Shown here: one piece after another, positions 1 through 56,388 of the stretch
How the letters are laid out: each line of letters starts with the position of its first letter
How positions within the stretch are numbered: position 1 is the stretch's first letter
Assembly: GCF_000417505.1 (NCBI RefSeq)
Contig: NZ_APHY01000003.1
Location: 1-56,388 of the forward strand
Reading direction: 5' to 3'
Source: Megasphaera sp. NM10
GTDB lineage: Bacteria; Bacillota; Negativicutes; Veillonellales; Megasphaeraceae
Length of the DNA stretch: 56,388 nt
Made by a program: the position numbers and the translations under genes
Notes under the pieces: generated by a model
The model's database searches: none
Told to the model about the DNA's origin: nothing
The model's input: only the letters and a program-made list of their open reading frames with translations

Positions 1-116
1 GCCAATGCGACATCAACGGTGCCGCCAACATACTCCGTAAAAGTAAGCAGAACTTCGATTTCGAGGGACTGTGTAAGGGGCTTTTGGACAGCCCTTTGAG
101 AATAAGGCTATCCTGA
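1..116 (+). CDS. tnpB: TnpB-type RNA-guided nuclease (IS200/IS605 family), C-terminal fragment
   Basis: Only the last ~38 residues lie in the window, read from base 3 to a TGA at 114-116; the rest is off the left edge. The segment CDINGAANILRKS matches the final RuvC motif (D-x-N-x-A-x-N type) of TnpB/OrfB proteins. TnpB is the RNA-guided nuclease carried by IS200/IS605 transposons and uses an omega RNA made from the element's right end. The tail differs from the TnpB at the right edge of the window (FEGLCKGLLDSPLR here, absent there), so the two belong to different elements. Whether the complete gene is intact cannot be seen. Confidence 0.75.
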   Translation, partial: QCDINGAANILRKSKQNFDFEGLCKGLLDSPLRIRLS

Positions 117-185
117 TTTCAGGAGGAAACTTAAACAGCAACCTTCTCAAGAATCTCCCGCTTCTATAAGCGGGAGAGGTTCAAT
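117..185 (+). mobile_element. Right end of IS200/IS605-type element with terminal hairpin
   Basis: After the tnpB stop there are about 38 bases and then a perfect 9-bp hairpin (arms CTCCCGCTT 155-163 and AAGCGGGAG 168-176), followed by AGGTTCAAT. IS605-family right ends carry a subterminal hairpin and are often cleaved at a TCAA-like tetranucleotide; TCAA lies at 181-184. Those bases also contain the reverse-strand stop codon of gltB (181-183), so the element seems to abut that codon. In this family the 3' part of tnpB plus this segment would form the omega RNA, with the guide taken from flanking DNA. The exact boundary is inferred. Confidence 0.6.
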
Positions 186-3100
186 TCTTTCCGTTCTTTC
201 CGTGTTTCTTTTCAAAAGCAATCATGTGTGCTTCTTGGTCGGTATGGCCTTCGGCTTCTGCCTGGGCGATGAGGGCGACCATTTCTTCATAGGCTTCAGG
301 AATGACTTTGGTCAGGTGAGTGACGGTGTCGTCCCAGTTTTCCAAGAGGATGTGGCCCAGATTGCTGTCCGTGTAGTGGACGTGTTTTTCCAGCATGGCT
401 TTGACAGCCGCTTTTTCGTCGTCGTCGGTGAGCGGTTCCAGTTTGACCAGGTCGGTGTTGCATTTATTCGGGTCCAAGTCGTAGACGTAGGCGATGCCGC
501 CGGACATGCCGGCTGCAAAGTTGCGCCCTGTCTGGCCGAGGATGAGGACCCGGCCGCCGGTCATGTATTCGCAGCCGTGGTTGCCGACGCCTTCGACGAC
601 GGCACTGATGCCGCTGTTGCGGACGCAGAAGCGTTCACCGGCTGTGCCGTTGATGTAGGCTTCGCCGCTGGTGGCACCGTAGAAGGCGACGTTGCCGATG
701 ATGATGTTATCTTCGGCAGGGAATACCGATTCCCGCGGCGGCGATACGATGATCTTGCCGCCCGACAGGCCTTTGCCCAGGTAGTCGTTGGCATCGCCTT
801 CCAGGGTCAGCGTCAGGCCACAAGGGATGAAGGCGCCGAAGCTCTGGCCGGCAGAGCCGACGAAGGACAAGATGATCGTGTCTTCGGCCAGGCCTTTTTC
901 GCCGTAGCGCTTGGTGATTTTACTGCCCAGGATGGTCCCGGTGACGCGGTCGGTATTCTTGATGCGCAGGCGGGCCCGGATATGTTTCTGTTCTTCCAGG
1001 GCCGGCCGGCACATGCGGATCAGTTTGGACATATCCAAGGTCGTATTGATCTTGTGGTTCTGGGGCGTCGTGAAATGCTGGCCGACCGACGCATCCGTGT
1101 ACGGACGGTACAGGAGGTTCTTCAAGTTGACCGTCTTGGCTTTCCAGTTGCCGAAGTGATCGCGCTGTTTCAGGCAGTCATAGCGGCCGACCATTTCGTC
1201 GATGGTATGGAAGCCCAGGCGGGCCATGATTTCCCGCAGGTCCTGTGCGACGAAGCGCATGAAGTTGATGATATATTCCGGTTTGCCCTTGAAGCGTTTG
1301 CGCAGTTTTTCATCCTGCGTGCAGACGCCGTACGGGCAGGTGTTGAGGTGGCAGACGCGCAGCATATGGCAGCCGATGGCCAGGAGCGGTGCCGTACCGA
1401 AGCCGAAGACTTCAGCGCCGAAGAGGGCGGCAATGGCGACGTCGCGGCCTGTGAGCAGTTTGCCGTCGACTTCCAGGGTGACGCGGTCGCGCAGGCGGTT
1501 GAGGAGCAGCGTCTGCTGGACTTCGGACAGGCCAATTTCCCAGGGCAGGCCGGCATGGCGCAGGCTCGTCCGCGGCGAAGCGCCGGTCCCGCCGTCGTAA
1601 CCGCTGACAACGATATCGTCGGCCTTGGCTTTGACGACACCGGCGGCAATCGTGCCGATGCCGGCTCCGGACGTCAGTTTGACGCCAATCGTAGCCTTGC
1701 GGTTGGCATTCTTGAGGTCAAAGATGAGTTCGGCCAGGTCTTCGATGGAGTAAATATCGTGATGCGGCGGAGGCGAGATGAGGGCGACGCCTGTCGTAGC
1801 ATGACGGGTCTTGGCGATATCCGGATAGACTTTATTGCCCGGCAGATGGCCGCCTTCGCCCGGTTTAGCCCCTTGGGAGCACTTGATCTGCAATTCATCG
1901 GCGTGGATGAGGTAGTCGCTGGTGACGCCGAAACGGGCCGATGCGACCTGTTTGATGCGGTCGTTCGTTTCCGTATCGAAACGGGCCGAGTCTTCGCCGC
2001 CTTCGCCGGTATTGCTCATGCCGCCCAGGCGGTTCATGGCCGTAGCGACACATTCATGGGCTTCCTTGCTGAGGGCGCCGTAACTCATGGCACCCGTGCG
2101 GAAGCGCTTGACGATGGAATCGACAGGTTCGACTTCTTCGATAGGGATGCTGCTGCCGGCAGGATATTCAAAGTCCAGGAGGTCGCGCAGGCGGAAAATG
2201 GTCTGACGGTTGACATGGTCGGCGTATTTTTTATACGTTGCGTAGTCGCCGGTCTGGACGGCTTTCTGCAGGAGCTGGACCGTTTCCGGGTCGATGATGT
2301 GCGGCTGGCCGCCCTTGTGGTACTGGTAGAAGTCGCCCCGTTCCAGTTTATCTCCCGTGCTGTACGCTTCTTGGTGGCGCAGGACGTTTTCCTTGGCGAT
2401 TTCAGCGATGCCCAGGCCTTCGATGCGGGACGGCGTGTTGCAGAAATATTTGTCGATCAGGTCCTGTTTGATGCCGACGGCTTCAAAAATCTGTGCGCCG
2501 TGGTAGCTGTGGACTGTCGAAATGCCCATCTTGGACATGACGGCCAGGATGCCTTTGACGGCGGCGTCGATGTAGTTCTGTTTGGCCGTTTCGTAATCGA
2601 TTTTCTGGAGCTTCTTGTTGGCAATGAGTTCCTTGATGGATTCCAGGGCGATGTACGGGTTGATGGCCGTAATGCCGTAGCCGATGAGGGTACAGAAATG
2701 ATGGACTTCGCGCGGTTCGCCCGATTCCAGGATGAGGCCGACGTCGGAGCGGACGCCCTTGTCGATGAGATAATGGTGCAGGGCTGCCGAGGCCAGGAGG
2801 GCCGGAATGGCGGCCATGCGCGAGTTGACGCCGCGGTCGGACAGGACGAGGATGTTGGCGCCGTTCTTGATGGCCTTCAAGGCATCGATGCAGAGCGATT
2901 CGATGGCCGTTTCCATGCCTTCAGAGCCGCTGTTGACGGGATAGAGCATGGACAGCGTAGCCGCCCGCAGTTTCGGCGTCATGAGGGACTTGATGACCGA
3001 CATCTGTTCGTTGGTCAGAATCGGGCCTTTGAGGTACAAGGCTGCCGTCGACGCTTCGTTCGGTTCCATGATGTTGGCGACGTTGCCGGCCATGACAGCT

Positions 3101-4743
3101 GACGACATGACCGTCTTTTCGCGGACACCGTCGATAGCCGGGTTGGTGACTTGGGCGAAATTTTCCTTGAAGTAATCGTAGAGGAGCTGAGGTTTGTCGT
3201 TGAGGACGGCCAGGGGGACGTCGACGCCCATGGAGTCGATGGCGTGCTGGGCATCGCGGGCCATGGGCAGGATGACCTTGTCCATATCTTCCTGGGTATA
3301 GCCGAAGACTTTTTCCTGTTCCTTCAGGTCATAAGGGATGATGGCATCGCTGTTGGCGATGTTCTGACCCGTCATGAGGTCGTCGAGGTTGACGATGTGT
3401 TCTTTATACCATTCGTCGTAAGGGTGTTCCGTCGCGATTTCGTGCTTGATTTCGTCGTCGTCGATGATGCGCTGTTTCTGCGTATCGACGAGGAGCATCT
3501 TGCCCGGTTCCAGGCGGCCCTTGTAGAGGACGTCTTCCGGCGGGATGTTGACGACGCCGACTTCAGAACTTACGATGACCCGGTCGTCGCGGGTGACATA
3601 GTAACGGGCCGGACGCAGGCCGTTGCGGTCGAGCATGCCGCCGATGACCGTGCCGTCGCAGAAGCCGATGGCAGCCGGGCCGTCCCACGGTTCGAGCATG
3701 AAGTTGTGATAGCGGTAGAAATCGCGCTTTTCGTCGCTCATGAGCGGATCCCGTTCCCACGGTTCCGGAATCATCATCATCATGGCATGGGGCAGGGAAT
3801 GGCCTGTCATGTACAGGTATTCCAGGCAGTTGTCGAACATGGACGAGTCGCTGCCCGTATCGTCGACGACGGGGAAGACTTTTTCCATGTCCGGGAAGAA
3901 GTCCGATTTCGATTTGCCTTCACGGGCGTTGAGCCAGTTGATGTTGCCCTGGATGGTGTTGATTTCCCCGTTGTGGACGATGTAACGGTTCGGATGGGCC
4001 CGGGCCCAGCTGGGGAAGGTATTGGTACTGAAACGGGAATGGATGAGGGCCATGGACGTGACGAAATCCAGGTCCGACAGGTCGAGGAAGAAGTGGCGCA
4101 GCTGCATGGACGTCAGCATGCCTTTATAGACGATGGTCTTCGATGACAGGCTGGCGATGTAGAAGTCCGTGCCGTTTTTCTGGCTTTCCGGGACGATGGC
4201 TTTTTCTGCCAGCTTGCGGATGATGTATAATTTCCGTTCAAAGTCCATCTGGGTCTTCATGGTCGGGTCCTTGCGGATGAAGACCTGCAGGAAATGAGGA
4301 CACGTCTGTTTGGCAATGTTGCCGATCAGGCTTTCATCGACAGGGACATCGCGCCAGCCGAGGATGGACAGGCCTTCGGAGCGGACGATGTCTTCAAAGG
4401 CTTCCATCTGTTTATGACGGAATGTTTCATAACGATGGGCAAAAATCATGCCGACGCCGTATTCACCTTCGTCAGGAAGGGAAAAGCCCAGGACTTCACA
4501 TTCGCGCTTGAAGAACTGGTGTGGAATCTGGACCAGGATGCCGGCGCCGTCGCCACTGTTGGCGTCAGCCCCTTCGGCACCGCGGTGACGGAGGTTTTCC
4601 AGGATCGTCAGGGCATCGTCGATGATGCCGTATGATTTTTTCCCCTTTATATTGGCAACGATACCGATGCCGCAGGCATCGTGTTCATAAGACGGATCGT
4701 ACAGGCCTTGCGGGCGCGGCAGATCGCGCATTTCTTTATTCAT
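181..4743 (-). CDS. gltB: Glutamate synthase, large (alpha) subunit
   Basis: Catalyses reductive transfer of the glutamine amide to 2-oxoglutarate, giving two glutamates; cytoplasmic iron-sulfur flavoprotein. 1520 aa, a full-length GltB. In order: a short propeptide, Cys24 in HDACGIG (the N-terminal nucleophile of the class II glutaminase domain after processing), a central domain, the FMN-binding synthase domain, the 3Fe-4S cysteine motif C-x5-C-x4-C in CHMLRVCHLNTC near residue 1125, and a C-terminal GXGXG beta-helix. The ATG at 4743 is chosen because AAAGGGGG lies just upstream and the protein then begins like known GltB; the frame stays open to 5019 but that extension is leader sequence. 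No gltD follows: an IS200/IS605 end abuts the stop codon. Confidence 0.95.
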   Translation of the reverse strand: MNKEMRDLPRPQGLYDPSYEHDACGIGIVANIKGKKSYGIIDDALTILENLRHRGAEGADANSGDGAGILVQIPHQFFKRECEVLGFSLPDEGEYGVGMIFAHRYETFRHKQMEAFEDIVRSEGLSILGWRDVPVDESLIGNIAKQTCPHFLQVFIRKDPTMKTQMDFERKLYIIRKLAEKAIVPESQKNGTDFYIASLSSKTIVYKGMLTSMQLRHFFLDLSDLDFVTSMALIHSRFSTNTFPSWARAHPNRYIVHNGEINTIQGNINWLNAREGKSKSDFFPDMEKVFPVVDDTGSDSSMFDNCLEYLYMTGHSLPHAMMMMIPEPWERDPLMSDEKRDFYRYHNFMLEPWDGPAAIGFCDGTVIGGMLDRNGLRPARYYVTRDDRVIVSSEVGVVNIPPEDVLYKGRLEPGKMLLVDTQKQRIIDDDEIKHEIATEHPYDEWYKEHIVNLDDLMTGQNIANSDAIIPYDLKEQEKVFGYTQEDMDKVILPMARDAQHAIDSMGVDVPLAVLNDKPQLLYDYFKENFAQVTNPAIDGVREKTVMSSAVMAGNVANIMEPNEASTAALYLKGPILTNEQMSVIKSLMTPKLRAATLSMLYPVNSGSEGMETAIESLCIDALKAIKNGANILVLSDRGVNSRMAAIPALLASAALHHYLIDKGVRSDVGLILESGEPREVHHFCTLIGYGITAINPYIALESIKELIANKKLQKIDYETAKQNYIDAAVKGILAVMSKMGISTVHSYHGAQIFEAVGIKQDLIDKYFCNTPSRIEGLGIAEIAKENVLRHQEAYSTGDKLERGDFYQYHKGGQPHIIDPETVQLLQKAVQTGDYATYKKYADHVNRQTIFRLRDLLDFEYPAGSSIPIEEVEPVDSIVKRFRTGAMSYGALSKEAHECVATAMNRLGGMSNTGEGGEDSARFDTETNDRIKQVASARFGVTSDYLIHADELQIKCSQGAKPGEGGHLPGNKVYPDIAKTRHATTGVALISPPPHHDIYSIEDLAELIFDLKNANRKATIGVKLTSGAGIGTIAAGVVKAKADDIVVSGYDGGTGASPRTSLRHAGLPWEIGLSEVQQTLLLNRLRDRVTLEVDGKLLTGRDVAIAALFGAEVFGFGTAPLLAIGCHMLRVCHLNTCPYGVCTQDEKLRKRFKGKPEYIINFMRFVAQDLREIMARLGFHTIDEMVGRYDCLKQRDHFGNWKAKTVNLKNLLYRPYTDASVGQHFTTPQNHKINTTLDMSKLIRMCRPALEEQKHIRARLRIKNTDRVTGTILGSKITKRYGEKGLAEDTIILSFVGSAGQSFGAFIPCGLTLTLEGDANDYLGKGLSGGKIIVSPPRESVFPAEDNIIIGNVAFYGATSGEAYINGTAGERFCVRNSGISAVVEGVGNHGCEYMTGGRVLILGQTGRNFAAGMSGGIAYVYDLDPNKCNTDLVKLEPLTDDDEKAAVKAMLEKHVHYTDSNLGHILLENWDDTVTHLTKVIPEAYEEMVALIAQAEAEGHTDQEAHMIAFEKKHGKNGKN

Positions 4744-4824
4744 ACGTAATCCCCCTTTGGGTATACAAAAATGAGCCGTCACTGTATGAGAGAGAAGGCT
4801 CGTATATACTGTGGTGTACCTATG

Positions 4825-4853
4825 ATTATAAACAATTTGTGAAGTCGATGCAA
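4825..4853 (-). promoter_or_regulatory. Sigma-A-type promoter of gltB
   Basis: On the minus strand, TTGCAT (4848-4853) and a perfect TATAAT (4825-4830) are 17 bp apart, about 80 bp upstream of the gltB start. The leader between carries a GTATAC site at 4761-4766. Confidence 0.7.
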
Positions 4854-4930
4854 TGATTTTTCTGAATGTTTTTGCTGAAACGCCGACAATTTTAATGTAA
4901 AAATCGAATTTTACCGATTTTTTAAAGGAA

Positions 4931-5611
4931 TTATCGAGAAAAACGTGTGAACTGTTCCCGAAAAAGACCGGCTCCGCCGTTGGCCGGGTGGCGCATGGCG
5001 ATGGCCGGGAAGCCGGCATTCTGCAAGGTTTCTGCTGACTTCCTGCCGATGGCGGCCAGGCGTATATCCGGCCGGCAGTAGCTCAGCAGGGCTTTGGCGT
5101 ACACGAGGCCGTCGGCCAGCTCACTGTCCGTCGGCGTGCGGTTGGAGAAGGGCCAGGTCTTGTGGGGATGGAAGGGGAAGATATTCCATAATAAGACGTC
5201 GCGCGGGTCCAGGCCGTTGTCGACGATGGCTCCCCAGACGTAGGTATCTGTCGGCTCGTTCATGCCTTTTTCCCGCTGAGGACGGCTGGTCATGAAGGCG
5301 CTGTCGGGCCGGCTCGTGCGCTGGCCGCGGTGGCCCAGGATGACGTCAGCATGTATCTGTTTGTGTTCGTCCAGGAGCATGCGTTCGCAGGTAATGGGGA
5401 TGCCTGTGAAGCGGCAGCCCTGGTATCCGGCGGCTTCGGCGATGAGGACGATGCGGGCCCGGGTCAGGCGGGGCGCCAAATATTCCCGCAGCTGCTGGCA
5501 GCGGATGGCTGGCGCGTCCGGACTGATGTCGCAGGAGACGTCATATTCGGACCAGGGATTGAATACGCCGGGATGATGGTAGGCACAGAGTTTGTCGATG
5601 AGTTCTTCCAT
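4931..5611 (-). CDS. Uracil-DNA glycosylase superfamily protein
   Basis: 226 aa. Two conserved regions of the UDG superfamily are visible: the active-site loop AEAAGYQGCRFTGIPIT (residues 58-74) and the late HP-x-(S/N) type motif RHPANGG (207-213); NIFPFHPH (143-150) also fits the family. Members remove uracil or related damaged bases from DNA; the exact substrate class cannot be assigned from sequence, and the spacing suggests a divergent branch rather than family 1 Ung. The start has a clean TAGGAGGA ribosome site. It begins 16 bases after the second GT39 gene ends, so it is probably the last gene of the dedA operon, although nothing links its role to the others. Confidence 0.8.
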   Translation of the reverse strand: MEELIDKLCAYHHPGVFNPWSEYDVSCDISPDAPAIRCQQLREYLAPRLTRARIVLIAEAAGYQGCRFTGIPITCERMLLDEHKQIHADVILGHRGQRTSRPDSAFMTSRPQREKGMNEPTDTYVWGAIVDNGLDPRDVLLWNIFPFHPHKTWPFSNRTPTDSELADGLVYAKALLSYCRPDIRLAAIGRKSAETLQNAGFPAIAMRHPANGGAGLFREQFTRFSR

Positions 5612-5627
5612 GGAAAATCCTCCTATC

Positions 5628-7238
5628 CTAAGGGCTGGGCTTGAAGATATAATACGGGCCGATCCGGCCTACTTTCCGGGTCAGGCTGAAAAATTCCGAG
5701 GCTTTATAATCTTTATATTTCCCTTCCGGGACGACGAGGGTCAGGTTCTGGTGCTGATTCAGGCTGGATAACACCTGGTCTTCGGAAGCTGTCGGGTAGA
5801 CGTGTTTCTTAGCCCATACGGCATCGCGCCGGAGCCGGGCATTTTCGTCGTAGTCGGCCGGTGCCGTCCAGTATGCCGTCTGTCCCGTATAATAAGGATA
5901 GGACGTGCGGTACTCTTCAAAGAAATAGACCGGGGCCGCATCGTTCAGGACGGTCAGGGATTGGGCGGACCGGTATTGATAAAAGGGGACCAGGACCTGG
6001 AAGGTCACGATCAGGTAGGTGATGACTGTCGTCGTAATCAGGAAGAAGGGCAGGGCCAGATAGGCTTTCTGCCACCACGCCAGCCAGGTCAGGATAGCCA
6101 TGATGGCCAGGAATACCGTCAGCAGCAACAGGCCTTGGACGGGGAAAGGCGCTTTATCCGCAAAGGCCACCAATACGGCGAAGAGCAGGCTGTAGACGGA
6201 GGCCGGGATGAGGGCTGCCAGCCAGGCATAGCGGGCGTCCTCGTCGAGCCAGGCCTGCATCGTGCGGGCGCCCAGGTATAAGAGAGGCCAGTTGGCGATA
6301 TAGGCATAGGTTGGGTATTTCGTTGCCATGAGGCTGTAGAACAGGATTGTCCCGAGGGCCCAGATGGCCATGAATACGTACTCATCGTGATGACTGCGCC
6401 GCCGCCACAGGGCGTAGAGGCAGGGGCCGGTCCAGGGCAGGAGACTGATTGGGACGAGGACGAGGTAGTAATACCAGACGTCGTATTCGGGATGTTCCGA
6501 TACGGTCGCCCGGACGACGTTGTTGAAGCCCAGCAGGCCATCGATGAAATCCATGCCATGGCGGCTGTACATGGGGCCATACCAGATCAGGCAGAGGAGC
6601 AGGAAGAGCACGATGCCTGCCGGCGGGAACAGCCTTTTAAGGTAATCGGGCCGGCGCTGGATGGCGGTAAAGAGAAGCAGGAACAGGCCGGGCAGGACCA
6701 GGCCGACCGGGCCCTTGGTCAGGACGGCACCGGCAGCCATGACGTAAGCCCCTGTCATATAGCCTTTCTTCCCTTCTGTCAGGCCGATATAGGCGAAAAA
6801 CAAGGTAGCGCCACTGAAGAAATACAAGGGCTGGTCAGTGATGACGGAGCGGCTGACGAACCAGAAAATCAGGGATGTCACGGTCATGGCGGCGAAGAGG
6901 AGGGCTGTCGTGCGGCGGCCCGTCTGGCGCAGGGCGAACCAGGCAGCCAGGGTGCAGGAAGCGGTGCCGAAGAGGACAGCTGGCAGGCGGGCTGCCAGAT
7001 CCGTCGTCCCCAGGAGGCTGTAAGACAGGCTCAGGAGCCAGTACAGGAAAATGGGCTTATCATACCAGTACGTGCCGTAAATCTGCGGGGACAGCCAGTC
7101 GCCGCTGCGGACCATTTCCAGTGCCGTCAGGGCGTAATTCGATTCGACCGGGTCCGTGACGGCCAGCTGAGATATGCCGACGGCCAGGAAAAGGAATGCT
7201 GCCACGAAGATGATGGTCAGGAATGTGCGCTGTTTCAT
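5628..7238 (-). CDS. Glycosyltransferase family 39 (ArnT/PMT-like) integral membrane protein
   Basis: 536 aa with about a dozen hydrophobic segments. The N-terminal part carries the family signature: an acidic DPVESNYALTALEMV segment in the first outer loop (catalytic Asp-Glu region), then GDWLSPQIYGTYWYDKP and an ARLPA segment. GT39 enzymes use polyprenyl-phosphate sugars to glycosylate acceptors outside the inner membrane; in Gram-negatives ArnT adds aminoarabinose to lipid A. Actual donor and acceptor are unknown. The start follows TAGGAGGT, which overlaps the repaired stop codon of the upstream GT39 gene, so the two are cotranscribed. They are similar at the N-terminus, suggesting an old duplication. 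Confidence 0.88.
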   Translation of the reverse strand: MKQRTFLTIIFVAAFLFLAVGISQLAVTDPVESNYALTALEMVRSGDWLSPQIYGTYWYDKPIFLYWLLSLSYSLLGTTDLAARLPAVLFGTASCTLAAWFALRQTGRRTTALLFAAMTVTSLIFWFVSRSVITDQPLYFFSGATLFFAYIGLTEGKKGYMTGAYVMAAGAVLTKGPVGLVLPGLFLLLFTAIQRRPDYLKRLFPPAGIVLFLLLCLIWYGPMYSRHGMDFIDGLLGFNNVVRATVSEHPEYDVWYYYLVLVPISLLPWTGPCLYALWRRRSHHDEYVFMAIWALGTILFYSLMATKYPTYAYIANWPLLYLGARTMQAWLDEDARYAWLAALIPASVYSLLFAVLVAFADKAPFPVQGLLLLTVFLAIMAILTWLAWWQKAYLALPFFLITTTVITYLIVTFQVLVPFYQYRSAQSLTVLNDAAPVYFFEEYRTSYPYYTGQTAYWTAPADYDENARLRRDAVWAKKHVYPTASEDQVLSSLNQHQNLTLVVPEGKYKDYKASEFFSLTRKVGRIGPYYIFKPSP

Positions 7239-7249
7239 GGGGACACCTC

Positions 7250-8808
7250 CTAAGGATGGTTGATGAGGATGACTTGTGTCGGCGTTTCGGCGGCGATGCC
7301 GAAGCGGTCAATCAATTGCTGGGATTTGGCCAGCTTATGGAAGGTCGATTTCGACATGACCAGGAAAATCTTATCCTTCTCTGCGAGCAATTCTTCCAGG
7401 TCCGGGTCCTTGACGGGCCCCATTCCGTTCCGTACATGCCGCTGTAATAGGCGATGCCCGGGCGCAGGAATTTTTCGATATAGAGTGGGGAATGGCCGTC
7501 ATAGACATCCGGCAGGATTTGGGCTGTCTCGTAAGATGTGACGTGGCCTTTGAACTGGGGGATGATGAAGCCGAAAGCCGCCCAGGAGAAACAGATCATC
7601 ATCACGATGCCTGCCACGAAAGCCGACCGGTAGCGGCGGCGCCACAGACACCAGGCCGGGAGGAATAATGCCGCTGCCAGCAGGCCCGAACCCCAGGCGA
7701 TGGCCGGTCGGAAAAAGGCGGCGTTTTCGTGGAGCGGGATGGCATTGCTGGCGAGCAGCAGCAGGCCCAGGATATAGAAGGATACCAGCAAGGGCCGCGA
7801 AAATTTCCTCTCGATATAGCAGCGGTACCAGTACCAGCCCAACAGATATGCCGTCGGCGGGAACATCGGGGCGATATACGTGACCAGCTGGGTCTTGGAG
7901 AGGGAGAAGAAGACGAAGATAAAGGCCGCCCAGACGGAGCAGAACCGGAGTATGTCGCGGAAGGGGTCCCGCTTGTGGAACAGCCGCCGGATTGTCGGGA
8001 ACAGGGCCGCCGTCCAGGGCATCATGGCGGCGAAGAGGATGGGGATGAAGAAGAAGAGACTGTTCTGTCCCGGATGTTCCGGCGCCGCGAAGCGGGTGAT
8101 GTTGTGATAGCCGATGAAGGTGTCCAGGAAGACTTCGCCGTGGACCCGGTACATGAGGATATACCAGGGGAGACCGACCAGGAAGGCCAGCAGGATGCCC
8201 TGGGGAATCTTCATATGCTTCAAGAGCGGCCACTGCCGCGTCCAGGCCAGATAAATGAGCATGATGAGCGCCGGGAACGCGTAGCCGACAGGGCCTTTGG
8301 CCAGGAGCGACAGGCCGCAGAAGATATAGGCTATATAATAGTTTTTACGGTAAAAGGAAACCATGGTCACGGTCAGGGTGAACATGAGGGTCATGTCCGT
8401 GACGGCAGCCTTGCCGATATACATGAAGCCGGCACTGGTCACCAGGAACAGGGCCGACAGGAAGGCGATGGGTTTATTGAATAATTCCTTCCCCTGGACG
8501 TAGACGTACATCGTCGTTGCCATGGCCATGATGACGCTGGGCAGGCGGGATGCGATGTCAGAGACGCCGAAAAAGCTGTACGACAGCATTTCCAGCCAGT
8601 AGAAGAGCGGTGGTTTATCGTACCAGTACTGGCCGAAGATGCGCGGTGACAGCCAATCCCCAGCCAGGAGCATTTCCCGCGCCGTTTCGCCGTAGACCGG
8701 TTCGTCCGGGTCCATGAGCGGGGCAGCACCTAAAAATGGCAGCAAGATCATTGCTGCCACTAAGGCGACGGTCAGGCCGTAACGATGTGTTAAGAACCAT
8801 TGTTTCAT
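7250..8808 (-). CDS. Glycosyltransferase family 39 (ArnT-like) membrane protein, frameshifted near the C-terminus
   Basis: Repaired product about 519 aa. The N-terminus has the GT39 signature (LMDPDEPVYGETAREML, then GDWLSPRIFGQYWYDKP) followed by many membrane segments. As written, the frame derails after YYSGMYGTE and ends at 7312 with a low-complexity tail. One frame over, the DNA continues as GPVKDPDLEELLAEKDKIFL and runs to a TAG at 7250-7252, 11 bases before the next gene. One added base near 7411-7426 (for example GAAATGGGG for GAATGGGG) restores it. The start overlaps the dedA stop as ATGA, implying translational coupling. Whether the frameshift is real or a sequencing error is unresolved; 7312-8808 is what is open as written. 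Confidence 0.8.
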
Positions 8809-9398
8809 TCTGCATTTCTCCGGCGGCGTCTATGCCATACGAATACGACGGTGGCGACGACACAGACGGCGATGACGGCCATGAGGAAGATGTGGTTGTA
8901 CTGTATGAGGTCCCGCCAGTGACTGCCCAGGAGGGAGCCGGCCCATACGAGGAGCAGCGTCCAGGGGATGGTGCCGATGACGGTGAAGATGGCGAATTTC
9001 CAGAAAGGATAGCGGGCGACGCCGGCCGGGAAGGAAATGAACGTGCGGACGCCGGGCAGGCAGCGGCAGATGATGACGGCAATGCCGCCGTACTTGTTGA
9101 ACAAGTCTTCGGCCATGCGGAATTTACGTTCGTTGAAGAAGATGTATTTGCCATACTTTAACAAGAGCGGCCGGCCGCCATAAGAGCCGAGCCAGTAACT
9201 GATGACCGAGCCGACGAGGCCGGCGACGCAGGCTACGGCAAAGGTCGTCCAGAATGAAAAGATTTGCTGGGAAATGAGGAAGCCTGCAAATCCGAGTACG
9301 ACTTCACTGGGGATGGGGATATTGGCGTTTTCCAATGCCATTGCCACGAACATCGCGATGTAGCCGTACGATTCCATGAGTTGTAATAATGTATCCAA
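8805..9398 (-). CDS. DedA/SNARE-associated family membrane protein
   Basis: 197 aa from the TTG at 9398, chosen because AAGGAGTG lies 9 bases upstream; the frame is open further but those residues lack a ribosome site. Shows the DedA pattern: an early amphipathic re-entrant segment with ENANIPIPSEVVLGFAGFL, then GSVISYWLGSYGGRPLL, then FNKYGGIAVIICRCLPGVRT with the conserved R-x-x-P-G-x-R, and C-terminal membrane segments. Some DedA proteins are now known to flip undecaprenyl phosphate. Directly coupled to two GT39 transferases that would use polyprenyl-phosphate donors, which makes a lipid-carrier recycling role plausible here (inference). Confidence 0.9.
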   Translation of the reverse strand: MDTLLQLMESYGYIAMFVAMALENANIPIPSEVVLGFAGFLISQQIFSFWTTFAVACVAGLVGSVISYWLGSYGGRPLLLKYGKYIFFNERKFRMAEDLFNKYGGIAVIICRCLPGVRTFISFPAGVARYPFWKFAIFTVIGTIPWTLLLVWAGSLLGSHWRDLIQYNHIFLMAVIAVCVVATVVFVWHRRRRRNAE

Positions 9399-9488
9399 GT
9401 AGGCACACTCCTTATCGATAATGTAAAGAAACAAACTTGCTATCTATCATAGCACAGATGGCCTGCCGGGGCTAGTGTCCGCCAGCTA

Positions 9489-10439
9489 TTATCCCTTGCT
9501 TTTAAAGCATGGGATGTGGAACAGGGCGTAACGGCAGAGCAGATAGCCGTAGATGGCCAGGACCAGGGCCGTAATGACGACCTTGAGCCATACGGCGACG
9601 GCCAGGGGCTGTAAGAACCACATCGAATGGAGGATGATCGGTTCGCTGACGAAGAACAGGCCGTAGGAAATGCGGTGCAGCGTGTGGGACCAGGCCGAGT
9701 GCTTATCGAACTGCTGATGGAACCAGGCCGTCAGGCCAAGGACGGCGGCGACGAGCAGTAAAGCCGGCGTCAGCGCTGTCAGGATAGAGGCTCCCTTGCC
9801 GGGCATCCAGGCGGCATAGACGCCGACCATGATGGCGAAGCCGAAGAGGCTGCTGCTTTTAGGCTGATAGCCAGACGGCGTGAACCAGCGATGGCGGAAG
9901 GTGTAGACCCCTAGGGCAAAGGCAAAGAGGGACAGGACCAGCCAGTCCGGGCGGATCCGGGCGATGTAAGGGATGGCCAGGGACTGAGGCAGGAAGGCCT
10001 GACAGAGGAAGAGGGCGGCTGCCAGCAAGACGAGGAAGCCCAGCAGGAAAGGAACTGATGGCTTCGAGGCGATGCGGTGCTGCAAGACCTTATGGTTGAC
10101 ATGCTTGATCAGGGACAAGCCGGCAAAGAGCAGGAAGAGCCAGAGCGGGACCCACGACGTGACCGGCAGGGCTGATGTGACCAGCTGTTCTTCGATGCCG
10201 AAGAGGACTAAGACGAGGCCCGGCCAGCCCAGACGTTTCCATTTATCTTTCAAGAAGAACGATATCGTGCGGATGCGCAGGGCCGAAGCTCCGAAGTAGG
10301 CACTGATGAAGAAGACGATGGAAATGGCGACGACGGCACTCTCTTCGTAAAAGGCTGTCCAGGATTGTAGCAATAAAGCGGCCAGCGTCAATACGACGGC
10401 GGCACTGCGCAGATTATCAAAGCAAATGAAGCGGTTCAT
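9489..10439 (-). CDS. Acyltransferase-3-like integral membrane protein
   Basis: 316 aa with about ten hydrophobic helices. It opens FICFDNLRSAAVV, which resembles the FDxLR start of acyltransferase family 3 (OafA/WecH-like) enzymes that O-acylate surface sugars, but the usual conserved catalytic His of helix 1 is not evident, so activity is uncertain. The ATG at 10439 is preferred because AGAAGG lies 8 bases upstream; the frame is open to 10496. Monocistronic in appearance: its own promoter upstream and a 90-base gap to dedA. It could contribute to cell-surface polysaccharide modification; the substrate is unknown. Confidence 0.65.
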   Translation of the reverse strand: MNRFICFDNLRSAAVVLTLAALLLQSWTAFYEESAVVAISIVFFISAYFGASALRIRTISFFLKDKWKRLGWPGLVLVLFGIEEQLVTSALPVTSWVPLWLFLLFAGLSLIKHVNHKVLQHRIASKPSVPFLLGFLVLLAAALFLCQAFLPQSLAIPYIARIRPDWLVLSLFAFALGVYTFRHRWFTPSGYQPKSSSLFGFAIMVGVYAAWMPGKGASILTALTPALLLVAAVLGLTAWFHQQFDKHSAWSHTLHRISYGLFFVSEPIILHSMWFLQPLAVAVWLKVVITALVLAIYGYLLCRYALFHIPCFKSKG

Positions 10440-10480
10440 GATCATGACCTTCTTTCTCCGATGCGGGGAGAACATTTTGC

Positions 10481-10510
10481 TTGTTCTCTGCTGCATCTAT
10501 ATATTATAAT
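10481..10510 (+). promoter_or_regulatory. Candidate promoter of mgtC-like gene
   Basis: TTGTTC (10481-10486) and TATAAT (10505-10510) with an 18-bp gap. Divergent from, and close to, the promoter of the neighbouring minus-strand gene. Confidence 0.45.
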
Positions 10511-10513
10511 ACC

Positions 10514-10541
10514 ATTATAACGTTTTCTTAACGGATGTAAA
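10514..10541 (-). promoter_or_regulatory. Promoter of the acyltransferase-like gene
   Basis: Minus-strand TTTACA (10536-10541) and TATAAT (10514-10519), 16 bp apart, about 75 bp upstream of the start. It lies back-to-back with the candidate mgtC promoter. Confidence 0.6.
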
Positions 10542-10568
10542 AATTATTTTGAAAGAAGTTGAGCCTCT

Positions 10569-11291
10569 ATGATTTCTACGGAAGACAGCATCATCCGCCT
10601 GATTATGGCCCTCATCCTGGGCGGACTCATCGGTTATGAACGACAGGCCCAGAGCAAGTCGGCAGGCCTCAGGACACATACCCTGGTCTGTGTCGGCTCC
10701 TGCCTGTGCATGATCATATCTATCAATATTGCCATGGATTATTACTTCACCTTTGGCTATAATAACTCCGACCCGGAACGGATTGCAGCTCAGGTCGTAT
10801 CCGGCGTCGGCTTCATCGGGGCCGGTACGATCCTGGCCAACCAGAAAGACCGCAGCGTCCGCGGCCTGACGACGGCTGCCGGCTTATGGGCCGTATCGGC
10901 CATCGGCCTCGTCGTCGGTGCCGGCTATCTCGTCATAGCCTGTGTGGCGACGGCGCTGATTTTCCTGGTCCTGACCGTCTTCGTCCGCCTCGATGCCCGC
11001 CTGGAAGGGCACTTCCGCAAGCGCTATGCCATGCACCTGGTCATGAAGAACAACATCGGCCAGGCCCGGAAACTTTCGACTTTTATCCATGACCACCACA
11101 TGCATATCAAGACCTTCCATTCCCATAATGATGACGATGCACCCTTGGCCGACATCGACCTGGAACTGACGGCGGCTCATTACATGGATGAAACGGAAAT
11201 CGTCAGCCAGCTCCTGGCCATGAAGGGCATCAAACAGGCGACGTTCCACGTCGATGCCGGTGCCAGACACGACAGCGAAGACCACAAATGA
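10569..11291 (+). CDS. MgtC/SapB family membrane protein
   Basis: 240 aa. N-terminal half has the MgtC/SapB pattern of four or five helices with GGLIGYERQAQSKSAGLRTH and VSGVGFIGAGTIL followed by VRGLTTAAGLWAVSAIG. Residues ~150-235 form a soluble C-terminal domain of the ACT-like type seen in longer MgtC proteins (HLVMKNNIGQARKLSTF). MgtC proteins are linked to magnesium limitation and, in Salmonella, to control of the ATP synthase and phosphate uptake; in other bacteria the role is less clear. Preceded by GAAAGAAG. It stands alone, divergent from the acyltransferase-like gene. Confidence 0.88.
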   Translation: MISTEDSIIRLIMALILGGLIGYERQAQSKSAGLRTHTLVCVGSCLCMIISINIAMDYYFTFGYNNSDPERIAAQVVSGVGFIGAGTILANQKDRSVRGLTTAAGLWAVSAIGLVVGAGYLVIACVATALIFLVLTVFVRLDARLEGHFRKRYAMHLVMKNNIGQARKLSTFIHDHHMHIKTFHSHNDDDAPLADIDLELTAAHYMDETEIVSQLLAMKGIKQATFHVDAGARHDSEDHK

Positions 11292-11327
11292 ATATTGTAT
11301 ACAATATTCTTGCTGTGTATACAGTAT
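11291..11327. promoter_or_regulatory. Paired TGTATACA operator-like palindromes
   Basis: A perfect 18-bp palindrome with arms AATATTGTA / TACAATATT (11291-11308) is followed by a second TGTATACA core (11316-11323). The two cores are exactly 20 bp apart, about two helical turns. TNGTATACNA-type sites are common for GntR/FadR-type regulators; the actual protein is unknown. They lie just upstream of the aminotransferase gene. Confidence 0.5.
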
Positions 11328-11447
11328 TTTAGGCTTTTCGCTATATAAAAACTCTTTTCACAGTGCTATAATGTAGGACGTCAAGACATTTGGAGAGAAC
11401 AAGTGTCCACTAAACACGAACTATTATGCAGAGAGGGGTTTTTTACG

Positions 11448-12716
11448 ATGACGATTATGGCAGCAGCAAGCAGAGAAGGTAAGACATTACGTGACGTGGT
11501 ATTCGCCGCTGGAGCGGCAGCCCGGGAAGCGGCAGCGCAGTACGGGGCGGATAAGGTCGTCAATGCGACCGTCGGCTGTTATGCCGGCGACGATGAAAAA
11601 CTGGCTTGCCTGCCTGTGGTAGAACAATTATACCGCTCTCTGCCTATGAGCGATTTCATTACCTATGCACCGCCGCTGGGCCTGGAAGGCTATCGCCAGG
11701 CCGTCATCGACGAAACCTTTGAAGGCTGTCGTCCCGATGGCTATGTCGATGCTGTGGCTACGTCCGGTGGTACCGGTGCCATCCATATCGCCATTGCCAA
11801 CTATTCAGAAGTCGGCGATGCCGTACTGACGACGGACTGGCGCTGGAACATTTATGACTGCCTGTGCCAGGAAATCGGCCGCGACCTGCACACCTTCTCG
11901 ATGATGGACGACCAGGGCCATTTCAATACGGCGGCGTTCTCGGCTGCTGTTTCCAACATCCTGCGCCGTCAGGATTCGCTGCTCCTCATCCTCAACACGC
12001 CGGCCAACAACCCGACGGGCTTTGCCCTGTCCGATGCCGAATGGGCCGATGTCCTCGAAGTCTGCCGCCTCCATGAAAAGAATGGCAAGCGCATCAGTAT
12101 CCTCGTCGATATCGCCTATATCGCCTATGCCGGGGAAAAGGACCGCGTCCGCTCGTTCATGAGACAATTCGCCGGCCTTCCGGAACACATCTTTACCATG
12201 TTCGCCTTCAGCATGTCCAAAGGCTATACTATGTATGGCCAGCGCGCCGGCGCTCTCGTTGGCTTGTCGTCGAGCAAAGCCGTTATCGAAGAGTTCGCCA
12301 ATCTGGGCAAATATTCGGCCCGCACGGCCTGGTCGAACATCAACCGCGCGGCCATGACGCTCCTGACCAAGATCCGCAGCGACCGCGACCTCATGGCCCA
12401 GCTCGAATTGGAACGCATGAGTTTTGCCAAGAGCCTGCGCCGCCGTGCCGACATCTTCACCTATGAAGCCGACCGCTGCGGCCTGCCGTATGTGCCCTAT
12501 AAAGGCGGCTTCTTCATCTCCATTCCGACGCAGCAATCGGCTGCCGTCTGTCAGGCCTTGGAAGCCGACCTGGTCTTTGCCGGTCCCCTGGCCCAGGGCG
12601 TCCGCCTCGGCGTCTGCTCCATCCCGGAAATCAAGATGCAGGGCCTGGCCGCCATCGTAAAGAAAGCCCTCGACCGCGTAGAAGGCAGAACCGACCTCCT
12701 CGCAGCGGGGAAATGA
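11448..12716 (+). CDS. Pyridoxal-phosphate-dependent aminotransferase, class I/II fold
   Basis: 422 aa from the ATG at 11448 (GAGAGGGG upstream; the frame is open to 11403). Fold-type I features: the AT-x-G-GTGAIH phosphate-binding region near residue 105, NTPANNPTG (cofactor-contacting Asn), and the Schiff-base lysine Lys258 in FSMSKGYTMYGQRAGALVG, with the downstream Arg binding cofactor phosphate. It resembles aspartate/aromatic-type aminotransferases that use 2-oxoglutarate, but substrate specificity cannot be read. Two TGTATACA palindromes upstream suggest repressor control. An aromatic preference would suit the aro cluster in this window, but that is speculation. Confidence 0.85.
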   Translation: MTIMAAASREGKTLRDVVFAAGAAAREAAAQYGADKVVNATVGCYAGDDEKLACLPVVEQLYRSLPMSDFITYAPPLGLEGYRQAVIDETFEGCRPDGYVDAVATSGGTGAIHIAIANYSEVGDAVLTTDWRWNIYDCLCQEIGRDLHTFSMMDDQGHFNTAAFSAAVSNILRRQDSLLLILNTPANNPTGFALSDAEWADVLEVCRLHEKNGKRISILVDIAYIAYAGEKDRVRSFMRQFAGLPEHIFTMFAFSMSKGYTMYGQRAGALVGLSSSKAVIEEFANLGKYSARTAWSNINRAAMTLLTKIRSDRDLMAQLELERMSFAKSLRRRADIFTYEADRCGLPYVPYKGGFFISIPTQQSAAVCQALEADLVFAGPLAQGVRLGVCSIPEIKMQGLAAIVKKALDRVEGRTDLLAAGK

Positions 12717-12725
12717 GTTAAAATG

Positions 12726-12906
12726 TTGGTGGCTCGTGACTCGTGGCTCGTGGCTAACTGCTAACCACTAACAACTTAAAAGAGGCTGTCGCATTAAGAC
12801 AGCCTCTTTTTGAGCTTTAAGTTTGTAGTTTTTAGTTTGCAGCAAATGGTAAAAAAATTAAAGTCAGCTTCTACAAACTACAAACTCCGTACTACAAACT
12901 ATAAAG
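12726..12906 (-). repeat. Dispersed intergenic repeat, copy A (with terminator hairpin)
   Basis: Read on the minus strand from 12888 to 12778 this matches copy B (16310-16416) almost throughout: GGAGTTTGTAGTTTGTAGAAG, an AT-rich middle, ACTAAAAACTACAAAC-type sequence, then the GAGGCTGTC hairpin. Flanking it are short direct repeats of CTCGTGGCT/CTAACCACTAACAACT type (12730-12775) and a further ACTACAAACTATAAAG (12890-12905). Confidence 0.65.
12778..12811 (+). terminator. Intrinsic terminator after the aminotransferase gene
   Basis: 13-bp stem AAAAGAGGCTGTC / GACAGCCTCTTTT with a 7-base loop and a trailing T run. The A-rich start means it could also work on the other strand. Confidence 0.85.
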
Positions 12907-12909
12907 TAA

Positions 12910-12959
12910 AAGGGGCTTTGCATGATGGCAAAAATCTTCGTGCGACAAGCCCTTTTTTT
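12910..12959 (+). terminator. Second, apparently orphan terminator-like hairpin
   Basis: GGGCTT (12913-12918) pairs with AAGCCC (12947-12952) followed by seven T. The long loop holds a smaller TTGC/GCAA hairpin. No gene lies between this and the terminator at 12778-12811, so what it would terminate is unclear. The 372-base gap 12717-13088 otherwise holds only the repeat and the next promoter. Confidence 0.5.
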
Positions 12960-12961
12960 AT

Positions 12962-12990
12962 TTGCAAATTCCTATCATAACCTGTATAAT
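12962..12990 (+). promoter_or_regulatory. Promoter of the ADP-ribosylglycohydrolase gene
   Basis: TTGCAA (12962-12967), 17-bp gap, perfect TATAAT (12985-12990), ending 98 bp before the chosen start. Confidence 0.7.
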
Positions 12991-13088
12991 GAACGTATAA
13001 GCTTTTTATTATATACTACTTGAACGAAATTGTAAAGTTTTTTGAGAAAAAAAGACTCGGACGACAGACGAGGATAGGAGGATGCTAC

Positions 13089-14153
13089 ATGTATGGACTA
13101 GATCGGTTTATGGGTTGCATGTTTGGCGGCGCCGTAGGCGACGCTTTGGGGTTTGTCATTGAATTCGACGATTTGAAGACGATTCATAAGAAATACGGCC
13201 CTTATGGATTGCGCACTGTTTTAAAATCGGCTAAAAATGGCAATAAGAGCCTTATCTCAGACGATACGCAGCTGGCGTTGTTCACAGCTGACGGCATGCT
13301 CTGGGCCGACCACGACGGATTGGAACCTTCAGATGGCCTGTACCGGGCGTATATGCGCTGGTATTATACGCAGACCGAACGCATCATCCATCCGGAACAG
13401 GAAAAATGGATGATGCGCCAGCCTCATGAAGTCGATTTCGACTACGACATCATGGGGGAAGAGGCCCTCTTTGCCCGCCGCTCTCCGGGCAAGATCTGCC
13501 TGACGTCGCTGGCGTCGGGGAAAAAATTGACCCGTCAGGAACCGCTGAACCACAGTTGTGGCAGCAGTACGGTCATGCGGGCTGCGCCTATCGGCCTGTT
13601 TTATGCCGGCGACCCGGAAAAAGCCTTTGCCGTCGGCTGCCAGGCTGCCAGCCTGACCCACGGTAGTCCGGAAGCCTATTTATCGACGGCCACGCTGAGT
13701 GCCATGATTGCCTCCCTGGCAGCTGGCAAGAATATCAGCGCTGCCCTGGGAGGGGCCCTGCGCATCCTCCAGGCTGATCCGGAAGGGACGCCGCTCATGA
13801 AGACTATCCTGCGGGCTGTCGACGAAGCCGTCACCGACCGCAATCCAGTGCGCTCCATGAAGAAGCTGGGCCTGGGCAAGAAAGCCGATGAAGCCCTGGC
13901 CCTGGCCGTATACTGCGTCCTCAAGACGGGCCATCTGAAAGACGCCGTTCTCATGGCCTGCAACCAGGATGGCGATAGCGATACGTGCGGCGCCATCTGC
14001 GGCAATATCATGGGTACCCAGGATGGGGTCCAGGCTATCCCCAAGAGCTGGCGCGGCAATTTGGAATGTGACGACTTGATCCGCAAGCTGTCGCAGTGCC
14101 TGTACGACCATCATCAGACGTCCCGGGAAGAAAGCGAAGCGGTCAGCCACTAG
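13089..14153 (+). CDS. ADP-ribosylglycohydrolase family protein
   Basis: 354 aa from the ATG at 13089 with AGGAGG 7 bases upstream. The binuclear-metal DraG/ARH fold is shown by GAVGDALG (residues ~14-21), SDDTQLAL (~57-64, metal ligands), SLTHGSPEAY, and NQDGDSDTCGAICGNIMG (~293-310, Asp ligands and the Gly-rich helix). Such enzymes remove ADP-ribose from proteins (DraG acts on nitrogenase reductase), nucleic acids or small molecules. No nitrogenase or ADP-ribosyltransferase gene is near, so this is more likely a general or stand-alone hydrolase; its substrate is unknown. Confidence 0.88.
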   Translation: MYGLDRFMGCMFGGAVGDALGFVIEFDDLKTIHKKYGPYGLRTVLKSAKNGNKSLISDDTQLALFTADGMLWADHDGLEPSDGLYRAYMRWYYTQTERIIHPEQEKWMMRQPHEVDFDYDIMGEEALFARRSPGKICLTSLASGKKLTRQEPLNHSCGSSTVMRAAPIGLFYAGDPEKAFAVGCQAASLTHGSPEAYLSTATLSAMIASLAAGKNISAALGGALRILQADPEGTPLMKTILRAVDEAVTDRNPVRSMKKLGLGKKADEALALAVYCVLKTGHLKDAVLMACNQDGDSDTCGAICGNIMGTQDGVQAIPKSWRGNLECDDLIRKLSQCLYDHHQTSREESEAVSH

Positions 14154-14184
14154 CACTCTCCGGCTGGGGCCTGGCGTTTCCCTC

Positions 14185-14212
14185 TTGACATTGCGTCTGT
14201 ATTCCATATAAT
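14185..14212 (+). promoter_or_regulatory. Promoter of the IclR-type regulator gene
   Basis: Consensus TTGACA (14185-14190) and TATAAT (14207-14212), 16-bp gap, about 53 bp from the start codon. Confidence 0.75.
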
Positions 14213-14264
14213 GAAATATATTAATTTCTTGGCGTCGTGACGATGCCGAATCGGGGGAACGAGG

Positions 14265-15026
14265 ATGATTGAATCGATTGACCGGGCCCTGGCCGTTTTA
14301 CAGCTTTTTTTAAAGGAAGAAAGGCCCCTCAGTGTGACCCGTATCAGCAAGCTGATGGACCTTCATAAGAGTACTGTCAGCCGCACTATGGATACGCTGG
14401 AGCGCCGCGGCTTTGTCCAGAAAGACAGTGAAACAGGGAAATACTGGCTGGGGCTCCAGGTCTATGCCCTGGGGATGCTCTTCCGGGAAAAGGATGCCTT
14501 CCCTAAAGTCGCCTATCCGTATGCCAAGGCCCTGTCCCTGCAGTGCAATGAAGGGGTCCATATTACGACCTTTGCCCATAATGGGGCTTCCTATCCGCAG
14601 CACATCATTTTAGAGAAGATCAAGTCGCCCAGGACGATTGATACGGCACCGCCTATCGGTGCCGTCCGTCCGGCGTATTGCTCGGCCTCGGGCAAGTGCC
14701 TCTTGGCTTTTTCGCCGGAATACCTGCACACTTATACGGGCTGCACGCTGCAGAAGTTTACGGAATATACCATGACCGACTGGAGCGACCTGCTCCAGGA
14801 ACTGGAGAAGATCCGCTGCCGGGGTTACGCCGTGGAACGGGAAGAAGTCGAACTCGGCATGGCCTGCATTGCTGCGCCGATTTTCCATCATGGAATCATT
14901 ACGGCGGCTATCAGCGTATCCGGACCGGCAGACCGGCTAACGGCGGAAGAACGGGACCTGGCCATCGAAGCTGTCAAAAAGACGGCGGCCGACATTAGCC
15001 GGGCTTTAGATTCAAAGGAAATGTAA
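14265..15026 (+). CDS. IclR family transcriptional regulator
   Basis: 253 aa, usual length. Residues 1-65 form the winged helix-turn-helix (SIDRALAVLQLF, then LSVTRISKLMDLHKSTVSRT as recognition region), and residues ~75-250 the GAF-like effector domain with GAVRPAYCSASGKCLLAF and the late RGYAVEREEVELGMACIAAP stretch typical of IclR. These proteins sense small organic acids or aromatics and usually control a neighbouring catabolic operon. Here the next gene is a radical SAM enzyme with its own promoter; no obvious catabolic operon adjoins, so the target is unclear. The ATG sits directly after GGGGGAACGAGG. Confidence 0.9.
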   Translation: MIESIDRALAVLQLFLKEERPLSVTRISKLMDLHKSTVSRTMDTLERRGFVQKDSETGKYWLGLQVYALGMLFREKDAFPKVAYPYAKALSLQCNEGVHITTFAHNGASYPQHIILEKIKSPRTIDTAPPIGAVRPAYCSASGKCLLAFSPEYLHTYTGCTLQKFTEYTMTDWSDLLQELEKIRCRGYAVEREEVELGMACIAAPIFHHGIITAAISVSGPADRLTAEERDLAIEAVKKTAADISRALDSKEM

Positions 15027-15110
15027 GGATTTCTTTAGAAAAATAAAACAATGTTTATGGTGAATTGTTTGGTATAAAAATTATGCAAAATGGGAATACG
15101 CAACATGCAT

Positions 15111-15138
15111 TTGCAGAAATGGACTTTTATGGTACAAT
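15111..15138 (+). promoter_or_regulatory. Promoter of the radical SAM gene
   Basis: TTGCAG (15111-15116) and TACAAT (15133-15138), 16-bp gap, leaving a leader of about 120 bases in which I recognise no known regulatory RNA. Confidence 0.55.
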
Positions 15139-15263
15139 AAGCGTGGATACTACATTCGGGTCACAAGATTGTCTGCTGTGAGGTGAAAAAATACTTTCCT
15201 TTCCATCTTGCTGCAGTGTGGGAACAGCTTGGGATCTTATCCACGATTCGAGGCGAAAAAAGA

Positions 15264-16247
15264 ATGAAAACAACAATCAGCATGGCCGCAACAACTGTAC
15301 CGCGTGTGGTCCACCCGTATAAGACACGGAACGGCGGCGCTACCGTCACGGTTTTCGTGCCCTATAATTGTCACAACCATTGCCCGTTCTGCATCAACAA
15401 GGCGGAATATGAAGATATGACGGGTTTTTCTGAAGAAGCCATCTGCCAGAGCATCCGCCTGATGGACAGCTTGACGCCGTTCTGTGATTTCGTATTCACT
15501 GGCGGTGAACCTTTTGCCAATATGGAATCGCTGCAGCGCATGCTGGACTGTATTCCTGTGACACACAAGGTATATATCAATACGACGCTGCCCGTCTTTG
15601 AGAATCAGTCAGAAGACGACATCGTCGCTTTTACGGAACGCAACCGTCATAAGATCACCTGCATCAACGTATCGCGCCATATGCAGCACTATGTACAGGA
15701 ATCGAATGATGGCCTCCTGAGCCGCCTGGCTGTTCCGTTCCGCATCAACTGCGTATTGTACAAGAAATATCCGGCAGACCAGCTCAAACCGTATCTGGAA
15801 CGGTTCCGCAAGATTGATGGGGCATCAATCCAGTTTCGTTTCGACTATACGGAAACGACGCCGGATAATTTATATGAAGAAGGCCATGACCATATCCTTC
15901 ATGACCTGAAGAAAATCGCCGATTATACGGGCCTCGACGGCTGCCGTATGCGCTGCGGTTTCCATTTCGATTACAAAGGCATGGAACTGACCTATCATAA
16001 GACCCTGCCGTACAGTACGGTCATCGAACGGGATGAACGGGACGATAAGGAATACGATATCCTCTATGATATTCTCATCAAGCAGACCGGGGCCATCCAT
16101 TCCGATTGGGACGGGACGCCCTTGGACATCGAAGCCTACCGCAATGTCGTCTTTGAACCGTATGACCTCAAATGGATCCAGCGGTCGCGGACGGGCCTGA
16201 GCAAACGCCTGCCCTTCCTCAAGACGGCCTGCGCCATTTTCCATTGA
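15264..16247 (+). CDS. Radical SAM domain protein of unknown function
   Basis: 327 aa. Cys36, Cys40 and Cys43 in NCHNHCPFC give the CxxxCxxC site for the 4Fe-4S cluster that cleaves S-adenosylmethionine, and FTGGEP is the SAM-binding GGE motif. The rest is about one barrel long, with scattered cysteines (one in GCRMRCGFH near residue 230) but no clear SPASM or B12 domain. Close relatives cannot be named from sequence alone. It follows an IclR regulator but has its own promoter, and is followed by a terminator, so it seems to be transcribed alone. An ATG at 15264 is chosen over the open extension from 15183 because the similarity begins here. Confidence 0.8.
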   Translation: MKTTISMAATTVPRVVHPYKTRNGGATVTVFVPYNCHNHCPFCINKAEYEDMTGFSEEAICQSIRLMDSLTPFCDFVFTGGEPFANMESLQRMLDCIPVTHKVYINTTLPVFENQSEDDIVAFTERNRHKITCINVSRHMQHYVQESNDGLLSRLAVPFRINCVLYKKYPADQLKPYLERFRKIDGASIQFRFDYTETTPDNLYEEGHDHILHDLKKIADYTGLDGCRMRCGFHFDYKGMELTYHKTLPYSTVIERDERDDKEYDILYDILIKQTGAIHSDWDGTPLDIEAYRNVVFEPYDLKWIQRSRTGLSKRLPFLKTACAIFH

Positions 16248-16297
16248 TTTTTTGCCGCGTGAAGGCGTTGGCCGGCATGCGTGGTTCTTTTAATTTT

Positions 16298-16416
16298 AGT
16301 TTGTAGTGCGGAGTTTGTAGTTTGTAGAAGATGGCTTTAAATTTAAAACCATTCGCTAAAAACTACAAACTTAAAACTCAAAAAAGAGGCTGTCTTCATG
16401 CGACAGCCTCTTTTTT
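16298..16416 (+). repeat. Dispersed intergenic repeat, copy B
   Basis: AGTTTGTAGTGCGGAGTTTGTAG, then TTTAAATTTAAAACCATTCG, then AAAAACTACAAAC, then the GAGGCTGTC hairpin. Near-identical to copy A but inverted; related to copies C, D and E. Confidence 0.65.
16380..16416 (+). terminator. Intrinsic terminator after the radical SAM gene
   Basis: Stem AAAAAAGAGGCTGTC / GACAGCCTCTTTTTT with a 7-base loop; forms the end of repeat copy B. Confidence 0.85.
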
Positions 16417-16484
16417 ACTGTTCTTTTCCAGTGGAAATCGGGTATAATAGAGATAATCGATTTTTTATGTAAGGAGGTACGTTC

Positions 16485-19400
16485 ATGGCCGTTACAGTAT
16501 TATTGGGCAAGGCGGGAAGCGGCAAATCGACGCAGTGTTATCGGGAGATACAGGCCTGCGCGGCTGCCGGTGGCAAGACCCTGCTCCTTGTCCCGGACCA
16601 GGCGACATATGGTGCCGAACGCCATCTCGCCGAAAGTTCCGATGGACAGGGCTTTTTAGGGACGCAGGTTCTCGGCTTTTCCCGGCTGGCTTATAAAGTC
16701 TTCCAGGAACGGGGCCTGGAACACGCGTCGCTGTCGGAGTTAGCCCGCAAAATCATTTTGCAGCGCCTGCTGCACAAAGGGGAGAAAGAATTTTCCGTCT
16801 TGCAGACGGCGGCCAGGCAGCCGAATTTTGCCGATACGGCAGGCCGCTTCTTATGGGAATGCCGGTCTTTCTGCGTTACGCCGGAAGCCCTGCGCCAGGC
16901 GGCTGAAGCCGTCCCCAGCCCGACCCTGTCGCACAAGCTGGAAGATATTTCCCGGCTCTATGAAGCGTATCAGGCCTTTCTGGCAGACCACTTCGGCTCG
17001 GCAGATGATACGATGACTCTGCTGGCCCGGGAAATCGGGCATTATTCCTTCCTCCAGGGCGCCCATGTCTGGGTCGATGGCTTCCAGTGGTTCACACCGC
17101 AGCAGATGGAAATCCTGCGGCAGATAGAGCGCGCAGCCTCGAAGGTGACGATTACCCTGACCATCGATGAAGCGCATCTGGCACAGCAGCTGCGGGAAAC
17201 GGCCTTGTTCCACCGGGCTTACGAAGTCTATCGCGATATAAAGACACTCTTTCCCCATATGGAAACGGCTGTCGTCGAAAAGCGGCCGGCCGGCCCGCTG
17301 ACGGCCTTTCGCGATGCTTTTTTCCAGACCGTCCCGGCCAGCATGGACCGGCCCGTATCGGCCCTGGAAATCTGGGAATGTCCCGACAGGGATGGAGAAA
17401 TCGACAGCGTTGCCCGGAAAATCGCAGCGCTCTGCCGTCAGGGCTATCGTTATCGCGACTTCCTGGTCCTGGCCCGGACGAGTGACTTGTACCACGACCG
17501 GGTCGAACGCATTTTCCGGCGCTATGGGATTCCCTGCTTCAGCGACTATCGCCGGCCTATGACCAGCCATCCCGCCGCCGAGGCCATTTCCGCCCTGTTC
17601 GGCGTCTTCCGCAGCCGCTGGTCTCATGAGTCGCTCTTCCGCCTGCTCAAGACGGACCTCTTTCCCGTCAGCCGCCATGACGTCGACGATTTGGAAAACT
17701 ATTGCCTCGCTTACGGCATCCAGGGGCGTCACTGGCTGAGGGATGCTGAGTGGACTTACGGCCGCCGGCAGGAACAGCCCCAGGTCATCGACGAACGGGA
17801 AGAAGCGCACCTCCAGCGCATGAATGCCATACGCCAGCGCGTGCGGGACATTTTGTTCCCCTGCTGGGAAGAAGCCCAGGAAGAACATAGCCTGCGCGAC
17901 TGGTGTACCTTGTTGTATCACTGGCTGTGCCGGCTGGACATCCCGTCAGTACTGCGCCAGTGGCAGGAAGAAGATGAGCAGTCGGGCCTTGCCGAAGAAG
18001 GCAAGGAGCACGAGCAGGTCTGGAAGCGTATCGGGACGTTCCTCAATGAAATCGTCAGTCTTTGCGGTGACGATGAAACGGACCTCGATGAATTTTCCCA
18101 AATCGTCGAAGATGGCCTGGCCAATTTGAAGTTCAGCCTTATCCCGCCGACGCTGGATCACGTCACTTTGACGGCTGTCGAACGAGGCTATACGATGCAG
18201 GCCAAGGTCGTCTTTCTCTGCGGTGTCAATGACGGCGTCTTCCCTCAGCATAGCCAGGAAGAAGGGCTGTTCAGCGATAAAGAACGGCACCGCCTGGCTG
18301 ATCTGGGCATCGTCCTCGGACCGGGGAGCCGCTTCCGCTCTTTCCAGGAACGCTTCTTGTTCTATTTAGGGGCGACCCGGGCTGCGGAACGGTTCATCAT
18401 ATCTTACGTCGTCGCTGACGATGACGGCAGTGCCATGGAAAAAGCGTCGTGGATCCATCAGCTCCGGGATAAAGGCTATGTAGCTGACATCATCCGCCAA
18501 AAGGCCAAGGTACAGCCCGGCCGGGAAGGGGATTACCTGCTGGCCCTGCCGGCGGCTCTCGATTACCTTCCCGGTCACTTGCGGCCGGCTGCCAATGGCG
18601 AAGCTGTCGGGGATATATGGTGGGCCCTCTATGACTGGGCCTGGCAGCATGGCTGGCGCCATCAGGCCGTGCGCGCCGTCCAGGGCCTGTTCCATACGAA
18701 CCTGCCTGTCACCCTGCCGGAATCGTTGGTGCGCCGCCTCTTTGCGCCGGACGGGACGCTGCGCGGGTCGGTCACTAAGTTCGAGCAGTACCGCAGCTGT
18801 CCCTTTGCTTATTTTTCCCGCTATGGCCTTGGCCTGGAAGAACGGCCGCGCTATCAGTTCGCTGCACCAGACCTGGGCATGCTGGTCCACGGCGCCCTGC
18901 GCATCATCGGGGAACGGCTGCTGCGGGAACAGAAACAGTGGCATGACATTCCCGACGCAGACGTCCCGGCCATCTGCCGCCAGGCGACGGATGAACTGGC
19001 GCCGCAGGTCCAGCACGATATCCTCATGTCCAACGCCTATTTCGCCCAGATAAAGGAACGGCTCATCCAGACCCTGACCCGGACGGTACGACGCCTCAGC
19101 GCTTTCAGTGCCGTTTCCGATTTCCATATGGAAGGGCTGGAAAAATCCTTCGGCCGTCCGGGCAGTCCCTGGGAAGCCCTGCGCTTTACCTTGAAGAATG
19201 GCCTGCAAGTCGTCGTCACCGGCCAGATCGACCGCATCGATACTTTGCGCCAGGGGGACCATAAATACGTCGTCATCATCGACTATAAGTCCGGCCGGAA
19301 ACAGCTCGACATCAGCCAGATTTTCACGGGCCTGGAACTGCAGCTTTTGACGTATATGTTCGTGGCTTTGCTGAATATTGGCGGCGATGCCATTCCGGCT

Positions 19401-19895
19401 GCCGTCCTATACTGTTACGTCCGCAATGATAAGGTATCCCTGGAATACCGCGTCAGTGAGGAAGACAAGAAGAAACTCTACGATGCCAAAGGGAAGCTGA
19501 CCGGTTTCTACCTCGACGACGGCCAGGTCATGCAGCAGCTGGATACGTCGATGCAGGGCTTTTCCGATTTCCTCAACTTGCGGCTGAAAAAAGACGGGAC
19601 CCTGAGCGATTCGTCCCACACGCTCTATAATGAAGCAGGCTGGAGCCACCTGCTCGACTGGGCGGCCCGGCAGATACGCGATATTGCCGGCCATATCGGC
19701 GACGGTGATATTTCCATCCATCCCATCCTCATGGGCCAGCAGGCGCCGTGCAGCTATTGCCCTTACCGGCCGGTCTGCCGGTTCGATGTCGCCGTTGCCG
19801 GCAATACGTATGACGCGGCGGGACGGGAAGATACAGACGAGATGATTCAAAAGATGTTTGATGAAGGAGATGACGAACATGGCCTGGACGAATGA
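16485..19895 (+). CDS. addB: ATP-dependent helicase/deoxyribonuclease subunit B
   Basis: 1136 aa, normal for AddB. Walker-A-like GKAGSGKS at residues 8-15, no full helicase motif set in the middle, and a C-terminal RecB-type nuclease domain with QIDRIDTLRQ and VVIIDYKSGRK. The iron-sulfur staple is present: one cysteine at YRSCPFAYF (~residue 770) and the C-terminal CSYCPYRPVC cluster (~1088-1097). With AddA it processes double-strand DNA ends for recombination, the Firmicute counterpart of RecBCD. Strong AAGGAGG ribosome site. The stop overlaps the start of addA, so the subunits are translationally coupled. Confidence 0.95.
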   Translation: MAVTVLLGKAGSGKSTQCYREIQACAAAGGKTLLLVPDQATYGAERHLAESSDGQGFLGTQVLGFSRLAYKVFQERGLEHASLSELARKIILQRLLHKGEKEFSVLQTAARQPNFADTAGRFLWECRSFCVTPEALRQAAEAVPSPTLSHKLEDISRLYEAYQAFLADHFGSADDTMTLLAREIGHYSFLQGAHVWVDGFQWFTPQQMEILRQIERAASKVTITLTIDEAHLAQQLRETALFHRAYEVYRDIKTLFPHMETAVVEKRPAGPLTAFRDAFFQTVPASMDRPVSALEIWECPDRDGEIDSVARKIAALCRQGYRYRDFLVLARTSDLYHDRVERIFRRYGIPCFSDYRRPMTSHPAAEAISALFGVFRSRWSHESLFRLLKTDLFPVSRHDVDDLENYCLAYGIQGRHWLRDAEWTYGRRQEQPQVIDEREEAHLQRMNAIRQRVRDILFPCWEEAQEEHSLRDWCTLLYHWLCRLDIPSVLRQWQEEDEQSGLAEEGKEHEQVWKRIGTFLNEIVSLCGDDETDLDEFSQIVEDGLANLKFSLIPPTLDHVTLTAVERGYTMQAKVVFLCGVNDGVFPQHSQEEGLFSDKERHRLADLGIVLGPGSRFRSFQERFLFYLGATRAAERFIISYVVADDDGSAMEKASWIHQLRDKGYVADIIRQKAKVQPGREGDYLLALPAALDYLPGHLRPAANGEAVGDIWWALYDWAWQHGWRHQAVRAVQGLFHTNLPVTLPESLVRRLFAPDGTLRGSVTKFEQYRSCPFAYFSRYGLGLEERPRYQFAAPDLGMLVHGALRIIGERLLREQKQWHDIPDADVPAICRQATDELAPQVQHDILMSNAYFAQIKERLIQTLTRTVRRLSAFSAVSDFHMEGLEKSFGRPGSPWEALRFTLKNGLQVVVTGQIDRIDTLRQGDHKYVVIIDYKSGRKQLDISQIFTGLELQLLTYMFVALLNIGGDAIPAAVLYCYVRNDKVSLEYRVSEEDKKKLYDAKGKLTGFYLDDGQVMQQLDTSMQGFSDFLNLRLKKDGTLSDSSHTLYNEAGWSHLLDWAARQIRDIAGHIGDGDISIHPILMGQQAPCSYCPYRPVCRFDVAVAGNTYDAAGREDTDEMIQKMFDEGDDEHGLDE

Positions 19896-22800
19896 GCAGC
19901 AGGCAGCCATCGACAGCCGGGGGCAGACGCTGCTCCTGTCGGCGGCGGCCGGTTCCGGGAAGACGGCTGTCCTGGTGGAACGCATCATCCGCCGCCTCCT
20001 GGACAAGGAATATCCCATTGATATTACGGAATTACTGGTCGTCACCTTTACCAAGGCCGCCGCGGCCGAAATGCGCGACCGCATCGGGACGGCCCTGATG
20101 AAGGCCTTGTCGGAAACGAAGGATCCCCGCGTCGAACGCCAGCTGGCCTTATTGCCATCGGCCCAGATTTCGACGCTCCATGCTTTTTGTCAGCATGTCA
20201 TCCGTAAGTATTTCTATACCATCGACCTGGATCCGGCTTTTTCCATTGCCGGTGAAGAAGAATTGAACCTCTTGCGCCGCCAGGTCCTGGAAGACGTCTT
20301 CTTGTCTTACTATGAAGACGATGAGAAAGCGTCCATCCTCTATCCGCTGGCCGATATGTTTGGCAGCGACCGCGGCGATGACATCCTCATGGATACAGTA
20401 AGCCGCATGTATACCTATGCCCGCAGCCTGGCCTGGCCGGAACATTGGCTGAAAGAGGCAGCCCGAGCTTATGACGTGGCGCCGGACGCCGTCATCGACG
20501 ATATGGTCTGGGCCGGCCCCATCAAGGATGCCGTCCGCCGTATCCTTGAAGAAGATGCCCACCTCTATGACGGCGTGCTCTATCACCTGCGCCAGCGCGA
20601 AGCCTTTGCGCCGGCCTGCGATACCTTCGTGGCTGAACAGGCAGCTCTCCGGCAGGCCGCCCAGGCCCGGTCCTGGAATGATTTGAACCGCTTTGTCCGG
20701 GCCATCGACTTCCCGCGCCTGAAGTCACTGCGGAAATTATCGGATGACGATAAAGCCGTCTGGGAACGGTGCAAGAAAGTGCGCGACGATGTCAAGAAAG
20801 ACGTGATCAAGACCTTGCAGTCCGTCTATTTCTCGGCGACGCCGGAAGAATGGCTCGACGGCATGCGGGCCATGAAACCCGTCATGGATGGCCTGGTGAC
20901 GCTGACCCTGGATTTTGCCAAAGCTTATGGGGCGGCGAAGAAGGAAAAGGGCTGGATCGATTTCAGCGACTTGGAACATTTCTGCCTGCAGATCCTCCTC
21001 GCCCCCGATGCATCGCCGGAACATCCCGTGCCGTCGGCGGCAGCCGAAGAGCTGCGCAGCCAGTATGAAGAGGTCTTCATCGACGAATACCAGGATACGA
21101 ACGGCGTCCAGGAACTCATTACCCGCCTCGTTTCCGGTGAGGACAACCGTTTCATGGTCGGCGACATCAAGCAGAGCATCTATCGCTTCCGCCTGGCCGA
21201 CCCGACGCTGTTCCTGGAGAAATACCAGTCTTTCAGCCGCGATGAAAAAGCCGTGCAGCGCTGCATCGACCTGGGGCGGAATTTCCGCAGCGTTCCGGTC
21301 GTCCTCGACGCCGTGAACGCTGTCTTCTCGCGGGCCATGACGGCAGAAGCGGCCGGCATGGATTATGGTGAACGGGAAAAACTCTACGCCGGCCGGCAGG
21401 CTCCGGACGATGAACGCTGGATCGGCGGGCCTGTCGAAGTCGACATCGTGCCGACGCCGAGTGACGAGGAAGACGACGACGGCAGCACGGCCTTTGAAAA
21501 GGAATGCCGCTTCATTGCCGGCCGCATCGGCGAGCTCCTGGCCAGCGGCCGCATGGCAGCCCGCAAAGACGGCACGCTGGAGCCCTTGTCTTATCGCCAT
21601 ATCGTCGTCCTCCTGCGCTCCATGGCCGGCAAGGCCGACGTCCTCATCCAGGCCCTGCAGGAAGGAGGCATCCCGTCATATGCCGAACAGAGTGGCGGTT
21701 ATTTTGCCGCCGTCGAAGTCCAGGTCATGCTGGCCCTCCTGCGCTGTATCGATAATCCCGAACAGGACCTGGCCATGGCGGCTGTCCTGCGGTCGCCTTT
21801 GGTCGGCCTGGATGAGACGGCCCTGGCCGGTGTCCGCCTGGCCGGTGACGGGACGCTGTGGCAGAACCTGCCGGCCTTTGTTGCTTCGCTGCCCGACGGC
21901 GTAGATGAAAAAGAGGACCTGCAGCAGTTCATGGCCGCCTTTGATTCGTGGCGCACGTACAGCCGCCGCCACGGCGTGGCAGAACTCTTGCAGCGCCTGT
22001 ATGATGATACGGCTTATGTCGACTTCGTCGGGGCCATGCCTGGCGGCGACGTGCGCCAGGCCAATCTGAAAGCCCTGTACGACCGGGCCCGGCAGTACGA
22101 AGAAGCCGGCTTCCGCGGCCTCTTCCGCTACCTGCAGCTCATGGATAAGATGAAAGAAGACGGCCTGGACCTGGCGCCGGCTAAAGTCGTCAGTGAAAAG
22201 GAAGACGTCGTGCGCATCATGAGTATCCATAAGAGCAAGGGCCTGGAATTCCCCGTCGTCTTCGTCGCCGATATGGGCAAGGCCTTCAACCGCCGCGACA
22301 CGCAGGACCAGATACTCTTTCACAATCGCCTGGGCATCGGTCTCAAGCAGTATGACCCGGAATGGCGCATATCCTATCCGACGCTCATCTGGAGCGGTAT
22401 CGCCGCCCAGCTGCGCTGGGAAGGGACGGCCGAAGAAGAGCGCATCCTCTATGTCGCCATGACCCGCGCCAGGGACCAGCTTATCCTGACGGGCCACAGC
22501 AGCCACATCGACCGTGACTGGCAGCGCTGGACGAGCCACCTCAATCCGGCTCAGGCCAAATCGTATTTCGACTGGGTCATGCCGGCTGCCCTGGCCCCCT
22601 TCGGGGCCAAGGCCGATGCTGATTATGCCCGTCCCGGTGCGGCCTGGCAGGATGCGGTCTGGCAGGTGCGCATCGCCAAGGCCGTCCCGGCAGGGACTGT
22701 TGAAGAAGGCGCCTATGATGGGGAACCGCGGCTGGAAGCCCTGCGGCGCGGCGACTTGACCGGCACGCCTGTCCCGTCCTGGCTGGACGAACAGTTATCC

Positions 22801-23514
22801 TGGCAGTATGCCTATCCCCAGGCTGTCCGGACAGCGGCCAAGTTTTCCGTATCCGAAGTCAAGCGGCGATATCAGGAACTGCACAGCGATGAACTGCAAG
22901 ACGAAGCCGCCCTGTCTGTCCCGGCTGCGGCCGTCATCCCGCCGGCGCCCGGTGAGGACGATGCCTTTGCCGCCCTGCCGCCCTGGCTGGCCGGAGAAGA
23001 AGCGGCTGTCAGCGGAGCTCAGCGCGGGACGGCCCTGCACAAGGCCTTGCAGTATATCACGCCGGCTGCCGATCAGACGACGGCGACTTTGCGTCGTGAA
23101 ATCGACGCCTTTGTCCGCCAGGGCCTGTTGAGCCGGGAAGAGGCCAAGCTGGTCTATGTGCCGGTCCTGGCAGCTTTCTGTCAGTCCGATATAGGCCGGC
23201 GCATGGCCGAATCGCCGGAGCTGCATCGCGAATATCCCTTCACTGTCCTGTTAGCTGGCGGCGATCCTCTGCCTGAGACAGAAACGGGCGAACAGATTTT
23301 GATCCAAGGGGTCATCGACTGCCTTTTCCGCGAAGATGATGCCTGGATCCTCGTCGATTATAAGTCGGACCGGCTGGAAACGGCAGACGCCTTCCGCAGA
23401 CGCTATGCCGTCCAGCTGGCATTATACAAGCGGGCTGTCGAACAGATTACGCACCGGCCCGTCGAAGAAACGTACATTTATAGCTTACATCTACAACAAG
23501 AAATCAGACTATAA
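19879..23514 (+). CDS. addA: ATP-dependent helicase/deoxyribonuclease subunit A
   Basis: 1211 aa from the ATG at 19879 (AAGGAG 9 bases upstream), overlapping the end of addB by 17 bases. UvrD/Rep superfamily 1 helicase: Walker A SAAAGSGKT (~residues 23-31), VVTFTKAAAAEMRDRI, Walker B FIDEYQDTN (~402-410), MSIHKSKGLEFPVVFV and LYVAMTRARDQLIL. The C-terminal nuclease domain ends with IQGVIDCLFREDDAWILVDY and KSDR (about 1145-1165) holding the catalytic Asp and Lys. Works with AddB in DNA-end resection and recombination. Only 21 bases separate it from the serine dehydratase genes. Confidence 0.96.
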   Translation: MAWTNEQQAAIDSRGQTLLLSAAAGSGKTAVLVERIIRRLLDKEYPIDITELLVVTFTKAAAAEMRDRIGTALMKALSETKDPRVERQLALLPSAQISTLHAFCQHVIRKYFYTIDLDPAFSIAGEEELNLLRRQVLEDVFLSYYEDDEKASILYPLADMFGSDRGDDILMDTVSRMYTYARSLAWPEHWLKEAARAYDVAPDAVIDDMVWAGPIKDAVRRILEEDAHLYDGVLYHLRQREAFAPACDTFVAEQAALRQAAQARSWNDLNRFVRAIDFPRLKSLRKLSDDDKAVWERCKKVRDDVKKDVIKTLQSVYFSATPEEWLDGMRAMKPVMDGLVTLTLDFAKAYGAAKKEKGWIDFSDLEHFCLQILLAPDASPEHPVPSAAAEELRSQYEEVFIDEYQDTNGVQELITRLVSGEDNRFMVGDIKQSIYRFRLADPTLFLEKYQSFSRDEKAVQRCIDLGRNFRSVPVVLDAVNAVFSRAMTAEAAGMDYGEREKLYAGRQAPDDERWIGGPVEVDIVPTPSDEEDDDGSTAFEKECRFIAGRIGELLASGRMAARKDGTLEPLSYRHIVVLLRSMAGKADVLIQALQEGGIPSYAEQSGGYFAAVEVQVMLALLRCIDNPEQDLAMAAVLRSPLVGLDETALAGVRLAGDGTLWQNLPAFVASLPDGVDEKEDLQQFMAAFDSWRTYSRRHGVAELLQRLYDDTAYVDFVGAMPGGDVRQANLKALYDRARQYEEAGFRGLFRYLQLMDKMKEDGLDLAPAKVVSEKEDVVRIMSIHKSKGLEFPVVFVADMGKAFNRRDTQDQILFHNRLGIGLKQYDPEWRISYPTLIWSGIAAQLRWEGTAEEERILYVAMTRARDQLILTGHSSHIDRDWQRWTSHLNPAQAKSYFDWVMPAALAPFGAKADADYARPGAAWQDAVWQVRIAKAVPAGTVEEGAYDGEPRLEALRRGDLTGTPVPSWLDEQLSWQYAYPQAVRTAAKFSVSEVKRRYQELHSDELQDEAALSVPAAAVIPPAPGEDDAFAALPPWLAGEEAAVSGAQRGTALHKALQYITPAADQTTATLRREIDAFVRQGLLSREEAKLVYVPVLAAFCQSDIGRRMAESPELHREYPFTVLLAGGDPLPETETGEQILIQGVIDCLFREDDAWILVDYKSDRLETADAFRRRYAVQLALYKRAVEQITHRPVEETYIYSLHLQQEIRL

Positions 23515-23535
23515 AAACTGTAAGGAGGTTTTCTC

Positions 23536-24195
23536 ATGGGAGTTTTTGATGTGGTCGGCCCTGTCATGATCGGGCCGTCCAGTTCCCACACGGCGGGTGC
23601 CGCCCGGATTGGCCTCATGGCCCGGGAAATCCTGAAAGATGAACCGAAAAAGGCGGTCATCACTGTCTATGGTTCTTTTGCCAAGACCTATAAGGGTCAC
23701 GGTACGGACCGGGCCCTCGTCGCCGGCCTGCTCGGCTTTTCTGCCGACGATGTCCGCCTGCGCACGTCCTTTGCCATTGCCGCAGACCAGGGCCTGGCTA
23801 TTGAATTCCACCGGTCCGATGAAGAAGTGGACCATCCCAACACGGTACGCATCGCCATGACCGGCGCGTCTGGCCGGAAGATGGAAGTCCTCGGCGTCTC
23901 CCTGGGTGGCGGTAAAATCGAAATCCGCGAAATCAACGGGGCAGAAGTGGCCCTGAATGGGGAAGAACATACACTGATTACGGTCCACAGGGACCAGCCG
24001 GGCATCATCGCCCAGGCGACGACGGTCCTGGCCATCGGTCATATCAATGTATCGAATATGCGCGTCTTCCGCAGTGCCAAGAACGAAACAGCCGTCATGA
24101 TCGTCTGCACGGACAGCCCTGTTCCCAATGAAATCGTCCACATGATACAGAATATTACAGCCATTGAAAGCGTCGTCACGCTGCTGCCGCTCTAG
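23536..24195 (+). CDS. sdaAB: L-serine dehydratase, iron-sulfur type, beta subunit
   Basis: 219 aa. GVFDVVGPVMIGPSSSHTAG at the N-terminus is the hallmark of the beta domain; residues ~145-219 form an ACT regulatory domain (TVHRDQPGIIAQATTVLA). With the alpha subunit it deaminates L-serine to pyruvate and ammonia, a fermentative route in anaerobes. Excellent AAGGAGG site. The gene sits 21 bases after addA and 10 bases before sdaAA. Confidence 0.95.
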   Translation: MGVFDVVGPVMIGPSSSHTAGAARIGLMAREILKDEPKKAVITVYGSFAKTYKGHGTDRALVAGLLGFSADDVRLRTSFAIAADQGLAIEFHRSDEEVDHPNTVRIAMTGASGRKMEVLGVSLGGGKIEIREINGAEVALNGEEHTLITVHRDQPGIIAQATTVLAIGHINVSNMRVFRSAKNETAVMIVCTDSPVPNEIVHMIQNITAIESVVTLLPL

Positions 24196-24205
24196 GAGGA
24201 ATAAG

Positions 24206-25090
24206 ATGTATAAATATGAATATAAGACCCTTCATGACTTATTGGCCCTGGCAGAAAAAGAAAAGACGACTCTGTCAGACATCGTCGTGCGTCATGAAGT
24301 AGAGTCGTCAGAAGAACTGGAAGAAAAAGTACGGGCCATCATGGCCAGCCGTCTCGATGTGTTCCAGGAATCCATCGATGCCGGCATGAAGGACCCGGGA
24401 AAATCGGTCAGCGGCCTCGTCGGCGGCGATGCCCATAAACTGGCTGAAAAGGCGCCGAATTTACTGGGCCCCTTGGCGCATAAGGCGGCTGTCTATGCCC
24501 TGGCCGTCAGTGAAGCCAATGCCAAGATGTTCAAAATCGTCGCCTGCCCGACAGCCGGTTCCTGCGGCATCGTGCCGGCCGTCATGATGGCCGCTGCCGA
24601 AGAAATGCAGACGCCCCGTCCCGTACTGGTCGATGCTTTGTTCACGGCAGCGGGTATCGGCGCCGTCGTTTCCCGCAATGCCTCTGTCGCCGGTGCCGTC
24701 GGCGGCTGCCAGGCCGAATGTGGGACGGCTGCGGCTATGGCGGCAGCGGCCGTAGCCGAAATGGCCGGCGGCGATAACGATACGATCCTCCAGGCCTTTG
24801 CCCTGTGCATGAAAAACACGCTGGGCCTGGCCTGCGATCCCGTAGCGGGCCTGGTCGAAGTGCCCTGTGTCAAGCGCAATGCCGTCTTTGCCGTTGAAGC
24901 CCTGGCGGCTGCTGAAATGGCCCTGGCCGGCATCAAGAGCGTCATCCCGCCAGATGAAGTCATTGCGGCCATGGCGGAAATCGGCCGCCTCATGCCAGTC
25001 GCCCTGAAAGAAACCTCCGATGGCGGCCTGGCCCGGACCGAAACGGGGAAGGCCATCGCCGCTCGATTAGAAAAAGCGATGGAAGAGTGA
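24206..25090 (+). CDS. sdaAA: L-serine dehydratase, iron-sulfur type, alpha subunit
   Basis: 294 aa from ATG 24206 behind TAGGAGGA. Carries the cysteines that hold the oxygen-labile 4Fe-4S cluster: PTAGSCGIVPAV, GGCQAECGTAAA, and LACDPVAGLVEVPC. Partner of the beta subunit just upstream. No terminator hairpin is obvious right after the stop codon; the next feature is a small reverse-strand ORF. Confidence 0.95.
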   Translation: MYKYEYKTLHDLLALAEKEKTTLSDIVVRHEVESSEELEEKVRAIMASRLDVFQESIDAGMKDPGKSVSGLVGGDAHKLAEKAPNLLGPLAHKAAVYALAVSEANAKMFKIVACPTAGSCGIVPAVMMAAAEEMQTPRPVLVDALFTAAGIGAVVSRNASVAGAVGGCQAECGTAAAMAAAAVAEMAGGDNDTILQAFALCMKNTLGLACDPVAGLVEVPCVKRNAVFAVEALAAAEMALAGIKSVIPPDEVIAAMAEIGRLMPVALKETSDGGLARTETGKAIAARLEKAMEE

Positions 25091-25099
25091 GGCTGCCTT

Positions 25100-25285
25100 T
25101 TACGCCTCCCCGTCCTGGAGTCCCGGCTGGTTCTGTGCCAGTGCCGGCTGGCCTTCGAGACGGCGGTATATCATACGGCACAGGCTGGCAGAAACGGGAG
25201 CATCCTTGGGCTGGCAGGCGAATTCGAGGATCAGTTCAGCTTCAAAACGGTTTAATTCTACCCAGCGTACCTTCAATGTAGTCAT
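25100..25285 (-). CDS. Small protein of unknown function
   Basis: 61 aa on the strand opposite to the surrounding genes. The N-terminal half (TTLKVRWVELNRFEAELILE) looks like a folded, soluble protein with beta and helix patterns; the tail is low-complexity. AAAGGG lies immediately before the ATG, which is too close, and 9 bases before the TTG at codon 4, so the true start may be that TTG (25276). A TATAGT hexamer lies upstream. I recognise no family. Could be spurious, but it fills an otherwise empty gap. Confidence 0.4.
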   Translation of the reverse strand: MTTLKVRWVELNRFEAELILEFACQPKDAPVSASLCRMIYRRLEGQPALAQNQPGLQDGEA

Positions 25286-25373
25286 CCCTTTGCGGTTAAT
25301 ATAGTGCGTTCCATTCTCCTTTATTCTACTATACCGTCCTGCCTTTTACAAGGCGCGCCGAAGGCGCTGTGAT

Positions 25374-25402
25374 TTGACAATTTCCCTATTTATTGATATG
25401 AT
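25374..25402 (+). promoter_or_regulatory. Strong promoter for a candidate structured RNA
   Basis: Consensus TTGACA (25374-25379), 17-bp gap, TATGAT (25397-25402); predicted start of transcription near 25409, 179 bases before the next start codon. Confidence 0.75.
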
Positions 25403-25408
25403 ATATCC

Positions 25409-25523
25409 CGTCAATTGAACAGGCGATGAGATTCAGTGAATCCCTCCGGCACGAACCCTGAGGGCTAAAAAGTCTATCGTCATGATAGTGGAGAGGGGCT
25501 TCGCGTTCGCGGCGCCCCTTTTT
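25409..25523 (+). ncRNA. Candidate structured leader or small RNA with its own terminator
   Basis: About 115 bases from predicted start to terminator. Visible pairings: GGCGAT (25422-25427) with ATCGTC (25476-25481) closing a domain; inside it GATTC-AGT-GAATC (25429-25441) and CCCTC/GAGGG (25442-25464); an alternative CTATC/GATAG hairpin (25474-25488); then the terminator. The alternative hairpin competes with the closing stem, as in a switch. I could not match TPP, FMN, SAM, cobalamin, lysine, purine, fluoride, ZTP, c-di-GMP, guanidine, preQ1, Mn or T-box consensus elements by eye. It may be a new cis-regulator of the SUFU/FAD-subunit/yqeC genes or an independent small RNA. Confidence 0.5.
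25494..25523 (+). terminator. Intrinsic terminator of the candidate RNA
   Basis: AGGGGC (25494-25499) pairs with GCCCCT (25514-25519), with an inner CGCG/CGCG helix, followed by a run of five T. It lies 65 bases before the next start codon. Confidence 0.75.
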
Positions 25524-25587
25524 GGTTGCCCAGAGCGGGCTCATTTATGTTATAATGAAGCTGAATATAACGAAAAGGGGGGATTCG

Positions 25588-26328
25588 ATGAGTACCTTAC
25601 CGATTACGTCCTATCGATGGCCTCGCTTTTTTTCCTTGATGGACACCTTGAAGATACAGCGGCCTCACGAGGAATATGGCCGCGCCGTCCAGGCTTATTT
25701 CCACAGCCTCTTTCCTCATCGGCAGTGGAGTGTCTTCCAGGACCCGGACGGGACGCCGCTGGCAGTGGACGTAGAGCTCTTATATCCTACGGTAGAAGAA
25801 CCCTTCTATCTCCTTCATACCATCGGCATGAGTGCCGCGCCCATGCATTACCCGGCTGGCGAATTTGTGACCGGGAAAGAAGGCTACGGCGAACTCTGCC
25901 TCATCCTGCCGGCTGATTGGCCCTTCCGCAAGGACTGGGATATTTCCCTAAACGACGAAGAAGCCTGGCCCATCTGGCTGCTCATGGAGCTGGGGCGGTT
26001 CCCGCACGTCCATGATGTGTGGATGTCCTATGGCTTTCTCCTGCCCAACTCGGAAAGCCATGAGCCTTTTGCCAGGGATACGGCTCTGTCCGGCCTGGTC
26101 ATCGTCCAGTTTGAAGGTCAGCTGGGCGGCGTTTCCATGGCCGATGGTACGACGGTGGAACTTCTCATGCCCATCCTTTTATATAAAGAAGAAATGGATT
26201 TGTGCAGCGACATCGGCGTCGACGCCCTTGTCGATGCTGTCGTCGATGAATGTGGCGGGTCTTTCCTGCTCAACAAGGACAGGCCGAACGTGGCCCTGGA
26301 AGACTGGTTCTTCGACGACATCCCTTAA
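25588..26328 (+). CDS. SUFU (suppressor of fused) domain protein
   Basis: 246 aa from the ATG at 25588 (AAGGGGGG upstream); a TATAAT lies at 25551-25556. The SUFU pattern is visible: a central TIGMSAAPM segment, GYGELCLILPADWP, then WPIWLLMELGRFPHVHDVWM and late LLMPILLYKEEMDLC. Bacterial SUFU-domain proteins are mostly known by comparative genomics, often as proposed immunity proteins of polymorphic toxin systems, but many stand alone. No toxin gene is next to it. The following gene starts 27 bases later, so it is probably cotranscribed with the FAD-subunit and yqeC genes. Confidence 0.7.
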   Translation: MSTLPITSYRWPRFFSLMDTLKIQRPHEEYGRAVQAYFHSLFPHRQWSVFQDPDGTPLAVDVELLYPTVEEPFYLLHTIGMSAAPMHYPAGEFVTGKEGYGELCLILPADWPFRKDWDISLNDEEAWPIWLLMELGRFPHVHDVWMSYGFLLPNSESHEPFARDTALSGLVIVQFEGQLGGVSMADGTTVELLMPILLYKEEMDLCSDIGVDALVDAVVDECGGSFLLNKDRPNVALEDWFFDDIP

Positions 26329-26355
26329 CTAGGCAGAAAGGAGATTTTCAGTATC

Positions 26356-27168
26356 GTGATTACCAGTACGACGACCCTGGTCCCGGATAATCCGGCCGCA
26401 GCCTACGCTGCTTATCGGCAGGCTGCGTCGGCTGTTTTCCTGGCGGGAACGCAGGGCTTGAAATATAAAAAAGACCATTATGACCTGGCTGTCGATTTGT
26501 CGAAAGCCGGGATGCAGTATATCGAAGAACGGGAAGACGACATCGTCATCGGCGCCATGACACCGCTTTGGCAGATCAAGATTTCCCCGGTCATCCAGGA
26601 GTTTGCCGGCGGAGCCATCAGCAAGGCCATCAGTGACGTAGCCGATAAAAACGTCCAGCGCTACGGCACGCTGGGCGGCGTCATTTCGGGGAAAGCGCCT
26701 TTTTCCGTCCTCCTGCCGATCCTCCTGTCCCTCCACGTCGATGTACAGCTGCAGGATAAAGGCTGCATGAGCCTGGATGACTATTTGCACTGCCCGCCCA
26801 TGGGTGAACTGGTAACGGGCATTTCCATTGCCAAAGAAGCTGTCTATACGGCCTATAAAGCCTATCGCAAGCTGCCGGCAGATGAACCGTATCTGGTCGG
26901 TGCCGTCGCCATGCGGGAAGATTCGTGGTGCATCGTCGTCGGCGGCCGTCCCGGCCTGGCTGCCATTGCCCGCTCGGCCAGTGAAGAACTGACGGAAAAG
27001 GGCATGGCCGTCAAAGAAAATGTGGCCCATCTGGCCAGTGAAGAACTCGATTTCGGCAATTTCGGCACCTGCTCCGAAGAAGAACGGCGGGCCCTGACCA
27101 TCGATATGGTCCGCGGCCTCATCAAATCGGCCTGGAAAGGCTATAATCGTTATGTTGTGAAGAAGTGA
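26356..27168 (+). CDS. FAD-binding subunit of a molybdenum hydroxylase (xanthine dehydrogenase type)
   Basis: 270 aa, GTG start behind AAGGAG (12 bases). Similar to the medium CoxM/XdhB-type subunits: an N-terminal FAD-binding segment with AGTQGLKYKK in place of the usual AGGTDLL, then NVQRYGTLGGVISGKAPFSV (counterpart of the R-N-A-T-I-G-GN motif), and a C-terminal CO-dehydrogenase-flavoprotein domain. In complete enzymes it passes electrons from molybdopterin and 2Fe-2S centres to FAD and NAD. Neither the molybdopterin nor the 2Fe-2S subunit is next to it. The next gene is yqeC, which fits a selenium-dependent molybdenum hydroxylase system. Confidence 0.78.
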   Translation: MITSTTTLVPDNPAAAYAAYRQAASAVFLAGTQGLKYKKDHYDLAVDLSKAGMQYIEEREDDIVIGAMTPLWQIKISPVIQEFAGGAISKAISDVADKNVQRYGTLGGVISGKAPFSVLLPILLSLHVDVQLQDKGCMSLDDYLHCPPMGELVTGISIAKEAVYTAYKAYRKLPADEPYLVGAVAMREDSWCIVVGGRPGLAAIARSASEELTEKGMAVKENVAHLASEELDFGNFGTCSEEERRALTIDMVRGLIKSAWKGYNRYVVKK

Positions 27169-27189
27169 ATTCCAGAAGGGGGTACTTTC

Positions 27190-27978
27190 ATGTTTGAAGA
27201 TAATCGTTGGCGACGTATGTTGAAACCCGGCATTACGGCTATTGTCGGTGCCGGTGGTAAGACGACCGTATTGGAACGGCTGGGGACTTACGGCCACGGC
27301 GGTCATCTGCCGATCATGGTCAGCAGCATCGTTCCCATGGACAGCACGCGTGTCGATAATGTCGAACCCTTTGACGTCATCTGCACGGAAGATATGGAAA
27401 AGGGCGAAGCCTTCTGCGCTGAACGCATTGCCGCCGGCCACGTCCCGGCGTGGTTCGCCGGCCTCGACGACCAGGACCGCTATATCGGCCTCGACCCCAA
27501 GGTCATCGATGACATCAAGATGCGCCACCCGGCCTGGTACATCCTCATCGAAGGCGATGCAGCCGGCAATAAGTGGCTCAAGGCCCCGCTGGCAGACGAT
27601 GTACCCCTGCCGGCTTCCTGCGATACCGTCATCGGTGTCCTCAATTTACAGATGCTGGGCAACGTCATCAGCGCCGAAAAAATCGAAGGCGTCGAAACGG
27701 CAGCGGCCATCATGGGCCGTCCTTGCGGCGCTGTCATTACGCCGGCCATGCTGGCCAAGCTCATCAAGCATCCGCGGGGACTGTTCCGCGGCGTGCGCTG
27801 CCCGCGGATCCTCTTCTGCACGGGCTATAATGCCGTCCAGCACCGCATGACCGAAGCCCTCCTCGACGATTTGGAAGACTTCGACCTGACGGCCAGCGTC
27901 CTGGCCGATGGCTATCGGGAAACGTGTACGATACGCCAGTATATTCACTATGGTAATGTCAAAAAGAAACGGATGTAA
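27190..27978 (+). CDS. yqeC: Selenium-dependent hydroxylase accessory protein YqeC
   Basis: 262 aa. GAGGKTT (residues 20-26) is the P-loop-like motif, and EGDAAGNKWLKAP matches the conserved EADGAKGxPLKAP region of YqeC. The family is tied by gene neighbourhood to selenium-dependent molybdenum hydroxylases (with SelD, YqeB); its reaction is not established. GAAGGGGG precedes the ATG. It follows the lone FAD subunit by 21 bases and precedes a polysaccharide deacetylase by 6. Confidence 0.85.
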   Translation: MFEDNRWRRMLKPGITAIVGAGGKTTVLERLGTYGHGGHLPIMVSSIVPMDSTRVDNVEPFDVICTEDMEKGEAFCAERIAAGHVPAWFAGLDDQDRYIGLDPKVIDDIKMRHPAWYILIEGDAAGNKWLKAPLADDVPLPASCDTVIGVLNLQMLGNVISAEKIEGVETAAAIMGRPCGAVITPAMLAKLIKHPRGLFRGVRCPRILFCTGYNAVQHRMTEALLDDLEDFDLTASVLADGYRETCTIRQYIHYGNVKKKRM

Positions 27979-27984
27979 GCAAAA

Positions 27985-28887
27985 ATGAAACAAAAAGGCA
28001 GACTGTTTTTGGGATGTATCTTACTTTTCTTCTTGGCTTCGCTGGGGCTTTTCCTGAATTTCGACCGCGACCGCGTCATGGCAGCGGCCGAAGCCCGGCA
28101 TATCCCGGTGCCGCAGGTCCTTTCCAGCAAGCCTGACGTAGCTCTGATCGGTGATGATTTCTCCCTGCCTCCTGTCGATAATGATAAACCGGTGTACGAT
28201 AAATATACGACCCGGCAGCGTCAGGAAAAGGGCCTGCCCACGACATACGGCAAGACGCGGGATTATTATTATGGTGACAACGTCGTCTATCTGACCTTTG
28301 ACGACGGCCCGAACGATAAGAATACGTCGCGCATTCTGGATATCCTGAAAAAGGAAAACATCCATGCTACCTTCTTCCTGACCGGCCAGAATGTCGTCCG
28401 CTACCCTGATGTGGTCAAGAAAATCTACCAGTCTGGCAATGCCATCGGCGTCCATTCGTATACGCATGATTATAAGAAAATATACGTTTCGCCCAAGGCT
28501 TATACGGACGAGCTCTTGCAGACAGAAGAAGAAATTTATAAGATTCTCGGCGTCCGGCCCATCATTTCTCGCGCCCCTGGCGGTACGGAAGGGCACTTCA
28601 CCAAGGACTTCTGGACGGCTATCAACAACATCGGCTATATCGAAGTCGGCTGGAATGCCTTGACCGGCGATGCTGACGGGACGGGCAAGACAGCCGATAA
28701 AGAAGTGGAAAACATAAAGCAGCAGCTGCAATTGCGGCCCTATCTCCATCGCCATCTGGTCATCCTCATGCACGATGCCTATGGCCACGGTGCGACCGTC
28801 GACGCCCTGCCGGACATCATCCATCTCCTGAAAGGGCAGGGCTATACGTTCCGCGTCGTCACGACAGCCATTCCGCCTTCTTGGTAA
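27985..28887 (+). CDS. Polysaccharide deacetylase (NodB/CE4 family), membrane anchored
   Basis: 300 aa. One N-terminal hydrophobic segment (residues 6-25) serves as signal or anchor, then a linker, then the NodB domain: TFDDGPN (104-110, catalytic Asp and metal Asp), HSYTHD (157-162, metal His pair), RAPGG, and a late HLVILMHDAYGH. CE4 enzymes remove acetyl groups from N-acetylglucosamine in peptidoglycan or other glycans outside the membrane. No good ribosome site precedes the ATG, which lies 6 bases from the yqeC stop, so translation may be coupled. A strong terminator follows. Confidence 0.9.
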   Translation: MKQKGRLFLGCILLFFLASLGLFLNFDRDRVMAAAEARHIPVPQVLSSKPDVALIGDDFSLPPVDNDKPVYDKYTTRQRQEKGLPTTYGKTRDYYYGDNVVYLTFDDGPNDKNTSRILDILKKENIHATFFLTGQNVVRYPDVVKKIYQSGNAIGVHSYTHDYKKIYVSPKAYTDELLQTEEEIYKILGVRPIISRAPGGTEGHFTKDFWTAINNIGYIEVGWNALTGDADGTGKTADKEVENIKQQLQLRPYLHRHLVILMHDAYGHGATVDALPDIIHLLKGQGYTFRVVTTAIPPSW

Positions 28888-28949
28888 AAGACATAGATGA
28901 TATGCGAAAATAGTATACAATATATCCGTCAGTAAAACGATTGTCCACG

Positions 28950-28987
28950 GGGATTCTCATATCTATACAGAGAATCCCTGCTTTTTT
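28950..28987 (+). terminator. Intrinsic terminator after the deacetylase gene
   Basis: 9-bp stem GGGATTCTC / GAGAATCCC, 11-base loop, then TGCTTTTTT. It separates the yqeC operon from the aromatic operon. Confidence 0.85.
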
Positions 28988-28990
28988 ACC

Positions 28991-29019
28991 TTGACAATTA
29001 TTTCCCCGGGGTATACAAT
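28991..29019 (+). promoter_or_regulatory. Promoter of the aromatic amino acid operon
   Basis: Consensus TTGACA (28991-28996), 17-bp gap, TACAAT (29014-29019). The -10 region contains GTATAC (29011-29016), and another GTATACAA lies at 28913-28920. Predicted transcript start near 29026, giving a ~295-base leader before aroF. Confidence 0.8.
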
Positions 29020-29059
29020 GACGACAACGAATTTTTAAATGTTGCACAAGGAGATTCCT

Positions 29060-29227
29060 ATGAACACGTCATTCTTACATCAGGTAATTGAATACGTCTT
29101 TACTTATTTTAGCTGGGGCTACCTGTATTTTAGCGCTGGTTATTTTTGCTACGACGAATTCAATAAAACCGATGTAAGCATGAGAAGACTTCCACCTTTT
29201 CCGTGCCAGCCGGCTATGGCTGCCTAA
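29060..29227 (+). CDS. Aromatic-rich leader peptide (attenuator peptide) of the aro operon
   Basis: 55 residues, ATG 7 bases after AAGGAG. Of residues 12-34, twelve of 23 are aromatic (Tyr 12, 16, 21, 23, 28, 31; Phe 14, 17, 24, 29, 34; Trp 19). It lies between the operon promoter and a terminator upstream of aroF, the position and composition expected of an attenuation leader that senses charged tRNA-Phe, -Tyr and -Trp. Its TAA (29225-29227) lies inside the candidate antiterminator arm. Residues 35-55 have normal composition. The peptide itself probably has no function beyond being translated. It is longer than the classic Phe and Trp leader peptides. Confidence 0.75.
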   Translation: MNTSFLHQVIEYVFTYFSWGYLYFSAGYFCYDEFNKTDVSMRRLPPFPCQPAMAA

Positions 29228-29295
29228 GCAAGACGCGAGGAAAAGGCGATAAACGAGAATCTTAGAAGCAGGCTCATGTGAGCCTGCTTTTTTTT
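29220..29295 (+). promoter_or_regulatory. Antiterminator/terminator switch of the aro attenuator
   Basis: CTGCCTAAG (29220-29228) can pair with CTTAG-AA-GCAG (29261-29271): nine pairs with a two-base bulge. That consumes the start of the terminator stem (29268-29275). The leader's stop codon is inside the first arm, so a ribosome finishing the peptide should block the antiterminator and allow termination, while stalling at the upstream aromatic codons should leave it free. A competing CAGCC/GGCTG hairpin (29208-29222) also exists. Confidence 0.65.
29268..29295 (+). terminator. Attenuator terminator upstream of aroF
   Basis: 8-bp stem GCAGGCTC / GAGCCTGC with loop ATGT, followed by eight T. 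It ends 24 bases before the aroF start codon. Confidence 0.9.
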
Positions 29296-29319
29296 GTTGC
29301 TGGAATGGAGGAAAAAGTT

Positions 29320-30342
29320 ATGATCATTGTATTGAAAGCAAACACACCGAAAGAAGAAGCGAAAAAATTAGTCGATGCCATCAAGGCCAAGGGCCTGCAG
29401 GTCGATATCAGTAAAGGCGCCCGCCAGACTGTCATGGGCCTCGTCGGCAATACGGAAGTCGTCGATGTCGAACAGATACAGAGCTATGAATGTGTCGACA
29501 AGGTCATGCGCGTCGAAGTCCCGTACAAACGGGCCAGCCGGGCGTTCCATCCCCAGGATTCGGTCATTCCCGTCGGTAACAGCGGCGTGACCATTGGCGG
29601 CAAGAAACTTGCCGTCATCGCCGGTCCCTGCTCCATTGAAACGCCGGACCAGATCGAAGGCGTCGCCTACGACGTCGCCAAGGCCGGTGCCAACATCCTT
29701 CGCGGCGGTGCTTTCAAGCCGCGTACTTCGCCGTACTCCTTCCAGGGTTTAGGCAACAAGGGCCTCGACATGCTCCGCGACGCCGGCCGCAAGGCGAAAC
29801 TGCCGGTCATTACGGAAATCATGTCGGCCGACAAACTGCCGGTCTTCCTCGAAGATGGCGTCGACATCATCCAGATCGGGGCCCGGAACATGCAGAACTT
29901 CGACCTCCTCAAAGCCGTCGGTAAGACGCGCAAGCCGGTCCTGCTCAAGCGGGGCCTGAGCGCGACCATCGAAGAATGGCTCATGTCGGCTGAATACATC
30001 ATGGCCGAAGGCAACCACAACGTCATCCTCTGCGAACGGGGAATCCGGACGTTTGAAACGTACACCCGCAACACCCTCGACTTGAGTGCCGTCCTGGCCG
30101 TCAAACGCCAGAGCCACCTGCCCATCGTCGTCGACCCGAGCCATGCGACGGGTAAGCGCTGGATGGTAGCCGACCTAGCCAAAGCCGCCGTTGCTGCCGG
30201 GGCTGACGGCCTGATGATCGAAGTCCACAACGACCCGGACAGGGCTTGGTGCGATGGCGCTCAGTCGATTACGCCGGCCATGTTCGCCGACCTCATGGAT
30301 TCGCTCCGCAAACTGGCACCCGTCGTCGGCCGGGAAATATAA
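29320..30342 (+). CDS. aroF: 3-deoxy-7-phosphoheptulonate (DAHP) synthase, class I-beta
   Basis: 340 aa from the ATG at 29320 (GGAGG 8 bases upstream). Condenses phosphoenolpyruvate and erythrose-4-phosphate, the first shikimate step. Residues 1-~75 form the ferredoxin-like N-terminal regulatory domain typical of the Thermotoga-type enzyme ([20 protein letters not shown]). The catalytic barrel has [39 protein letters not shown] and [11 protein letters not shown]. There is no fused chorismate mutase. The regulatory domain suggests feedback inhibition, in addition to attenuation of the operon. First gene of an eight-gene operon. Confidence 0.95.
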
Positions 30343-30363
30343 GGGATACAGGGGGAGACAATC

Positions 30364-31251
30364 ATGGATAAGGAAGCTAGTGGTTTTAATACGAAACAGA
30401 CTGTGGCCATCGTCGGCCTGGGCCTCATCGGCGGTTCCTATGCCCGCGGCCTGCGGCGCATCGGCGTCGGACATATCATCGCCATCGATTCCGATGAAAA
30501 AGCCCTCCACCAGGCTAAGCAGGAAGGCATGGTCGATGAAATCTATACGGCTGGCAGTAAGGCATTGAAGCAGGCGGATCTGGTCATCTTTTGTACGGCC
30601 GCTGATGTGATGATACGATTCCTGGCAGAAAATAAAGCCTTCTTTGCACCGGGGGCGGTCTTGACGGACGTAGCCGGTATCAAAGGGGATACGGCGACGG
30701 CTATTGCCGCTCTTCTCCCGGAAGGCGTTGATTTCGTGCCCGGTCACCCCATGGCAGGCCGTGAAGGCCGGGGGTATGCCATGGCCAGTGCCGATATCTT
30801 CAACGGTGCCAATTATATCCTCGTCCCCATGGCGGGCAACGACGAAGACCATATCCGGGCTGTGAAGGATATGGCCATGGCCCTGGGCTGTTCCCACGTC
30901 GTCCGCGTGACGCCGGAAGACCACGACCGCTTCATCGCTTATACCAGCAGCCTGCCCCACGTCCTGGCGACGGCTCTGGTCAACAGCGAATCCATGAATA
31001 CGCTGACCAAGTATTTTGTAGCCGGCAGTTTCCGCGATGGGACGCGGGTTGCCGACATCAATGCGCCGCTGTGGACCAAGCTGTTCTTATCCAATAAAGA
31101 CAACCTCTTGTATGAAATCAACCGCTTCAGCGCAGCCCTGCAATCTTTCTCGACCATGCTGGCCGAAGAAGATGCCCAAGAGATGACCCGTTTTTTACAG
31201 CAAGCCGCTATGCGGAGAAGGGAATTGGTTCATGAAACACATTCACGTTGA
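30364..31251 (+). CDS. tyrA: Prephenate dehydrogenase
   Basis: 295 aa. Oxidative decarboxylation of prephenate to 4-hydroxyphenylpyruvate for tyrosine. NAD-binding Rossmann start TVAIVGLGLIGGSYARGLRR, then GVDFVPGHPMAGREGRGYAM containing the conserved catalytic HPMAG region, and a helical C-terminal dimerisation domain. No ACT domain at the end, so tyrosine feedback through that domain is not expected. It overlaps aroB by 20 bases. Confidence 0.93.
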   Translation: MDKEASGFNTKQTVAIVGLGLIGGSYARGLRRIGVGHIIAIDSDEKALHQAKQEGMVDEIYTAGSKALKQADLVIFCTAADVMIRFLAENKAFFAPGAVLTDVAGIKGDTATAIAALLPEGVDFVPGHPMAGREGRGYAMASADIFNGANYILVPMAGNDEDHIRAVKDMAMALGCSHVVRVTPEDHDRFIAYTSSLPHVLATALVNSESMNTLTKYFVAGSFRDGTRVADINAPLWTKLFLSNKDNLLYEINRFSAALQSFSTMLAEEDAQEMTRFLQQAAMRRRELVHETHSR

Positions 31252-32305
31252 TTTAGGAAAAGACTCTTATGATATCCATATTGAAAATGGCCTTCTCGAC
31301 CGGGCTGGCGATTATATCCGCAACCTGACGAAATCGCAGAACCTGGCTGTCATTAGTGATTCGAACGTCGATACCCTCTACGGTCAGCGATTGGAAACGG
31401 TTCTAACAAAGGCTGGCTTCCGCGTTCACCGCCTGGTCTTTCCGGCCGGGGAAGAACACAAATGCGCAGCGACCCTCCTAGACCTCTATCAGCAGCTCTC
31501 TGATGCTGGCATTACCCGCAGCGATTGTATCCTGACTTTCGGTGGCGGCGTTACCGGCGACCTCGGCGGCTTCGCGGCAGCGACCTTCCTGCGCGGCGTT
31601 CCCTTTATCCAGATTCCGACGACGATTATTTCCCAAGTCGACAGCAGCGTTGGAGGAAAAGTTGCCATCGACCTGCCCAGCGGCAAGAATCAGGCCGGCA
31701 ATTTTTACCAGCCCAAAGGCGTCCTCATCGATCCGGCACTGCTATCGACGCTGCCCAAGCGCTTCATCCACGACGGTATGGGGGAAGTCATCAAATACGG
31801 CTGCATCCGCGACCTGGCCCTCTTTGAACTCCTGGAAAAGCTCGATGACCAGTCTGTTTTCGAGCATTGGGAAGAAATCATCGAACGCTGTTGCCAGAGC
31901 AAGGCCGATATCGTTGAACACGATGTCTTTGATATGGGCGAACGTATGATGTTGAACTTTGGTCATACTATCGGCCATGCTATCGAAGGCTGTTATGGTT
32001 TTGGCCACTACACCCACGGTGAAGGCGTCGCTGCCGGCATGTCCATGCTGACCGGTGTCACCGAAGCCATGGGGCTGACGAAAGCCGGGACGACGGCGCG
32101 GCTGCGCAAGGTCCTCGAACAGTATGGCCTGCCGATCGATGTCGATGCATCGGCTGAAGAACTCATCCCTTACATCAGCAATGATAAGAAGATGCGCGGC
32201 AACCATATTACCCTGGTCATTATCGAAGAAATCGGCAAGGCCCGCCTGCTGCCGCTGGCTGCGGAAGACCTGCCGAAATACATCCGAAAGAAGGACGCCC
32301 AATGA
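31232..32305 (+). CDS. aroB: 3-dehydroquinate synthase
   Basis: 357 aa. Second shikimate step, cyclising DAHP with NAD and a divalent metal. Diagnostic segments: FPAGEEHK, FGGGVTGDLGGFAAATFLRG, IPTTIISQVDSSVGGKVAID and the metal ligands in GEVIKYG and LNFGHTIGHAIE, HGEGVAAGM. It begins within tyrA and ends overlapping aroA as ATGA, so it is tightly coupled. Confidence 0.96.
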   Translation: MKHIHVDLGKDSYDIHIENGLLDRAGDYIRNLTKSQNLAVISDSNVDTLYGQRLETVLTKAGFRVHRLVFPAGEEHKCAATLLDLYQQLSDAGITRSDCILTFGGGVTGDLGGFAAATFLRGVPFIQIPTTIISQVDSSVGGKVAIDLPSGKNQAGNFYQPKGVLIDPALLSTLPKRFIHDGMGEVIKYGCIRDLALFELLEKLDDQSVFEHWEEIIERCCQSKADIVEHDVFDMGERMMLNFGHTIGHAIEGCYGFGHYTHGEGVAAGMSMLTGVTEAMGLTKAGTTARLRKVLEQYGLPIDVDASAEELIPYISNDKKMRGNHITLVIIEEIGKARLLPLAAEDLPKYIRKKDAQ

Positions 32306-33588
32306 ATGTCATCATTACACCACATACCTTACAAGGGACGGTAGAAGCGCCTTCTTCTAAAAGTATCGGCCACCGCGACCTCATCTGCGCGGCCCTGGCC
32401 GAAGGGGAAAGCCTGGTCGACAACATCTCCCTATCCCAGGACATCGAAGCGACGTGTGATATCCTGAAGGCTTTAGGGGCCGACATCACACCTGCCGTTT
32501 CAGCTCATTCCGGCCGGGCTGCCTATCGCGTCCAAGGCGGCTTGAAGCCTCAGGGCCAGCCGCTGGCCGTCGATGCCAATGAATCGGGATCGACCTTGCG
32601 CTTCCTCATTCCCGTCGCCATCCTCAGCGACAATAAGGTTACTTTTTCCGGCAAAGGCCGCCTGGCCAAACGGCCGTTGACGCCGTATTATGAACTCTTT
32701 GATGAAAAGGGCATCACTTATGAAACGACGGAAGGCGCCCTGCCCCTGACCGTATCGGGGACCTTGCAGCCCGGGACGTATTCCCTGGCCGGCGACGTCA
32801 GCTCTCAATTCTTCACGGGCCTGCTCATGACCTTGCCCCTTCTCGACGGCGACTCGGTCCTGCGCAGTACGACGCCGCTGGAATCGGCCAGCTATGTCGA
32901 CATGACCCTCGACTGCCTGCGCCAGCACGGCATCGTCATCGATAAAGAATGGGACGGCTCCTATCGGATTCCTGGCAATCAGCACTATCGATCCGGGACT
33001 TATGTCGTCGAAGGTGATTATTCCCAGGCCGCTTTCTGGCTCTCTGCCGGCAGCCTGGGCCGGGCTATCTGCTGCACGGGTCTGCGGTCGAAATCGTCTC
33101 AGGGCGACGAAGTCATCGTCTCTCTCATCCGCGACATGGGCGGCCAGGTCGAAGGCAAGACGGAATTGACGGCCTGCCCGTCAGAACTGACTGGACGAGT
33201 CATCGACGTCGAAGACTGCCCGGACCTGGTCCCGGTCCTGACCGTCCTGGCGTCCTGTGCCAAGGGCATTACCCGCATCATCCATGCCGGCCGGGTCCGC
33301 TTGAAAGAATGTGACCGTCTGCACGCCATGGCCACAGAGCTCAACAAAATCGGCGGCGATATCGAAGAAGAAGACGAAGGCCTCATCATCCACGGTGTCG
33401 GCGGCTTTACCGGTGGTACGGTCAACGGCTGGAACGACCATCGCATCGCCATGGCCCTGGCCGTCGCATCCCAGCGCTGCAGCCAGCCGCTGCGCATCGA
33501 AGGCGCTGAGTGTGTCCGCAAATCGTATCCGGAATTCTGGCAGGATTTCCAGGCCTTAGGCGGCATCATCCAAAAGGAGGGGGAGTAA
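32302..33588 (+). CDS. aroA: 3-phosphoshikimate 1-carboxyvinyltransferase (EPSP synthase)
   Basis: 428 aa. Transfers enolpyruvyl from PEP to shikimate-3-phosphate. Motifs: EAPSSKSIGHRDLICAALAEG with the substrate-binding Lys-Ser, then NESGSTLRFLIPVA, GKGRLAKRPLTPY, and the C-terminal RLKECDRLHAMATELNKIG and NDHRIAMALAVA. NESGSTLRF has Glu and Ser where class I enzymes commonly read NAGTAMR, which places it away from the plant/E. coli class; glyphosate tolerance cannot be inferred from this alone. Overlaps aroB by four bases. Confidence 0.95.
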   Translation: MNVIITPHTLQGTVEAPSSKSIGHRDLICAALAEGESLVDNISLSQDIEATCDILKALGADITPAVSAHSGRAAYRVQGGLKPQGQPLAVDANESGSTLRFLIPVAILSDNKVTFSGKGRLAKRPLTPYYELFDEKGITYETTEGALPLTVSGTLQPGTYSLAGDVSSQFFTGLLMTLPLLDGDSVLRSTTPLESASYVDMTLDCLRQHGIVIDKEWDGSYRIPGNQHYRSGTYVVEGDYSQAAFWLSAGSLGRAICCTGLRSKSSQGDEVIVSLIRDMGGQVEGKTELTACPSELTGRVIDVEDCPDLVPVLTVLASCAKGITRIIHAGRVRLKECDRLHAMATELNKIGGDIEEEDEGLIIHGVGGFTGGTVNGWNDHRIAMALAVASQRCSQPLRIEGAECVRKSYPEFWQDFQALGGIIQKEGE

Positions 33589-33589
33589 A

Positions 33590-34681
33590 ATGAATACCTT
33601 TGGAAGAACGATCGGCCTTACGATTTTCGGTGAATCTCACGGCCTTTCTATCGGCGCCGTCCTCGACGGCCTGCCGTCGGGCGAGGCCATCGACTGGGAC
33701 GCCGTCCGGGCTGAAATGGCCCGCCGCGCGCCGGGGAAGAATAAAATGTCTACGGCCCGCTCGGAAAAAGATGTCTTTGAAGTACAAAGCGGCTTTTTCA
33801 ACGGCCATACGACGGGGACGCCGCTGTGCGCTATCATCCGCAACAGTGACCAGCACTCGCGGGATTACGACCAGCTGCGCCACATCATGCGGCCTGGCCA
33901 TGCCGATTATTCCGGCAAGATACGCTATGGCGGTTTCAACGATTACCGCGGCGGCGGCCACTTCTCAGGCCGTCTGACGGCGCCCCTGGTCTTTGCCGGT
34001 GCCGTCGCTTCGCAGATACTGGCCCGCCACGGCATTACCATCGGCTCCCATATCCTGCGCCTGGCCGGCATCGCCGACAAGCCCTTTGATGCTGCCGGGG
34101 AAACAGCAGAAACCCTGCAGGCGCTGAAAAAAGAAACACTGCCCGTCCTCGATAAGGCCCAGGCCGGCCCGATGGAAGAAAAAATCCTGGAGGCCAAGAA
34201 CGACCTCGATTCGGTCGGCGGCGTCATCGAATGTATGGTGACAGGTCTTCCTGCCGGCATCGGCGACCCGTTCTTCGACTCCGTCGAAAGCCAGCTCAGT
34301 CACATGATGTTCTCCGTACCGGCCGTCAAGGGCATCGAATTCGGCGACGGCTTCGCCCTGGCAGACCTCCGCGGCTCCCAGGCCAACGACGCCTTTTATT
34401 ACGATGGCGATGCCGTCAAGACCCGGACCAACCACAACGGAGGCATCAACGGCGGCATCACCAACGGCATGCCTGTCGTCTTCCGCCTGGCCGTCAAGCC
34501 GACGGCGTCAATCAGCCAGAAACAGGAAACCATCGACACGGACACGAAGGAAAACTGCGACCTCGTCATCAAGGGCCGCCACGATCCCTGCATCGTCCAG
34601 AGGGCCATCCCTGTCGTCGAAGCGGCCGCTGCCTGGGCCATCCTCGACGTCTGCTTGTCAGAGAAAGGGCGGTGCTGGTAA
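33590..34681 (+). CDS. aroC: Chorismate synthase
   Basis: 363 aa. Makes chorismate from EPSP using reduced FMN. Shows GRTIGLTIFGESHGLSIGAVL at the N-terminus, RPGHADYSGKIRYGG, DYRGGGHFSGRLTA and RHDPCIVQRAIPVVEAAAA at the end, all chorismate synthase signatures. AAAAGGAGGGGG lies just upstream at the end of aroA. Its stop overlaps the pheA start as TAATG. Confidence 0.96.
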   Translation: MNTFGRTIGLTIFGESHGLSIGAVLDGLPSGEAIDWDAVRAEMARRAPGKNKMSTARSEKDVFEVQSGFFNGHTTGTPLCAIIRNSDQHSRDYDQLRHIMRPGHADYSGKIRYGGFNDYRGGGHFSGRLTAPLVFAGAVASQILARHGITIGSHILRLAGIADKPFDAAGETAETLQALKKETLPVLDKAQAGPMEEKILEAKNDLDSVGGVIECMVTGLPAGIGDPFFDSVESQLSHMMFSVPAVKGIEFGDGFALADLRGSQANDAFYYDGDAVKTRTNHNGGINGGITNGMPVVFRLAVKPTASISQKQETIDTDTKENCDLVIKGRHDPCIVQRAIPVVEAAAAWAILDVCLSEKGRCW

Positions 34682-35558
34682 TGGATGCGTCTGAAGATAT
34701 GCCCTTGAACATCGCCTGTTTCGGCCAGCCCGGTTCTTATACGTATGAAGCCATGAAGTCCTATTTTGCCGGCAAGAATATTTTGCCTGCTTATGGCTCT
34801 CACTTTGAAGACGTCGTTCAGGCCGTTGCTACCCGGCAGGCCCGCTACGGCGTCCTGCCCATCGAGAATTCGTCGACTGGCGGCATCACCGATGTATACG
34901 ACCTCATCCACCGTTACGACTGCTGCGTCGTCGGCGAAAAATACGTCAAAGTAGAGCATTGCCTCTTGACCCTGCCAGGGACGAAACTCGAAGACATCCG
35001 CGAAGTCTATTCGCATCCGCAGGGCCTGAACCAGTGCCGCAGTTACCTCAAGCACCACGGCGAATGGCAGCTCCACCCCTATTTCAGTACCTCTCAGAGT
35101 GCCGAACAGGTTCAAAAAATGGAGGACCCCCATATCGCTGCCATTGCCAACAAGACGGCAGCTGATATGTACGGCCTCGATGTCCTGGTGGAACATATTA
35201 ATGACAATACCATGAATTATACGCGGTTCTTCATCATCGCCGCCGATATGGAACAGTCGCCAGAGGCCGACAAGATTACCCTGGTCCTGACGACACAGCA
35301 CCGGCCAGGCGCCTTGTATCACGTCCTGGGCTACTTCTTCTATAACGGCATGAACATGACTCATCTGGAATCGCGGCCCCTCAAGGCCGGCCCTTTGAAT
35401 ACTTTTTCCACATCGACATCATGGGCAACCTGCGCAATCCGGCGACATCCCGGGTCCTGCGCAATTTGGCAGAACACTGCAATTATTTTAAAATCTTAGG
35501 GAATTACGTATCCGACCAAGGAGGAAATGTAGATGAAATTAGGCGTCATCGGGGCTAA
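34681..35558 (+). CDS. pheA: Prephenate dehydratase, frameshifted near the C-terminus
   Basis: Repaired product about 292 aa. Converts prephenate to phenylpyruvate. N-terminal PDT domain: FGQPGSYTYEAMKSYF, GVLPIENSSTGGITDVYDLI, and the catalytic NYTRFFII. A C-terminal ACT domain follows (LVLTTQHRPGALYHVLGYFF, ESRPLK), giving phenylalanine feedback. After ESRPLKAGP the written frame turns nonsensical and stops at 35499; one added C near 35388-35393 (GGCCCC for GGCCC) restores PFEYFFHIDIMGN and a normal ACT ending, to TAA 35556-35558. The restored end overlaps aroE by 26 bases. There is no chorismate mutase domain. Confidence 0.87.
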
Positions 35559-36363
35559 GTTAGGTCATACGGCTTCCCCGGCTATCCACGAAAAATTATT
35601 CAGGATTTTACAGGTCGAAGGGCAGCATCAGTACGGCGTCCTGGAAATGGACCGCAGCGATATCCCAAATGAACTTCAGCGCCTGCGCGACGAAGGGTAT
35701 ACGGGAGCCAATGTCACCATTCCCTACAAACTCGACGTCATGCCGTACTTGACGGATATTTCCCGCGAAGCCCGCATCATCGGAGCTGTCAACACGCTCC
35801 ATTTTACAGATAACGGGATTTTTGGCTATAATACAGACTACAGCGGCTTCGGTCGCTCCCTGGAACATGCCGGTATCGGCATCCAAAAGAAGGACTGCGT
35901 CGTCCTCGGTTCCGGCGGCGGTGCCCGGGCCATCATCCAGTACCTGGCCGACAGCGGTGCCAAGTCGATTACCGTCGTATCCCGCCATCCTCACTCGAAG
36001 ACGGAATTCGACGCCTTCACGAAGACCGTCGGTGCCGATACTATCGATTATCAGGACTTTGAATATTCTCAGGGCGGCGACGTCCTGGTCAACTGCACGC
36101 CAGTCGGCATGTTCCCTGACGTCAACGGCTGCCCTGCATCGGAACGTATCATCGCCGCCTTTCCGGCTGTCGTCGATATCGTCTATAACCCGAAAGACAC
36201 GCAGATTTTGCAGGCCGCCCGTCGCCACGGCGCCAAGACCCTGAACGGCATGTACATGCTCGTCGCTCAGGCCATCGGTTCGGAAGAAATCTGGATGGGC
36301 CGGACTATCGATTCGTCTGTGATTGAACAAATTGCCAAGGAGATGGAATCTTATTATGAATGA
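35533..36363 (+). CDS. aroE: Shikimate dehydrogenase (NADP+)
   Basis: 276 aa. Reduces 3-dehydroshikimate to shikimate. Motifs: LGHTASPAIHE (substrate), GANVTIPYKLDVM with the catalytic Lys, GAVNTL, NTDYSGFGRSL, Rossmann GSGGGARAIIQYLADSG and late NGMYMLVAQA. AAGGAGG lies 8 bases upstream, inside the end of pheA. Its last bases overlap the start of aroK. Confidence 0.95.
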   Translation: MKLGVIGAKLGHTASPAIHEKLFRILQVEGQHQYGVLEMDRSDIPNELQRLRDEGYTGANVTIPYKLDVMPYLTDISREARIIGAVNTLHFTDNGIFGYNTDYSGFGRSLEHAGIGIQKKDCVVLGSGGGARAIIQYLADSGAKSITVVSRHPHSKTEFDAFTKTVGADTIDYQDFEYSQGGDVLVNCTPVGMFPDVNGCPASERIIAAFPAVVDIVYNPKDTQILQAARRHGAKTLNGMYMLVAQAIGSEEIWMGRTIDSSVIEQIAKEMESYYE

Positions 36364-36859
36364 TAAGGTCAATATTGTCCTCATCGGCATGCCTGGATGC
36401 GGTAAGAGTACTTTAGGGAAAGCTTTGGCGAAACGCTTAGGACGTGATTTCTACGACGCCGACGACGTCATCGTAGAACAGGAAGGTAAGACCATCCCGG
36501 AACTCTTCGCCGTCAGTGAAGACTGCTTCCGCGATGCCGAAGTCCGAGCCAGTCGTACGCTGGCTGCCAAGCAGGGCGTTATCATTGCCTGTGGCGGCGG
36601 CGTCATCAAACGTCCGGAAAATATGGCTATTTTAAAAAAGACGGGCAAAGTATTTTTTATCGACCGTTCACCAGATGATATCGTCTCCGATGTAGATGTA
36701 GCTGTCCGCCCCTTATTAAAAGAGGGCCGGCAGAAAGTCTACCGGCTCTACGAAGAACGCATCACACTTTACCGTGAAGCGGCTGATTATTGCATTGTCA
36801 ATGATAAAAGCATGGAAGAAGTACTCTATGCCCTTGAAGCACTTATCAGAAATATATGA
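36356..36859 (+). CDS. aroK: Shikimate kinase
   Basis: 167 aa from the ATG at 36356, which overlaps the aroE stop; AAGGAG lies 13 bases upstream. Phosphorylates shikimate. P-loop GMPGCGKSTLGKALAKRLG, DADDVIVE (shikimate-binding Asp), CGGGVIKR, and the lid Arg in AVRPLLKE. Last gene of the operon. It ends 5 bases from the convergent aroD stop codon with no clear terminator between. Confidence 0.94.
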   Translation: MNDKVNIVLIGMPGCGKSTLGKALAKRLGRDFYDADDVIVEQEGKTIPELFAVSEDCFRDAEVRASRTLAAKQGVIIACGGGVIKRPENMAILKKTGKVFFIDRSPDDIVSDVDVAVRPLLKEGRQKVYRLYEERITLYREAADYCIVNDKSMEEVLYALEALIRNI

Positions 36860-36864
36860 AGGCC

Positions 36865-37611
36865 TCAGTGAAGGGCCCGCAGGATTTGTTGCAATGTCGT
36901 GACTTCCAGCTGGCCCGGTGCAGAGGCTTTTTTAGCCGAACCGAAGGTCAGGGCAGAGCCGAAGATTTCCCCGCTGATGCGGCTGATGGCGCCGAGTTTG
37001 CCCATGGACATGGTGATGATCGGTTCATCGGGATACTGGGATTTGACGGCTTCTGTTGCCGACAAGAGGGTCAGGACGTCTTTAGCCGAGTTCGGCATGC
37101 AGGCCAGTTTGGCCACATCGGCGCCGAGTTTCTTCATGCCCATGAGGCGGCCAGTGATTTCATCGAAAGACGGCGTCTTGTCGAAGTCGTGGTTGCTCAT
37201 GATGACCGTTACGCCGTGTTCTTTCGCGACGACCAGTGCTTTTTCGATGCTGGCGCGGTCGCGGAAGTATTCGACGTCGACGGCATCGACTTTACCGCTT
37301 TTAATAGCGTAGCCGATGAGGTCGAAATAGTAGCTTTCAGGAACTTCCGTTTCGCCGCCTTCTTCTTTAGTACGGAACGTGAACAGGATAGCGCCGTTTG
37401 GCAATTCCTGGCGGACAGCGGCCAAAGCTTCGCCGACAGCGTCGAGGGACGTGACGTCTTTCAAGAAGTCGATGCGCAGTTCGACGACGTCGTAGATTTT
37501 ATCCTGGAGATAGCGGCATTCCTGGACGAGTTCGTTCGTAGAATGACCGACAAGGGGGACACAGATTTTAGGCATGCCATTGTCGAGGGCAACATTGCCG
37601 ATTTTGACCAT
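36865..37611 (-). CDS. aroD: 3-dehydroquinate dehydratase, type I
   Basis: 248 aa. Third shikimate step through a Schiff base. Type I signatures: KICVPLVGHSTNEL, VELRIDFL, ILFTFRTKEEGGE, IMSNHDFDKTPS (catalytic His) and DVAKLACMPNSAKDV, where the Lys forms the Schiff base, then ITMSMGKLGAISRI. It is the only pathway gene on the opposite strand and so escapes the aro attenuator; AGAGGAGGA precedes its ATG and a TATAAT lies at 37667-37672 (minus strand). Confidence 0.95.
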   Translation of the reverse strand: MVKIGNVALDNGMPKICVPLVGHSTNELVQECRYLQDKIYDVVELRIDFLKDVTSLDAVGEALAAVRQELPNGAILFTFRTKEEGGETEVPESYYFDLIGYAIKSGKVDAVDVEYFRDRASIEKALVVAKEHGVTVIMSNHDFDKTPSFDEITGRLMGMKKLGADVAKLACMPNSAKDVLTLLSATEAVKSQYPDEPIITMSMGKLGAISRISGEIFGSALTFGSAKKASAPGQLEVTTLQQILRALH

Positions 37612-37760
37612 ACGTTGAATTCCTCCTCTTGTGAGTAGTTGCAGTGGATTTTTCTTTCATGACGCTATTATAGCGCAAAAATGATAAGTTGTTAGCCCCT
37701 AATAACAAAAAGCGGGGCCGTCATACGAAGATTTATATCATCATGCGAAACACCTTGTGC

Positions 37761-37866
37761 TTTATAGTTTGTAGAAAAGACCTTTAAATTTAAACCCATC
37801 CGCTAACAACTAACAACTAGCCACTAACAACTTGAAAGGGGCTGTCGCGATGCGGCAGCCCCGTTT
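37761..37866 (+). repeat. Dispersed intergenic repeat, copy C
   Basis: TTTATAGTTTGTAG, CCTTTAAATTTAAACCCATC, four CTAACAACT/CTAGCCACT-type units, then a GGGGCTGTC hairpin. Same order as copy B. The 261-base gap 37612-37872 holds this and the aroD promoter region. Confidence 0.6.
37838..37862 (-). terminator. Hairpin terminator downstream of glnB
   Basis: 11-bp stem GGGGCTGTCGC / GCGGCAGCCCC ten bases beyond the glnB stop codon, with only a short T run (CTTTC) on the minus strand. A strong stem but a weak T tract. Confidence 0.6.
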
Positions 37867-37872
37867 GTACAC

Positions 37873-38238
37873 TCACTTTTCGTCCATGATGGCGATAGGT
37901 CCTCGTTCGCCTGTCCGGATGCGGACGGCATCGTTCAGGCGGTAGATGAAGATCTTGCCGTCGCCCGGTTTGCCTGTCTTGCAGACTTTCTGGGCGACTT
38001 CGACGACTTTGTCGACCGGCACTTCACAGACGACCGTTTCGACTTTAATGCCTGGCAGGAGGTTGATGTTGTACCGCTGGCCGCGGTAGACTTCGACGTA
38101 GCCTTTCTGGAGGCCGCAGCCGAAGACCTGGCTGACAGTCATGCCCATGACACCGATGTTGTTCAGGGCTTCTTTGAGCTCTTCCAATTTACTCGGACGA
38201 GTGATGATTTCTACTTTTGTAATCGGATGTTCTTCCAT
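37873..38238 (-). CDS. glnB: Nitrogen regulatory protein PII
   Basis: 121 aa from the ATG at 38238 (AGAGGTGA upstream). PII signal protein that reads 2-oxoglutarate and ATP/ADP and, next to amtB, blocks the ammonium channel. T-loop GCGLQKGYVEVYRGQRYNIN keeps the Tyr that is uridylylated in proteobacteria (RGQRY), and the C-terminal GKPGDGKIFIYRLNDAVRIR is the PII signature. Starts 11 bases after amtB, so it belongs to the GlnK class by context. Confidence 0.93.
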   Translation of the reverse strand: MEEHPITKVEIITRPSKLEELKEALNNIGVMGMTVSQVFGCGLQKGYVEVYRGQRYNINLLPGIKVETVVCEVPVDKVVEVAQKVCKTGKPGDGKIFIYRLNDAVRIRTGERGPIAIMDEK

Positions 38239-38249
38239 TCGTATCACCT

Positions 38250-39659
38250 CTATAAGTTACGACCGTTAATGCCTGCGTTGTTGACGGCGGCATTGTCCAA
38301 GGATGCATTGCCGAGCGGCGTCGCCGGCGTTTCGCCGAAGGGGCTGCCGGACATGATAGCATAATTATAACCCCGTTCGCCGTGTTCGCCAATGTCCAGG
38401 CCTGTGATTTCTTCATTCTTATCGGTGCGGACCGTCATGAAGAGGCTGATGATCTTGAAGATGATGAACGTGCCGACAATGGCCAGGGCGTAAGCGACGA
38501 CAGTGGAAATAATCTGAGCGACGAGCAGATCCGAGCTGCCGTAGAAGAGGCCGTCAGCCCCGGCCGGGTTGACTTCCGTCGTAGCCCAGAGGCCGGTGGC
38601 GATGGAGCCCCATGTACCGCCGATACCGTGGATACCGAAGGCGTCGAGGGAATCGTCGTAACCGAGTTTGGCTTTGACGACGGCGACGGCGAAGTAGCAG
38701 ATGACACCGCCGACAGCGCCGATAATCAAGGCCGGCAGGGGAGCGACGAAGCCGGCTGCCGGTGTGATGGCAACCAGGCCGGCGATGCAGCCCGAAGCGG
38801 CACCGAGGATGGTCGGTTTACCCTGGACAATCCATTCGACAGCGACCCAGGTGACCGTAGCGGCAGCGGCAGCGGCCTGAGAAGCGATGAACGCGCTGGC
38901 AGCCAGTGCGTTGGCGCCGAGAGCACTGCCGGCGTTGAAACCGAACCAGCCGAACCAGAGGAGGGCTGCGCCGAGGACGGTCATAGGCAGGTTATGCGGA
39001 ACCATGGGGATTTTCCCATAGCCATAGCGTTTGCCCAGGAGGACGCAGAGGGTCAGGCCCGAAACACCGGAGAGGATGTGGATGACCAGGCCGCCGGCGA
39101 AGTCGAGGGCACCGAGTTTAGCCAGGAAGCCGCCGCCCCAGACCCAGTGTGCCATGGGGTTGTAGATGAAGATAGCCCAGAGCAGGATGAAGACGACGAA
39201 AGCGTGGAACTTCATGCGTTCGGCGAAAGCGCCGGTAATCAGGGCCGGTGTGATGACGGCGAACATGCACTGGAAGGCGACGAAAGCCATTTCCGGAATC
39301 GTCCCGTTTTCCAGGACAGCCATGCCGACGCCGGTAAGACCGACTTTATCAAGAGAACCGATGAAACCATTAATATCCGTACCGAAAGTCATGGCATAGC
39401 CGATGAGGATCCATTCTACGGAAATCATGGCGACGATGAAGAAGCTCTGCATAATCGTCGTCAAGACGTTCTTGTTGCGGACCATGCCGCCGTAGAAGAA
39501 GCCAAGGCCCGGTGTCATGATGAATACCAGGGCTGCGCTGATGAGGACCCAGGCCGTATCGCCTGTATCGATCGTCCCCGGATCGGAAGCGAAGGCTGCC
39601 GGCGCTGCCATGAGCAGACACGGGAGCAGCACTCCTAAACGTGACCATAATTTTTTCAT
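38250..39659 (-). CDS. amtB: Ammonium transporter
   Basis: 469 aa from the ATG at 39659 (AGGAGGTTGGG upstream). Residues 1-~25 are a signal peptide, followed by eleven predicted membrane helices. Conserved elements: TGDTAWVLISAALVFIMTPG, FFYGGMVRNKN, the two pore histidines in GGLVIHILSG and FGIHGIGGTWG, and the charged C-terminal tail with TGLDIGEHGERGY that binds PII. Conducts ammonium across the inner membrane. Cotranscribed with glnB; its leader contains a terminator and an alternative hairpin. Confidence 0.95.
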   Translation of the reverse strand: MKKLWSRLGVLLPCLLMAAPAAFASDPGTIDTGDTAWVLISAALVFIMTPGLGFFYGGMVRNKNVLTTIMQSFFIVAMISVEWILIGYAMTFGTDINGFIGSLDKVGLTGVGMAVLENGTIPEMAFVAFQCMFAVITPALITGAFAERMKFHAFVVFILLWAIFIYNPMAHWVWGGGFLAKLGALDFAGGLVIHILSGVSGLTLCVLLGKRYGYGKIPMVPHNLPMTVLGAALLWFGWFGFNAGSALGANALAASAFIASQAAAAAATVTWVAVEWIVQGKPTILGAASGCIAGLVAITPAAGFVAPLPALIIGAVGGVICYFAVAVVKAKLGYDDSLDAFGIHGIGGTWGSIATGLWATTEVNPAGADGLFYGSSDLLVAQIISTVVAYALAIVGTFIIFKIISLFMTVRTDKNEEITGLDIGEHGERGYNYAIMSGSPFGETPATPLGNASLDNAAVNNAGINGRNL

Positions 39660-39830
39660 AATTCCCAACCTCCTGACAAATAAAAAAGATGCCTTTCCTG
39701 ATGGAACCATCGGGGAAAAGACATCATTGTCTACTGTCATATTTTATTATCGCCAGAATATACGAAAAGCCTGGAAAGATAGTTTATGCTCTCTCTTTCC
39801 AGGCTCCTTTGCCGCTGCTATTCTGTTGAT
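39660..39830 (-). promoter_or_regulatory. Long regulatory leader of amtB-glnB with competing hairpins
   Basis: About 170 bases between promoter and gene. Read on the minus strand: a 12-bp hairpin AGCCTGGAAAGA / TCTTTCCAGGCT (39768-39805), then a terminator (39682-39725). TCTTTCC of the first hairpin could pair with GGAAAG of the terminator, and GGAAAGA with TCTTTTCC, giving mutually exclusive folds. This looks like a termination/antitermination switch. The ligand or protein is unknown; an ANTAR-type antiterminator is one possibility. Confidence 0.6.
39682..39725 (-). terminator. Intrinsic terminator inside the amtB leader
   Basis: Minus strand GATGTCTTTTCC / GGAAAGGCATC with one mismatch, 15-base loop, followed by six T. 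It lies upstream of the amtB ribosome site, so it can only act as an attenuator. Confidence 0.8.
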
Positions 39831-39836
39831 GAAATC

Positions 39837-39865
39837 ATTATATAAGTAAAAACGCGTCATGTCAA
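39837..39865 (-). promoter_or_regulatory. Promoter of amtB-glnB
   Basis: Perfect TTGACA (39860-39865) and TATAAT (39837-39842), 17-bp gap, on the minus strand. A consensus sigma-A promoter suggests that control lies mainly after initiation, at the leader. Confidence 0.85.
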
Positions 39866-39941
39866 TAACTTTTTTTGAAATTCTTTTAATAAAAGTTGGG
39901 ATATATTGATTTTAGTAACGAACAGATAAAAAGTATATCAT

Positions 39942-40916
39942 TCAGACGAAAAGAATGTGCCCCAGGAAAATATAGAAAGTCAGGGATACGGCGCTCAGGG
40001 CCGTCGTGTTCATGACGACCTGCGTGGTGTAATCGGGGTTGTTGTCGAACTCGATGGCAAACAGGGCCGTATTGACGGCCGTCGGGATGGCACAGTAGAT
40101 GAGGAAGACCGTGGCACTGACGGCTGTGAACGTGCCGGGCCGGAAGGCATTGGCCAGGTAGATCATGGCCAGGCCGATGAGGGGCAGGACCGTCATCTTG
40201 AGGATGCTGACAATCCAGACGTCCTTGTCGAGCCATTGGATCTTCGTCTGCGACAACTGGGCACCGATGCTGACCATGGCCAGGGGCAGGAGGGCCTTGC
40301 TGGCCATATCCATGATAGGCCACAGGAAGAAGTCCTTGGCGTCCCAGCCGACGTAGCGGGCGATGAGGGCCGCAGCCAGGACATAGAGCAGGGGCATGTG
40401 GAACATAACAGATAGCGTATCCCTGGCCGTCAGGCGGCCCCGGCCGGCCTGATAGAGGCCGAGCGTGTTGAGGGAGATGCTCTGGATCATGAAGATGATG
40501 ATCTGTACAACCATAGCTTCGGCCAGATACGGCGTCTGGCCGTTGACGACGAAGGGGTCGTGGGAAAAGACGAGGATGATCAGGGCGACGCCGAGATTTC
40601 CCGTGTTGTTGAACATGAAGGCATTGCGGCACGATTCCAGCATGGCTGCATCGTAGTGGCGGATACGGCCGACGATGTTGGCGATGACGAAGCAGATGAC
40701 CATGAAGATGGCGATGGCCGCGATGATGTTGATGCTCGTCGCCGGGAATTGCGTCGTATAGATATTGGTAAAGATGAAACTGGGGATGACCAGGAAAAAC
40801 ATGAGCTTCGATAAGGTCTTTACGTCGAGGTGGAATTTCTTATCGAGGAAATAACCGAGGACGACGAGAAAGAAAATGGGAAGCATCGTGTGTTCGATGA
40901 TGAACCAGAATACCAT
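39942..40916 (-). CDS. AEC family transporter (auxin efflux carrier / malate permease type)
   Basis: 324 aa from the ATG at 40916 (AAAGGAG 11 bases upstream). About ten membrane helices in two similar halves, with the AEC-type FFLVIPSFIFTNIY and FMFNNTGNLGVALI segments, the latter the discontinuous-helix Asn-Asn region. Bacterial members export or take up organic acids such as malate, lactate or oxalate; the substrate here is unknown. It has its own promoter and an unusual inverted repeat spanning the leader. The next gene downstream on this strand is amtB, with a separate promoter. Confidence 0.85.
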   Translation of the reverse strand: MVFWFIIEHTMLPIFFLVVLGYFLDKKFHLDVKTLSKLMFFLVIPSFIFTNIYTTQFPATSINIIAAIAIFMVICFVIANIVGRIRHYDAAMLESCRNAFMFNNTGNLGVALIILVFSHDPFVVNGQTPYLAEAMVVQIIIFMIQSISLNTLGLYQAGRGRLTARDTLSVMFHMPLLYVLAAALIARYVGWDAKDFFLWPIMDMASKALLPLAMVSIGAQLSQTKIQWLDKDVWIVSILKMTVLPLIGLAMIYLANAFRPGTFTAVSATVFLIYCAIPTAVNTALFAIEFDNNPDYTTQVVMNTTALSAVSLTFYIFLGHILFV

Positions 40917-40953
40917 GAGGGGTATCACTCCTTTTTCAAGATGGATACCCCTC
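40917..40953 (-). promoter_or_regulatory. 10-bp inverted repeat enclosing the AEC-gene ribosome site
   Basis: Arms GAGGGGTATC (40944-40953 read on the minus strand) and GATACCCCTC (40917-40926), 17 bases apart. The first arm touches the -10 box and the second ends at the start codon. Either a DNA operator over the transcription start or an RNA hairpin with the AAAGGAG in its loop. Confidence 0.6.
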
Positions 40954-40981
40954 ATTATACGCTCAATATGGAATTAGACAA
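40954..40981 (-). promoter_or_regulatory. Promoter of the AEC transporter gene
   Basis: TTGTCT (40976-40981) and TATAAT (40954-40959), 16-bp gap, minus strand. Confidence 0.6.
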
Positions 40982-40990
40982 CTGGGAAGC

Positions 40991-42184
40991 TCAGGCATAA
41001 CTTTCAAAGTAATAGACGATGGTGAGCATCGTTTCGCACATGTACTTCAAGGCGTTGCTGTCCCAATGGAATTCCGGTGAATGGCCGATGACCGGTGCGT
41101 CGCTGTAGACGCCGACGTAGTAGAACGAGCTGGGCACGGCGGCGCTGAAATAAGCGAAGTCTTCCGAGCCGGAGCCGCGCTTCAAGGGGACCAGGTCGAC
41201 GCGGTGGGAACAGTGGTCCTGGAGGATGTGGACGACCCGGTCGGTGACGCCGTCGTCATTGACGCAGACTGGCGAGAAGGGGACGACGTCCAGGTCGAAG
41301 GTGCCGCCGTAAGTGGTAGTGACATTTTTCAGGATGGCCTGAATGGCGTCGAGGATGCGTTTCCGCTTTTCTTCGTTATATGTCCGCAGGGTCCCTTTCA
41401 GTTCGGCCGTTTCCGGGATGACGTTCGGGTTGTGGCCGGCCTGGAACTGGCCGAAGGTGAGGACGACGCCGTCGCCGTCGGCATGGCAGTTGTAGACGAA
41501 GTTCTGGATGGACTGGATGATGTCGATGCCCATCTGGATGGGGCTGATGCACAGGGACGGCTGGGAGCCGTGGCCGCCGCGGCCGTGGAGGGTGATGGTG
41601 AAGTCGTCACAGGACGCCGAAATCTCACCGCGGCCGATGCCGACGTACCCCTTGGGCAGGCTGCCGGCGACGTGCAGGCCCAGGGCATAGTCGACGCGGG
41701 GGTTGTTGAGGATGCCGGCGTCGATCATGCGGGCGGCGCCGCCGTTGCCTTCTTCTGCCGGCTGGAAGGCCAGGCGGATCGTGCCGCGCAGGCAGTCTTT
41801 GTGCTTGTTGAGGATTTTGGCGACGCCCAGGAGATTGGCTGCATGGCCGTCATGGCCGCAGGCGTGCATGACGCCGTCGACGAGGGACGAATAAGGGCAG
41901 TCGAATTTTTCCGTCAGCGGCAGGGCGTCGATATCGGCCCGCAAGAGGATGACTGGACCGGGCAGGGCGCCGTGGATCAGGCCGGTGACGCCTGTGCCGG
42001 CGATGATTTTAACGTCTTCGATGCCCATGAGGGACAGTTCCTGGAATATCGTCTTGCACGTATCGAATTCTTTTTCACTCAATTCCGGATGGGCATGGAA
42101 ATATTCGCGCATTTCCATCATATAAGGTAAAGTCTTGCGCACGGCTTCGTGAATATTAAATGTCGGTGTGTATCTATCGTTCAT
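40991..42184 (-). CDS. M20 family amidohydrolase / aminoacylase
   Basis: 397 aa. Peptidase family M20D type: LRADIDALPLTE, MHACGHDGHAANLLG (metal His and catalytic Asp), FQPAEEGNGGA (Glu-Glu pair), GRGGHGSQP in the lid domain, and a late SGSEDFAYF. Such enzymes hydrolyse N-acyl amino acids, hippurate or indole-acetyl conjugates; exact substrate unknown. Starts behind AAGGAGGA. Its neighbour is an AEC transporter, a common organic-acid exporter, so a joint role in acyl-amino-acid use is possible but unproven. Confidence 0.9.
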   Translation of the reverse strand: MNDRYTPTFNIHEAVRKTLPYMMEMREYFHAHPELSEKEFDTCKTIFQELSLMGIEDVKIIAGTGVTGLIHGALPGPVILLRADIDALPLTEKFDCPYSSLVDGVMHACGHDGHAANLLGVAKILNKHKDCLRGTIRLAFQPAEEGNGGAARMIDAGILNNPRVDYALGLHVAGSLPKGYVGIGRGEISASCDDFTITLHGRGGHGSQPSLCISPIQMGIDIIQSIQNFVYNCHADGDGVVLTFGQFQAGHNPNVIPETAELKGTLRTYNEEKRKRILDAIQAILKNVTTTYGGTFDLDVVPFSPVCVNDDGVTDRVVHILQDHCSHRVDLVPLKRGSGSEDFAYFSAAVPSSFYYVGVYSDAPVIGHSPEFHWDSNALKYMCETMLTIVYYFESYA

Positions 42185-42251
42185 AGGTCAGTCCTCCTTC
42201 ATTGAGCCCGATGCATTTTCTATATATGTATATATTATTCTATAATAAAAC

Positions 42252-42284
42252 AAAAAATCCTGCCACCAGGGCAGGACTTTTTTT
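42252..42284 (-). terminator. Bidirectional terminator after the RND gene
   Basis: TCCTGCC / GGCAGGA stem with six A on one side and seven T on the other. It overlaps the RND stop codon and can serve either strand. Confidence 0.8.
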
Positions 42285-45200
42285 AGGCACTCTTTCGTCG
42301 GAACAGGCTGTGCTTTTCCATGAAGACGAAAAGAATCGGGATAATGACCAGTGTGAAGACTGTCGATGTCAGCAGGCCGCCGATGACGACGACGGCCATA
42401 CTGGCCCGCGTTTCCGCCCCGGCCGTCATGGACAGGGCCGTAGGCAGCATGCCGACGACCATGGTCAGGGTGGTCATGAAGATAGGACGCAGCCGGACGC
42501 GGCCGGCCTGGATGACGGCGCTGCGCGGGTCCAGGCCCTGTTCGTGCATGAGGGTCAGCGTATAGTCCAGGAGGAGCGTCCCATTCTTGGCGACCAGGCC
42601 ATCCATGACCAGGATGCCGATAAGGGAATAGAGGTTCAGCGTATTATTGGTCAAGAAGAGCAGGAACAGGGAGCCGATGAGGCCCAGGGGCAGCGAGAAC
42701 ATGCGGATGAATGGCGTCTTGACCGATTCATAGAGGATGGCCAGGATCATGAATATCAGGATGAGCGACAGGAGCAGGGCTTCGCCCAAGTCCGTGAAGG
42801 TCGTCGTCATCTGGTCGGCCTGGCCGGTGAAGCGGAAAGTCATGCCGTGCAGGTCCATGGCGTTCAGGTGATTCGCCACGTCCTGGATGACCTCGTTCAG
42901 CGGCCGTCCCTGAGGCGAGCCGCCGAGGGTGATGCTCCGTTCCTTGTCGGTCCGGCGGATCGTCACCGGTCCTGTCCCGGCCTGGACCTTGGCTACGTCG
43001 GCGATGTAAATGATGTGGCCGTTGGCGTTGAGGGGAATCGTTTCCAAGTCGGACAGGCGGAAGGCGTCGGCCCCTTTGAGGCGGACGTAGATATCCGTGT
43101 CGTTGTTGTCGTTTTTGGCGTCATTGGCCAGGACGCCGGCTTTCTGGCCGCTGATGGCATTGGAAAAGGTGTCGTTCAGATCGCTCAGGGACGTGCCGTA
43201 TTGTTTCAGCTTATTACGGTCGACGACGAGCTGGTATTCGGGCATGCCGTCCTGGTAGGAGCTGCTGATGTCGCGCAGGCCGGCGATGTCGGTCTTCATC
43301 ATCTGTTCGATAGCCCGTGACTGGGCCAGCAGGGCCTCGCTGTCCTTGCCGCGCAGTTCCAGGCGAAGGTTGCCTGAACCGCCGCCGAAGCCGCCTGTCG
43401 TCCCGGATACGGAAGCCTGGGCTTCTTTGACCCGGACGTCGCCGTCATAGATGTGGTCCGCAGCAAAGCGGCGCACGTCGTTGGTGACTTGCCATATCGT
43501 CCGCGACCGGTCGCGCCGGTCTTTCAGCGTTACCTGGATATTGGCCTGGTTCAGGCTCTTGCCGCCGATCATCGACGTATAGTACGTGACTTCCGGGACC
43601 GTCTTCAAGTAATCTTCGAGCTGGCGCGCTACTTTATCCGTCCGCGTCAGATTGGCATTGGTCGGCAGTTCGACGGTGATGCGGAAACTGCTTTCGTCAG
43701 TCTGGGGCATGAATTCCGAACCGACCAGGCCCGTCGGGATCAGGGCCGCTGCGGCGATAAACAGGACCAGGACGGGGATGACCAGCTTTTTGGCGTGATC
43801 CAGGCTCCAGGTCAGGATAGACGTATAGTGGTTGCGGGCGCTTTCTTCGATGGCGTCCATTTTATGCCAAATCGGTTTGTCCGGGATTTTCAGGCCCAGG
43901 CGGAACAGGCGCGATGCCAGCATCGGCGTCAGCGTAAAGGAAACGAAGAGGGAAAAGAGTGTGGCAAAGACGATGGTCAGGCCGAACTGTTTGAAATACT
44001 GGCCGACCATGCCCGTCATGAAGGCAATAGGCAGGAAAACGACGACATCGCAGAGGGTGATGGCGACAGCAGCCATGCCAATTTCCGACCGGCCGTGAAG
44101 GGCTGCTGATTTTGGTGCTTCGCCCTGCATGAGGTGGCGGTGGATGTTTTCCAATACGACAATCGAGTCGTCGACGAGGATGCCGATGCACAGGGCCATG
44201 CCCATGAGGGACATCATGTTAAAGGTGAAGCCGGCCAGGTACATGGCAAAAAAAGTAGAAATCAGGGATGTCGGAATGGCAATCATGACGGCCAGCGTCG
44301 ATCGCCAGCCCCGGAGGAAGAAGAACAGGACCAGCCCTGTCGTGCACAGGCCTTCGATGAGGGTCTGCAGGGTATTGTGCAGGGAATTGCGGATATACGA
44401 AGCCGATTCATTGGTAATGGTAAAGGTATAGTCCGGATTGTCCTGGCGCAGTTCGTCCAGCTTTTTGGTCACATTGTCGACCGTGTTGACGACGTTGGCG
44501 TCGCTGTTCTTGTAAATGGCCATGACGACAGCATCGTCGCCGTTGACACGGGCATAATGCGTGACTCGCTGGTCCTGGCGCTTGATGGAGGCGACCGCCG
44601 TAATGGGAATCTTGGCACCCTTGGCATTGGTGACCTGGATTTGGGACAGTTCGCTTTCATCGGCGTACTGGGCTTTGACGCGGACGTCCGTCGTCGTGCC
44701 TGACGAATAAATCGTCCCCGACGGCATGAGGACGTTTTCCGCTTTCAAGGCTTTGACGACTTCTGCCAGGGTCATATCGTAGTGGATGAGCTTGTCCTTG
44801 TCGATTTCGACGGCGATTTCCTTATCACGGCCGCCGTTGAGCTCGATTTCCGAGACGCCATCGGCCTGCTGGAGGACATCTTGGAAATCATTTTCTGTCT
44901 TGCTGTAGATATCGTCCAGGGAGTGGGAAGATTGGACGGCGACGTACATGATCGGCGTCGCGTTGACGTCGCGCTTGATGACGACTGGCTCGTCGATATC
45001 GTCAGGCAGGCTGCCGCGGATGGCATTGATTTTTTTCGTAGCGTCAATGGCTGCCGCATCGGCATTGGCCGAAAAATCAAGCTCCAGCGTAATCCGGGCC
45101 TGGCCGTACGATGCCGTCGACGTCATATGTTTTAAATTAGACACAGAAGACAGAGCGTCTTCGGCAGGCTTGACGACCTGCTGTTCGACGGAATCGGCAT

Positions 45201-45363
45201 TGGCACCGGGGTAGGAAATGGACACGGTGACGTACGGTGTGTTCAAGGCCGGCAGCAGTTCAACGCCGATGCGGTAGAAACTGAACAGGCCGAGGACGAC
45301 GAAGAAGGCGATGACCATAGTGATGCCGATAGGGCGGTCGATAGAAAACTTAGTCAAATTCAT
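42283..45363 (-). CDS. RND-family efflux transporter (AcrB/MexB-type, HAE1)
   Basis: 1026 aa, the standard size. Twelve membrane helices in two repeats separated by large periplasmic loops. Visible features: SIDRPIGITMVIAFFVVLG at the N-terminus, the TM4 proton-relay region in MALCIGILVDDSIVVLENI with adjacent Asp residues, and the repeat copy LYSLIGILVMDGLVAKNGTL. Proton-driven export of drugs, detergents or metabolites through a tripartite complex. The ATG at 45363 is preferred over a GTG at 45372 because of spacing. Encoded right after its adaptor; no TolC-type outer-membrane gene lies in the window. Confidence 0.93.
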   Translation of the reverse strand: MNLTKFSIDRPIGITMVIAFFVVLGLFSFYRIGVELLPALNTPYVTVSISYPGANADSVEQQVVKPAEDALSSVSNLKHMTSTASYGQARITLELDFSANADAAAIDATKKINAIRGSLPDDIDEPVVIKRDVNATPIMYVAVQSSHSLDDIYSKTENDFQDVLQQADGVSEIELNGGRDKEIAVEIDKDKLIHYDMTLAEVVKALKAENVLMPSGTIYSSGTTTDVRVKAQYADESELSQIQVTNAKGAKIPITAVASIKRQDQRVTHYARVNGDDAVVMAIYKNSDANVVNTVDNVTKKLDELRQDNPDYTFTITNESASYIRNSLHNTLQTLIEGLCTTGLVLFFFLRGWRSTLAVMIAIPTSLISTFFAMYLAGFTFNMMSLMGMALCIGILVDDSIVVLENIHRHLMQGEAPKSAALHGRSEIGMAAVAITLCDVVVFLPIAFMTGMVGQYFKQFGLTIVFATLFSLFVSFTLTPMLASRLFRLGLKIPDKPIWHKMDAIEESARNHYTSILTWSLDHAKKLVIPVLVLFIAAAALIPTGLVGSEFMPQTDESSFRITVELPTNANLTRTDKVARQLEDYLKTVPEVTYYTSMIGGKSLNQANIQVTLKDRRDRSRTIWQVTNDVRRFAADHIYDGDVRVKEAQASVSGTTGGFGGGSGNLRLELRGKDSEALLAQSRAIEQMMKTDIAGLRDISSSYQDGMPEYQLVVDRNKLKQYGTSLSDLNDTFSNAISGQKAGVLANDAKNDNNDTDIYVRLKGADAFRLSDLETIPLNANGHIIYIADVAKVQAGTGPVTIRRTDKERSITLGGSPQGRPLNEVIQDVANHLNAMDLHGMTFRFTGQADQMTTTFTDLGEALLLSLILIFMILAILYESVKTPFIRMFSLPLGLIGSLFLLFLTNNTLNLYSLIGILVMDGLVAKNGTLLLDYTLTLMHEQGLDPRSAVIQAGRVRLRPIFMTTLTMVVGMLPTALSMTAGAETRASMAVVVIGGLLTSTVFTLVIIPILFVFMEKHSLFRRKSA

Positions 45364-45368
45364 GACGG

Positions 45369-46613
45369 TCACTGCCTTTCTTCGATGGATACGGTCGTAC
45401 CGTCTTTGAGGCGGGCCAAGTTGGTTGTGGCGATGACGTCACCGTCATCGAGGCCGTCCGTGATTTCGATATAATCGTCGTTGCGCAGGCCCGTCGTGAC
45501 CGTGCGGAGTTCAATCGTATCGTCAGGCCTGATGACGCAGACCTGAGCCTTCCCATCCTGTTCCGTCAAGGCGTCTTTGGGGATGAACAGGGTATCCGGT
45601 TTCTGCAGGACGTCGATGGACGACTGGGCGAACATGCCGCCGCGCAGCTTCGCGTCCGGCTGGGCCAGGGTGATGCGGACGACGTAGGTCTTGGTCGTAT
45701 CGTCCATGGCCGGGCTGACGTAGGTAATATAGCCGTCGTAGTCCTGGGCTAGGGACTCGATGGATACGCTGACGGGCATCCCCTGCTGGATGGCGGCGAC
45801 GTCGGCTTCGGACAGGGAACAGTCGATGTATACGCCGCTCGTATCGGTAATGGTCATGACTTTCGTGTTGGCCGCGGCCATGGCGCCGACTTCGGCGTTG
45901 CGGTAGGTGACGACGCCGGCCCGCGGGGCCCGCAGGGTCATGTCGTCGAGCTGCTGGGTCAGGCTGTCGACGGTATAGCCGGCTTTGGCCTGGGCGGCAT
46001 ATTTACTGGCCACACTGGCCGGGACGTCGCCGACATTCTGCGACTCCAGGTTGTCCAGGGCCGATTTGGCGACGATCAGGGCCTGATAGGCTGTATCCAG
46101 TTCCTGCTGGGAAATGGCGCCTTCGTTTTTCAGGACGGCATAGCGGTTGTAATTCATCTTGGCCGTGTCGTATTCGACTTCTGCTTTTTGCAGGTCTGAG
46201 CCGAATTGCGATTCCGCAGCCTTGGAATCGGCGACGGCCTGTTCCAGGGCTGCTTTATCCTGATTGAGGGTCAGGTTCGTGTCGACCGTATCCTGGATGA
46301 GCAGGACCTGGCCCGGCGCGACGACATCGCCGAGGTTGACGGCGACATCGGCGATTTTACCGGCGTATTTCGTGGAAATGTCGACCTGGGCGACGGGAAC
46401 GGTCTGGCCGGACAGGGAAATCTTGCGCTTCATATCCTGGCGGGTCACGGTATACGCCGTGACCGATACGTTCTGGGCCGTGCCTTTTACTTTTGGGACG
46501 GCACTGGAATGGCTATAGAGATAAATGGCTATACAAGTCAGGAGAAAGATGAGGCCAAAGGCGATGGCCTTGGCCCGCGGGCTTTTTGGGAAATGGAAAG
46601 ATGGCTGATTCAT
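45369..46613 (-). CDS. RND efflux periplasmic adaptor (HlyD/AcrA family)
   Basis: 414 aa from the ATG at 46613 with AGGAGT upstream. N-terminal membrane anchor (residues ~11-32), then the adaptor layout: first half of the lipoyl domain ([20 protein letters not shown]), a coiled-coil hairpin of about 100 residues ([20 protein letters not shown] and on), second lipoyl half ([17 protein letters not shown]), then beta-barrel and membrane-proximal domains. It bridges the pump and an outer-membrane channel. First gene of the two-gene operon. Confidence 0.92.
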
Positions 46614-46643
46614 GGACAGGACTCCTATCGATGTGTTGTTTCT

Positions 46644-46672
46644 ATCATAATGAGTCATTCTTTAAATAGCAA
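46644..46672 (-). promoter_or_regulatory. Promoter of the RND pump operon
   Basis: TTGCTA (46667-46672) and TATGAT (46644-46649), 17-bp gap, minus strand, ending about 30 bp from the adaptor start. Confidence 0.65.
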
Positions 46673-46822
46673 CGATTTTTAGGAAATGCTTGCGAAAAAT
46701 TTACGAAAACTTATATTTCGCCTTCTCTATAATACTATAATAGGGGATACCATCAGGAACCTGCGAAAGTTACGGGACTATGATATAATTTGGACATATG
46801 AATAGAAAGGATTGTGAAAGAT

Positions 46823-48396
46823 ATGCATGTCGATACACAGTTAGAAGCGGCTCTGCGGGCCCTCGACCATTGGCCTCGGTTCCGCCTGCGCCTTTTTTTT
46901 GAAGGCATCGTCGTCGGGATATTATCAGGAACGGTTATCAGCTTTTTTCGCTGGGGCCTGGAAATGGGGACGGTCTGGCGCCAATGGATCTATGCCAACG
47001 TCCTGGCCAGCGGCGGCGTACTCCTGAACCTGTCCTGGTTCGGCGTCTTATTGGCGGCGGCCCTGCTCTTATGGCGCCTGGGGATTTATGAACCCAATGC
47101 CGGCGGCAGCGGCATCCCCCAGGTAAAAGGCGTCATCTTGGGGGCCATCCGCATGCGCTGGCTGCGCATTCTCTGGGTCAAGCTCATCGGTGGCATCGTC
47201 GGCATCGGCCTGGGCCTGTCCCTGGGCCGCGAAGGGCCGTCCATCCAGATCGGCGCCGTGACGGCTCAGGGCCTGAGCCGGGCCTTGGGGCGGACGCGCA
47301 TGGAAGAACGCTACCTCATCACGGCCGGTGCCAGTGCCGGTCTGGCGGCGGCCTTTAATGCGCCCTTGGCCGGCGTCATGTTCGCCCTGGAAGAACTGCA
47401 CCGCAATTTTTCCGGCGTCGTCCTGGCGCCGTCCATGGCAGCGGCCCTGCTGGCGACCATGGTCAGCCGCTACGTCTTCGGCCGGGCGCCGGTCTTCCAT
47501 TTCGGCATGCTGCCGCCGTTTCCCCTGCGCTACATGTGGCTCGTGGTCATTCTGGGAATCATTATTGGCTTGGCCGGCGTCGTCTTCAACAAGGGTTTGC
47601 TGAATATTCATTATTTCTATGATTTACCTGTCTTTCGCAATAATTATATGCGCATTGCCTTTGCCTTGTGCATGGCCGGCATCTTGGGCTATGTCTTCCC
47701 GGAAGTCCTGGGCGGCGGCAACGACCTGGTCAACAGCCTCTATACCCTGCCCTTATCGCTGAAACTCTTTGCCGGCCTTCTCATCGGGAAGTTCCTCTTC
47801 ACCCTGGTCAGCTATGGCTGCGGCGTCCCTGGCGGCTTTTTCCTGCCCATGCTGGTCCTGGGCGCGCTGACAGGCGGCATTACGGGCATCGTCTTTGTCC
47901 GCTTGGGACTCATTTCTTCGTATTACTTGTCCAACATCGTCGTCATCTCCATGGCCGCCTTTTTTGCGGCCTCTGTTCAGTCACCGGTGACGGGAACCAT
48001 TCTCATCATGGAAATGACCAGCTCTTATGAGCACCTGCTTGTTCTCTGTACGGCGTCATTGGTCGCACTGGTCGTAGCTCAGCTCTGCCAGGGCGAACCG
48101 ATTTATGAAGCTTTATTGCAGCGGAACCTGGCCAAGAATAAGCCCGTCTTATCGTCGGAAGAACGGCGTAATCTCCTGGAACTGACCGTATCCAGCGGCA
48201 GTCAGGCCGATGGGAAATATGTCGGCCGCATTGCCTGGCCGGCCCATACGGTCATCGTCGACATCAAGCGCGGCAGTGGAGATATCATCCTGATGACGAT
48301 ACGTGTCTGCGGGCAGGAGACTTCATTTACGTCCTCACCGATTCCATAGAAGGAGCTGAATCCATAAGAAATATTGTGGAGAAGACGAAGAGCTAA
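46823..48396 (+). CDS. ClC-family chloride/proton antiporter with C-terminal TrkA-C domain, frameshifted near its end
   Basis: Repaired product about 524 aa. Selectivity-filter motifs are present: GGSGIPQVKG, GREGPSIQIG with the gating Glu typical of exchangers, and GVPGGFFLPMLVLGA. About ten to twelve membrane helices are followed from ~residue 450 by a cytoplasmic TrkA-C (RCK-C) domain. The written frame stops at 48349 in a non-homologous tail; adding one C near 48287-48291 yields PDDDTCLRAGDFIYVLTDSI, the expected RCK-C ending, to TAA 48394-48396. Two starts are possible, GTG 46814 or ATG 46823; the AGAAAGG spacing favours the ATG slightly. Confidence 0.87.
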
Positions 48397-48547
48397 AATA
48401 GGTAAAAATGCATAATAATTATAAAAAACTAGTACCAGGTACTAAAAAATACATCTCGAAGTTGAGCATTAACGGACATACGCTGTTTAAACGGTGTACA
48501 GAATAAAGAATAAATACATCAAAAACATATTATAATTATTAATTTTT
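48397..48547. other. AT-rich intergenic stretch with a perfect 15-bp palindrome
   Basis: Much more AT-rich than its neighbours. TAGTACCAGGTACTA (48430-48444) is a perfect palindrome around a central A. No coding potential or terminator that I can support; the promoter of the next gene follows. Confidence 0.4.
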
Positions 48548-48576
48548 TTGACTTATAGTGGGAAGTTTGTTATAAT
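48548..48576 (+). promoter_or_regulatory. Promoter of the 3D-domain gene
   Basis: TTGACT (48548-48553) and TATAAT (48571-48576), 17-bp gap, 43 bp before the start codon. Confidence 0.75.
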
Positions 48577-48619
48577 TCAGGACGTACTTGATATTGTGTT
48601 CGTTCAAAGAGGTGGTTTT

Positions 48620-49210
48620 TTGAGAAATCGTATACTGATATTAATGACAACAATCTGCATGTTCGCATTTACATCCCTGGCTTGTGCTAGCGTTCAAATG
48701 GGTATGAGTGGCTCTGTCGTACAGAGCGTTCAATATATGCTTCAGGATACGGGCTATCTGTCCGGTAGTGCTGATGGTGATTTTGGTCCCTCGACAGAAG
48801 CTGCTGTCGAACAGTTCCAGGCTGACCACGGCCTCACGGCAGACGGCGTCGTCGGCTCCCAGACCATGGAAGCCCTGTCGGAAGCCAGTGGCCGTCCGAT
48901 CCCTGAAGAATCGTCTTCGACGGAAGGCTATCAGCGTCGTCTTGTCATGGAAGCTACGGCTTACACCGCTGAAGATGGCGGCGGTGATGGCTACACGGCA
49001 ACGGGACAGTATCTCCAGCGCGGCATGGTTGCCGTCGACCCCGATGTCATTCCCCTCGGCTCGCAGCTCTACATTGAAGGCTATGGCTATGCCGTAGCTG
49101 CCGATACGGGCGGAGCTATCGTCGGTGACCGCATCGACCTGGCCATGGATTCGACCAGCGAAGCCCTCGACTTCGGCCGTCGTGATGTCGTTGTCTATGT
49201 ATTAGGTTAA
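48620..49210 (+). CDS. Secreted peptidoglycan-binding and 3D-domain protein
   Basis: 196 aa from a TTG at 48620, chosen because AGAGGTGG lies just upstream; without it the signal peptide would lose its basic end. Signal peptide to about residue 24 (ending LACA), a peptidoglycan_binding_1 domain (VQSVQYMLQDTGYLSGSADG, DGDFGPSTEAAVEQFQ), a Ser-rich linker, then a 3D domain (MEATAYTAEDGGGDGYTATG, DTGGAIVGDRIDLAMDS) with the three conserved Asp, as in lytic transglycosylases of the MltA/Sps/resuscitation-factor type. A cell-wall lytic or remodelling role is likely. Confidence 0.85.
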   Translation: MRNRILILMTTICMFAFTSLACASVQMGMSGSVVQSVQYMLQDTGYLSGSADGDFGPSTEAAVEQFQADHGLTADGVVGSQTMEALSEASGRPIPEESSSTEGYQRRLVMEATAYTAEDGGGDGYTATGQYLQRGMVAVDPDVIPLGSQLYIEGYGYAVAADTGGAIVGDRIDLAMDSTSEALDFGRRDVVVYVLG

Positions 49211-49226
49211 TACGAGCTTGTTTGAT

Positions 49227-49262
49227 AAAAGAGGCGTCTTTATGTGACAGCCTCTTTTTTTT
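49227..49262 (+). terminator. Terminator after the 3D-domain gene
   Basis: AAAAGAGGC / GCCTCTTTT stem with an imperfect top (CGTC opposite GACA) and eight T. Related in sequence to the hairpins of the dispersed repeat but without its body. Confidence 0.8.
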
Positions 49263-49271
49263 CGCCCCGTT

Positions 49272-49300
49272 TTGTGTTATCCTTAAATGGACATTATATA
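49272..49300 (+). promoter_or_regulatory. Promoter of the glmU-prs-pth operon
   Basis: TTGTGT (49272-49277) and TATATA (49295-49300), 17-bp gap, 29 bp before glmU. Confidence 0.55.
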
Positions 49301-49329
49301 GTTATGGAATTCAGGGAGGCTATAACTGG

Positions 49330-50703
49330 ATGAAAAATACTATTGCACTTATCCTCGCTGCCGGCAAGGGGACGCGTATGAAGTCGAAGTTCCCCAAGGT
49401 TTTGCACAAAGTCGGCGGCGTCCCGATGGTCGAACAGGTACTGCGGGCTGTCAAAGCAGCCGGGACGCAGCGCCAGGTCGTCGTCGTCGGGTTTGGCGGT
49501 GAAACGGTCCGGGATTACCTCGGTGATCAGGCCGAAACTGTCATGCAGAAAGAACAGCTCGGCACAGGCCATGCTGTCCTGCAGGCAGAACCGCTGCTCC
49601 AGGGGGAAGCTGGCACCCTCCTCGTAACCTGTGGCGATACGCCGCTGGTCACGAAGGAAACGTTTACAGCCCTTATCGACTGCCATGAACAGAGCGGCGC
49701 TGCAGCGACGGTCCTGACGGCACATATGCCGAATCCGACCGGTTACGGCCGCGTCATCCGCGATGAAAAAGGGCAGGTCGTCAAAATCGTCGAACAGAAA
49801 GACGGCACGCCGGAAGAACTGGCAGTCGACGAAGTAAACGCCGGCATTTACTGCTTTGATATGTCTCTCTTGTGGGATATGCTTCACAACGTCACCAATG
49901 ACAACGCGCAAGGTGAATACTATCTGACCGATATCATCGGCATGCTCGTATCGGCAGGCAAAGTCGTCAGTGCCTTTGCTGCGCCGTCCTATGCGGAAAC
50001 ACTCGGTGTAAACTCGCGTCAGCAGATGGCCGAAGCCGAACGGGTCCTGCGCCAGCGTAAACTGGATGAACTCATGACCGATGGCGTTTCCATCATCGAT
50101 CCGAATAACACCTATGTAGACACGACGGTCACCGTCGGCCGCGACACCGTCCTTTATCCGGGGACGATCCTCGAAGGCGATACGGTCATCGGCGAAGGCT
50201 GCCAGGTCGGCCCGTACGTCCGCATGACTAACGTCAAGATGGGCGATGACGACCATGTCCAGTTCATGTATGCTCATGACTGCGAAATCAAGAACGGCTG
50301 TGAAATCGGCCCGTTCGTCCATTTCCGGCCCAATACGGTCATCGGCAATCAGGTCAAAGTCGGCAACTATATGGAAGTCAAGAACTCCACCGTCGGCGAT
50401 GGCACGAAACTGCCGCACCTCAGCTACATCGGCGACAGCGATGTCGGCAGTGGTGTCAATATCGGCTGCGGGACGATCACTGTCAATTACGACGGCAAGA
50501 TCAAACACCGCACGATCATTGGCGACCATGCCTTCGTAGGCTGCAACAGCAACCTCGTCGCACCGGTCAAAGTCGGCGACTATGCCTATGTCGGCGCCGG
50601 TTCGACGATTACCAAAGATATTCCGGCCAAAGCCTTATCCGTTGCCCGGGCACGGCAGCGCAACATTGAAGGCTGGGTCAAGGAAGATACATATAAAAAA
50701 TAA
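49330..50703 (+). CDS. glmU: Bifunctional GlcN-1-P acetyltransferase / GlcNAc-1-P uridyltransferase
   Basis: 457 aa from the ATG at 49330 (GGGAGG 10 bases upstream). Makes UDP-N-acetylglucosamine for peptidoglycan and lipopolysaccharide. Uridyltransferase domain opens LAAGKGTRMKSKFPKVLHKV; GTGHAV and NAGIYCFD follow. From ~residue 250 a left-handed beta-helix of hexapeptide repeats carries the acetyltransferase (RPNTVIGNQVKVGNYMEVKN, GAGSTI). It is followed by prs and pth, the usual Firmicute order. Confidence 0.96.
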   Translation: MKNTIALILAAGKGTRMKSKFPKVLHKVGGVPMVEQVLRAVKAAGTQRQVVVVGFGGETVRDYLGDQAETVMQKEQLGTGHAVLQAEPLLQGEAGTLLVTCGDTPLVTKETFTALIDCHEQSGAAATVLTAHMPNPTGYGRVIRDEKGQVVKIVEQKDGTPEELAVDEVNAGIYCFDMSLLWDMLHNVTNDNAQGEYYLTDIIGMLVSAGKVVSAFAAPSYAETLGVNSRQQMAEAERVLRQRKLDELMTDGVSIIDPNNTYVDTTVTVGRDTVLYPGTILEGDTVIGEGCQVGPYVRMTNVKMGDDDHVQFMYAHDCEIKNGCEIGPFVHFRPNTVIGNQVKVGNYMEVKNSTVGDGTKLPHLSYIGDSDVGSGVNIGCGTITVNYDGKIKHRTIIGDHAFVGCNSNLVAPVKVGDYAYVGAGSTITKDIPAKALSVARARQRNIEGWVKEDTYKK

Positions 50704-50736
50704 CAATTAATCACTACTTATACAGGGAGGCTCACT

Positions 50737-51701
<965 letters not shown>

Positions 51702-51711
51702 GGGACCTGTC

Positions 51712-52281
51712 GTGCATATGATCGTAGGCCTGGGCAATCCGGGCCGCCAATATGAAGAATCGAAACACAACACGGGTTTCCGTGTCGTCGATGAATTAGC
51801 CAAGCGCTGGAACGTGACCTTGTGGCAGGATAAGATGGACGCCCTTGTGGCCCAGACCACGGTGAACGGCGAAAAGATCATCCTGGTCAAGCCGCAGACG
51901 TACATGAATGAAAGCGGCCGCGCCGTCGGCCCGCTCATGCGCTGGTATAAAGTCGATCAGCCCGATGTCTACGTCGCCTATGACGATATGGACTTGGCCG
52001 TCGGCCGTCTGCGCATCCGCAAGAGCGGCAGCGATGGCGGACATAACGGCATCAAGAGCCTGTTTGCCAACGGCTGTACCGATTTCACCCGTTTCCGCGT
52101 TGGCATCGGCCGGCCCTTGCCGCACCATGACGTCGTCGACCACGTCCTGACTCCTTTCCCGGAAGAACTCCGTGAAGCCTACCAGCAGGGCATTGAAGAC
52201 GCAGCGACAGCTATCGAAGGCTGCCTGAGCCTGGGCGTCGACAAAGGCATGAACCGCTATAATCCTAAAAAGAAGAAATGA
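51712..52281 (+). CDS. pth: Peptidyl-tRNA hydrolase
   Basis: 189 aa from GTG 51712, 6 bases after AAGGGA; an ATG at 51718 is the alternative. Releases peptides from stalled peptidyl-tRNA. Signatures: MIVGLGNPGRQYEESKHNTG with the catalytic His, KPQTYMNESGRAV, AYDDMDLAVGRLRIRKSGSD with the catalytic Asp, and GGHNGIKSL, FTRFRVGIGRP. The gene is 10 bases after prs and ends at a terminator. Confidence 0.95.
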   Translation: MHMIVGLGNPGRQYEESKHNTGFRVVDELAKRWNVTLWQDKMDALVAQTTVNGEKIILVKPQTYMNESGRAVGPLMRWYKVDQPDVYVAYDDMDLAVGRLRIRKSGSDGGHNGIKSLFANGCTDFTRFRVGIGRPLPHHDVVDHVLTPFPEELREAYQQGIEDAATAIEGCLSLGVDKGMNRYNPKKKK

Positions 52282-52282
52282 G

Positions 52283-52366
52283 AAAAGAGGCTGTCATCTG
52301 ACAGCCTCTTTTTGAGTAGTAAGTTTGCAGTCTGTAGTTTTTAGTGAATGGTTTTAAATTTAAAGG
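52283..52366 (-). repeat. Dispersed intergenic repeat, copy D
   Basis: Read on the minus strand: CCTTTAAATTTAAAACCATT, CACTAAAAACTACAGACTGC, then the GAGGCTGTC hairpin; same order as copy B, so inverted to it. Confidence 0.6.
52286..52313 (+). terminator. Terminator of the glmU-prs-pth operon
   Basis: Perfect 10-bp stem AGAGGCTGTC / GACAGCCTCT, loop ATCT, six T. Confidence 0.9.
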
Positions 52367-52375
52367 CCTTTATTC

Positions 52376-52403
52376 GTAGGGCCGTCCCAGAGGGCGGCCC
52401 GCC
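52376..52403. repeat. GC-rich palindromic repeat, copy 1
   Basis: GTAGGGCCGTCCCAGAGGGC followed by GGCCCGCC; GGGCCG pairs with CGGCCC. A related unit lies at 55770-55795. Resembles REP-type intergenic elements. Confidence 0.45.
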
Positions 52404-52426
52404 TGATTCCTTTAAAAGGAGGTCCC

Positions 52427-53425
52427 ATGATCCAACAAGTTCATTCTCATCCCGATATATACCGTATCCGCGTCGATTTGCCTGACAATCCCCTGCAGTA
52501 TCTCAACGCCTATGTCATCAAAGGAGTGTCTGGCAATCTAGTCATCGACACGGGCTTTAACCGTCCTGAATGTAAACGCGCCTTGTGCCAGGGTTTACAA
52601 GAACTGGACATCCGTTTACAATCTGATACGTCCCTGTTCATCACTCATCTCCACGCTGACCACAGCGGTCTCGTCGGCCTCTTTGCCCAGGCCGGCTGTC
52701 CTATTTACATGCATCCCGTCGATTACCAGTACCTCGTCGATTCCGAAGACGGTTCGACGTGGAAAGCGGCTGAAGATAACTTCATGCGCGAAGGCATGCC
52801 GCCGGCCGAAATCAAGACGCAGTTCTCCAATCAGGCCCGGACCTTTTCGCCAGACCCGCATTTCCCGGTGAACCCTGTCCATGACGGCGACTGCCTCCAC
52901 CTGGCCGGCTGCGATTTACAGGTCATTCACACGCCGGGCCATACGCCGGGCCTGTGCTGCCTGTACCTGCCGAAAGAAGAAGTCTTCTTTACCAGTGACC
53001 ACATCCTCTTCGACATTACGCCGAACATCCAGGTCTGGTATCATATGAAACAGGCCCTGCAACGCTATCTCGAAAGTTTACAGAAAGTGCGGGAACTCCC
53101 CGTCCGACTGGCTCTGCCGGGACACCGTGAAGGCGATACGTCCATTGCCGGCCGCATCGACGAAATCGTGGCCCATCACGACCGACGCCTGGCGGAAATC
53201 TGCCATCTGGCAGGGCTCTATCCGCACAGCACGGCCTACGACATCGCCCCACATATGACCTGGTCCATGCGCGGCAAGCAGTGGAAGGACTTTCCGCCGA
53301 CGCAGAAATGGTTCGCCCTGGGGGAAACGCTGGCCCATATTGAATATCTCGTCGACCACGGTGTCCTGTGCTGCCGTGAAGAACAGGGCTGCCGCCATTA
53401 TGATTTAGTAAGGACGGAAACATAA
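52427..53425 (+). CDS. Metallo-beta-lactamase fold hydrolase
   Basis: 332 aa behind AAAGGAGG. The MBL metal motif THLHADHSGLVG gives H-x-H-x-D-H, with later HTPGHTPGLCCLYL, TSDHILFD and LPGHRE. This matches the glyoxalase-II-like hydrolase group (many are called MBL-fold metallo-hydrolases; some act on thioesters or phosphodiesters). Substrate unknown. No signal peptide, hence cytoplasmic. It is followed 19 bases later by the outer-membrane barrel gene; no functional link is evident. Confidence 0.88.
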   Translation: MIQQVHSHPDIYRIRVDLPDNPLQYLNAYVIKGVSGNLVIDTGFNRPECKRALCQGLQELDIRLQSDTSLFITHLHADHSGLVGLFAQAGCPIYMHPVDYQYLVDSEDGSTWKAAEDNFMREGMPPAEIKTQFSNQARTFSPDPHFPVNPVHDGDCLHLAGCDLQVIHTPGHTPGLCCLYLPKEEVFFTSDHILFDITPNIQVWYHMKQALQRYLESLQKVRELPVRLALPGHREGDTSIAGRIDEIVAHHDRRLAEICHLAGLYPHSTAYDIAPHMTWSMRGKQWKDFPPTQKWFALGETLAHIEYLVDHGVLCCREEQGCRHYDLVRTET

Positions 53426-53444
53426 GTCCTCGAAGGAGGTTTTT

Positions 53445-54598
53445 ATGAAATTCAGTCTGCCTGGTTTGCGTAATTGGATAATCGCTTTTTCGCTCCTGGT
53501 CTGTCCGGCCGGAGCAGCTGCTGCAGGAACGGCGGACTGGTCGTCTGCCGGCCGGTCTTTGGCAGCGACACAGGCTGGGACGGCTTCTTTTTATGAAATG
53601 GCGTCGGACCTTTTCTGGCGGCGCAGCATGATAATCGTTTCGCTTCTTATAAAGACTTGGCCGAACCATCAGAAGATACGGGCTGGTGGGTCAAGACCGA
53701 TTATCGCAGCTATACCTTTCCCGATTACGGCAGCCTGTCTTTCAGCCAGGACTACAGTGCGACCCTCATCGGTTATGATTCGCCGCATGCCATGGCCCGT
53801 TGGGGCGGGACCCTGCATCAGGGCGCTTTTTATACGATGAGCACGTCGAATGTATATACTAATGGTCAGGCAGGAAGCCAGCCCTATGGTGGCGGGTCTG
53901 ACTCTATCAAGGAATATGGCGGCGGTTTTGCCATGGAATGGGGCGATAAGCACGACCGTCACGGTGATGCCGTCATCCGCCTGTCCCAGTTGCAGCATAC
54001 TGTCTCTTATAGCGATGCCGATGGGAATAGCGATTTGGTCAACTACCGGAACTGGCTGATCGCTGCTGGTATACGCTATTATGAAACGCGTCTCTTGCCC
54101 AAGCAATTCTTTTGGGAACCCCAGGCCGGCCTGTCCCTGAGTTATGTCTTCCCTTACACGGTCAGCGGAGACGACGTGACCTATCGGTCCGGGAATAAAC
54201 CCTATGTCACCGGACGCCTGGGCATTATGGCCGGCAAATCGTATAGCGTCAACGGCCATGCCGGCCTGCTCTATGGCCGCTTTGGCGTTCAGCGGGAAAT
54301 GAATGGGACTACGACGGGCAGTCTCCATGGCGATGGCCAGGCACCCCAGACGGCCGATGTCGGTTCCAGCCATTACACCTGGTATGACATGACTTTTGGG
54401 ACGTCCCTGTCTTTGGGGAAGGGGAATTCCGTCTGGGGCGAATTGACAAGGCGGTCCGGCTCCAATATGACGTCGACGTGGAGTGTAAACGGTGGACTGG
54501 TCCTCAAATGGGGCGGTGCCAGCCGGACGACGCGGGAACGGATGAAGGCCCTAAAGAAAGACCCGCACAGCATTGAGCTGGATATCAAGAAAAAATAA
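53445..54598 (+). CDS. Autotransporter-type outer-membrane beta-barrel protein, frameshifted
   Basis: Repaired product about 384 aa. A signal peptide (WIIAFSLLVCPAGAAAAG) precedes a short helical stretch (SFYEMASDLFW) and then a barrel of alternating aromatic strands from about residue 78 (TGWWVKTDYRSYTF) to the closing strand GGLVLKWG. There is no passenger domain. An unusual basic tail of about 28 residues follows the last strand (RTTRERMKALKKDPHSIELD). The early part and the barrel are in different frames; one added C near 53620-53628 (CGCCAGCATG for CGCAGCATG) joins them as RRQHDNRFASYKDLAEPSED. Start has AAGGAGG. It supports a diderm envelope. Confidence 0.72.
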
Positions 54599-54601
54599 TA
54601 A

Positions 54602-54675
54602 AGAATAATTATTCTCCATTATTAACAAGCGTACCGATTTAGTCTATAATGAGCACATAAAGAAAAATAATTATT
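54602..54675. promoter_or_regulatory. Promoter of the superoxide reductase gene with flanking AATAATTATT palindromes
   Basis: TTAACA (54622-54627), 17-bp gap, TATAAT (54645-54650). AATAATTATT occurs on both sides: 54604-54613 (within the perfect 14-bp AGAATAATTATTCT) and 54666-54675. The AT-rich dyads recall PerR/Fur-type sites, which would suit an oxidative-stress gene; the regulator is a guess. Confidence 0.6.
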
Positions 54676-54705
54676 AAGGGGCCAAGCCCCGAAGGAGGAA
54701 CCCAT

Positions 54706-55158
54706 ATGAAACACGTAGAATTTTACCGTAACGATAAAGATGGCAGCGTTTTAGTATCTGTAGGCACGCAAGTACCGGAAAAACTCATCTATGCCGGCCA
54801 GGAATTGACTCATCTCGTCGCCGACACTGTCGATGCAGCTAAAGAAAAACACGTACCGGCTATCCAGAAAATCGATGGTCATCTGGAAGTCCACGTCGGC
54901 TCAGTGACACACCCGATGGAAGAAAAGCATTACATCGAATGGATTGCCCTTGTCGATGACAACGGCGTCGACATCCGTTACCTCAAACCAGGTGAAGAAC
55001 CGAAGGCTGAATTTGAAACAGGCGATGCCGGCGAAGTCTATGCATACTGCAACCTCCACGGCCTGTGGAAGGAGTCGTTCGCTGTCAAAGAAGCGCCGTC
55101 CCTCGACGGGGCCACCTGCTCGCCGGAATTTGGCGGCTGCGTTATCCACGAATTATAA
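54706..55158 (+). CDS. Superoxide reductase (desulfoferrodoxin/neelaredoxin family)
   Basis: 150 aa, start after AAGGAGGA. Reduces superoxide to peroxide at a mononuclear iron. All ligands of the catalytic centre are visible: His49 in KEKHVP (with the active-site Lys48), His69, His75, Cys115 and His118 in YCNLHGLW. The N-terminal region lacks the four cysteines of the desulforedoxin centre, so it is a one-iron form. A C-terminal extension ends with two extra cysteines (Cys138, Cys145), whose role is unknown. Followed 19 bases later by a peroxidase that could remove the product. Confidence 0.92.
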   Translation: MKHVEFYRNDKDGSVLVSVGTQVPEKLIYAGQELTHLVADTVDAAKEKHVPAIQKIDGHLEVHVGSVTHPMEEKHYIEWIALVDDNGVDIRYLKPGEEPKAEFETGDAGEVYAYCNLHGLWKESFAVKEAPSLDGATCSPEFGGCVIHEL

Positions 55159-55177
55159 ACCATAAAGAGGTCACGTC

Positions 55178-55729
55178 ATGAACGTATACGATTTCACTGT
55201 CAAAGATATCCAGGGTCACGATGTATCCCTGAGCCAATATAAAGATAAAGTCCTGCTCATCGTCAATACGGCCAGCAAATGCGGCTTTACACCACAGTAC
55301 GACGGCCTGGAAGCCTTATATCAGAAATATAAGGATAAAGGCCTGGTCATCCTCGGTTTCCCGTGCAACCAGTTCCTGGAACAGGACCCGGAAGATAACC
55401 AGCACATCGAACAGTTCTGCCGCCTCAACCATGGCGTCACCTTCCCGCTCTTTGCGAAAATCGACGTTCGCGGTGATCAGGCAGCTCCGCTTTATCAATA
55501 CCTCACGGGAGCCGCGCCTTTTAAAGGCTACGAAACCGATAAAGAAAGCGGCCAGCTCATCCAGAAGGTCGTTTCCGAATACTATCCGGACAATGCCCAG
55601 GGCAACGGCATCAAATGGAATTTCACCAAATTTCTCATCAACCGGGACGGCAGCCAGGTCCAGCGCTTTGAACCCAGCACGACACCGGAAGAATTAGACC
55701 CAATCCTCGAAAAACTACTCCTCTCCTAA
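55178..55729 (+). CDS. Glutathione peroxidase family thiol peroxidase
   Basis: 183 aa. Thioredoxin-fold peroxidase: NTASKCGFTPQYDGLE with Cys35 as the peroxidatic residue (selenocysteine in animal enzymes), GFPCNQFLEQDP with the conserved Gln, and IKWNFTKFLINRDG with the conserved Trp and Asn. Bacterial Cys forms usually use thioredoxin rather than glutathione. Together with the superoxide reductase it forms an oxygen-defence operon in an otherwise anaerobic gene set. AAAGAGGTCACGTC precedes the start. Confidence 0.93.
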   Translation: MNVYDFTVKDIQGHDVSLSQYKDKVLLIVNTASKCGFTPQYDGLEALYQKYKDKGLVILGFPCNQFLEQDPEDNQHIEQFCRLNHGVTFPLFAKIDVRGDQAAPLYQYLTGAAPFKGYETDKESGQLIQKVVSEYYPDNAQGNGIKWNFTKFLINRDGSQVQRFEPSTTPEELDPILEKLLLS

Positions 55730-55731
55730 TA

Positions 55732-55769
55732 AGAAAAGGGACTGTCGCACATGTGGCAGTCCCTTTTCT
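55732..55769 (+). terminator. Terminator of the superoxide reductase operon
   Basis: 13-bp stem AGAAAAGGGACTG / CAGTCCCTTTTCT with a 12-base loop. A sequence relative (GGGGACTGTCC) without its second arm lies at 55935-55945. Confidence 0.8.
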
Positions 55770-55795
55770 GTAGGGGCGCCACGTGGGGCGCCCGC
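55770..55795. repeat. GC-rich palindromic repeat, copy 2
   Basis: GTAGGGGCGCC ACGTG GGGCGCCCGC: GGGCGCC-type arms around a short loop; related to 52376-52403. The gap 55730-56109 holds no gene. Confidence 0.45.
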
Positions 55796-55878
55796 TTCGG
55801 GATATGTATGATTTACTGCCCCGTTTGCTGGAAGAATTATCCCAATCCCTAACGGGCCGCTCACGTGGCATCCGTATT

Positions 55879-55945
55879 ACAAACTATAAAACCATCTGCT
55901 AATCACGAACCACTAGCCGCTAACCACTTAAAAAGGGGACTGTCC
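55879..55945 (+). repeat. Dispersed intergenic repeat, truncated copy E
   Basis: ACAAACTATAAAACCATCTG, CTAATCACGAACCACTAGCC-type units and TAACCACTT, then GGGGACTGTCC where the hairpin's second arm is missing. It runs up to the tnpB element, whose insertion may have truncated it. Confidence 0.5.
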
Positions 55946-55970
55946 AACCTTATGGGTACAGTATAAGCTG

Positions 55971-56180
55971 TGAACGTACTCCCGCCTATAGAGGCGGGAG
56001 CTTCCTGCTTCAACGAGAACAGCGCTACTGACTCCAAAGAGTTGCGGCGGCTTACACTCTCTCCACAGGCGTAGATTCCCGTGCGCCCCACGGTATTTTA
56101 TGGATTACGTCAGGCAGATATCCGCCTGGCTTCTTCTCGGATATTGATGGCCGCGTTCTTATCGCGGTTATGGTGACTGC
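55971..56180 (-). ncRNA. Candidate omega RNA and right end of the second tnpB element
   Basis: Downstream of tnpB on the minus strand lie ~105 bases ending in GTTGAAGCAGGAAG and a 9-bp hairpin CTCCCGCCT / AGGCGGGAG (55979-56000), then TACGTTCA. This arrangement is characteristic of IS605-family right ends, which together with the 3' end of tnpB form the omega RNA scaffold. The guide would be the ~16-20 bases past the end, beginning near 55970 and reading leftwards. The 5' limit of the RNA is inferred. Confidence 0.5.
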
Positions 56181-56388
56181 CACATTTAGGGCAATCCCAT
56201 TCCCTTACAGATAAGTCCTTGGTTTCGTGGTTCTGATATCCGCAAACATGGCACAGCTGGCTGCTGGGATACCACTTGTCTATCTTGATAAGCTGTTTGC
56301 CTTGCCAAGCCAGTTTATACTCCAGCATGTTCGTGAACATATTCCAGCCATTGTCAGTTACGGATTTGCCAAAACTGAACTTGCCTGA
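56110..56388 (-). CDS. tnpB: TnpB-type RNA-guided nuclease (IS200/IS605 family), C-terminal part
   Basis: 92 residues to the TGA at 56110-56112; the frame is open through the window edge (GKFSFGKSVTDNGWN precedes an internal Met at 56340), so the N-terminus is outside. KIDKWYPSSQLCHVCGYQN and WDCPKCGSHHNRDKNAAINI show the CxxC...CxxC zinc ribbon and the final RuvC Asp in RDKNAAINI. This is the target-nucleic-acid-binding and catalytic end of TnpB. Different from the fragment at the left edge. Confidence 0.9.
   Translation of the reverse strand, partial: SGKFSFGKSVTDNGWNMFTNMLEYKLAWQGKQLIKIDKWYPSSQLCHVCGYQNHETKDLSVREWDCPKCGSHHNRDKNAAINIREEARRISA

Follow-up and report, generated by a model that had tools for sequence, protein, structure and literature searches.

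Among known systems, the one nearest to the leader analyzed here is EutV/EutW of Enterococcus faecalis, in which a REC-ANTAR regulator with a histidine kinase serves several leaders, each carrying a hexaloop whose first and fourth positions are A and G and which overlaps an intrinsic terminator in the latter's 5' arm (PMC3369931, PMC8934654). Besides this terminator-overlapping hairpin, P2, antitermination by EutV requires a further hexaloop hairpin, P1, placed with a short linker upstream of P2; the linkers of the E. faecalis eut genes measure 5–12 nt, and EutV no longer antiterminates when they are lengthened (PMC3369931, PMC8934654). According to the 2022 EutV-RNA structure, a single hexaloop is the minimal ANTAR motif, but P1 was still needed for antitermination (PMC8934654). 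Furthermore, predicted ANTAR targets precede P-II, ammonium-transporter, and glutamine-synthase genes (PMC3369931), and therefore the link between ANTAR proteins and nitrogen genes is not new. ANTAR and the hexaloop are also mentioned for Streptomyces (PMC12838073).

The amtB-glnB leader of Megasphaera sp. NM10 resembles EutV/EutW leaders in its A1/G4 hexaloops, in their overlap with terminators, and in the presence of a REC-ANTAR regulator with a histidine kinase that may serve several leaders. Unlike the EutV/EutW leaders, however, it has two complete serial units before one gene, an A-rich box in place of a canonical P1 near P2, and a predicted role in nitrogen assimilation rather than ethanolamine use. 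Gene classes, loop kind, and terminator kind agree with the targets predicted in PMC3369931; those came from a dual-hairpin covariance model, whereas each unit described here has a single hexaloop. The leader appears to work like an ANTAR antiterminator in which one tested feature of the dual-hexaloop family, P1, was not found. We consider it probable that two serial ANTAR-type antitermination gates control amtB-glnB.

Among the matches listed by a literature search over titles and the beginnings of abstracts of openly available papers, none dealt with nitrogen control or ANTAR proteins in this order, and none, apart from the proposal in PMC8934654, concerned natural antiterminators with a single hexaloop. 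For NitR of Clostridium, the search gave no usable match.

Two overlapping hexaloop/terminator pairs precede amtB

The window is the whole stretch of DNA analyzed, 56,388 nucleotides of contig NZ_APHY01000003.1. The leader lies on its minus strand from about 39830 to 39660 (~170 nt) and folds at -57.6 kcal/mol (z -5.08), which none of 200 shuffles matched. A first-pass annotation, made from the letters of the window, had described a consensus promoter, a leader of about 170 bases, an upstream hairpin, a ribosome site, and the gene pair amtB-glnB; all of these were recovered, and Pfam confirms both genes (Table 1). It had called only the downstream hairpin a terminator. This holds for T2 with its U6, but hairpin 1 (T1), with UUUU at its end, is itself terminator-like. 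A simple consensus terminator scan of 38500..42500 gave five sites, with neither leader hairpin among them, probably because it permitted loops of 3–8 only.

Table 1. Features of the amtB-glnB leader and its genes in the window
Feature	Position	Strand	Basis or remark
sigma-70 promoter TTGACA-17-TATAAT	39837..39865	-	12/12 consensus
predicted transcript 5' end AUCAACAGAAUA	39819..39830	-	contains A-rich box 1; 5' strand of possible helix P0 (weak)
A-rich box 1, CAACAGAAUA	39828..39819	-	box motif
hexaloop mini-hairpin H1, GGC-AAAGGA-GCC	39802..39813, loop 39810..39805	-	hexaloop search
terminator-like hairpin T1, then UUUU (39768..39765)	39769..39804	-	5' arm overlaps H1; fold and covariation
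possible helix P0, 3' strand UAUUCUGGCGAU	39749..39760	-	fold; weak covariation
A-rich box 2, UAAUAAAAUA	39740..39749	-	motif score 7.7; 8 nt upstream of motif-scan 3-bp stem
hexaloop mini-hairpin H2, AGAC-AAUGAU-GUCU	39719..39732, loop 39728..39723	-	hexaloop search
putative intrinsic terminator T2, then U6 (39687..39682)	39688..39725	-	5' arm overlaps H2; fold and covariation
ribosome-binding site AGGAGG	39669..39674	-	sequence
amtB, ammonium transporter, start taken as ATG 39659	38250..39659	-	PF00909, E 3.5e-128
glnB, P-II protein	37873..38247	-	PF00543, E 2.4e-26

Three hexaloops with A1 and G4 were found in the leader. Two of them, H1 and H2, lie 69 nt apart, and the 3' strand of each mini-hairpin doubles as the 5' arm of T1 and T2, respectively. 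These overlaps support the control of amtB-glnB by antitermination that the first-pass annotation had suggested. The third candidate, within the 3' arm of T2, recurs in only two of the other nine genus leaders (L003, L006) and was set aside. Helix P0, which would join the transcript 5' end to the stretch after T1, is present in the fold; it was likewise set aside, as its covariation is weak (2 double-change cells, equaled by 63 of 500 shuffles).

Conservation in the genus and the order

An amtB match was found in 11 of the 15 genomes of the genus. Both hexaloops are present in all ten leaders L002–L011, and in each of these leaders both terminator overlaps satisfy one or both of two scan rules; the eleventh leader (L012) has a single unit. 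In the 20 hexaloops of the ten leaders, position 1 is A in 18 and G in 2, while A at position 2 and G at position 4 are invariant (20/20 each). In an alignment of nine leaders, built without selection by pairing and without L011 (its second unit was misaligned in an earlier alignment), the invariant columns are concentrated at the hexaloop hairpins and the transcript 5' end. In these nine orthologues, the terminators vary by double substitutions that preserve base pairing: T1 had 26 double-change cells (shuffled mean 10.3) and T2 had 11 (shuffled mean 2.8), with 0 of 500 shuffles as high in either case; the tested structure was derived from the window sequence, which somewhat favors that structure. 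Five of the seven pairs of the hexaloop hairpins are invariant. Pair counts on a further alignment, A2, are no evidence of pairing because its elements had been picked for pairing. In one of the genus leaders' genes, L008 (G001:C132, 15672-17075), the amtB match contains one in-frame TAG.

Could the two hairpins exchange strands, as the first-pass annotation had proposed from the complementarity of TCTTTCC and GGAAAG? The complementarity is there in the window sequence, but it is not conserved: duplexes between cognate T1 and T2 average -13.0 kcal/mol versus -13.23 kcal/mol for non-cognate ones, and 2742 of 5000 permutations were as strong (8 of the 10 leaders; L004 and L005, with one unit passing the rule, were dropped). 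We therefore give hardly any credence to strand exchange. The conserved feature is a predicted choice within each hairpin, between hexaloop mini-hairpin and terminator, and not a swap between hairpins.

The same annotation had offered a small-molecule RNA switch as one option. A riboswitch for glutamine, ammonium, or 2-oxoglutarate would fit a terminator-bearing leader before a nitrogen gene. However, the Rfam 15 search of the window gave no match at gathering score, and that of 39600..39960, up to E 10, gave 11 weak, unrelated matches, none near gathering score. The conserved blocks are all small, the invariant columns cluster at the hexaloops and the transcript 5' end, and in some leaders the gap between promoter and hexaloop seems, by eye, to be ~15 nt (L038), too small for an aptamer. 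Control of termination by such a riboswitch is thus highly improbable.

Across the order, amtB-like genes were found in 32 of 61 genomes. The hexaloop/terminator unit is present in 28 of the 37 fetched amt leaders compared with 11 of 740 dinucleotide shuffles, and a stricter loop rule retained 28/37 and only 5/740. Similarly, 37 of 41 glnA leaders, a set independent of the amt leaders, have a unit with A1, A2, and G4, compared with 2 of 820 shuffles; these were the 41 fetched loci, and further glnA places stood among the matches listed. When any hexaloop was allowed, the ANNG class occurred in 25 amt leaders and the runner-up class in 4. Loops of 4 and 8 were also enriched among terminator-overlapping hairpins (21/37 and 26/37, versus 31/37 for loops of 6), which may reflect their nesting with the hexaloop. 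In the any-hexaloop scan, as in the amt P1 scan and the motif search described below, L046 entered as an in-gene stretch (its match starts at 917).

The nine amt loci that gave no strict unit are L017, L018, L019, L038, L048, L050, L051, L053, and L054; the upstream region of L019 seems, by eye, to be coding, and a looser scan recovered the unit of L038. The glnA loci in which no unit was found are L213, L223, L224, and L227. The last three come from three genomes with two glnA places each and may represent the other copy. In the L213 leader a hexaloop is visible by eye, and the terminator foot is a base shorter than that of L219, a close relative; this may be a real or an assembly difference.

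Outside the order, 12 of 23 named genomes have an ANTAR protein. A unit-like scan match at amtB occurred in 4 of these 12 (L104, L105, L107, L149) versus 2 of the 11 lacking one (L132, L143), and the two groups were thus not separated; the matches of L104 and L149 are convincing by eye. Upstream of amtB in L102, a MAG titled Selenomonas ruminantium that has an ANTAR protein, two serial units are seen by eye (GGAC-AACGUU-GUCC and GGAC-AAAGGC-GUCC), which the scan perhaps missed owing to weak U-runs.

P1 and the A-rich box

Is there a P1 in these leaders? A scan found no canonical P1 in the region 2–25 nt upstream of H1 or H2 in the window. At the same distance, 3 of 35 amt units had one compared with 8.3% of shuffles, not above chance, and looser rules gave 4/35 versus 11.1% and 5/35 versus 25.2% of shuffles. 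For the glnA units, the count was 0/35 compared with 8.6% of shuffles (L218 was left out or misplaced here, as in the motif search and its cross-test). On these counts, a P1 hairpin near P2 was set aside for amt and glnA units. As a natural control, the eut cluster of the genome behind L151, Vagococcus allomyrinae (L256, minus strand, near 4706 in plus coordinates), showed one hexaloop/terminator unit, a GGC-AAUGAC-GCU hexaloop on a terminator, and no canonical P1 by scan; lack of P1 could be more widespread than assumed, or atypical P1 hairpins could escape the scan.

Could H1 itself be the P1 of a classical dual hexaloop, with H2 as P2, T1 merely folding the linker, and T2 as the sole terminator? 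Both H1 and H2 have ANTAR loops, the U-run of T1 is weak, and P0 could draw H1 and H2 together. On the other hand, the linker would span 69 nt versus 5–12 nt in the E. faecalis eut genes, where an extension of 20 nt abolishes EutV antitermination (PMC3369931, PMC8934654). Furthermore, single hexaloop/terminator units stand in the paralogous amt leaders (L012–L016), the glnA leaders, and the P-II leaders; hence, one unit seems able to work alone. We regard the stretched linker as unlikely and prefer two gates in series, against which stand the mere four U of T1 and the lack of a canonical P1 near H1 and H2.

A motif search in the 32 nt before each hexaloop (L002–L016, L036–L054, and L207–L247, with similar upstream stretches removed; 52 units) returned an A-rich box, CAANANAAUA, with a log-likelihood of 107.1 compared with 23.8–35.2 in ten shuffled sets. 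Its best match ends 3–8 nt upstream of the hexaloop stem in 37 of the 52 units, and matches are poor in some, for example, the second units of L010 and L011, L037, and L049. The box trained on amt units was recognized in glnA units (mean 6.99 vs. 1.43, sd 0.67, 0/300), and that trained on glnA units was recognized in amt units (3.86 vs. -0.53, 0/300); L019 and one L044 match, kept in the motif search, were dropped from this cross-test and from the pairing test. In four P-II leaders the box was unconvincing (11, 59, 108, and 16 of 200 shuffles equally good). By eye, the box seems to lie at the transcript start in several single-unit leaders. For H2, however, it is internal, and a promoter feature therefore does not explain it. 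Base pairing between the box and the stretch that follows the terminator was considered as the cause of its conservation and set aside as weak (cognate -6.96 versus non-cognate -6.15 kcal/mol, 21 of 2000 permutations, 49 units).

It is conceivable, as a tentative generalization that we would not yet favor, that the ANTAR antiterminator of this order has two parts, a single hexaloop for each terminator and, a few nucleotides upstream, a linear A-rich box, CAANANAAUA; the box would take the place of the recruitment hairpin P1, its reader being the ANTAR dimer that also reads the hexaloop, or else a partner. Serial units would then gate amtB doubly, and the same rule would govern a core nitrogen regulon of the order, comprising glnA, amtB-glnB, and the P-II/ABC operon. 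Leaders that seemingly lack P1 and have a conserved linear box instead are natural material for settling the role of P1, and searches built on dual hairpins could overlook such single-hexaloop leaders.

The ANTAR regulator and a putative nitrogen regulon

The first-pass annotation had named an ANTAR protein as a possible antiterminator and suggested a search of the genome. The PF03861 search found one ANTAR protein, with a REC domain (PF00072, E 6.6e-25) and an ANTAR domain (PF03861, E 9.1e-18), which together with the ANTAR-type hexaloops on both terminators supports that option well. Its gene lies on contig 33, just downstream of a 475-residue kinase frame with a HisKA_2 domain (PF07568, E 5.6e-24, in the 365-residue part scanned). 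The best match among solved structures was 1s8n (Rv1626 of Mycobacterium tuberculosis, E 2.6e-53), likewise a REC-ANTAR regulator; EutV (6wsh, 6ww6) was also matched. Rv1626 is PdtaR, which is paired with the kinase PdtaS. The residues R142, K143, K147, K149, E160, and Y164 make the RNA contacts of EutV (PMC8934654), and five of these six are identical in the regulator described here, the exception being K147, which is replaced by R. An ANTAR protein is encoded in all 61 searched genomes of the order, including 29 that gave no amtB match, and co-occurrence of ANTAR and leader is therefore uninformative within the order. The glnA gene, present in 60 of the 61, could explain why ANTAR is retained in genomes that gave no amtB match.

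One or several other RNA-binding proteins might instead recognize hexaloop and A-rich box, while the ANTAR protein acts elsewhere. Co-occurrence, which does not discriminate within or outside the order, leaves room for this, and the box is not named as an ANTAR feature in the passages on ANTAR that were examined. However, ANTAR targets share the loop rule (A1, G4) and the terminator overlap, the RNA-contact residues are retained in the regulator, and the genes targeted belong to nitrogen metabolism, as PMC3369931 reports for ANTAR. We consider another protein very unlikely and keep the ANTAR regulator as the candidate reader of the hexaloops.

By default, the 5' arms would fold into T1 and then T2, and transcription would halt inside the leader; we infer that both hairpins terminate. 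When the contig 33 pair, which resembles EutW/EutV or PdtaS/PdtaR, becomes active, the ANTAR regulator would bind and hold H1 and then H2. T1 and T2 would then be unable to form because the 3' strands of H1 and H2 are shared with the terminator 5' arms, and RNA polymerase would read through into amtB-glnB. Two gates in series would leak less than one. Binding, phosphorylation, the direction of control, and nitrogen shortage as the signal are modeled on the ANTAR family, while the sequence itself shows the promoter, the ANTAR gene, the three operons, and the conserved overlap of hexaloops with terminators.

Within this genome, the covariance model R1 marked two places, the T2 of the window and a site on contig 57. 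R1 scored 150 of 966 candidates of this genome, and the regulon is therefore a lower bound; several R1 matches were other things, namely ordinary terminators and, by eye, a 5S-rRNA-like stretch in L086. The contig 57 unit (L094/L199/L205, near 14489-14533) lies directly upstream of a P-II gene (PF00543) that heads a branched-chain-type ABC transporter operon, the transporter being named from sequence reading. On contig 28, the glnA leader has GAGUC-AAAGAA-GACUC overlapping a terminator. In this genome the layout is thus predicted from sequence for at least three operons of nitrogen metabolism: amtB-glnB, glnA, and P-II/ABC. The units before glnA and the P-II/ABC operon indicate a nitrogen-assimilation regulon, which is in line with the tie to nitrogen made in the first-pass annotation. 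Probably, amtB is switched on alongside glutamine synthetase and another nitrogen operon upon a two-component signal of nitrogen need. For Megasphaera and related bacteria, a specific nitrogen regulon is thereby proposed that experiments can test.

Units also occur in the P-II leaders L196, L200, and L202, which belong to three other genomes; one was found by scan and two by eye. No unit was found within 450 nt of the P-II genes L197 and L203 (G001, contig 79), and this pair has a weak R1 match ~1 kb upstream (E 0.16). Unit-like stretches were also seen before a fumarase/aspartase-type gene (L089, G004:C2, 247011-247059) and before an iron-type alcohol dehydrogenase-like gene (L079, G001:C153, 1695-1738), both genes being named from sequence reading; these are possible targets outside nitrogen metabolism.
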